Assembly (NCBI GenBank): GCA_904420075.1
Contig: CAJFTX010000024.1
Location: 1 to 35,751, forward strand
Source: an uncultured Clostridia bacterium
Lineage (GTDB): Bacteria > Bacillota > Clostridia > Oscillospirales > Feifaniaceae
Direction of reading: 5' to 3'
Length of the DNA: 35,751 bases
Shown: piece by piece, positions 1 to 35,751 of the stretch
Numbering within the stretch: position 1 is the first letter of the stretch
How the letters are laid out: each line of letters starts with the position of its first letter
The notes under the pieces: generated by a model
Told to the model about the DNA's origin: nothing
The model's input: only the letters and a program-made list of their open reading frames with translations
The model's database searches: none
Translations under genes and position numbers: made by a program

Positions 1-1637
1 CCCCGGGGTTCAATCCCCGCGCGCTTGACAACGAACATCTCTATCTCGGCTTTCCCGCCCGGATTGGCGACCGCTCTTTCCGGGTGTACGGCACCTTTTC
101 CAAGAGCGACTCCAACCGCAGCGCCGAGCAGATGCTGGTGCTCTACTGGACCGATGTCACCGACGAAGTCTCGCTCCGTGAGCAGTACGAACGTACCCGT
201 CCGATCGTCGCGCTCATCCATCTCGACAGCTTTGAGGATCTCTCCTCCCTTTCGGAGAGCGACAAGGCGACCGTCATCTCCCGGCTTGAGAGCTATCTCT
301 CCGAATGGGCGGAGGAATCGGGCGGCGTCTTCCGCTCGACCGACCGCGGCCGGTATATTTTCTTCTGTGAGTTCTGGTATCTCGAGCGGCTGGTCGCCAC
401 CAAATTTGATATTCTGGACAAAATGCGTCAGACCACTCTCTCTGAGCGCGCGCCGATCTCAATTTCGATCGGTGTCGGCGTCGAGGGCGAGACGCTCGCC
501 GCCAACCATGAGTTTGCCAAGCGGGCGCTCGACATGGCATTCGGCCGAGGCGGCGACCAGGCGGTTATTAAAAACAAGAACAATTTTGAGTTTTACGGCG
601 GCAAGAGCAAAACGGTAGAGAAACGTACCAAGGTCAAAGCCCGCGTTATGGCGGGCGCGCTCTCAGAGCTTCTGGAGCGCTGCAGTAACGTGCTCGTCAT
701 GGGACACAAATTCTCGGATTACGACAGCATCGGCGCCTGCGTGGGGATCGCCCGCGCCGCCTTTGTCAAGGACAAGCCGGTCAATATCGTGGTCAATCGC
801 TCCACGATGCTCGCCGCTCCGATTATCGACAGTCTCGAAACGCTGCCGCTCTACGAAGGGGTATTTGTCGATCCTGCGGAGGCTCTCGATCTGATCGAGA
901 GCCGGACGCTGCTCGTCGTCTGCGACACCCATAGCCCGGTCTATGTCGAGTCACACGAGCTGCTCGAAAACTGCGGCACTGTCGTCGTCATCGACCATCA
1001 CCGCAAGATGGCCGAATCGATCACCGGTGCGGTCCAGTTCTATCACGAGCCGTTCGCCTCCTCGGCCTGCGAGATCGTCACCGAGCTGATCGAATACATC
1101 GACGGCAATGCCACCATTCTCAAGGAGGAGGCCGAGGCCATCCTCGCCGGCATCGTGCTCGACACCAAAAACTTCTATTTCAAAACCGGTTTCCGCACCT
1201 TCGAGGCAGCGGCTTATCTCCGGAAAGCAGGCGCCGATCTTATCACATTAAAGCGGCTCTTCAAGAGCGACTACCTGAGCTATGTGCGCCGGACTGAGCT
1301 CATCACCGCCGCCCAGTTCTACCGGGACAATATCGCGATCTCCATGTGGGACGGCCCGCGCCTTGAGAACGCCAAAGTGGTCATGAGTCAGGCCGCCGAC
1401 GAGCTGCTGAATATCGAGGAGGTAGACGCCTCTTTCGTGCTCTACTGTGCGGCCGACTCGGTGCACATCTCCGGGCGCAGCCTCGGTACAGTCAACGTCC
1501 AGCTCATTCTCGAGAAACTGGGCGGCGGCGGTCATATGACCACTGCGGGCGCCCAGGTCAAGGGAACTGCGGACGAGGTCAAAGCGCGTCTCCGCCACGC
1601 GATCGATGAATACTATGATAGCGAGACAAAATCCTGA
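1..1637 (+). CDS. gdpP: Cyclic-di-AMP phosphodiesterase GdpP, N-terminus missing (window edge)
   Basis: GdpP is a membrane phosphodiesterase that hydrolyses the second messenger c-di-AMP to pApA. The reading frame is open from base 3 to the TGA at 1635-1637, so the two membrane helices and most of the PAS domain lie outside the window. What remains is the end of the PAS region, a degenerate GGDEF domain (about bases 190-600, without a GGDEF motif), then the DHH domain with GHKFSDYDS (the H-x-x-x-D-x-D metal motif) near base 702 and VVIDHH near 985-1002, and a DHHA1 domain with [11 protein letters not shown] near 1522-1554. An internal GTG at 84 is not the real start because homologous sequence continues upstream of it. 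The next gene, rplI, begins 20 bases downstream, matching the yybT-rplI-dnaC order of Bacillus. The identification is firm; the N-terminal architecture is inferred from the family. Confidence 0.95.
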
Positions 1638-1657
1638 GCAGAAAGGAAGTATCTATT

Positions 1658-2101
1658 ATGAAAGTTATTTTAACATCAGATGTCAAAGGTCACGGCAAGA
1701 AGGGAACCCTCGTGGAGGTGTCCGACGGCTACGGTCGGAACTACCTTCTCCCCCGCGGGCTCGCCATCGAGGCGACCAATGCAAATCTAAACGATCTCAA
1801 GGGGAAAGACGACGCGCGCCGACATCAGCTCGAAGTGGAGCTGGCGGAGGCGAAAGCGCTCGCCGCCTCTCTCCAGGATAAGACGGTGAAGCTCTCCGCC
1901 AAAGGCGGTGAGAACGGCAAACTCTTCGGCTCGATCACAACCAAGGACATCTGCGCGGAACTCGAGCGGCAGTTCGGCCTCAAGGTGGACAAAAAGAAGG
2001 TCTCCTGCGCCGACATCAAGCAGTTCGGCACCTATGAGGCCGAGGCAAAAATCTATCCTGAGGTCTCGGCCAAATTCCGCGTCCAGGTTTCGGAGCAGTA
2101 A
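1658..2101 (+). CDS. rplI: 50S ribosomal protein L9
   Basis: L9 binds 23S rRNA at the base of the L1 stalk and helps maintain reading frame. The 147-residue product is the normal length. It begins with the typical L9 N-terminal domain ([16 protein letters not shown], then [13 protein letters not shown]), followed by the long charged connecting helix at about residues 45-75 and the C-terminal domain with a GKLFGSIT motif near residue 87. An AGAAAGGAAG Shine-Dalgarno stretch precedes the ATG. It sits between gdpP and dnaB, a common Firmicute arrangement, and is probably co-transcribed with both. Confidence 0.97.
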
Positions 2102-2124
2102 TTGACAGATGAGAGGTGAGGGCG

Positions 2125-3450
2125 TTGGCCGAGTTTGATCTTTCTAAAATGCCATACAGTCTGGAGGCGGAGCAATCGGTGCTCGGCTCGATTCTGATCG
2201 ATCCCGAGTGCTTAAATGAAGTTGCAATTCTGCTCGAGCCGGCCGACTTCTACGTCTCGCAGAACGTCGCGATCTACAGCACAATGCTCTCGATGTTCAG
2301 CAGCGGTGAGAGTATCGACGTGGTGACGCTGCTCGACCGGATGAAGGCCGAGGGCGAGTTTGACGAAGCTCAGACTAAAAGTTATATCGTGGAGATGGCG
2401 GAGTTCGTTCCCACCACCGCAAACGTCAAAAAATATGCCGACATCGTCAAGGAGAAATCTCTGCTGCGCAGTATGATCAATGTCTCCCGCGAGATCTCCG
2501 ACGCCTGCTTTGAGGAGGCGGGCGCGGCCTCGGACATTCTCGATATGGCCGAGCAGAAGGTGTACGACATCGCGCACGGCCGCAGCCGCCAGGGATTTAC
2601 CCCCGTGATCGAGGCGGTCACCAACGCCTATGACCGTCTCTCCGCCATGGCCTCGGGCGACAAGGAGAAATACGCCGGCATTCCGACCCATTTCGTCGAT
2701 CTGGACCGGCGGCTCGGCGGTCTCTCAAAGAGCGATCTCATCCTCATCGCCGCCCGCCCCGGTATGGGTAAGACGGCGTTCGCGCTCAACATCGCGGAGA
2801 ACGTCGCCATCCTGGAGCGAAAGAAGGTCGCAATCTTCTCGCTCGAGATGAGCAAGGAGCAGCTGGTCATGCGTATTCTCTCCAGCCAGTCCCGGGTGGA
2901 CAGCCGGCGGCTTCTCGCGGGTGAGGTTCAGGATTCCGAGTGGCCCCGCATCGCGGAGGCCGCCGGGGTGATCTCCGGTTGTCCTATTAAGATCGACGAC
3001 ACCTCCGGCGTAAAAATTTCCGACATGAAGGCCAAGCTTCGCCGGGAGCGCGACGTCGATCTCGTCATCATCGACTATCTCCAGCTGATGGAGTCGGGCG
3101 GCCGGTTTGACAGCCGTGTCAACGAGGTCTCTCAGATCACCCGCGGCCTCAAAATCATGGCCCGCGAACTCGACATCCCGGTCATCTGTCTCTCGCAGCT
3201 CTCCCGCGGCCCCGAGCAGCGCACTGATCACCGGCCGATGCTTGCGGACCTGCGTGAATCCGGCTCGATCGAGCAGGACGCGGATATTGTCCTCTTCCTC
3301 TATCGCCCCGGATACTATGACGAGGCCGCCGAGGAGGGCAACCAGAGCGAGGTCATCATCGCAAAGAACCGGCACGGTCCGACCGGCAGCATCGAGGTGC
3401 TCTGGATGGGCGAATACACCAAATTTATGAATCTGGAGCAGAACCGATGA
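2125..3450 (+). CDS. dnaB: Replicative DNA helicase DnaB (DnaC in Bacillus)
   Basis: This is the hexameric 5'-3' helicase that unwinds DNA at the replication fork. The N-terminal domain starts at MPYSLEAEQSVLGSIL. The RecA-like ATPase domain carries Walker A (ARPGMGKTAF, lysine about residue 216), the Walker B stretch DLVIIDYLQLM, and the SQLSRGPEQR and LRESGSIEQDAD motifs of the DnaB family. I chose the TTG at 2125 because GAGAGG at 2111-2116 is a well-spaced (8 nt) ribosome site for it. The in-frame GTG at 2116 overlaps that site and would add only three residues. The product is 441 residues, normal for the family, with no sign of an intein. The stop codon overlaps the tilS ATG (ATGA), implying translational coupling. 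Confidence 0.96.
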   Translation: MAEFDLSKMPYSLEAEQSVLGSILIDPECLNEVAILLEPADFYVSQNVAIYSTMLSMFSSGESIDVVTLLDRMKAEGEFDEAQTKSYIVEMAEFVPTTANVKKYADIVKEKSLLRSMINVSREISDACFEEAGAASDILDMAEQKVYDIAHGRSRQGFTPVIEAVTNAYDRLSAMASGDKEKYAGIPTHFVDLDRRLGGLSKSDLILIAARPGMGKTAFALNIAENVAILERKKVAIFSLEMSKEQLVMRILSSQSRVDSRRLLAGEVQDSEWPRIAEAAGVISGCPIKIDDTSGVKISDMKAKLRRERDVDLVIIDYLQLMESGGRFDSRVNEVSQITRGLKIMARELDIPVICLSQLSRGPEQRTDHRPMLADLRESGSIEQDADIVLFLYRPGYYDEAAEEGNQSEVIIAKNRHGPTGSIEVLWMGEYTKFMNLEQNR

Positions 3451-4796
3451 CGGCCGTATCTCCGGAGGCACTGCTGCGTCGGACACTCGAACGCCACCGG
3501 ATGCTCGACCATTCCACCGGTGTGCTCGTCGCCCTTTCGGGCGGGGGCGACTCGGTGGCGCTGCTCCATCTGCTGCTCCCGATCTGTCGAGAGCGCGGGC
3601 TGCCCGTTGTGGCATTCCATCTCAACCACCTGCTGCGCGGGGCGGAATCAGAGCGGGACGAGCAGTTTGTGCGCGCGCTCTGCGAGCGTCTCTCCGTGCC
3701 GCTCGTAGTCCGTCGGGCGGAGATCGCGGCGCTCGCAAAAGAGCGTGGAATCTCCATCGAACTGGCGGCCCGCGAGGAGCGCTATCGCCTGCTCCACTCC
3801 TGTGCGGCGGAACAGGCTCTCTCGCAGATCGCCACCGCCCACACCGCGAGCGACAATCTGGAGACGGTACTCTTCCACCTCGCACGCGGCTCAGGACTCG
3901 ACGGTCTCTGCGGAATTCCCCCGGTGCGCGGCCCGCTGATCCGTCCTCTCATCGCCCACACCGGCGAGAGTCTGCGCGCTTATCTCAGAGCGCACAGTCT
4001 CCCCTTTGTGGAGGACAGCACAAACGCTCTCCCGCTTTACACCCGCAACCGGCTCCGTCAAAATGTCATCGCTCCTCTGCGTGAGGAACTTCCCCATGCG
4101 GAGGAGACGGCAGCTCGTGCCTGCGAATTGCTCCGGCGGGACGCCGCCTGTCTCCAGCAGCTCTCACAGCAGCTGCTCCAAGCCGCGGCGCCCGACGGAC
4201 GCGCCCGACGCGCGGCGCTTACGGCTGCTCCCGACGCAGTGCTCTCCCGTGCGCTGCGTACGCTCGCAGAGGATTCGCTCGGCGTCTCTCTCTCTTCCCG
4301 GCACACTGAGGCTCTCCTCTCACTGCTGCGGGAGGGAAAGACGGGGGACCGGCTCCAGCTGCCCGGCGGCGTCGCACTGCTCACCCATCACGCGCTCCTC
4401 TTTGAGCGCACCGGCGCCGCAGAGCCCTTTTTTTCGCAGCTTCTCACTCCCGGCGCACACATCCTTCCGGGCGGTACGCTCACGCTCCGCGAGGCGGGCG
4501 AAAAACTTAACAGTTTATTCAACCCTGACCTTCTCGACTGTGCTACAATAATAGGAAATTTAGTTGTGCGGGAGCGGCTCCCCGGCGACCGGGTGGAGCT
4601 TCCAAACGGCCGCTCCCGGCTGTTGAAAAAATTGCTGATCGACCGGAAGATCGACCGCGACCGGCGTCGTCTCATCCCGGTGGTCTGCGACGACGCCGGT
4701 CCGATCTGGACGCCGCTCACTGGCGCCTCGTCCCGGTGTCGCGCAAAACAAGGCGCGCTGCATACATTCGCGCTGGAATTTGAGGGGAAAGTATGA
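3447..4796 (+). CDS. tilS: tRNA(Ile)-lysidine synthetase TilS
   Basis: TilS attaches lysine to C34 of the CAU-anticodon tRNA-Ile so that it reads AUA instead of AUG. The PP-loop ATP pyrophosphatase motif SGGGDS is at residues 31-36. It is followed by the HLNHLLRGAES and ATAHTASDNLET motifs and the late RNRLRQNVIAPL segment. The C-terminal TilS domain has GDR followed by lysine-rich LLKKLLIDRKIDRDRR. The length of 449 residues is typical. The start overlaps the dnaB stop by four bases and the stop overlaps the hpt start in the same way, so dnaB-tilS-hpt is a tightly coupled run. A short AT-rich patch at about 4505-4562 interrupts the otherwise GC-rich gene; I could not assign it a function. 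Confidence 0.95.
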   Translation: MTAVSPEALLRRTLERHRMLDHSTGVLVALSGGGDSVALLHLLLPICRERGLPVVAFHLNHLLRGAESERDEQFVRALCERLSVPLVVRRAEIAALAKERGISIELAAREERYRLLHSCAAEQALSQIATAHTASDNLETVLFHLARGSGLDGLCGIPPVRGPLIRPLIAHTGESLRAYLRAHSLPFVEDSTNALPLYTRNRLRQNVIAPLREELPHAEETAARACELLRRDAACLQQLSQQLLQAAAPDGRARRAALTAAPDAVLSRALRTLAEDSLGVSLSSRHTEALLSLLREGKTGDRLQLPGGVALLTHHALLFERTGAAEPFFSQLLTPGAHILPGGTLTLREAGEKLNSLFNPDLLDCATIIGNLVVRERLPGDRVELPNGRSRLLKKLLIDRKIDRDRRRLIPVVCDDAGPIWTPLTGASSRCRAKQGALHTFALEFEGKV

Positions 4797-5326
4797 AAGA
4801 TATTGAAAGAATTCTCTATACCGAGGAGCAAATCAAGGCAAAAGTGGCCGAGCTCGGCCGCCAGATCACCCGCGACTACGAGGGGAAAAATCTCCTACTC
4901 TGTTGCATTCTCAAAGGTTCGCTTGTATTTATGTCCGATCTGATGCGGCAGATCGATCTGCCGCTCACTATCGATTTTATGAAGGTCTCGAGCTACGGCC
5001 ACGGAACTGAGAGCTCGGGGGACGTGCGGGTGCTGCTCGATCTGTCGGTCAACCTGCCTGAGTACGATCTGTTGATCGTGGAGGACATCTTTGACAGCGG
5101 CCGCACCCTCGCAAAGCTCACCGAATTGCTGCGGGTGCGCGGGCCCCGCTCGCTCAAGCTCTGCACCCTTTTCTCAAAGCCCGAGCGGCATAATGTCGAG
5201 CTTCCCATCGACTATCTCGGCTTTGAACTGCCGGACGAGTTCGTCGTCGGCTATGGACTGGACTATGCGGAGCACTACCGCAATCTCCCCTATCTCGGCG
5301 TTCTGAAACGGGAGGTCTATGAATAA
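4793..5326 (+). CDS. hpt: Hypoxanthine phosphoribosyltransferase
   Basis: This cytoplasmic purine-salvage enzyme joins hypoxanthine or guanine to PRPP, giving IMP or GMP. At 177 residues it has the usual length. The PRPP-binding loop reads LLIVEDIFDSGRTL (residues about 95-108), a close variant of the canonical VEDIIDTG motif. The flexible-loop segment VSSYGHGTESSG and the C-terminal FVVGYGLDYAEHYRNLPYLG are classic HPRT. The ATG overlaps the tilS stop (ATGA). The tilS-hpt-ftsH order is conserved in Firmicutes. Confidence 0.95.
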   Translation: MKDIERILYTEEQIKAKVAELGRQITRDYEGKNLLLCCILKGSLVFMSDLMRQIDLPLTIDFMKVSSYGHGTESSGDVRVLLDLSVNLPEYDLLIVEDIFDSGRTLAKLTELLRVRGPRSLKLCTLFSKPERHNVELPIDYLGFELPDEFVVGYGLDYAEHYRNLPYLGVLKREVYE

Positions 5327-5500
5327 AAAGGAAGGGATGCGCAAAAGCTCAACATAGGCCTTGCGCTCCCGTATCATCTCACAGCGCTACGCCGCGTCCT
5401 CTCGGGGCGCTCGTAAATAGATTCGCACAGCGCCGCTGAAACAGCCCAATACAAAATCGGATCAAAGGCGCTATTAAAACACAAGGGAGTGACAAAACGT

Positions 5501-7354
5501 TTGAATCAAAAAAAGATTAAAGGCATCGGTTTCTATATCGCACTGGTCGTGTTACTCGCCGTCTGCGCAGTCTGGTTTCTCGGACTGAACCAGCCGAAAA
5601 AGGTAACCTATTCCGACATCATCGCCGAGTTTGAGTCCGGCAACGTCGAGTCGTTCGTCCTCAAGGACAATGATCTCACTATGACTCTGCGGGACAGCCA
5701 GTCGCAGATGAGCTATCGGCTGCCCTACGTCGATCTGTTCTATAATGACGTGGGCGAGCTCATCCGGGAGCAGGCGAAGGCCGGAACGCTGAAGAGCTAC
5801 GACTTCCAGACCACCGAGATCTCCTGGCTGGTCTCCTTCCTGCCATTTCTGCTGCTGACCGGAGGTCTGATCGTCTTCTGGGTCATCATGATGCGCCGCA
5901 CCGATGGCGGCGCCGGCCGGATGAACCAGTTCGGCAAGGCCCGCACCAAGAAGATGGTCGACGAAAAGAACAAAAAGACCTTTGCCGATGTCGCAGGAGC
6001 CGACGAGGAGAAAGAGGAGCTGCGCGAGGTCGTGGACTTCCTCAAAAACCCGAAAAAATATGTGGAGATCGGCGCGCGCATCCCGAAGGGCCTGCTGCTC
6101 GTTGGCCCTCCCGGAACCGGTAAGACGCTGCTCGCCAAGGCGGTCGCCGGCGAGGCCGGTGTCCCCTTCTTCTCCATCTCGGGTTCCGATTTTGTGGAGA
6201 TGTTTGTGGGTGTAGGCGCCTCGCGTGTGCGCGACATGTTCGAGCAGGCGAAGAAAAATCTGCCCTCCATCCTCTTCATCGATGAGATCGACGCAGTCGG
6301 CCGCCAGCGCGGCGCAGGTCTCGGCGGTGGCCATGACGAGCGTGAGCAGACGCTCAACCAGCTGCTCGTCGAGATGGACGGCTTCGGCAACAACGAGGGC
6401 GTCATCATTATTGCCGCCACCAACCGGCCCGATATTCTCGACCCCGCGCTGCTGCGGCCCGGCCGGTTTGACCGGCAGATTGTCGTCGGCACGCCGGACA
6501 TCAAGGGACGCGAGGAGATTCTCCGCGTTCACTCGAGAGGAAAGCCGCTCGCCGGGGACGTCAATCTCACCAACATCGCAAAGTCCACCGCCGGTTTTAC
6601 CGGCGCGGATCTCGAGAATCTCTTAAACGAGGCGGCGCTGCTCGCAGCGCGTGAAAATGTGCACCAGATCAACAACCGCCATATCGAGGAGGCCACCCGC
6701 AAGGTGATGATGGGGCCGGAGAAGAAGTCCCGCGTCATCTCTGAGAAAGAGAAAAAGCTCACCGCCTACCACGAGGCGGGGCACGCCATCGTCACCAAAT
6801 TCATGGACCTCCAGGCTCCGGTTCACGAGATCTCCATCATTCCCCGCGGACGCGCAGGCGGCTACACCATGAGTCTGCCGACCGAGGACAAATATTATAG
6901 CTCCAAGGACGAGATGCTCGAGGATATCTCCATCCTCCTCGGCGGCAGAGTCGCCGAGGAACTGGTGCTGAAAGATGTCTCCACCGGCGCCTCGAACGAC
7001 ATTGAGCGCGCGAGCTCGATCGCCCGCAAGATGGTCACCCGCTATGGCATGAGTGAGAAACTCGGCCCGATCGTCTACGGTACCAGCAACGAGGAGGTCT
7101 TCCTCGGCCGTGACTTCGGTTCGACTAAGAACTACTCGGAGAAAGTCTCAGCGGATATCGACGCGGAGGTGCGCAATTTCATCGAGCTCGGCTACACCCG
7201 CGCGCGGGAGATTCTCAAAGAGCATATGGAAAAGTTACACAAGGTTGCCGGCTATCTCTATGTAAACGAGAAGATGGACGGGGAGCAGTTTGAGGAGATG
7301 TTCCGCGAACCGGAAGCTCTCCCCTCCTCGGACGAAGCAATACCCGAATCATAA
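5501..7354 (+). CDS. ftsH: ATP-dependent zinc metalloprotease FtsH
   Basis: FtsH is a membrane-anchored AAA+ protease that degrades misfolded membrane proteins and short-lived regulators. The order is: transmembrane helix at about residues 9-28, short extracytoplasmic domain, second helix at about 107-129, AAA+ domain with Walker A GPPGTGKT (202-209) and Walker [11 protein letters not shown], the second region of homology [20 protein letters not shown], and the zinc protease motif HEAGH (424-428). The product is 617 residues, normal for the family. The TTG at 5501 is preferred: the AAGGGAGTGA stretch at 5483-5492 pairs well with 16S rRNA and fits this start, whereas the in-frame GTG at 5489 lies inside that site. 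The 174 bases between hpt and this start hold no ORF and probably a promoter or untranslated leader. Confidence 0.96.
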
Positions 7355-7369
7355 AAAGGAGTGGAATCT

Positions 7370-7759
7370 ATGAAACGTACTCAAAAGTTCTTCATCTGCA
7401 GACACTGTCACAATCTCGTCGGCCTGATCGACAACGCGGGCGTCCCGATGGTCTGCTGCGGCGAGCCGATGACCGAGCTTGTCCCGAACAGCTCGGACGG
7501 CGCAAGCGAAAAGCACCTTCCGGTCGTCAGCGTCGAGGGCTGTATCGTAAGAGTGAAGGTCGGCTCCGTTCCGCATCCGATGGAGGAGGCTCACTCGATC
7601 AAGTGGATCTATGTCGAGACGACCCGCGGCGGGCAGCGTATTTCGCTCCAGCCGGGCGAGGCGCCGGAGGCGATCTTCTCGGTGCTCAACGACAAGCCGG
7701 TCGCCGTCTATGCGTACTGCGATCTGCACGGACTCTACAAAGTTGACGTCAGTGCTTAA
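7370..7759 (+). CDS. Superoxide reductase (desulfoferrodoxin, two-iron type)
   Basis: The enzyme reduces superoxide to peroxide without releasing oxygen (EC 1.15.1.2) and is an oxygen-defence protein of anaerobes. The N-terminal desulforedoxin domain has four cysteines for centre I (C10, C13, C29, C30). The catalytic neelaredoxin domain has E47, K48, H49, H69, H75, C117 and H120, almost exactly the positions known for Desulfoarculus baarsii SOR (E47, K48, H49, H69, H75, C116, H119). Length is 129 residues. I chose the ATG at 7370 with AAAAAGGAG upstream; a GTG at 7361 lies in the ribosome site. It follows ftsH by 15 bases and ends at a strong terminator, so it closes this plus-strand run. All catalytic ligands are present, so it should be active. 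Confidence 0.95.
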   Translation: MKRTQKFFICRHCHNLVGLIDNAGVPMVCCGEPMTELVPNSSDGASEKHLPVVSVEGCIVRVKVGSVPHPMEEAHSIKWIYVETTRGGQRISLQPGEAPEAIFSVLNDKPVAVYAYCDLHGLYKVDVSA

Positions 7760-7769
7760 CGCCCCGCAG

Positions 7770-7799
7770 GAGGTCCCCGAATTCCGGGGACCTCTTTTT
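7770..7799 (+). terminator. Rho-independent terminator after the superoxide reductase gene
   Basis: A perfect 10-bp stem (GAGGTCCCCG at 7770-7779 with CGGGGACCTC at 7785-7794) encloses a 5-base loop and is followed by TTTTTA. It lies 10 bases past the stop codon. Confidence 0.93.
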
Positions 7800-7926
7800 A
7801 TCCGCCTCTGTTCACAGAACTCTGTCCGGCAAATCAGCCGTTCTGTCCCTCCCCATAGTGCGCCTGTTCCGTCCTGCTCCCAAATTCCAAGATATCTGAT
7901 AAAATACAGAGGAGCTCCTCTTTGCC

Positions 7927-7955
7927 TTGACTTCCCGCCGAAATCTTAGTAAAAT
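7927..7955 (+). promoter_or_regulatory. Sigma-A-type promoter for the tRNA-Arg gene
   Basis: TTGACT (7927-7932) and TAAAAT (7950-7955) are separated by exactly 17 bases. The predicted start near 7962 is about 13 bases upstream of the mature tRNA 5' end. Confidence 0.75.
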
Positions 7956-7974
7956 GGATTTCTGAGGGGAATAC

Positions 7975-8049
7975 GCCTCCGTAGTTAAATGGATATAACA
8001 AGCCCCTCCTAAGGGTTAGTTGTGAGTTCGATTCTCGCCGGGGGTGCCA
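7975..8049 (+). tRNA. tRNA-Arg, anticodon CCT
   Basis: The 75-base sequence, including an encoded 3' CCA (8047-8049), folds as a cloverleaf. The acceptor arm is GCCTCCG with CGGGGGT, the D-arm contains TTAAATGG, the anticodon arm is AGCCC-CTCCTAA-GGGTT with CCT at 8008-8010, and the T-arm has loop TTCGATT closed by GTGAG/CTCGC. It reads AGG codons. G-U wobbles at the first and fourth acceptor pairs, one in the anticodon stem and one in the T-stem, make it a slightly weak cloverleaf but not an implausible one. Confidence 0.93.
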
Positions 8050-8301
8050 AAACGAAAGGACATCCGTAAGGATGTCCTTTCGTTTTGGGTTCCGCCGCCC
8101 GGTGGGCGGCTCCACTCTTCGGTATTTCAATGCTCGGCGGAAGTAAACCTCGTACGACGCATTGGCACCGCCGGCCAGAAGGCCGGTTGAGTGGTTTCCA
8201 CTCGCGTGTCCGCTTCATAACCCGCATTTCAAATATCGACTTTAACCGTCCTCTGCCAAAAGGGAAGACATGACCGCAAGGGTCATATCTTCCCTTTTGC
8301 C
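8047..8301. repeat. Hairpin-dense, tRNA-linked repeat-like element
   Basis: Five successive inverted repeats lie in about 255 bases: a perfect 19-bp stem at 8047-8088 (loop GTAA) that begins in the tRNA CCA; 7 bp at 8094-8110; 6 bp at 8171-8186 (loop AGAA); 6 bp at 8189-8203; and about 21 bp with two mismatches at 8255-8301 (loop GCAAG). The two terminal hairpins each embed a run of the form CCAAAA-GGA/GGG. The first may terminate the tRNA transcript, although its U-tract is poor. The ORFs crossing the element look spurious: their peptide motifs resemble junk proteins often annotated next to tRNAs. I infer a dispersed repeat or structured RNA; its identity is unknown. Confidence 0.5.
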
Positions 8302-8703
8302 CTTTCTTCAGAATTTTATATCCCCGCAGTCCGCGTCTCCCCCTGTATCCGGTCATTTACCCGAATTCTCCTCTCCCAAAGGGCTGCCGCAGAGCACTTT
8401 ATTTTTCCGTACTCCCGTCGCCGCCAATCCCGCGCAGCCTTCTGCGCCTTAGACGCACATCGCTCTCAAGCATAAGCGGACAGGAGCCCGCCGCGCCTCG
8501 CTCGGTGGACTCCCGCCCCGTATTCTTTGGAAGAACCGATCACACTGAGGTCCCGAAAGGCCTCCTAAAAAGACGCGTACAGTCTTGGCAGAGAACTGAG
8601 ACGCATCATCCTTCCGCCTTACAGATCCCCGGGGCAAACGGAATTCCGTTTGCCCCGGCCTTTCTCTATGCCGGAGAGAAAAAGGGCTCTCTCCCGGGCG
8701 CCG
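8302..8703. other. Gene-free spacer
   Basis: About 400 bases with no convincing ORF between the hairpin element and the end of the minus-strand sugar-transport operon. It contains a small hairpin (GCGCAG-CCTT-CTGCGC, 8432-8447) and the 30-bp palindrome listed separately. I see no recognisable RNA family. Confidence 0.6.
8629..8658. terminator. Perfect 30-bp palindrome, possible weak terminator
   Basis: The 15-base arm CCGGGGCAAACGGAA is followed directly by its exact reverse complement. It lies 45 bases beyond the stop of the minus-strand solute-binding gene. No T-run follows in the minus direction (GATCTGT) and only CCTTTCTC follows in the plus direction, so termination is uncertain; it may instead stabilise the 3' end of the transcript. 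Confidence 0.45.
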
Positions 8704-10011
8704 TCAGGACTTCAACAGCGCCTCTGCGGACTCCTGTGCAGTCTGCATCGCGGTGTCCACCGGAACATTGTCGTAAAGCACGCTCTCCAGCGCCGTACCG
8801 GCAATTTTGGTGAATTCGGTATACTTTGCAGCCGGTACGCCCGTCGGATAAGACCCCTGTACATTATCCGCATTTTCCACAAAGGTCTCAAGCCACGGGA
8901 ATGTCTCAAAAGTCTGTTTCTCATACTCCGTGTCGTCAAAAATATCCGTACGCGGCGCCAAAATACTGGCCGTATCGAGGAATTTACGCATCTGCGGCGC
9001 CGATGTCAGCGCCATCAGAAGTGCTCCGCACTCCTCCGGATATTTGGTATCCGCCGAAGCGGCAAAACCTTCCCACGCGGTCGCAAACTTGTTCGCCGGG
9101 AACAGCGAGGTATCCGCCACGGCAAAGTCCCCCTCAACCGACGGGTCGGCGAGCACCGCAGTGCTGTAAACCCATGAGCCGTCAATCAGCACTCCGATTT
9201 CCCCGGTTCCAAACATCTGGCGGTAAGTTCCCTTATCCGTGTCCTTTACAATATAACCCGCATCATAGAGCTCTTTAATGCAGCTGTAGGCATTTTTCAC
9301 TTCATCACTTGTAAAATTGGGAGCCCCATTCTTCATCCAGGAGCCGCCCTGTGCAATTACCCAGACGGACAGGTCAATCCACTGCTCTGTGAAATTGCCC
9401 GGATTGGTCATCATGCCGTAAGGCATAACGCCCACCGCCTGCAGGTCGCCGCACATCCGTTTGAATTCGTCAAAGGTCTGCGGGAAAGAATCCCACCCCG
9501 CCTTCTTTAAAACGCTGGGACGATAGATCGGCATATAGAACGCATTGACGTTCGCAATCATGTAAGTCTTGCCGTCAGGCGCGAGCTCCGGGATATAGAC
9601 ATTTTGAATGTCGTTGAAATTTTTCTTGAGCTCATCCATGTCGATATAGTCGTCCAGCGCCAGCAGATGTCCGTTCTCAATGTAGTTTCCGACGTTATCG
9701 CCGAACGCCATGATGTCATAGGGCGTCCCCGCCGCAATCGCAATGTCCAGCCGATTCCAGTACTCCTCGTAGGCAATCGTCACCGGCTCTACTTTGACAT
9801 TCGGGTGTTCATCGGTAAAATCTTTCACCGCTCCCTCAATCCACTGATCAAACGATCCTCCGTGGCTCCAGTACCAGTGTGGAAAGGTGATGGTGATCTG
9901 TTCCTCTCCGCCGTCCCCCTCAGGCGAAACGGCTTCCTGTTGCGTACATCCAAAGAGCATCGGAGACACAAGCAGGACAGCTGCGAGTAAAATCGCCAGA
10001 TTCCGTTTCAT
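8704..10011 (-). CDS. Sugar ABC transporter solute-binding lipoprotein (family 1)
   Basis: This extracytoplasmic lipoprotein delivers an oligosaccharide or sugar to the two adjacent permeases. Residues 1-21 form a lipoprotein signal peptide ending LFGC, with the lipidated cysteine at 22, followed by a Gln/Glu/Ser-rich linker. The mature part is a typical type-1 extracellular solute-binding protein with ITITFPHWYW at the start of the first lobe and FGDNVGNYIENGHLLALDDYI further on. The length of 435 residues is normal. The ATG has an AAAGGGAGG ribosome site. It is the last gene of the operon dehydrogenase-MalF-MalG-binding protein, 92 bases after the MalG-type gene; that gap is AT-rich and may hold a promoter or processing site. 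The substrate cannot be read from sequence. Confidence 0.9.
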   Translation of the reverse strand: MKRNLAILLAAVLLVSPMLFGCTQQEAVSPEGDGGEEQITITFPHWYWSHGGSFDQWIEGAVKDFTDEHPNVKVEPVTIAYEEYWNRLDIAIAAGTPYDIMAFGDNVGNYIENGHLLALDDYIDMDELKKNFNDIQNVYIPELAPDGKTYMIANVNAFYMPIYRPSVLKKAGWDSFPQTFDEFKRMCGDLQAVGVMPYGMMTNPGNFTEQWIDLSVWVIAQGGSWMKNGAPNFTSDEVKNAYSCIKELYDAGYIVKDTDKGTYRQMFGTGEIGVLIDGSWVYSTAVLADPSVEGDFAVADTSLFPANKFATAWEGFAASADTKYPEECGALLMALTSAPQMRKFLDTASILAPRTDIFDDTEYEKQTFETFPWLETFVENADNVQGSYPTGVPAAKYTEFTKIAGTALESVLYDNVPVDTAMQTAQESAEALLKS

Positions 10012-10103
10012 CGTGTAACCTCCCTTTTTATTTCTTAGTTTAGACAGGACAGATTCGTATATAACAGCTCAATATTACTTATAGTTTTTATTTTGAAGAA
10101 ACG

Positions 10104-10946
10104 TTATCCCTTGACCGAACCGGCCGTCAGCCCACTCACAATATGCCGCTGGAAGTACATAAAGAGAAATACCACCGGCAGTGTGACAAGTACTGCTCCG
10201 GTCATGATCTGATCCCAGGGCGTGGAGTACTGGCCGATATAGGAGGCGAGGCCGACTGAATTGGTCCAGAGCGTCTGGTCCGAGATCATCGTGTAGGCAT
10301 AGAGATACTCATCCCAAGCCGCAATAAAAATCCAGGCGCCCGTCGCAATGATCCCCGGCCGCAGCAGAGGCAGTAAAATCCGAAAGAAGATATTCAGCGT
10401 AGAGGCTCCATCCACCCTCGCCGCCTCTTCGAGCTCCACCGGCAGCGCGTCAAAAAAGCCCTTTGCAAACCAAATGCTGATCGGAAGCATCGTACAGGCA
10501 TAAATAATGATGAGCCCCAGCAGGTTATTTGTGAGTTTTAAGGTCGAAAAAACCATATAGATGGGAATACAGAGGAAAGCCGCCGACATCATCTGTGTGA
10601 ACAAAATCAGAAAGGTATAGGCCGTCTTCAGCCGAAATCGAAATCTGGAGAGCGCATATGCGGCGGGAGTTCCCACCGCCGTGGCGATCACACAGGTTGT
10701 TCCGCTGACAATCAGCGTATTTTTCAGCCACACCAGAATCGAGGAATCTCTGATATACTCCCCATAAGCCTCGAAGAGATGATTGGTCGGGAAGTAGTGA
10801 ATCGGCAGCTTAAAAAGTTCCTCCGGACTCTGCAGCGAGGTGTTGATCAGCCAGTAAAAGGGAAAGAGGGCGACAAAGCAGACGAGCACCAGTAGGATGT
10901 AGATCCCCGCCCCCGGTCTTCCGGCGTGCAGCTTCTTCACGCGCAT
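10104..10946 (-). CDS. Sugar ABC transporter permease, MalG type
   Basis: A 280-residue inner-membrane permease with about six hydrophobic helices. It has the conserved cytoplasmic EAA loop EEAARVDGASTLNIFFRILL, which contacts the ATPase subunit, and the C-terminal VSGLTAGSVKG typical of carbohydrate-uptake family 1 (MalG/UgpE). The N-terminus FPFYWLINTSLQSPEELF is also characteristic. Its ATG is 2 bases after the MalF-type stop. No ATPase gene is adjacent, so an MsmX-like ATPase elsewhere probably energises it. Confidence 0.92.
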   Translation of the reverse strand: MRVKKLHAGRPGAGIYILLVLVCFVALFPFYWLINTSLQSPEELFKLPIHYFPTNHLFEAYGEYIRDSSILVWLKNTLIVSGTTCVIATAVGTPAAYALSRFRFRLKTAYTFLILFTQMMSAAFLCIPIYMVFSTLKLTNNLLGLIIIYACTMLPISIWFAKGFFDALPVELEEAARVDGASTLNIFFRILLPLLRPGIIATGAWIFIAAWDEYLYAYTMISDQTLWTNSVGLASYIGQYSTPWDQIMTGAVLVTLPVVFLFMYFQRHIVSGLTAGSVKG

Positions 10947-10948
10947 CT

Positions 10949-11851
10949 CTACTCCACCTCGCTTTTCCGCATCGCAATCAGATAGTACACCACTGAGAAC
11001 GCTAGGGTGATGAGCAGTCCGACCACGCCGACCGCCGCCCCATATCCCAATTTATTAAACTGGAAGGCGTTTAAGTAGGTAAATATGGAGATTGTCGCCG
11101 TGCTGTCCGCCGGTCCGCCCTTGGTCAGCACCCAGATGATTGTAAAATTCGTAAAGGACCAGATGGTCAGCAGCATAATCAGCACTTTGGAGACATAGCG
11201 CAGCCCCGGCAGCGTGATATACCAAAAGCGCTGGAAGACATTCGCGCCGTCAATTCGCGCCGCCTCGTACGTATCCTCCGGAATGCCCTTCAACCCGGCA
11301 AGCAGGATCAGACAGGCCAGCGGATACTGTTTCCAGACGGTGACCAGCATCAACACAAAAATTGCAATTCCGGGCGCTGTAAACCAGGAGAAGTTTGCAT
11401 CAATCACCCCGAGCGACGAGAGCAGCTGGTTGACCACGCCATACCGCGGGTTGAGCATCCACTTCCAGATCAATACCAGGACCACCTGTGGAATAATCCA
11501 CGGAAGGATCAGCGCGCCGCGAAAGAAAAAAGACGCGCGCAACTTCATGTTTAAAAGCAGCGCAGTTCCAAGTCCCACCAGGAACGTAAGCGTCACACCG
11601 AGCACTACATACACAAACGTCGAAGAGAGCACCTTTGGAAAGCTGGGACTGGTGAGAAAGGTGATGTAGTTCTTCACGCCGACTGTCGTGTATTTCCCCG
11701 CCGCATAGGAGAGCAGCGAGGCGTCTGTAAAGGAAAGCGCAATGGCAAAAAACATCGGAAGAATTAAAAACAGAATCATGATCAGAAGGGCCGGCCCCGA
11801 GAGCAGGTAGGGTGTATACGCCTTATAGAGAAGGCTTTTCCTTCTAGTCAT
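10949..11851 (-). CDS. Sugar ABC transporter permease, MalF/UgpA type
   Basis: A 300-residue membrane protein with six predicted helices, beginning with YTPYLLSGPALLIMILFLILP. The EAA loop is YEAARIDGANVFQRFWYITL. It partners the MalG-type permease downstream. Its ATG overlaps the stop of the dehydrogenase gene by 8 bases, so the two are translated together. Confidence 0.92.
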   Translation of the reverse strand: MTRRKSLLYKAYTPYLLSGPALLIMILFLILPMFFAIALSFTDASLLSYAAGKYTTVGVKNYITFLTSPSFPKVLSSTFVYVVLGVTLTFLVGLGTALLLNMKLRASFFFRGALILPWIIPQVVLVLIWKWMLNPRYGVVNQLLSSLGVIDANFSWFTAPGIAIFVLMLVTVWKQYPLACLILLAGLKGIPEDTYEAARIDGANVFQRFWYITLPGLRYVSKVLIMLLTIWSFTNFTIIWVLTKGGPADSTATISIFTYLNAFQFNKLGYGAAVGVVGLLITLAFSVVYYLIAMRKSEVE

Positions 11852-12851
11852 TCGTCACCACCACCTTGAGAGATGGGGTACTCGCCTTGTAGGCGAATGC
11901 CTCGCCGATTCGGTCGAGTGGAAAGCACTTGGAGATCAAGGGTCTAAAGTCGATTTTGCGCTCTGCGATATAGGAGACCGCCGTTGCAAAGTCCTCATCC
12001 GTATAGAGATATCGTGTTCTGAGAGATACCTCTCTACAGAGCATTCGAAACGCATCGATCTCAAAATTTTTGATCGGCACGCCCACCGTAACGGCCGTTC
12101 CTCCTTTTCGCAGAACATCCAACGCAAAGTTCACCGACCACTGGTTAAACACCGTGTCAATCACATAGTCGACCGGCCGTCCTCCCATGAGCTCTTTTAC
12201 CTTCTTTACCGGCTCACACTGTCCGGAGTTGACCGTCGCCGCGCCGCAAAGTTTCTTTGCCATCTCAAGCTGTGCGTCGGAGATGTCAAGTGCGGTGATC
12301 GAAGCTCCTTTGTAGCGCAATACCATCGAACAGGAGAGCCCAATCGCTCCCTGTCCAATGACGACAACGTTCGCCCCGTCCAGTCCGCTTGTGCAGTGTT
12401 CCGCAAAAGCCACCGGTTCCACCAGCGCCGCCTCTGTGAAATCGATGTCATCCGGAAGTTTATAAAGCGTGGACGCCGGTACGACAATCCGCTCACAGAA
12501 GGCGCCGGGTCGCTCCCCGCCAATCACCTCGCACTGTTCGCAGACATAGCCGAGCCCCCGTCTGCAGAGTTCACAGTCAAAACAGGGCACCGCGGGGTTG
12601 ATCACCACCTTATCCCCCCGCCGTATATCCCCTCTGGCACTTCTGATTTCGAGCACCGTCCCGCAGAACTCGTGTCCGGGTACGCGGTCATAGGTGGAGA
12701 CGAATCCCTCTCCGAGATAGGGATGCATATCGGAGCCGCAAATTCCACAGGCCCTAACCTCCAGAAGGCACTCCTCTTCACCGGTGATTCTGGGCTCAGG
12801 AACCTCTCGCAGTGTAAATTTACGCGGTGCGGACATAACAGCCTGTAACAT
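11844..12851 (-). CDS. Zinc-dependent alcohol/polyol dehydrogenase (medium-chain family)
   Basis: An NAD(P)-dependent oxidoreductase of the sorbitol/threonine dehydrogenase group, 335 residues. The catalytic zinc ligands are C38, H60 and E61 (CGICGSD and GHEFCG). The structural zinc cysteines are C90, C93, C96 and C104. The nucleotide-binding motif is VVIGQGAIGLS. The start is the ATG at 12851, with AAGGAGGG 8 bases upstream; the frame stays open further upstream but that part overlaps the divergent regulator and is not homologous. It leads the transporter operon, so it probably oxidises a polyol or sugar-derived alcohol brought in by the transporter. The exact substrate (for example iditol, galactitol or an aldose derivative) is undecided. 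Confidence 0.9.
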   Translation of the reverse strand: MLQAVMSAPRKFTLREVPEPRITGEEECLLEVRACGICGSDMHPYLGEGFVSTYDRVPGHEFCGTVLEIRSARGDIRRGDKVVINPAVPCFDCELCRRGLGYVCEQCEVIGGERPGAFCERIVVPASTLYKLPDDIDFTEAALVEPVAFAEHCTSGLDGANVVVIGQGAIGLSCSMVLRYKGASITALDISDAQLEMAKKLCGAATVNSGQCEPVKKVKELMGGRPVDYVIDTVFNQWSVNFALDVLRKGGTAVTVGVPIKNFEIDAFRMLCREVSLRTRYLYTDEDFATAVSYIAERKIDFRPLISKCFPLDRIGEAFAYKASTPSLKVVVTND

Positions 12852-12934
12852 AAGTGACTCCCTCCTTTTTTCTTTAGCATATTCCGACATTGAAACACAA
12901 AACAGGAGGGGAATTTTAGATATGTCAGATTTCT

Positions 12935-12991
12935 TTTGCTCTTGTGCAAATAACCTATAAAATAGGATAAAATATTTGCTATTTATGTGCA
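12935..12991. promoter_or_regulatory. Repeated motif and dyad in the divergent promoter region
   Basis: TTTGCT-N2-TGTGCA (12935-12948) recurs as TTTGCT-N5-TGTGCA (12975-12991). A perfect dyad CCTAT-AAA-ATAGG lies between them at 12954-12966. The site is in the 172-base gap between the dehydrogenase operon and the response regulator, so these are candidate binding sites for the AraC-type regulator. No experimental match is known to me. Confidence 0.35.
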
Positions 12992-13003
12992 CTTCTCTAT
13001 AAT
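12976..13003 (+). promoter_or_regulatory. Promoter of the YesN/YesM two-component operon
   Basis: TTGCTA (12976-12981) and a perfect TATAAT (12998-13003) are 16 bases apart. A GGGGGGA ribosome site and the ATG at 13024 follow. The -35 element overlaps the second TTTGCT...TGTGCA motif, which could allow autoregulation. Confidence 0.65.
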
Positions 13004-13023
13004 ATAGATAAGGGGGGATCAAA

Positions 13024-14541
13024 ATGCTAACGCTTTTGATTGTCGATGACGAATCCGTCATCCGCGAAGGGCTGTGCAAAAGCTTCAACTGGTCCGCGTG
13101 GGGGTATACGGTCTGCGGTACCGCTTCCAATGGGATTGAGGCGCTGCGGCTTGCCGAGCAGCTGCACCCGGATGTCATTTTAACCGATATCGAAATGCCC
13201 GACATGAGCGGTACCGCACTTCTCTCCGCGCTGAAAAAGCAGCGCTTCTCCGGAAAAACCGTCGTTCTCTCCGGATACGACAGATTTGAATACGCCAAAG
13301 AGGCGCTGCGCTGCGGGGCGAAAGACTATCTGCTCAAACCGATCGATGAGTCGGAGCTGTACACCCTCTTTTCAAACCTCCGGGAGACGATTCTCTCCGA
13401 GCAGCGGCAGGCTTCCGAGCTGCAGCGGGCCCGCCTGATCGCCGGCGCCGTCGGCGACCGTCCGGAGGCGCGTGCGCTCCAGCTCTACTTCAGCACGGGG
13501 AATCCTCCCCTCGCCGAGCTGGAGCTCATTACAGGCAAACTGTCCCCCTATCTCTGTCTCGCCTCTCTCGAGAGCCTGCTCCCCTGCCAATCGCTCGCAG
13601 GCACCCTCTCCGCCGCCGGGGTCACCGTTCTCTCCGAAGGGGAGCAAACGTTGCTTTTCCTCGCCCGGCCTCAGCCGGACGCCCCCGCCTTTCTGCAACA
13701 GCTTCTCTCCAGCTTGAGCGGTGAATTCCGCTGTGTGGTTTCTGAATACGCAGCAGATCTCCCCGCTCTGCGCGCGCGCTATCCCTCTTTTCTGGCGCGC
13801 AGAGCCGGAGATTTCTATTACGATTTTGGCGGCGTCTACGCGGAGCAATCCCCCGTCTCCCCCTGTGATCCGGAATCCGCCGGGGAACTGGACGAGGCGG
13901 GAGAGCGGCTTTTCCTGCTCATCCGGGCAAAAAAAGAGAGCGAGGCCGGTATCCTCTGCCATCGGCTCTTTCATACCCTGCGTAAGCTCCATCCCTCCCG
14001 CGGAATTGTGACCGTAAAGTGCTGCGAAATCTACAATAAAACCGCCTCTCTGCTCTCCAACCGCTATTCCCGCCTCACATTCAGAAGTTCGGAAGAGGTC
14101 TACCAGCGCCTCTCGGAACAGCGTTCGCTCCGTCTATTTGAGTCCGCCTTCTGTGCTCTGATCTCGGAGCTGATAGACGCCGTCAAGTCCTTTTCGAATA
14201 ACCGCTCGGCTCTGATCGACAGCATTCGCCAGTTTATCGTCTCCCACTATGCGGAAAAGCTCTCTCTCGACCAGCTCTCCGGCGAATTCTATCTCAATCC
14301 CTCCTATCTCTCCGCCCTGTTTAAAGAGGAGACGGGAGAGACACTGTCCTGCTTCATCCGCCAGGTCCGTCTCGAACAGGCCAAAGCGCTGCTCACACAG
14401 CGCAACCTTCGTCTGAGCATTGAAGCGATCTCAAAGGCCGTAGGTTATCAGAATTACCGTCACTTTTGTGCCGTATTCAAAGAGGACACCGGGCAGAGCC
14501 CTGCCCAGTTCCGTATTCACTCCGTCAAGAGGGAGGGGTAG
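13024..14541 (+). CDS. YesN-type response regulator with AraC DNA-binding domain
   Basis: A 505-residue two-component transcription regulator. Residues 1-120 are a receiver domain: acidic pair D8/D9, phosphoacceptor D55 in ILTDIEMPD, then VVLSGYD and the conserved lysine in LLKPID. A middle region of about 270 residues has no motif I recognise, as usual in YesN proteins. The C-terminal ~100 residues are an AraC/XylS double helix-turn-helix (LSLDQLSGEFYLNPSYLSALFK and ISKAVGYQNYRHFCAVFK). It is followed at once by its kinase and diverges from the dehydrogenase/sugar-transport operon, its most likely target. Confidence 0.93.
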   Translation: MLTLLIVDDESVIREGLCKSFNWSAWGYTVCGTASNGIEALRLAEQLHPDVILTDIEMPDMSGTALLSALKKQRFSGKTVVLSGYDRFEYAKEALRCGAKDYLLKPIDESELYTLFSNLRETILSEQRQASELQRARLIAGAVGDRPEARALQLYFSTGNPPLAELELITGKLSPYLCLASLESLLPCQSLAGTLSAAGVTVLSEGEQTLLFLARPQPDAPAFLQQLLSSLSGEFRCVVSEYAADLPALRARYPSFLARRAGDFYYDFGGVYAEQSPVSPCDPESAGELDEAGERLFLLIRAKKESEAGILCHRLFHTLRKLHPSRGIVTVKCCEIYNKTASLLSNRYSRLTFRSSEEVYQRLSEQRSLRLFESAFCALISELIDAVKSFSNNRSALIDSIRQFIVSHYAEKLSLDQLSGEFYLNPSYLSALFKEETGETLSCFIRQVRLEQAKALLTQRNLRLSIEAISKAVGYQNYRHFCAVFKEDTGQSPAQFRIHSVKREG

Positions 14542-14542
14542 T

Positions 14543-17269
14543 ATGGCAAAGCGGCAAATTCCCTACCGTTTTGTTCTCAGCGTCACTGCCGCGACGCTTC
14601 TATTCTCTTTTATCTCCGCTGTAAGTTTTTTCCTCTATTCGTCGGTATACCCCTATCTGCGCTCGAGCTACGAAGAGCTTGAGCGCCGCACGCTCTCCGA
14701 GGCCTCCTCCCGCATCGACCAGCATCTCTTAACGGTCAGCGAAGCCGCCTCTATCCTGCTGGTCGACGAATCCCTCTCCGCGTCTGCCTACCGGTACGAC
14801 AGCGCCTCCCCAAAGGAGCAGACCGAGATTCGCACCGAACTGCGCAGCCTGTTTTACCAACTGATAGAAATCAACGATCAAATCGGTTCGCTCGTTCTGT
14901 TTACCGAGGAAAACGCCCTTGTCTTCGGCGATCTGGTCGCCGGGGAGAGTACCATGTCGGATTTTGAACGGCTCTTCTCGTCCCGCGGTCAGTCCCGTAA
15001 CGGTATCAGTTTTTACCTGCCCTCCACCACCTCCGGCGAGATGTCCGGTCTGTTCGCCGCAAGCGTGTCCTCCCGGGCGGAAAACGTTCCGCTTCTCTCG
15101 GCGGGCGGACTCCCGGACCGGTTCTTTTTCTCGCTTTCCGTCGGCTCCTCCGGCCAGCGCTCTGGCATCGTCTGTCTTGTTCTGCGCAGCGACTTTCTGA
15201 CCCGCTGTCTGAATGATCTTCCCGGCACGGTGGTCACCGACAGCGACGGAAACCCGCTGTGCAATCTGACCGTTCTCCCGGACTATGAGCTCCAATCACA
15301 GCTCCACTCCTCCGACTCGAAGCGGTTTCTGCAAGAGGAAAATCAGACCTTTGACCATCTGACCGTTTACTATCAGCAGCAGACCGACCGGTTCTCAGAA
15401 AAACACACCGCCATCGTCCGGATGAGTATACTCTTCATGTCAGTCACGATTTTATTCGCTCTTATTTCCTCCTACTTCGCCGCAAGATATATTACCCGGC
15501 CGATCACTCTTCTGAGCAGACGTGTCGGCAGTCTGGAGTACGCTCAGTTGCTCCAGTCCCATCTCAGGCGCGGCAAAATATCCTCTCCGGGCGGAGACTT
15601 ATCCGCCGCCCGAAAGCCGCGGCGGCGCCCTCGCAGTTCCACACGGCAGTCTCTTTTTCTCTATTTCCTCAGCGTCATCATCTGCCCCTGTCTGATCTTC
15701 AGCTTCTGTTCCGTCTCCTGGTATTCCTATCTCGAACGCCAGATCGAGCAGGAGCTCTTTCAGAGCTCTCTCGACATTGCGGCAAAACGCTCCGAGGAAT
15801 TCTTCCAAAACCTCAAAAACTCCGCGGTCTCGCTCGCCTATGACGACACCGTTCTCTCCTGCCTGCGTACCGCCGCCCCTCTCCCATCGGACATCGGTTC
15901 CGCGCTGCCCTACCAGATGCGCCTGTTCTCCTATGACGTAGAGCTCGCGTTCTACTCCCGGTATGCGCGTCCGCTCGTCGCAAGCAGCGACGCGATCTTC
16001 CGCACGACACCTCCTTCCGTCACCCGCGGGGCCGGAAATATTCTGTGGGATTTCAGCGTCCGTAGCAAACAGGGACGGTATGTCACCTTTGGTCTGGGAA
16101 TCAACGATCCGAAGAGCGGCCTCCGGCTCGGATTTTTCAAATGCCGCACAGACGAAAGCTTTCTCGAAAGTTGCTACGCCCCGCCTCTCTCAAACAGCCT
16201 AGAGAGCTATATCTGCACCGAGAGTGGAATTATCGTATCCCATCCGAATAAGGCGCTGATCGGCTCGCGCGCCGCTCCGGCCGAAGGTGCACTGCGGTTT
16301 CAGAGAAAGCTCGGCGAGACGGGGTTTACTCTTGTCGCCCTCTACAACAGCTCGCAGATCACCGCTCATCAGCAGACGCTCTTTATTATCACGCTCTGCG
16401 CTATGTTGATTATCATCTTTGTCGCCTTTTTCGTCGCTTCGTTTCTCTCCTATTACATCGCAAAGCATATCAATCGCTGCTTCTCTTCTCTCTCCCCGGA
16501 AGCGATACAAGCCTTCTCCCAATGGCAGGAGCCCAGCTGTATTGCGGAGGTTGCCGGTCTTGAGCGTTCCTTCCATCTCCTGCTCCAAAAAATCAATCAG
16601 CTCGTCGAAGACATCACCGGAAAGGAGCGCAGGCAGCACGAGCTTGAGATCTTAAATCAGAAGAGCGAGCTTCTGCTACTGCAATCTCAGATCAACCCCC
16701 ATTTTTTATATAACACGTTCGAGAGTATCAATTTTATGATCCGGCTGGGGGAAAAAGCGAAAGCCACCCGGATGGTCACGCTTCTCTCCCGGATGTTCCG
16801 ATATGCGGTCAAAACAGATGATCTTCTGATCTCACTGGACGAGGAGCTCTCCTACTGTACGCTCTATGCCGACATCATGAACATGCGCTTCGGCAGCGAA
16901 ATTGTTTACTCCTGCGAGGCGGATGAGTCCGTGCGCTCCCTTCGCACGCTGAAATTTATTCTGCAACCTCTCGTTGAAAACGCGTACAGCCACGGTTTAA
17001 AGCAGACCGGCCGCGGCGAAATCCATGTGCGCGCCTATGTCCAATCGGAAACTCTGATCGTCACAGTCCACGACAGCGGAGCCGGTCTCTCCAGCGAACG
17101 GCTGTATGAAGTCCGAGCCGCACTCGAAAACGGGGACAGTCAGCAGCATATTGGGCTCTGTAATATCAACCGGAGAATCAGACTGACCTTCGGAGAACAA
17201 TATGGGCTCACCATCGAATCCTCCAATAGCGCCGGTACCACAGTAACTCTGCTCCTCCCCGTTCTCTAG
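14543..17269 (+). CDS. YesM-type sensor histidine kinase with two tandem sensor modules
   Basis: A 908-residue membrane kinase, well above the roughly 550-600 residues usual for YesM proteins. Helices lie at about 9-31, 290-312, 369-393 and 612-640, giving two extracytoplasmic domains. After helix 2 there is a HAMP-like start (ITRPITLLSRRV) that decays into an Arg/Ser-rich linker. Residues ~365 onward then look like the N-terminus of a second YesM-type protein. The C-terminal part is complete: His_kinase domain QSQINPHFLYNTFES with H720, then the HATPase domain with LQPLVENAYSHGL, DSGAG and HIGLCNINRRI. I chose the ATG at 14543, one base after the regulator stop and with GGGAGGGG ahead of it; the upstream ATG at 14468 lies inside the regulator gene. 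It should phosphorylate the adjacent YesN regulator. Confidence 0.92.
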   Translation: MAKRQIPYRFVLSVTAATLLFSFISAVSFFLYSSVYPYLRSSYEELERRTLSEASSRIDQHLLTVSEAASILLVDESLSASAYRYDSASPKEQTEIRTELRSLFYQLIEINDQIGSLVLFTEENALVFGDLVAGESTMSDFERLFSSRGQSRNGISFYLPSTTSGEMSGLFAASVSSRAENVPLLSAGGLPDRFFFSLSVGSSGQRSGIVCLVLRSDFLTRCLNDLPGTVVTDSDGNPLCNLTVLPDYELQSQLHSSDSKRFLQEENQTFDHLTVYYQQQTDRFSEKHTAIVRMSILFMSVTILFALISSYFAARYITRPITLLSRRVGSLEYAQLLQSHLRRGKISSPGGDLSAARKPRRRPRSSTRQSLFLYFLSVIICPCLIFSFCSVSWYSYLERQIEQELFQSSLDIAAKRSEEFFQNLKNSAVSLAYDDTVLSCLRTAAPLPSDIGSALPYQMRLFSYDVELAFYSRYARPLVASSDAIFRTTPPSVTRGAGNILWDFSVRSKQGRYVTFGLGINDPKSGLRLGFFKCRTDESFLESCYAPPLSNSLESYICTESGIIVSHPNKALIGSRAAPAEGALRFQRKLGETGFTLVALYNSSQITAHQQTLFIITLCAMLIIIFVAFFVASFLSYYIAKHINRCFSSLSPEAIQAFSQWQEPSCIAEVAGLERSFHLLLQKINQLVEDITGKERRQHELEILNQKSELLLLQSQINPHFLYNTFESINFMIRLGEKAKATRMVTLLSRMFRYAVKTDDLLISLDEELSYCTLYADIMNMRFGSEIVYSCEADESVRSLRTLKFILQPLVENAYSHGLKQTGRGEIHVRAYVQSETLIVTVHDSGAGLSSERLYEVRAALENGDSQQHIGLCNINRRIRLTFGEQYGLTIESSNSAGTTVTLLLPVL

Positions 17270-17467
17270 CGCCGCCTTTACAGCTCTCCGGCTTCTGTTA
17301 CCGGTAACCCTCAATTTTCCCATTTTAAAAAGGGGCGCCGCCGCAGGAGAGACGTCCCATCGAACTATGCGGCGGCACAGGGCAGGCAGGAACACCCGCA
17401 AAACAGGCGCTCCGCGTTCTCAGCGCCCGGCCTGCCGAAACGCTCTGACAGCCGCATCACGGCCACT

Positions 17468-17498
17468 GACAGCCCCGCCGGGTGCGGCTGTCTTTTAT
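17468..17498 (+). terminator. Terminator of the two-component operon
   Basis: The stem GACAGCC (17468-17474) with GGCTGTC (17486-17492) is extended by further pairs past one mismatch and followed by TTTTA. It lies about 200 bases after the kinase stop, and the intervening DNA has no gene. Confidence 0.75.
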
Positions 17499-17502
17499 CC
17501 GC

Positions 17503-17896
17503 CTAATAAGTCGGCTCGTCCGCAAACGGGCCACAGTCTTTCTCTATCGCGTCATCCGCCAGCTTATCCCCTTTTGTAGCTGATTTTAGGACCACTTTGT
17601 GGCCGTTTTCTTGTCTCTCCACGATATCCACAATATCTTTTACTCTCAAACCGTCTGCTGTCCTATCTGTATCTTCGATTTGCGTACCTGTCAAATATCA
17701 GCAAAGAGTTTTTCTCCTGAACGCCCCTGTGGACTGGGACCACACTACACTTTAGCGGAATACTTATGAGGATATGGATCGGACCTGCTTCGATTTTTTC
17801 CGTCCCTTTCTACTTCCACAGTTTCCGGATCATTTCTCTGTCCACTGCCATTCGTCCGTAGACGGCCCGCCATCTGTATTTCGACACAAATGTCAT
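17503..17896 (-). pseudogene. Degenerate IS200/IS605-family transposase (TnpA) remnant
   Basis: In the minus frame starting at 17896 the peptide reads SKYRWRAVYGRMAVDREMIRKLW, then a TAG at 17812-17810. It continues in the same frame with KGTEKIEAGPIHILISIP and NSLLIFDRYANRRYR before another stop. These match, in order, the TnpA stretches KYRRR-Y, the HUH region (normally DHIHMLVSIP, here GPIHILISIP with the first histidine lost) and SSLMIFDRHANLKY. A shift of frame continues into the ORF at 17503-17694, whose VDIVERQENGHK and GPFADEP resemble the TnpA C-terminus. With an internal stop, a frameshift and a lost HUH histidine it cannot be active. The element ends were not identified. Family recognition is from memory of TnpA sequences, not a search. 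Confidence 0.7.
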
Positions 17897-18271
17897 CGCG
17901 ACCTAAATCCCCGCAGGGAGACTCAAAAAAAACTCGCTCTCTGACAGTTCCATGGGTCTACGTTATTTCAATTACGATCGGCAAAGCCGTGCGATGCCCG
18001 CGTTCAAGCGGATATATGTCAGGCTGTCCGTCTCTTCTTTTCGAACACCGGTAATCCTTTTTCGATATTTTAGAGATAGGATCGCGGCGCCCCCGCTCCC
18101 GTTCGTCTTTGAAGTCGATCTCTTCCACACACAGGCACAGCCTTTTTAAAGCCCCAGGCGCTTCCCGTTGTCGCCGTTATACATCGCCCCAGGTCATACG
18201 CCCGATGTCACCCGGTGAAGCCTTTTCTGCGTAAGCACTCGGGACGGCTCTTTTTCATTTCAATCGGACTG
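17897..18271. other. Gene-free DNA upstream of the transposase remnant
   Basis: About 375 bases with only short, unconvincing ORFs. It may contain the decayed end of the IS element; a GC-rich potential hairpin (CCCCGCAGGGAG) occurs near 17910-17921. Nothing else is recognisable. Confidence 0.5.
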
Positions 18272-18312
18272 TTTAAAAGGAAGGAACCGGGTCGGATGAC
18301 CTGGTTCCTTCC
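18272..18312 (-). terminator. Terminator for the XRE regulator transcript
   Basis: The 15-bp arms at 18279-18293 and 18298-18312 (GGAAGGAACC paired with GGTTCCTTCC, one G-T) enclose the loop GGAT. On the minus strand the hairpin is followed by TTTTAAAC. It lies about 200 bases beyond the regulator stop, leaving a long untranslated tail. Confidence 0.8.
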
Positions 18313-18515
18313 TTCTACGGCATATATTTTCTCATACAAAAAGGTGGGTGCAAAACGGGGTGCGGAAATACCGCCGGCCTCCCTCCCGAGTGTCAAAGCG
18401 CGGCTACGCTGCAGCGCTTTTCGCTCCACCCTTAGCGTATCATTTTCATGGGAAAGGTCCAATTTTTTCCTAAGGTAGACCTGAAGAGGCGGCGCCTTTT
18501 TCGTTTCCAACCCGT

Positions 18516-18869
18516 TCATCCCAAATTCTGTATTTTAAAAACGCACTTAATAATCTGTAAGATCTGCTCCTTCTCCTGCTCCGACTTCCCACAGAGCTGC
18601 GCCGCAATCCGCTCCATCCAGAGATCGCGCGTCTCCTCCCGCTTCTCCTCCTGCTCAGAAAAAAACTCGGCAAGCGTAACTCCCAGAACAGTGCAGAGCC
18701 GTCCCATCAACGCCACGGTGGGATTTCTGTTCCCCCGCTCCACTTGGCAGAGATAGGCAGGGGTAATATTTGCTTCCAGCGCCAGCTGCTCTTGAGAAAG
18801 CCCGCAGGCCAGCCGCAGCTCCCGCACCCGATTTCCTATACGAAAGTTACTATCCAATTCTATCACCAT
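18516..18869 (-). CDS. Small XRE-family (Cro/C1-type) transcription regulator
   Basis: A 117-residue protein. The N-terminal helix-turn-helix (residues ~10-65) reads IGNRVRELRLACGLSQEQLALEA, TPAYLCQVERG and NRNPTV. Its layout (SQEQLA, then SQVERG-like, then PT...L..I) is that of SinR/SlrR-like XRE proteins. The remaining 50 residues are charged and probably form helices for dimerisation. The start is ATG 18869; a TAA lies two codons upstream in frame and no good Shine-Dalgarno is near, so translation may be weak or leaderless. It stands alone inside a decayed region. Its target is unknown, and autoregulation is suggested by the repeats in its promoter. Confidence 0.85.
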   Translation of the reverse strand: MVIELDSNFRIGNRVRELRLACGLSQEQLALEANITPAYLCQVERGNRNPTVALMGRLCTVLGVTLAEFFSEQEEKREETRDLWMERIAAQLCGKSEQEKEQILQIIKCVFKIQNLG

Positions 18870-18939
18870 AATTTATTCTATCCAATTGTACCCTCCAATT
18901 CACTACACTATAATTTTATAAATTAATTAAATTATAGTG
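18853..18939. promoter_or_regulatory. AT-rich promoter/operator region of the XRE regulator
   Basis: Three TCCAATT repeats (18853-18859, 18881-18887, 18894-18900) are followed by a perfect 11-bp dyad (CACTATAATTT at 18906-18916 with AAATTATAGTG at 18929-18939). The dyad holds TATAAT-like elements on both strands. The first repeat lies just inside the coding region. This is the likely promoter and autoregulatory site. Confidence 0.5.
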
Positions 18940-20096
18940 CAACAGCAGATTTGAAGCAGCGCTCCTCTCGCGAGTCTCTCCCTTCTTTCCGCCGTACGAT
19001 CTCTTCGAAACACACCGCTCTGTTCCGCAGCCCCCTCCGCCCATCGTTCGATCAGCGCCCTGCCTGTCCCGCCCCATCCCTGCGAAGGCGCCTTGGAGGA
19101 TCATCGCCAACCGGCAGATCAGGTCCCTACGTTACGGGGAGCTTCCCGCGCTCTCAGCTCAGATAAGCGGCGGATTCAAAAGACGGCGGATTTTCTGAAA
19201 TTCTGTCTGGCGTTTTCCCCATCTCCGCAGTTCCGCTCAAACTTCTCTCCGGGTCCCTCCCCCAGCTCGCTGTGATCTCGTCCGCCCCTCCTCTGCCGGC
19301 CGCTCCGGCTCTCCGTCCATCCGTTCTCCCCACCGGAGCGCCTCTATGAGCTCTGCACGCATTCCGTCCATACCGGTGGTCTACGCGGACTCCACAACCC
19401 AACCGGAACTTACAGCTGCACAGAATTCTCTAGGCGAAGGGGGCTTCTATTGCCTTCCCTCCGATCGGCTTGTCTAAAAACAGCTCCCCATCTGTTCTTT
19501 CACATCATCCTCTCCAGCTGATTTTTGCTGTACCGTTCGACTGCCACCCATTCCCTCAGCTCGCACAACATCCGCTGCATAAAAATGGCGCTCCCCGAAT
19601 CTATCCTTTCTAGTCGCATCGTCTTTTTCTCTCACTCTACCGCCCTTCTCTTTAAAGCGGCCCATGCTTTCTCTCGGCGCCATACTCGGGTAAAACTGTT
19701 TATCCACATATGGATATGGCCTTACACGTTTCACTTCCCGTCGTCTGCACACCTCTGTACCCATTCCGTTTTCGCAGCTCCGGCTCATATTCCGTTTCAA
19801 ATTCCGTGTCGCATCTGTCTCTTATTTTTGGACATAAAATTTTACACTTCCGCCTCGCAACACCGGATTTTATCTGGGTCTGCCTCCCCCTTGGACAGCG
19901 ATCAGCCGCCATCGAACTGCCAAAGGAGATTATTTTTTCCGAACATAGCCCAAGCTTTTCAAACCCGGCGGCGCTACCGGCAATCTCTCCTGTCGAATAA
20001 CGTTCAAACTCCTTCTGTATCCCCATGCCGCTTTCCCCCTCCTTGGTCGCGCAAGGCGTTTGCAACGTCGGAGACTCAGAATTGAATCGGCATAAA
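18940..20096. other. Decayed DNA without a convincing gene
   Basis: About 1.15 kb. The longest minus-strand frames (19474-19800, 108 codons; 19700-20065, 121 codons) have no recognisable domain and no ribosome site. Around 19514-19633 another minus frame gives a plausible amphipathic peptide (MQRMLCELREWVAVERYS) that stops soon after. The pattern of short coding-like pieces broken by stops and frame changes suggests old, inactivated genes. I cannot name them. Confidence 0.5.
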
Positions 20097-20130
20097 GAAA
20101 AGAGCCCCGAACGAAACGTTCGGAGCTCTT
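20097..20130 (-). terminator. Bidirectional-looking terminator ending the Lpl/beta-helix operon
   Basis: A stem built on CCGAACG/CGTTCGG with flanking AAAGAGC/GCTCTTT lies 14 bases past the dehydrogenase stop. It is followed by TTTTCTTT on the minus strand and TTTTTATA on the plus strand. Confidence 0.88.
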
Positions 20131-20144
20131 TTTATAGCGCACAA

Positions 20145-21149
20145 TTAGGCTGTCTGTTTCTTGCAGGTCTCCCAGTCAATTTCATAGAAAGGAGCCTCTC
20201 CCCGCTCCACTACGGCAACCGCATCGCGGATCAGAGCGCTCGTGACAACTGAGCGCATGTCGATCGTCGGTCCGCCCATGTGGGGCATCAGGAAGGTATT
20301 TTTGCATTCCAGGATCGGCTCGCCCGGACCGATCGGCTCGTTTTCATAGACGTCCAGCGCCGCAATCAGGTCGGGACGCTTTTTGAGCGCCGCAACCATC
20401 TCCTGTTCGTCGATAATCGGACCTCTGGAGGTGTTCAGCAGAATGCCTCCCTCCACCATCGACTCGATATGCGAACCGCGGATCATATGGTGGGTGGACG
20501 GCGTATAGGAGCTGTGCAGCGAGACGATATCGCAGGTCTTAAAGATCTCCTCCACACTCCGGTACTCCACATCATACTTTTTGAGCATTTCATCCGAAAT
20601 ATACCGGCTGTAAACATAGACCTTGGTGTTGAACATCTTGAGCAGCGGAATGAGCTTCTTGGAGATCGCACCAAATCCGACCAGACCCACAGTACGTCCG
20701 ATCAGTCCGCGGTTTTTCCGCTCCTCATCTCCCGCCCAGATTCCCTCGGCCAGCTGGCCCGAGTAATAGGGCAATTTTCTCAGAACACAGAGCAGGTAGG
20801 CGATACATCCCTCCGCAACCGAGTCCGCATAGATCTCATTTCCACTCGCAACCTTGATCCCTCTCTGATAAACTTCCTCAGAGACATAGGGTTTTACCGT
20901 GCCGCCGACATGCGCTACCAGCTTGAGCTTGTCCGCCCCTTCAATGATCTCTCCTGTCAGCTTATGAGTTCCCCAGCCGGTGAAAACGACATCCACATCT
21001 TTCAGCGCCGCCTTCAGCTCATCGTCCTCCATATGCACGCTCTTCGGATTCCAGACAATTTCACCCAGCGCCTCAAGCTCCGCGATCTGCTTCTTTGTAA
21101 AAAAGGTATCCCGGATCTCGCCCTCAGGTAATGTCACTAAAAATTTCAT
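20145..21149 (-). CDS. D-isomer-specific 2-hydroxyacid dehydrogenase family protein
   Basis: An NAD(P)-dependent oxidoreductase of 334 residues in the phosphoglycerate/formate dehydrogenase superfamily. The catalytic triad is visible: R242 (NTSRGPIIDE), E269 (DVYENEP) and H290 (MPHMGG). The cofactor loop reads GLVGFGAISKK, so the last position of the usual G-x-G-x-x-G is serine rather than glycine. It is the final gene of the Lpl operon, 5 bases after the beta-helix gene, and ends at a strong terminator. It may act on a ketoacid or hydroxyacid derived from the imported sugar; the substrate is not deducible. Confidence 0.88.
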   Translation of the reverse strand: MKFLVTLPEGEIRDTFFTKKQIAELEALGEIVWNPKSVHMEDDELKAALKDVDVVFTGWGTHKLTGEIIEGADKLKLVAHVGGTVKPYVSEEVYQRGIKVASGNEIYADSVAEGCIAYLLCVLRKLPYYSGQLAEGIWAGDEERKNRGLIGRTVGLVGFGAISKKLIPLLKMFNTKVYVYSRYISDEMLKKYDVEYRSVEEIFKTCDIVSLHSSYTPSTHHMIRGSHIESMVEGGILLNTSRGPIIDEQEMVAALKKRPDLIAALDVYENEPIGPGEPILECKNTFLMPHMGGPTIDMRSVVTSALIRDAVAVVERGEAPFYEIDWETCKKQTA

Positions 21150-21154
21150 CTCTC

Positions 21155-22786
21155 TTAATCCTCCTCTTTGTAAAATTCCGTGTTAATATACTTTGGGGAT
21201 TTTATCCCTTCGATCTCTTCCGCTCCACAGCCATAGAAATCACAGTTAATAAAGTCCACCCGCTCCACCTCGGGCGTATCCTCATAGACCTTTGTCCCGT
21301 AGCCCGCCGGCTGATGGAACGCACATCCGTCGAGCAGATTGCGCCGTCTGCTCCGGGAGGAACGGTTGGTAAACTTGATGCCGCCCTCCGCCGTACAGCC
21401 GCGCATCTGCAGACCATCGCAGTTGACAAAAAAGGTCCCCGTATCAAATTCGTACGCCTCGTTTCGGTAGTCCTTCGCCTCCTCGCGCTTATACGCCTGT
21501 ACGTCGATCAGAGTCAGATCCGAGACATGGGTCATCGCAATCACTCGGCTCGCCGAATGGCGCATCACAGTAATCCTCTTGGCACTCTCTCCCCAGGTCG
21601 GGCCGGAGTTTGCAAAGGAGAGCAGACCCGAACATCCAACGTAGGTGAGGTCGTGTTCATACTGCCCGTGTGTGACATAGGTACCACACCAGTCGCCGTC
21701 CCCATGGCAGTTCTCCACCATACAGTAGGCGGAGGCCGTAAAGTCATTCAGGTGCCGCGCATTGCTCACATGACAGTCGCGCACACAGCCGTAGAGACTG
21801 TTGAGATTCTGCGCAAGATATCCCGTCCCGCCGATCACTACCTCGCAGGGATTGATCAGCTCACACGCCTCCACCAAAAAGTGGGTATTGTGGCGGCGAA
21901 TGCAGAGCGGCCAAAAATTGTCCTGCGAGTAGATATGGTCAATATCGCAGCGTACCGCAAACTCAAAGGCGAGCGGCGCAGTGCCCTCGCGCAGCCCTCC
22001 CACGGTGGCATAAAAACGCATATTCTGTACTTTTACATTCTGGACAGGCTCGCATTTCCAGAAAGTGATCACCCGGCCCTCTTTCAGCTCCCAGCCATTC
22101 TTATAGTTGAGCCGGATATGGGTCTCATCAATAATCTCGGTCACTTCGAGCAGCTTGTCCAGTTCCATCTCTGCGCCGCCCTTTCGTTTGTCGCAGTGGA
22201 TCACGTACCACTCGCCCACCGCAAAGCGGCTGGAGTCTCCGACAAAATAGATATCATTGAGCTCTTTCCAGCGCTCGGTGAGCGTGAGCTCAAACGGCTC
22301 CCCCACCTTTTTCCCCGAGAAGTAAAAAATCGCGGAAAACGGATCATACGGGCTCTCCGTCTGGGAGAGCTCACAGCCCTTTGTAGAGACGCTGTGCCCC
22401 TGAAAATCGAGCGTAATGTTGCTGCGGTACAGCTTATGCCGCTTGACAAAGTTGAGGTCGCTGCGCGCCTCAATCCGCTTGATCTGCGGGTCCGCGCACA
22501 TCGCTTCGAGCGCCTCATCCGCGTTCTGCTCCGTCCCCAGAACCCCGAATAGTCCGTAGTGCCCGACGCTGTCCCGGTAGAGCCAGCGCCCCACTCCGCT
22601 CTCCGGCATATGGACGGTGCCTCCGTTCTCCGGCAGCATACAGTCCGCCTGATAATAGAGCGTCTTCTGCCCGCCGTCCAGCGGCTCATAGTAGCCCGCG
22701 ACCACCGCCGCCGTTCCGCTCTCCAGCCCCTCTGTCGGCAGGGCGAGCAGCTCCGCCACAGATTTTACACTAATACAATCTCCCAT
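21155..22786 (-). CDS. Right-handed parallel beta-helix protein with tailspike-like N-terminus
   Basis: A 543-residue protein. Residues ~5-75 (VKSVAELLALP, VAGYYEPLDGGQKTLYY, then GGTVHMP and GRWLYRD) resemble the short N-terminal module found in phage tailspikes and Pectate_lyase_3-type proteins. From ~110 to the end there are many short beta-strand coils with repeated asparagine, cysteine and valine positions (for example NVKVQNMRFY, VRDCHVSNA, VENCHGDG), as in pectin-lyase-fold enzymes. I chose the ATG at 22786 with GGAAGG upstream. The frame extends 31 codons further without a ribosome site, and neither version begins with a signal peptide. Position between the transporter genes and a dehydrogenase suggests a cytoplasmic polysaccharide lyase, hydrolase or epimerase; this is inference. 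Confidence 0.8.
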   Translation of the reverse strand: MGDCISVKSVAELLALPTEGLESGTAAVVAGYYEPLDGGQKTLYYQADCMLPENGGTVHMPESGVGRWLYRDSVGHYGLFGVLGTEQNADEALEAMCADPQIKRIEARSDLNFVKRHKLYRSNITLDFQGHSVSTKGCELSQTESPYDPFSAIFYFSGKKVGEPFELTLTERWKELNDIYFVGDSSRFAVGEWYVIHCDKRKGGAEMELDKLLEVTEIIDETHIRLNYKNGWELKEGRVITFWKCEPVQNVKVQNMRFYATVGGLREGTAPLAFEFAVRCDIDHIYSQDNFWPLCIRRHNTHFLVEACELINPCEVVIGGTGYLAQNLNSLYGCVRDCHVSNARHLNDFTASAYCMVENCHGDGDWCGTYVTHGQYEHDLTYVGCSGLLSFANSGPTWGESAKRITVMRHSASRVIAMTHVSDLTLIDVQAYKREEAKDYRNEAYEFDTGTFFVNCDGLQMRGCTAEGGIKFTNRSSRSRRRNLLDGCAFHQPAGYGTKVYEDTPEVERVDFINCDFYGCGAEEIEGIKSPKYINTEFYKEED

Positions 22787-22869
22787 AGTCCCTTCCTCAT
22801 CAGCAAGTGTTTCTGTTCTTGTAAACCGGCCCTCAAAGGCACACTGGTTCCACCGGCTTACGACAACAG

Positions 22870-22916
22870 AAAAATACAAATTCTGCCGGGAGGGCGGGTC
22901 TCCCCACCCTCCCGGC
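22870..22916 (-). terminator. Hairpin between the solute-binding and beta-helix genes
   Basis: GCCGGGAGGG (22885-22894) pairs with CCCTCCCGGC (22907-22916), and on the minus strand the stem is followed by AGAATTTGTATTTTT. The U-rich stretch is offset, so it probably attenuates rather than ends transcription. That would let the binding protein be made in excess over the enzymes downstream. Confidence 0.6.
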
Positions 22917-22954
22917 AGCTGAAATCCTATGATTCAGTTGTCTTTCTCTAAGAC

Positions 22955-24589
22955 TTACTTAGCAGCCTTCGCCCATCTGTCGTAAGCATCGGTCTTGATC
23001 TTGAGGTAATCCTCAAGGCCAATCGCGTTGAGTCTCTCGAGGTATGCGTCGAAGTTGTCCAGCGACTCCTCGCCGCTCACGAACTTCGCGCTCATCTCGA
23101 GCACATAGTTCAGAAGGTCAGTCTCAAGACGGCCAGCCTTGGTGGCCTCCTCGTTGGTCATCCGGGCCTGCGGATAGACTTCTTTTCTGTACGGGTTCTG
23201 GTTCTCACGTACGCCGGTAACCTTCATATCCATTCTCGGATTGCTCTCAGCGGTCGGGCCAGCCATAAACTGGGTAAATGCCGGCATATACATGTTAACA
23301 GAAACCGAGGTGTTGATGTCGTCAAAGCTCTTGATCGGATCAATGAACTCGTAGTACTCCTTGGAGTCGTCGGTGTACTTCCAAGTCTCGCCCTCGATGC
23401 CCGCGAAAATCGCGTTGCCCGAGAAGCCCTCAACCGCCTCGTCATCCGTCGCATACCAGAGATCGAGCCATCTCATCGCCGCATCCGGATACTTGCAGTT
23501 ATCGGTGATGACCGCGGAGCCGGTGGTGATCGGGTTAACCGTTCTGACAACCGGAGTGCTGTTCCACTCGGAGGTCAGCGGCTTCAGCGAAACATACTTG
23601 GGGCCCTCGTCCAGCGCAGTCGGGGACATGTTGGCCACACCGACCTTGCCGCTCTTGCCCTTCGCAAGGAACTGCTGCTGGGTCTGGGTCGCAAAGTCGT
23701 GGTCGAGCAGGTTCTCGTTCCACAGCTTGTTGAGGAACGCAAGGTACTCCTTGAACTCCGGCAGAGCAGGAGCGTAGACAACCTCGCCGTCCTTCACGTC
23801 AACGCTGAGGCCGGTGCAGGTGCCGGTGAATGCCGGCATCAGGAACCACTCGAGGTGATCCCAGCCATTCTTGGTGGCCATCGCGGTCAGCGGGACCTGG
23901 TTGGTCGCATCGCCGTCGCCGTCGCAGTCGGTGTTCTTGAACTTCACGAGCATATCGTAGAACTCGTCAACGGTGCTCGGCAGCTCGGTGATGCCGCACT
24001 TGTCAAGCCATGCCTGGTCGACAAACGCGAGGTGCGGGTTGAGCATCGATGTCTCCATGTAGCTCGCAAGGCCGTAGATCTTGCCGTCCAGCGAGGTGCT
24101 GGCAGCCTTCAGCTCCGGGTGCTCCTCGAATCTCTTCTGGACGTTCGGAGCGTACGCCTCGATATACGGAGTCAGGTCAATGAAAGTGCCCTGAGAACCG
24201 TAGGTCTCCTCATCGGTCTGGGTCATGAAAGACTGGCTTCTGAGGAACATATCGGGATACTGGTTCGACGCAAGCTTCAGGTTCTTCTTCTCAGAGTAGG
24301 AGTTGGTCTCGGCCAGCTCAAACTCAAAGTGGATGTTGGTCTTCTCCTCCGCCTTCTGGAACAGGGACAGATCATTCCACTCCGCAGCGCCAGGATCCTT
24401 ACAGCCCATCGCAGTGATCGTGATCTTCTCGTTCGCAATCGGCAGGCCTTCCTTGTTCACGACATCATTTTTGATAACGTCGCTGCCGCCGTCATTGCCC
24501 TGATTCTGGGTGTCGTTAGAGCAACCCGCCAGCAGAGAACCCGCCATGCCGAGAGCGAGAAGAAGTGCTACTACTCTCTTCTTGTTCAT
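22955..24589 (-). CDS. LplA/YtcQ-type solute-binding lipoprotein
   Basis: A 544-residue extracytoplasmic binding protein for a complex carbohydrate. The lipoprotein signal ends LLAGC with the lipidated cysteine at 23, followed by an Asn/Gly/Asp-rich linker. The start of the mature domain (ITITAMGCKDPG) and the length are typical of the large family-1 binding proteins that work with LplB/LplC. An EF-hand-like loop (DCDGDGDATNQVPL) near residue 215 resembles the calcium loop of alginate-binding AlgQ-type proteins. It follows lplC by 67 bases. The substrate is unknown; acidic or uronate-containing oligosaccharides are possible. Confidence 0.9.
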   Translation of the reverse strand: MNKKRVVALLLALGMAGSLLAGCSNDTQNQGNDGGSDVIKNDVVNKEGLPIANEKITITAMGCKDPGAAEWNDLSLFQKAEEKTNIHFEFELAETNSYSEKKNLKLASNQYPDMFLRSQSFMTQTDEETYGSQGTFIDLTPYIEAYAPNVQKRFEEHPELKAASTSLDGKIYGLASYMETSMLNPHLAFVDQAWLDKCGITELPSTVDEFYDMLVKFKNTDCDGDGDATNQVPLTAMATKNGWDHLEWFLMPAFTGTCTGLSVDVKDGEVVYAPALPEFKEYLAFLNKLWNENLLDHDFATQTQQQFLAKGKSGKVGVANMSPTALDEGPKYVSLKPLTSEWNSTPVVRTVNPITTGSAVITDNCKYPDAAMRWLDLWYATDDEAVEGFSGNAIFAGIEGETWKYTDDSKEYYEFIDPIKSFDDINTSVSVNMYMPAFTQFMAGPTAESNPRMDMKVTGVRENQNPYRKEVYPQARMTNEEATKAGRLETDLLNYVLEMSAKFVSGEESLDNFDAYLERLNAIGLEDYLKIKTDAYDRWAKAAK

Positions 24590-24656
24590 GCCTAAAGTTT
24601 CCTCCTAATAAAATTTTTGCTTTTATTATTAACCCCGGGATGGGGCTAATATCGAA

Positions 24657-25724
24657 TTAACCCTTGACCGATCCGACCATAACACCCTGGACAAAATACT
24701 TCTGGATGAACGGATAGACCAGCATAACCGGGACGCTCGCCACGATGATGAGCGCATATTTGACCTGCTCCGCCTGGAACATTCCTCCCGCGACATTTCC
24801 TGTAATACCTGTAATGACAAGGGACGCATCAAATTCACTCTTGACGAGGATCTGACGCAGAACGATCTGCAGCGGAACCAGCGGGCCGTTCTCATTGAGA
24901 TAGATCATCGCATTGAAGTAGGAGTTCCAGTGGGTAACACCGAAGAACAGACCGATAACAGCGATAATCGCGCCCGAGAGCGGCAGAATAATGGAGACAA
25001 ACAGCCGGAAGTTGGAGCAGCCGTCGATCTCCGCAGCCTCCTTCAAACTGTCCGGTATGGTTGTCTGGAAGAAGGTTCGGGCAATGACGATATTGTTCAT
25101 TGTCGTCGCACCGGGGAGAATCATAACCCAGATGGTCTCATTAATATGCAGCGTCTGGGTCATCAAGAGGTAGGTCGGGATCAGACCGCCGCTGAAGAAC
25201 ATCGTGATTAAGAAGATCGTAGTGAATAGATGCCGCCCTACGAAATCCTTTCTCGACAGCGCATAGGCCGCCGGCATGGTAACCACCAGGTTCAGCGCGG
25301 TGCCGACCACCGTGTAGAAAATGGTATTGGCATAACTTCTCCAGATGCGCTCGTTGGAGAATACCTTCTGATATCCGTCCCAGGAGATATCCACCGGCCA
25401 GCCGTACATCTTTCCGGCCGATACGATCTCCGGATTACTGATCGATGCGCTGATGACAAAGATCAGCGGATACAGCGTCACAATCAAGATAATGGTGAGC
25501 AAAACCAGGTTGACGATGTTGAACACCTTGTCACCGCCGGTCTCCTTGATGCGGATCGCACTCGCGCCCACCCTCTCGTCAAACTTACGCTGACGTTTCT
25601 CCGCAAGCTTTTCCTCCTTGCGGACTCTTTTTCTTCTCTCTCTATCCTGCTTGCGGGCGAGCTTTTCCGCTTCCATCTGCTCCGCAAGGGCAGGATTCGT
25701 ATTATCCTTTTTTCCCAATTTCAT
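24657..25724 (-). CDS. LplC/CarB-type ABC permease with a long charged N-terminal extension
   Basis: An inner-membrane permease of 355 residues with six predicted helices. The EAA loop is KEAAEIDGCSNFRLFVSIIL and the C-terminus QGVMVGSVKG is family-typical. LplC proteins are usually about 290-300 residues; here residues 1-60 are an extra, highly charged stretch (repeated KLARKQDRERRKRVRK-like sequence) that probably forms a cytoplasmic helix. It works with the upstream LplB-type permease, 19 bases away, and with an ATPase encoded elsewhere. Confidence 0.92.
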   Translation of the reverse strand: MKLGKKDNTNPALAEQMEAEKLARKQDRERRKRVRKEEKLAEKRQRKFDERVGASAIRIKETGGDKVFNIVNLVLLTIILIVTLYPLIFVISASISNPEIVSAGKMYGWPVDISWDGYQKVFSNERIWRSYANTIFYTVVGTALNLVVTMPAAYALSRKDFVGRHLFTTIFLITMFFSGGLIPTYLLMTQTLHINETIWVMILPGATTMNNIVIARTFFQTTIPDSLKEAAEIDGCSNFRLFVSIILPLSGAIIAVIGLFFGVTHWNSYFNAMIYLNENGPLVPLQIVLRQILVKSEFDASLVITGITGNVAGGMFQAEQVKYALIIVASVPVMLVYPFIQKYFVQGVMVGSVKG

Positions 25725-25743
25725 TTCCTCCTTTCCGACTCTA

Positions 25744-26748
25744 TTACCAGAGGCCGGTATCGCTGACCTTTTTCGAAACCTTGTTCACGATGAGCAACAG
25801 GATCAGGTTGACCACGTTGTTGAACAGTCCGATCGCCGCCGAGAAGCTGACCTGCGCCTGCTGAATACCGAGCTTGTAGACGTAGGTTGCGATGACCTCA
25901 GACACGCCGATGTTGGACGCATTCTGCATGAGGTAGATCTTCTCAAAGCCGACGTTCATGATCGTACCGACCTGCATGATCAGCATGATGGCCATTGTCG
26001 GAAGGATGGTCGGAATATTGATGTGAATCAGGCGCTGCAGCCGGCTCGCACCGTCGATCGTAGCCGCCTCGTGCAGCTGCGGATCAACACTGGACAGCGC
26101 CGCAAAATAGATGATGGAGCTCCAACCGGTACTCTGCCAGACGCCCGTCCACACGTAGAGGTGCCGGAACGCGCCCGCATTCATCAGGAAGTTGGTCGGC
26201 GGTACACCGATCAGCCCCAGGATTGAGTTTACAATACCCGTGTTGGCGAAGAACAGGTTGATCATACCGACCATAACAACCATCGAGATGAAGTTCGGCG
26301 CGTATGTAACATTCTGTACGAGCTTTTTATAAGGAACACTCTTCACCTCGTTGAGGAGCAGCGCCAGGATAACCGGAATCGGGAAGCCTGCGAGCAGTGT
26401 GTACCCTGCGAGGAGCAGCGTATTTAAAATAACAGTCCACGACGTGCTCAGGAAGAACTCCTTGAGCGCCTCCACAAAGGTGGCCCAGCTGTTGACATCC
26501 TCCATATGGAAGAAGGTCGCAAAATGCTCAAACCCCACCCACGGGCTGCCCATGATGCCCTTCTTGGCGACGAAGTCCTTAAAGGCAATCTGGACGCCAT
26601 ACATCGGAACATAATGGAATACAATGAAATACACTAGCGCCGGTAAGATAAACAAGTACAACTGCCAGTTGCGCATGATTCTCTTGCCGAGATTACTTTT
26701 TCTGCGCAAACTGTTTTTGGGCAGCTGCGCGGTCGTAGCAAAAGCCAC
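25744..26748 (-). CDS. LplB/YteP-type ABC permease
   Basis: A 334-residue membrane permease, the first gene of the operon. It begins LGKRIMRNWQLYLFILPALVYFIVFHY and has the EAA loop HEAATIDGASRLQRLIHINI. The GTG at 26748 is preferred because AAGGAG (26757-26762) is 8 bases upstream. The GTG at 26757 lies in the ribosome site and would add three residues. It forms the transmembrane channel with the LplC-type protein. Confidence 0.92.
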   Translation of the reverse strand: MAFATTAQLPKNSLRRKSNLGKRIMRNWQLYLFILPALVYFIVFHYVPMYGVQIAFKDFVAKKGIMGSPWVGFEHFATFFHMEDVNSWATFVEALKEFFLSTSWTVILNTLLLAGYTLLAGFPIPVILALLLNEVKSVPYKKLVQNVTYAPNFISMVVMVGMINLFFANTGIVNSILGLIGVPPTNFLMNAGAFRHLYVWTGVWQSTGWSSIIYFAALSSVDPQLHEAATIDGASRLQRLIHINIPTILPTMAIMLIMQVGTIMNVGFEKIYLMQNASNIGVSEVIATYVYKLGIQQAQVSFSAAIGLFNNVVNLILLLIVNKVSKKVSDTGLW

Positions 26749-26821
26749 ACTCTCCACTCCTTTTCTTTCCTTACTTCAATCGTCGTTATCTTAGAGGCAA
26801 TAACCTACTGATTACGCTTCT

Positions 26822-26850
26822 ATTCTATTAGGTAAAACTCCTAAAGTAAA
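26822..26850 (-). promoter_or_regulatory. Promoter of the Lpl transporter operon
   Basis: On the minus strand TTTACT (26850-26845) and TAGAAT (26827-26822) are 17 bases apart. This predicts a start near 26815 and a leader of about 67 bases. The spacer holds the near-palindrome TAGGAGTTTTACCTA, a possible operator. The 355-base gene-free gap 26762-27116 contains this promoter and the pho terminator and nothing else I can name. Confidence 0.65.
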
Positions 26851-27021
26851 CGCTCAGAAATTAATAAACCGCCATACTTTTTTAATAAAACGGACACAAA
26901 CCGCTTTTTTGTCCCATTTCTTTCCCATTTTAGCAAGGTTGCACAGTTGCAGCCCCATTCTTCTGGTCAAAAGTACCTAGCCTAAAATAACGTGCACGCT
27001 TATTATAGCAGATACATACAA

Positions 27022-27051
27022 AAGCAGCAAACCTTTTTTGGTCCGCTGCTT
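27022..27051 (-). terminator. Terminator of the pst-pho operon
   Basis: AAGCAGC with GCTGCTT forms the base of a 12-bp stem with two G-U pairs and an A-rich loop. It is followed by TTTTG on the minus strand and by CATTTTTTCTT on the plus strand. It lies about 65 bases past the phoR stop. Confidence 0.75.
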
Positions 27052-27116
27052 CATTTTTTCTTAATTTTTCTTGTGAATTACGTCCAGAGCAAATATTTGG
27101 AAAGCGTTCTGTCGCG

Positions 27117-28796
27117 CTATCTCCCCTCACAGGGTAATCGAACGGTGATCGTCGTCCCGCTGCCGGGCTCGCTCTGAATCGCAACCCGGCCCCCGTGAAA
27201 CTCAGCCGCATGCTTTACGATGGAGAGACCAAGGCCAGTCCCCCCCGTCTCCTTCGAGCGGCTCTTGTCCACCCGGTAAAAGCGCTCGAAAATCCGGTCC
27301 AGATGCTCGGAGTCGATTCCAATCCCGGTATCGCTCACCCGAATGAGCGCCTGTCCGCAATCTTTTTTTAATTCCAGTCTCACCGTTCCGCCCGGCCGGT
27401 TATATTTTACCGCGTTATCGAGCAGATTGTAAAAAATCTCGAAGAGCATTGTACGGTCTCCCTCGGTTGTGACCGGCTCCAGCTCACAGGAGAGATTCAC
27501 CTCCCGTTTTTCCGCCGCCCCTCTCACCGCGCGCACAGCATCCTCCGCCACCGAAGAGAGCTCCACGGGGTCGTGACCCGCCCCCTTTAGATTTTCAATC
27601 TCCGAGAGCCGGATGATGTCGCACACCAGACCGATCAGTCGGCTCGCCTCAGTGTGGATAATCCCCGCCATTCGCCGGACTTCCTCCGGTTTTGCCACCA
27701 TCCCCGAGGAGATCATCTCTGAAAATCCGCTGATGGAGGTCAGCGGAGTCTTGAGCTCATGGGAAACATTGGCGGCAAAATCGCGCCGGATCTCCTCCGC
27801 TTTTTTCAGCTCAGTGACATCCACAATAAAGAGAATCGCCCCGCCTTCCGCCGAGGGACTCACAAAGAAACGATAGCTTCTTCCGCCGATCTCCCTGTCG
27901 CAGCTCTTCGCGCCGCCGCCGTCGGCACTTTTCCGGATCGCATCCAGCAGCTCGGGAGCCCGCAGCACCTCCACTACATTGCGGCCGTCCGAATGCTCCT
28001 CCTGAGCGTGCAGAATCCGGCGTGCACTGTCGTTAATGAGAACAATCTGCCGCTCTCCGTCCAGCAGGATCAGCCCTTCCCGCATACTCTCAATAATATC
28101 GGTAATGCGCCGCTTCTCCCCGTGCAGTTCGGCAATAAACTGCCGTGTCTGCCGCCTCTGATAGAGAATACTCCTGCGAAACGGCTCAAATTCGGGGTAG
28201 CGCATCGCGCGTCCGCCGTCCGCATCCTCCACCGTGAGGTTGAGCTCCCGTACCGACTCGGAAAACGGCTTTGTCATCGCGCGTGCAAAGAGAGCCGAAA
28301 GCGCGACGCACAGCAGCGCCATTACAAGGAAAAATACCGGAAGCAACGCGCTCGCGCCCCCCTCGAGCAGCACAGCAAGCGCTCCCGAATCCCTTGAGAG
28401 GCGCAGCACCACTCCGTCGTCCAGCCGCAGCGCATAGTAGTAACTCTCCCTCAGAAGTGTCTCAGATTTGCGGGAGGCCTCTCCGCTGCCCGTTTTTAAG
28501 GCCTCCTGAACCTCCGGCCGATCCGCATGTGAGGCCTCGCTCTCCGCCGTGTCAAACAGCACAGATCCATCCGCTCCGATCAGACTGAGCCGTGTTCCAG
28601 GGGACGCCGCGCGCGCGAGCTCCGCCGCCGGAGCCCCCCGCTCCGCCGCGAGTCTCATCACAGCGGCCTCGCTCCTCAGATCTCCGCACAGCTCCTCCCG
28701 GAGCCGCTCATAAAAGATTGCGGCGGTGACCAAAAAGGCCGCCGTCGCCACCACAAAAGTACAGCAGAGCAAAAGTGCAAAGATTCTCCGTTTCAA
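27117..28796 (-). CDS. phoR: Phosphate-regulon sensor histidine kinase PhoR
   Basis: A 559-residue membrane kinase. Helix 1 lies at about residues 5-27 and helix 2 at about 148-170, with a short extracytoplasmic domain between them. A PAS-like region (ITDIIESMREGLILLD) follows. The HisKA box NVSHELKTPLTS carries H346. The ATPase domain has the N-box LLDNAVKYNRPGG, G1 DTGIGI and G2 GTGLGLSIVKH. The start is a TTG at 28796 with GAGGGG upstream; the ATG nine bases further upstream is out of frame. It follows phoB by 11 bases and is the last gene of the operon. Its location after pst-phoU-phoB supports the assignment as PhoR. Confidence 0.9.
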   Translation of the reverse strand: MKRRIFALLLCCTFVVATAAFLVTAAIFYERLREELCGDLRSEAAVMRLAAERGAPAAELARAASPGTRLSLIGADGSVLFDTAESEASHADRPEVQEALKTGSGEASRKSETLLRESYYYALRLDDGVVLRLSRDSGALAVLLEGGASALLPVFFLVMALLCVALSALFARAMTKPFSESVRELNLTVEDADGGRAMRYPEFEPFRRSILYQRRQTRQFIAELHGEKRRITDIIESMREGLILLDGERQIVLINDSARRILHAQEEHSDGRNVVEVLRAPELLDAIRKSADGGGAKSCDREIGGRSYRFFVSPSAEGGAILFIVDVTELKKAEEIRRDFAANVSHELKTPLTSISGFSEMISSGMVAKPEEVRRMAGIIHTEASRLIGLVCDIIRLSEIENLKGAGHDPVELSSVAEDAVRAVRGAAEKREVNLSCELEPVTTEGDRTMLFEIFYNLLDNAVKYNRPGGTVRLELKKDCGQALIRVSDTGIGIDSEHLDRIFERFYRVDKSRSKETGGTGLGLSIVKHAAEFHGGRVAIQSEPGSGTTITVRLPCEGR

Positions 28797-28807
28797 AAGG
28801 CATCCCC

Positions 28808-29467
28808 TCAGTTTATCATATAGCCGACGCTGCGAACCGTCACGATCAGGTCGTCTCTTCCGAGCTTCTGCCGCAACGTCTTGATATGGACGTCCACCGT
28901 CCGGGTCTCGCCCTCGTAGTCATAGCCCCAGACTTTCTCCAGAATGCGCTCGCGCGAGAGCACCCGTCCTCTATTCTGTACCAGATAGCGCAGCAGCTCA
29001 AACTCCTTGAAGGTGAGTTTTACCGCCCGTCCGGCGACGCTGGCCTCCCGGCGGTCGAGGTCCAGAGTGAGCTCCCCCGCCGTCAGCCGCTCGTCCGGAG
29101 CGCTGCGGCGGAGCACCGCCCGGATCCGCGAGAGCAGTTCCATCACCCCGAAGGGTTTTGCCATGTAGTCGTCCGCCCCGGCATCCAGTCCCTTCACCTT
29201 GTCCACTTCGCTCGTCTTCGCGGTGAGCATAATGACGGGGACCCGCGCGGTCGCTCCACTCCGGCGAAGGCGCCCCAGAATAGAGAGCCCATCCTCCCCC
29301 GGCAGCATGATGTCGAGCAGAACAAGCTCCGGCGTCCGCTCCTCAACCGCCCGCCAGAACTCCTCCCCCGACTCAAAACCGCGCGTCTCATACCCGGCCG
29401 ACTGGGTCGCGTAGGAGATCAGCTCCCGAATCGAGGCGTCATCCTCCACACAATAGATCAGCGCCAA
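28808..29467 (-). CDS. phoB: Phosphate-regulon response regulator PhoB/PhoP
   Basis: An OmpR/PhoB-family regulator of 219 residues. The receiver domain has acidic residues E8-D9-D10, phosphoacceptor D52 (LVLLDIMLPG), then VIMLTAKTSE and the KPFG lysine. The C-terminal winged helix has LTFKEFELLRYLVQNRGRVLSRE, YDYEGETRTVDVHIKTLRQKLG and VRSVGYMI. The start is TTG 29467 with GAGGAGG 8 bases upstream. It probably binds the PhoP box ahead of pstS and so controls its own operon. Firmicute nomenclature would call it PhoP. Confidence 0.92.
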   Translation of the reverse strand: MALIYCVEDDASIRELISYATQSAGYETRGFESGEEFWRAVEERTPELVLLDIMLPGEDGLSILGRLRRSGATARVPVIMLTAKTSEVDKVKGLDAGADDYMAKPFGVMELLSRIRAVLRRSAPDERLTAGELTLDLDRREASVAGRAVKLTFKEFELLRYLVQNRGRVLSRERILEKVWGYDYEGETRTVDVHIKTLRQKLGRDDLIVTVRSVGYMIN

Positions 29468-29533
29468 TACTCCCGCCTCCTCGCGTCAAATATATCGTCT
29501 CTTTCTTTCTGATTATTATTATAGCAACTTCCC

Positions 29534-30190
29534 TTAGAGAATTCTATCGTTTTTGTGCTCTCCGGTGATCGAGAAGATCACCCACTCGCCGATATTCTCC
29601 GCATGGTCCCCAATTCGTTCAAAATATTTTGCGATGAGGAGCAGATCGATGAACTGCTCGCCATAGCTGCTGTTCTTCGCGATCAGGCCGATGAGCTCCT
29701 CCTTAGTCTCGTTGAAGAGTTTGTCAATCACATCGTCGTAGGCGATCACCTGCTGGGCGAGCTCCAGATCTCTCCGCACAAAGGAGTCAATCGCGTCTCC
29801 TACCATTTTGATGACACATTCTGCCATCTTGGGAATATTGAAAAGTTGTACCTCCGAACCGTACTCCGCAATCCGCTTGGTGAGCTCCGAGATATCCTCC
29901 GCCTGGTCGCCGATTCGCTCCATATCGGTGATAATTTTAAGCGCCGTCGAGATCAGCCGCAGATCGGACGCCACCGGCTGCTGCCGCAGCAGCAGTTTCA
30001 GACAGCGCCGCTCGATGGAGCGCTCCATCTCGTCGATCTCCCGGTCATATTCGCGCGCGCGGAGAATACAGTCCTTATCCCGCATTTCGAGCGATTTTAC
30101 CGCGTTTACAATTGCAGCCTCCACCCGGCCGCCCATCTCAATGAGCTCGCTCGAGAGCGCGCTCAGCTGTTTGTCAAACGATTCTCTCAT
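29534..30190 (-). CDS. phoU: Phosphate signalling protein PhoU
   Basis: PhoU is a cytoplasmic protein of two three-helix bundles that links the Pst transporter to PhoR and represses the regulon when phosphate is ample. The 218-residue product has the expected duplicated motif: EIDEMERSIERRCLKLLLRQQPVASDLR with AL-KIITDMERIGDQAEDI in the first repeat, and ELIGLIAKNSSYGEQFIDLLLIAKYFERIGDHAENIGEW in the second. It lies 14 bases after pstB and 66 bases before phoB. Confidence 0.95.
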   Translation of the reverse strand: MRESFDKQLSALSSELIEMGGRVEAAIVNAVKSLEMRDKDCILRAREYDREIDEMERSIERRCLKLLLRQQPVASDLRLISTALKIITDMERIGDQAEDISELTKRIAEYGSEVQLFNIPKMAECVIKMVGDAIDSFVRRDLELAQQVIAYDDVIDKLFNETKEELIGLIAKNSSYGEQFIDLLLIAKYFERIGDHAENIGEWVIFSITGEHKNDRIL

Positions 30191-30204
30191 CTTCGTCCCC
30201 TCTC

Positions 30205-30954
30205 TTATCCAAACCGTCCGGTGATATAGTCCTCAGTGCGCTTATCCTTCGGCATTGAGAAGATCTCCTCGGTCGAGCCGTATTCGACCACCTCGCCCAG
30301 CAGAAAGAACGCCGTCTTATCCGAGACGCGCGCCGCCTGCTGCATGTTGTGTGTGACGATTACGATGGTGTAATGCTCCTTCAGCCGCGCGACGAGATCC
30401 TCCACCTTGGTGGTGGAGATCGGATCGAGCGCGCTTGTGGGCTCATCCATCAGCAGCACCGAGGGCTTCACCGCCAGCGCCCGCGCGATACAGATGCGCT
30501 GTTGCTGTCCGCCTGAGAGCGCGAGAGCACTCTTCTTGAGCCGGTCTTTGACCTCGTCCCAAATTGCCGCTTCCCGCAGGCTCTGCTCTACGATCTCGTC
30601 GAGTTTCGACCGGTTCTTGATCCCATGGGTCCGCGGACCGTAAGCGATGTTGTCATAGATACTCATCGGAAAGGGATTCGGCTTCTGAAATACCATTCCC
30701 ACATCCCGCCGCAGATCGTTGACGTCGAAATTCCGATAGATGTCCTGTCCATCGAGCAGAATATCCCCTTCAATCTTACACTCAGGGATGAGATCGTTCA
30801 TCCGGTTGAGCGTCTTTAAAAAGGTGGACTTTCCGCAGCCGGATGGTCCGATAAATGCGGTGATTGTCCGCTCTTTGATCTTCATATTGACATCTTTGAG
30901 CGCATGAAACGCGCCGTAGTGCAGATTCAGATTTCGAATTTCAAATTTTTCCAT
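30205..30954 (-). CDS. pstB: Phosphate ABC transporter ATPase PstB
   Basis: A 249-residue ATPase of the phosphate importer. Walker A is GPSGCGKST (36-44), with a Q-loop in VFQKPNPFP. The ABC signature LSGGQQQR is intact, Walker B is [13 protein letters not shown], and the H-loop is VTHNM. The Q-loop variant and the C-terminal [20 protein letters not shown] are diagnostic of PstB. The gene starts at the base after the pstA stop. Confidence 0.97.
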
Positions 30955-31803
30955 CTACTGTAACCCCTTTGCCGTAAAGCGTTTTACAATCCGTCCGGTC
31001 GCAAAGTTCACAAGCACGACCAGCGCCAGGAGGATAATTCCCGTGGCGAACGCCTCGCCCATGTGCAGTCCCTCGCCCGAGAGCACATACATGTGCAGCG
31101 CGAGCGTCCGTCCACCGGAGAACAGTCCGTCCGGTATTTTGGCAACTGTTCCCGCTGTGTAGAGCAGTGCCGCCGTCTCGCCGATCACACGTCCGATCGC
31201 AAGAATGATTCCGGACAGAATTCCCGGCATCGCCGACGGGAGCACTACCCGGAAGATGGTGCGCAGCTTGCCCGCGCCGAGCCCGTAGCTCGCCTCGCGG
31301 TAGAGATCCGGCACCGACTTGATCGCCTCCTCGGTCGTGCGGATGATAAGCGGCAGAATCATAATCGCCGCGGTCAGCGCCCCCGCCAAAATCGAGTATC
31401 CGAAGTGGAGCGCCGTGACAAAAAAGATCATGCCGAACAGCCCGTAGATAATCGAGGGAATGCCCGAGAGCGTCTCAGTTGTAACCCGAATTACCCGCAC
31501 AAAGCGGCTCGTAGGTTTTGCATACTCGGTCAGATAGATCGCGCACCCGATTCCAAACGGCACCGCAAGCAGCAGCGACAGGCCCACAAGATAGAGCGTC
31601 GAAATGATCGACGGCACCACCGAGACATTCTCCGAATTATACTCGAGTGCAAAAAGCGACGGCTTCATATAGGGGATACCGTTTATGAGGATATAGAGAA
31701 TCAAAAAGATCAGCACGACCACCGTCAGAATCGCCGCCGCGGTCACCGCCACTCTCAGCAGCAGCGAGAGCGGTCGTTTTAGATAGGCTTTCAGTTCATT
31801 CAT
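30955..31803 (-). CDS. pstA: Phosphate ABC transporter permease PstA
   Basis: A 282-residue inner-membrane permease with six predicted helices. The segment GIPSIIYGLFGMIFFV and the EAA-like loop YREASYGLGAGKLRTIFRVVLPSAMPGI are typical of PstA. It dimerises with PstC to form the phosphate channel. The ATG is preceded by AGGAGG and overlaps the end of pstC by 8 bases. Confidence 0.95.
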   Translation of the reverse strand: MNELKAYLKRPLSLLLRVAVTAAAILTVVVLIFLILYILINGIPYMKPSLFALEYNSENVSVVPSIISTLYLVGLSLLLAVPFGIGCAIYLTEYAKPTSRFVRVIRVTTETLSGIPSIIYGLFGMIFFVTALHFGYSILAGALTAAIMILPLIIRTTEEAIKSVPDLYREASYGLGAGKLRTIFRVVLPSAMPGILSGIILAIGRVIGETAALLYTAGTVAKIPDGLFSGGRTLALHMYVLSGEGLHMGEAFATGIILLALVVLVNFATGRIVKRFTAKGLQ

Positions 31804-32653
31804 GTTCTTTCCTCCTGTTGAGCAGTGAGAAGCAGAGGTTGATCAGCAGGATAAAGACAAAGAGCACAAGTCCGGTCGCGATGAGCGCCTCCCGGTGCAA
31901 TCCCTCCGCATAGCCCATCTCGAGCACAATGTTGGTCGTCAGCGTCCGCACACCGTCGAGAATACTCGAGGGGAGGCGCGCCTGATTACCGACCACCATG
32001 ATAACGGCCATTGTCTCTCCGATGGCGCGTCCGATTCCGAGCACAATGCCCGCCATGATACCGCTCTTCGCCGCCGGAAACACGGTGGTCATCACCGCAC
32101 GCTCCCTGGTCGCCCCGAGCGCGAGCGCGCCCTCATAATAGCTCTCCGGCACAGCGCGCAGCGAGCTCTCTGTGATCGAGATAATGGTCGGCAGAATCAT
32201 AAGCCCCAGCAGCAGCGAGGCCGTCAGGATACTGTTTCCATTCCCGCCGAAGTAGGTCCGTACCAGCGGCACCAGCAGCGTCATGCCAAAAAAGCCGTAT
32301 ACGATCGAGGGAATTCCCGCCAGAATATCCACGAAGGTTTTGACCGGCCGATAGATCTTCCGCGGACAGAACCGCGCAAGAAAAATCGCCGTCAAAAGCC
32401 CCACCGGCACACCCACCAGGATTGCGCCCCCGGTGACATAGACGCTTCCCACAATCATCGGGAAGATCCCGTAGGCATTTCCGCTCGGCGACCATTTGCT
32501 TCCGAGCAGGAAGTCAAAAAGTCCGATTTCGCGGATCGCCGGAACGCCGCTGATCAGCATAAAGATGCAGATCAGCAGCACCGACAGGATCGAAACCGTC
32601 GCCATCAGCAGGAAAAGGACCTTCATCCCCTTTTCCAGAACCTTTCTTTTCAT
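31796..32653 (-). CDS. pstC: Phosphate ABC transporter permease PstC
   Basis: A 285-residue inner-membrane permease with six predicted helices. GIPSIVYGFFGMTLLVPLVR and the loop YYEGALALGATRERAVMTTVFPAAKSGI mark the PstC subfamily. GGAGAG stands 8 bases before the ATG. It is 174 bases downstream of pstS, and that gap contains a strong hairpin. Confidence 0.95.
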   Translation of the reverse strand: MKRKVLEKGMKVLFLLMATVSILSVLLICIFMLISGVPAIREIGLFDFLLGSKWSPSGNAYGIFPMIVGSVYVTGGAILVGVPVGLLTAIFLARFCPRKIYRPVKTFVDILAGIPSIVYGFFGMTLLVPLVRTYFGGNGNSILTASLLLGLMILPTIISITESSLRAVPESYYEGALALGATRERAVMTTVFPAAKSGIMAGIVLGIGRAIGETMAVIMVVGNQARLPSSILDGVRTLTTNIVLEMGYAEGLHREALIATGLVLFVFILLINLCFSLLNRRKEHE

Positions 32654-32670
32654 CTCATCTCTCCAAAATC

Positions 32671-32706
32671 GGGCCGCGGAGGTAGTAGCAGTTCTCTCCG
32701 CGGCCC
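32671..32706 (-). promoter_or_regulatory. Stem-loop between pstS and pstC
   Basis: The perfect 11-bp stem GGGCCGCGGAG (32671-32681) with CTCCGCGGCCC (32696-32706) ends 17 bases before the pstC ATG. On the minus strand it is followed by GATTTTGG rather than a long T-run. A second small hairpin (GCGCC-TTTT-GGCGC) lies near 32755-32768. These probably mark attenuation or transcript processing that raises pstS output over the channel genes, as known for other pst operons. Confidence 0.6.
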
Positions 32707-32827
32707 GGTAGTTTTTCAGGAAGCGTAGCGCAATATCGGTATGGGCCCGCTCCTGCGCCTTTTGGCGCTCTCTTTTTATTAGGGTAGGAAATTGGACGGG
32801 GCGTCAGCACAAACCCGCCCAAGGAAA

Positions 32828-33694
32828 TTACGCGCCGACCTTGTCCCAGGTGGTCGTCTCTCCCTTGAAAATTGCGGCCACATCCTCAGAGGAGATGTCC
32901 GAAAGGCTGTTCTCGTTGTTCACCACGATGGCAATACCGTCCTGTGCAATGACAGTCGCATTTAAATCCTTCTCGCTGTCCTTGAGCTCGCGGGACGCCA
33001 TACCGATCTGTGCTGTGCCCTCTCTCGTCGCCTGAATTCCGGCGGAGGAGTCGGTCTGCTGCACTTCGATCACCGCCGCGGGGTTTACAGTTTTGTACGC
33101 CTCAGCCAGCTTCTCCATCACCGGGTTGACCGAAGAGGAACCTGCAACGGTGATCTTGCCCTCCGGCTTGGTCCCGGCGTAGGGGGCCGCGCTGTCGTTT
33201 ACCGAGATATAGCCGTTGTCCTCGATCACCTTCTGACCCTCGCTGCTCATGATAAAGTCGATGAAATCCTTTGCAAGTCCGTCCGGCTCGCCGTTTGTGA
33301 CGATGTTAAACGGACGGGCCGCCTTGTACTCACCGCTCTTCACATTCTCAGCGGTCGCCTCGACGCCGTCCAGTTTCAGCGCCTTGACCTTCTCCGAGAG
33401 CGACCCGAGCGAGAGATAGCCGATCGCATTCTTGTCGCCCATCACCTGAGTGAGCACTACGTCCGTCTTAGTGGCAATAATTGCCTCCTCGGTCGTCTTG
33501 TCCGCGCCGTCCTCTTCAATTCCAAAGAGCTCCACAAAAGCGCCTCTGGTGCCCGACCCCTCCTCACGGGAGATGACGGTGATCTTGTCCCCGCCGGATG
33601 CGTCGGTCCCGCCATTCTCGCTGGCCGGCGCACAGCCGGTGGCCACTCCACAGATCATCAGCGCCGAGAGCGCGACTGCAAGTACCTTTTTCAT
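32828..33694 (-). CDS. pstS: Phosphate-binding lipoprotein PstS, circularly permuted
   Basis: An extracytoplasmic phosphate receptor of 288 residues. The lipoprotein signal ends VATGC (C21), followed by a Ser/Gly linker. The order of the two halves is reversed relative to ordinary PstS. Residues ~37-175 hold what is normally the C-terminal half: ITVISREEGSGTRGAF, then DKNAIGYLSLGSL, ARPFNIVTNGE and FIMSSEGQKVIEDNGYISV. Residues ~185-288 hold what is normally the N-terminal half: ITVAGSSSVNPVMEKLAEAY, then DSSAGIQATREGTAQIGMASRELK, and GETTTWDKVGA at the very end. All phosphate-contact segments are therefore present once each. Start ATG 33694 has AAAGGAG upstream. First gene of the pst-pho operon, behind a PhoP box. 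Confidence 0.9.
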   Translation of the reverse strand: MKKVLAVALSALMICGVATGCAPASENGGTDASGGDKITVISREEGSGTRGAFVELFGIEEDGADKTTEEAIIATKTDVVLTQVMGDKNAIGYLSLGSLSEKVKALKLDGVEATAENVKSGEYKAARPFNIVTNGEPDGLAKDFIDFIMSSEGQKVIEDNGYISVNDSAAPYAGTKPEGKITVAGSSSVNPVMEKLAEAYKTVNPAAVIEVQQTDSSAGIQATREGTAQIGMASRELKDSEKDLNATVIAQDGIAIVVNNENSLSDISSEDVAAIFKGETTTWDKVGA

Positions 33695-33742
33695 ATTCTT
33701 TTCTCCTTTATCTGTTCAATTACAACTTCATAATAATCACCC

Positions 33743-33784
33743 ATTTTAAAATCCGCGCGTATCCTCTGTAAAATCCGTGTAAAA
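33743..33784 (-). promoter_or_regulatory. PhoP box and promoter of the pst-pho operon
   Basis: On the minus strand TTTTACA occurs twice, 11 bases apart (33784-33778 and 33773-33767), the spacing and sequence of a Gram-positive PhoP box. The second copy serves as a -35 element (TTTACA) and is 18 bases from TAAAAT (33748-33743). The predicted start lies about 40-50 bases before the pstS ATG. Confidence 0.8.
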
Positions 33785-33807
33785 TTGTACCGTTTTGCCT
33801 GACTCCT

Positions 33808-33847
33808 CAAAAAATATGGCCCGGGTTCGATCGAACCCGGGCCATAT
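33808..33847 (-). terminator. Terminator of the SLH surface-protein gene
   Basis: A perfect 34-bp palindrome (33814-33847; 17-base arm ATATGGCCCGGGTTCGA and its complement) begins 10 bases after the stop codon. On the minus strand it is followed by TTTTTTGAGG. Confidence 0.9.
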
Positions 33848-33857
33848 GCGCTTCTAT

Positions 33858-35751
33858 TTAATATAACATCGTCAGCATCTTCGCCATCTCTCCGCGGCGC
33901 ACCGGCCGCATCGGCTGTAGCGTCCCGTCGTCATAGCCGCTGATGATGCCTCTTGAGACGAGCGACCCCACATAGGAGTACGCGTAGTCCGGAATCTCAT
34001 CTGTATCCGGGAAGCGAAGCTCCGCCTCCGCATAGCCGCGCTCCTGTGTACGCCCCAGAATGGTCATCATCTCGGCACGGGTCACATTCCCGAGCGGATC
34101 AAATGAAATACCGCTCCCTGTGTCCTTACCGAGGATAATCCCCCGGGCGTAGACCGCCTTGACATAGGGCATCGCCCAGTCCGGAATCTGTTCAACGTCC
34201 ACATAGGGCAGCTCCACGCCGCTATACTGTGAGAGCTCCAGTCCTAGGTAGTTTGAGATCATCTTGGCAAACTCCGCCCGGGAGAGATTTCTCTCCGGAT
34301 AGAAATAGCGGATGTTCCCCACCAGCTCTCCGCCGAGCACGCCCTGATTATAGAGATATTCCGCATAGCTCCCCGCCCAGTGGTTTCCGGTATCAACAAA
34401 GGAGGTCATCCCGCTCTCGTCCTCGTGATAGGACTGGGAGGCCCTTCCGATATTGCCGGAGGAGTCCTTCGCCTCCACGGAAACCCGGTGCATCTTGAGA
34501 TCCTGCGGCGCAGGAACCGCCGCGGTCAGAAGACCGCTCTCCGGGTCGTAGTCAAAGTCATAGGAGACCCCATCCAGTGTGAGGGTGATCATTTCCTTCT
34601 CGAGCGTCTCAAACGCATCGGTTACCGCACCGGTCACCGTCAACGTCTCCGCTCCGATAATCGGAGAGAGCGGGTCGATTCGCACCTCCGGCGGAGTCCC
34701 ATCCGCCGCGTCTGTAAAGAGAGTCTGAATCTGGTCAAAATACACCGTACCGTAGGCCACCGACTCACCCGCGTTGGTCAGGCGGAATCCGCTGATCTCC
34801 GTCGTCCCTGCCGGGAGCTCCACCTGCACCCGTTCATAGCCCCAGAAACCGATTTCGCCCGCCGGAACCTCGGTTGTCTGTTCCCCCTGTTTCGTAATGA
34901 CCGAGAGCTCCGTCTGCGAGCTGTTTCCGTAGAGATAGAAGCTGAGGTATTTCGGCGAGCGTTCCACCGGAAGCCCGAGCAGGAAGCTTCCGCTTCCCTC
35001 GGACGCCGCCGGAAGCTGATAGTAGGCCTTCAGCGCCTGTCGTCCGTATCGGACAAAGTCGGTGCTCTTCTCCTCGCTGACTGTGATGTGCTCTGTCTGA
35101 GCCGTCGCCGCGTAGTTGCTCCCCTCAAAGGTCTCGAGCATCTGCGGCGCGCCCGCCAGCTCCACTGGAATTTCAGCCGTCTTCTCCCCGGAGGTAATCC
35201 AAATGCTGCCCGTGGCTCCCCGTGCGTTCGACGCGGTGAACACGCCGTCCGCTGTGATGGTGCCGATCTCGCCGGTCACCGACCACTGGAACACGCTGTC
35301 CGGCACATCCATCAGATAGGTATTATAGTAGGCATCCACCGTCAGATCGACCGTCTCCCCCGGGGCGAGGCTGAGGCTCGCAACATCCCGCCCGGTCGCC
35401 TCGTTCTTCACATACATCTCATTTGGGCTCACCACATGCACAGTGGCATATCCGCTCGCGCCGGACGGCGCAGTCACATTCACCCGTCCGCTGCCAAGTC
35501 CTGTGGCTGTGAAGGTTCCGTCCGCGCTCACCGAGCCCAACGTCCCATCCTCCATCGAGTAGACAAGCTCTTCGGGCACCTCGGTCATATGGTAGTTCCC
35601 GTCGGTCGCCCGCGGAGTGAAACTCACGCTCCCTCCCGGCAGGGTGATGTAGTCATAGGGATAGAGGAAGAGCTGCTCTGCGACCCCTGTCGCCTCGGTC
35701 GTATTGACCAGAAAGAGGTAGTTCGCACACTTCCGAGGCGACCCGTCCGAG
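33858..35751 (-). CDS. Surface protein with phosphodiester-glycosidase end, Ig-like domains and SLH repeats, N-terminus missing
   Basis: The frame is open to the window edge, so the 630 residues seen are the C-terminal part; a GTG at 35627 is internal. The first residues (SDGSPRKCANYLFLVN) match the end of NAGPA/DUF2233 phosphodiester glycosidase domains, which close with an SDG-x-x-R-x-VANA-like segment. Two bacterial Ig-like domains follow (about residues 30-110 and 110-185, each with GTITADGVFTA-type turns), then a ~130-residue jelly-roll-like carbohydrate-binding region (from LETFEGSNYA) and an Ig-like/Big region. The C-terminus has three S-layer homology repeats (WAGSYAEYLYNQGV, then ISFDPLGNVTRAEMMTIL, and YSYVGSLVSRGIISGYDDGTLQPMRPVRRGEMAKML) that anchor proteins to the cell wall. 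It precedes the pst-pho operon but has its own terminator. Confidence 0.8.
   Translation of the reverse strand, partial: SDGSPRKCANYLFLVNTTEATGVAEQLFLYPYDYITLPGGSVSFTPRATDGNYHMTEVPEELVYSMEDGTLGSVSADGTFTATGLGSGRVNVTAPSGASGYATVHVVSPNEMYVKNEATGRDVASLSLAPGETVDLTVDAYYNTYLMDVPDSVFQWSVTGEIGTITADGVFTASNARGATGSIWITSGEKTAEIPVELAGAPQMLETFEGSNYAATAQTEHITVSEEKSTDFVRYGRQALKAYYQLPAASEGSGSFLLGLPVERSPKYLSFYLYGNSSQTELSVITKQGEQTTEVPAGEIGFWGYERVQVELPAGTTEISGFRLTNAGESVAYGTVYFDQIQTLFTDAADGTPPEVRIDPLSPIIGAETLTVTGAVTDAFETLEKEMITLTLDGVSYDFDYDPESGLLTAAVPAPQDLKMHRVSVEAKDSSGNIGRASQSYHEDESGMTSFVDTGNHWAGSYAEYLYNQGVLGGELVGNIRYFYPERNLSRAEFAKMISNYLGLELSQYSGVELPYVDVEQIPDWAMPYVKAVYARGIILGKDTGSGISFDPLGNVTRAEMMTILGRTQERGYAEAELRFPDTDEIPDYAYSYVGSLVSRGIISGYDDGTLQPMRPVRRGEMAKMLTMLY

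Follow-up and report, generated by a model that had tools for sequence, protein, structure and literature searches.

A circularly permuted PstS in the phosphate-import operon of an uncultured Clostridia bacterium

The pst locus of this uncultured Clostridia bacterium raises the question of whether a PstS whose two halves stand in exchanged order is a natural protein and, if so, what it does and how it arose. Within the window (the whole stretch of DNA that was analysed, 35,751 nucleotides), the ORF in question very probably encodes a naturally circularly permuted lipoprotein, predicted to be the phosphate-binding component of a complete Pst importer.

The permuted chain

The pstS ORF encodes 288 amino acids, begins with an ATG codon and ends with TAA (stop codon at positions 32828-32830). 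The chain runs from a signal peptide and lipobox through a short spacer into the half that is C-terminal in canonical PstS, then through the linker into the canonical N-terminal half and on to the stop codon (Table 1). A sequence-only reading of the locus had placed SREEGSGTRG at about residue 40 and AGSSSVNP...WDKVGA last. The translation bears this out, with AGSSSVNP at residues 184-191 and WDKVGA forming the last six residues before the stop. That reading also set the break at the natural junction after WDKVG, and the chain does start at the site that follows W-x-x-V-G in canonical PstS. A short linker between the old C- and N-termini, and a signal peptide and lipobox on the new N-terminus, were likewise found where they had been described, and Cys21 is the predicted lipidated residue. 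The earlier description of the ORF was accurate in all details checked.

Table 1. Positions in the window of the permuted pstS gene, its parts and its neighbours
Feature	Position	Strand	Basis or remark
PnpS/PhoR-like histidine kinase	27117..28796	-	best NCBIfam match PnpS, 318 bits, below cut-off; PAS, HisKA, HATPase_c
PhoB-like response regulator	28808..29467	-	best NCBIfam match PhoB, 225 bits, below cut-off
phoU	29534..30190	-	TIGR02135, 218 bits, above cut-off
pstB	30205..30954	-	TIGR00972, 427 bits, above cut-off
pstA	30955..31803	-	TIGR00974, 264.6 bits, above cut-off
pstC	31796..32653	-	TIGR02138, 294 bits, above cut-off
Permuted pstS	32828..33694	-	ORF and translation; collinear with PDB 4h1x
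Canonical N-half, residues 180-288, now C-terminal; AGSSSVNP...WDKVGA	32831..33157	-	matches 4q8r 4-114
Linker SAAPYAGTKPEG, residues 168-179, old C-terminus to old N-terminus	33158..33193	-	
Canonical C-half, residues 36-167, now N-terminal; SREEGSGTRG, IGY, EGQ	33194..33589	-	matches 4q8r 114-245
SREEGSGTRG, residues 42-51	33542..33571	-	six of its residues invariant in 69 permuted homologues
Signal peptide and lipobox ATGC, residues 1-21	33632..33694	-	read from translation
Pho box TTTACA-N5-TTTACA, exact	33767..33783	-	ahead of the pstS start codon by 73-89 bp
Terminator-like hairpin	33814..33847	-	15-pair stem, then T run; between upstream SLH-domain gene and pst operon

When the protein is compared with the PDB by phmmer, the canonical structures 4q8r, 4gd5, 1twy and 4exl each align in two pieces whose order is exchanged, and 4h1x aligns as one collinear piece (32-286 to 5-264, E 3.5e-69). 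Pfam and NCBIfam profiles also match the two halves separately with their order exchanged, the best Pfam match being PBP_like_2. An AlphaFold2 model built from 69 permuted homologues has a mean pLDDT of 90.7 and a confident linker (about 97), while residues 1-33, which include the signal peptide, are disordered and below confidence. By Foldseek, PstS structures are the nearest to this model. It matches the solved permuted structure 4h1x over its full length (TM 0.94, 255 columns) and canonical 4gd5, 4q8r and 1twy over only 125-139 columns, which correspond to one half. The earlier claim of a real architecture is upheld. A profile-profile comparison shows one half only, its aligner not being permutation-aware. 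Chance is excluded because the halves match the PstS profile TIGR02136 with 190 bits in total and because 154 ORFs share this order. The protein is a genuine circular permutation of PstS, with a predicted normal fold and a relative already in the PDB.

Lobes were assigned by combining the DSSP elements of the model with lobe boundaries published for a canonical PstS (PMC12421899). The permuted chain begins midway along the second lobe and first traces the old C-half. It then passes a linker of 7-8 residues in the first lobe and closes with the old N-half. By homology with the canonical protein, the junction of the old termini would fall in lobe I and the new ends of the chain in lobe II. The phosphate site, consisting of the GSSS loop, the SS/DG loop and the R-x-x-GSGTR loop, would be re-formed from the same residues. 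Because the halves are swapped and the lipobox sits on the new N-terminus, the lipid anchor would now be on lobe II rather than lobe I, and the tether would leave the transporter-docked protein from the other lobe.

Distribution and association with a Pst subtype

A scan of 84,980 species genomes gave 298 stretches encoding a relative, and each of the best 80 of these 298 loci encodes the collinear, permuted form. They come from the Lachnospiraceae, Oscillospiraceae, Christensenellaceae, Eggerthellaceae, Atopobiaceae, Coriobacteriaceae and other families, and a Propionibacteriaceae MAG is among them. By hand count, permuted PstS is present in about 58 of 293 genomes (about 20%) sampled evenly from the class to which the window belongs, and in 18 of about 400 genomes in a phylum sample. 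Counting with half-profiles, we found 154 ORFs in the C-N order, from Bacillota, Coriobacteriia and others, 43 ORFs in the N-C order and a tandem N-C-N-C arrangement in two genomes; some of the 154 were counted from overlapping loci, and 140 permuted ORFs are distinct. On complete plasmids from Treponema saccharophilum and Monoglobus pectinilyticus, permuted pstS lies within pstS-pstC-pstA-pstB-phoU operons. The sequence-only reading had placed similarly ordered proteins in gut Clostridia, but the form also occurs in Coriobacteriia, on a Treponema plasmid and in Streptococcus pneumoniae.

Two loci (L197 in genome G628 and L198 in genome G542) have two permuted pstS genes side by side in one operon. 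Permuted pstS is also present in MT837962, MT838544 and other records labelled 'Bacteriophage sp.', which are short unannotated faecal scaffolds and probably represent bacterial DNA filed as phage. A phage origin of the gene was set aside for this reason.

The operon in the window is complete, with pstS, pstC, pstA, pstB and phoU followed by genes for the PhoB-like regulator and the PnpS/PhoR-like kinase. Among the 148 permuted loci that extend far enough to show the next gene, 146 have pstC directly after permuted pstS. Trees of PstC, PstA and PstB were made from 63 operons, 42 permuted and 21 canonical (including two tandem), with locus L200 left out. The split in the PstC and PstA trees follows the topology of the adjacent PstS in every case (98 and 97, respectively), and the PstB tree needs two changes. 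When PstC was used as a query against the class sample, the best 49 matches, the window included, all adjoined permuted pstS. The reverse search and the split of the two permease trees therefore indicate that permuted pstS travels with its own permeases. One genome has both systems (G484, contigs C1 and C28), and its PstC proteins are 64% identical to that of the window in the permuted system versus 48% in the canonical one. These patterns show that PstS topology marks a Pst subtype travelling as an operon. Perhaps this is a distinct transporter type, with separate lineages of PstC and PstA and a lobe II tether, in which topology and transporter have co-evolved and docking, closing or retention is altered, but this extension is rather less likely than not.

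Origin, function and competing readings

In trees of the reordered whole protein, nearly all permuted rows fall together. Of 140 permuted proteins, 131 have a gap of 7-8 residues between their two half-profile matches, and the end of the permuted chain lies no more than about one residue from the end of the N-half profile. Mapping of the permuted form on trees, as had been proposed with the original observation, gives one clade for each half once the long-branch rows are left out: the N-half tree and the C-half tree need one change each, and in both a single branch sets the permuted rows apart. The half-trees are congruent, so both halves share one history, and a single old event is the simplest reading. 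It is nevertheless conceivable, though unlikely, that this junction was the site of two or more independent permutations. The very divergent permuted rows L015, L200 and L201 are not firmly grouped with the other permuted rows, and with these included the trees of the whole protein imply two or three changes. However, besides the single change in each half-tree, the PstC and PstA trees need one change (with L200 left out), and a one-clade tree has a higher likelihood than the free tree (AU p 0.59, with five long-branch rows left out).

If there was a single event, the permutation probably came about via tandem duplication and fusion of pstS, after which the outer halves were lost. The ancestor of a single Pst operon lineage would have undergone this change, and the unit would have spread through Bacillota, Coriobacteriia and some other bacteria. 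There are two tandem PstS genes (L139:3850-5430 and L140:3632-5212) in two genomes of one family (G341 and G360), each located in front of pstCAB and encoding 527 amino acids in the order N-C-N-C with one signal peptide. In the middle of such a protein a C-half precedes an N-half, the arrangement expected of a duplication intermediate. Removing the outer halves would leave precisely the permuted form, and the existence of the tandem proteins shows that this step is possible. Unlike permuted PstS, the tandem proteins have four halves and are placed within the canonical part of the trees. They were rejected as the direct ancestor because they nest among canonical PstS, and they are better viewed as a parallel example. 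The tandem chain might fold into two canonical units, or a permuted unit might form inside a canonical one.

The function of the permuted operon is most likely phosphate import. All three phosphate-loop motifs (GSxS, SSxG and R-x-x-GSGTR) are present. An alignment of 69 permuted homologues shows that R43, E44, G46, S47, G48 and T49 are invariant, as are G185, S186, S188, S216 and G219, and the canonical counterparts are invariant or nearly so. The gene is linked to pstC, pstA and pstB and, judging by sequence only, is under Pho control. The Pho box is the sole match in the window at up to one mismatch (0.02 expected), and an upstream Pho box lies within 250 bp in 79 of 140 permuted loci, compared with 0.4% of shuffled sequences. 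We take the pneumococcal pnpRS genes to be SP_2082-2083, and because these neighbour SP_2084, which encodes a permuted PstS, the Pst1 system of S. pneumoniae is presumably the SP_2084 system. Pst1, which is encoded downstream of pnpRS, shows an induction of about 210-fold at 10 uM Pi, and optimal uptake at low Pi requires it (PMC4913102). A Pho box, TTTACACAATCTTTACA, is located 92 bp upstream of pstS1 (PMC4913102), and its half-sites and spacing equal those of the Pho box in the window. With its phosphate site re-formed, permuted PstS would bind Pi and pass it to PstC and PstA as usual, and PhoB-type control of the operon would act via the upstream Pho box.

One alternative is that the permuted protein binds some other oxyanion, or is a Pi sensor rather than a transport subunit. 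Pi binding is deduced from the sequence, and a chemoreceptor role has been proposed for the permuted sugar-binding protein TpMglB-2 (PMC4990184). We nevertheless consider such a role improbable, given the invariant residues of the phosphate loops, the pstCAB-phoU genes directly downstream, the Pho box upstream, and the finding of no other pstS-like gene in the genome besides one that is SLH-linked. The latter (L153:1073-2782, contig C11 of the same genome, G000) is a 570-amino-acid ORF with S-layer homology repeats and a PBP_like_2 domain in canonical order, and it possibly encodes a cell-wall-held phosphate-binding protein. An SLH-domain surface protein gene also lies upstream of the pst operon in the window (33858-35750); it is open at the window end, and the strong terminator-like hairpin comes after it.

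Slightly less probable again is a chimera, in which halves from two different PstS-like genes were fused with the C-half first. Fusion of separate halves would yield an identical order, but the N-half and C-half trees both set all permuted proteins apart from canonical PstS, and the linker and chain ends are uniform. The chimera was rejected on the congruence of the half-trees. Finally, although the source is a draft genome of 95 contigs and tandem duplicated PstS proteins exist in relatives, an assembly error or a mis-joined remnant of a longer duplicated PstS in this MAG, the doubt attached to the original observation, is ruled out almost completely by the intact ORF with its own signal peptide and Pho box and by the conserved C-N order, which recurs in 154 ORFs drawn from many independent assemblies, some of them closed genomes, and is seen in a complete Gordonibacter pamelaeae record, on the complete Treponema saccharophilum and Monoglobus plasmids and in the solved structure 4h1x.

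Relatives, annotation and significance

The permuted form has a solved relative in PstS2 of S. pneumoniae (SP_2084, PDB 4H1X, released 2012). This protein has the same permuted order end to end at 50% identity, and the whole mature chain of the window's PstS is collinear with it. Like the window's PstS, it is a phosphate ABC transporter binding protein, although its source is a pathogen of the Bacilli. The PDB code 4H1X was in no paper of the open literature searched. Similarly, no description of permuted PstS was found in the open literature, subscription papers being mostly outside the search. The earlier statement that no description was known holds to that extent, but the form has been visible in the PDB since 2012. 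Canonical PstS (TIGR02136; for example Clostridium perfringens 4Q8R/4GD5 and E. coli PstS) shares the lobes, the phosphate-loop motifs and the operon partners, but has its halves in the opposite order and its lipid anchor on lobe I.

The nearest precedent, by analogy, is TpMglB-2 (Tp0684) of Treponema pallidum, a naturally permuted tethered ABC binding protein designated 'Type Ic', a class found in treponemes and Gram-positives (PMC4990184). Its authors raised membrane anchoring as a possible reason for the permutation (PMC4990184). TpMglB-2 has a Type I sugar-binding fold, another break point and another ligand, and is therefore an analogue of permuted PstS and not its kin. There is no sugar-binding Peripla_BP family among the Pfam matches of permuted PstS.

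The permuted form also falls into an annotation gap. The window's PstS matches TIGR02136 significantly (E 4.5e-56), as do all 69 permuted homologues at 1e-10 or better. However, its score of 190.2 bits is below the curated cut-off of 206.6 bits, which assumes the canonical order (expressed in the survey as an E-value of 5e-61). The cut-off is passed by only two of 69 permuted proteins versus 36 of 38 canonical ones, a shortfall that is attributed to the permutation, since the two halves match separately. Two complete-plasmid records name permuted pstS only 'substrate-binding domain-containing protein'. Because profile methods put permuted forms under the PstS cut-off, many gut bacteria may appear to be without pstS.

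PstS is among the best-studied binding proteins, yet its permuted lineage, which includes one pneumococcal PstS, seems never to have been described before. The tandem N-C-N-C proteins offer, within the PstS family itself, the step that models of permutation by duplication demand. Permuted PstS would also serve as a natural experiment on whether chain topology, or the lobe that carries the lipid anchor, matters for an ABC importer. Because the anchor would move from lobe I to lobe II, the membrane-anchoring idea put forward for TpMglB-2 should be testable in this family.
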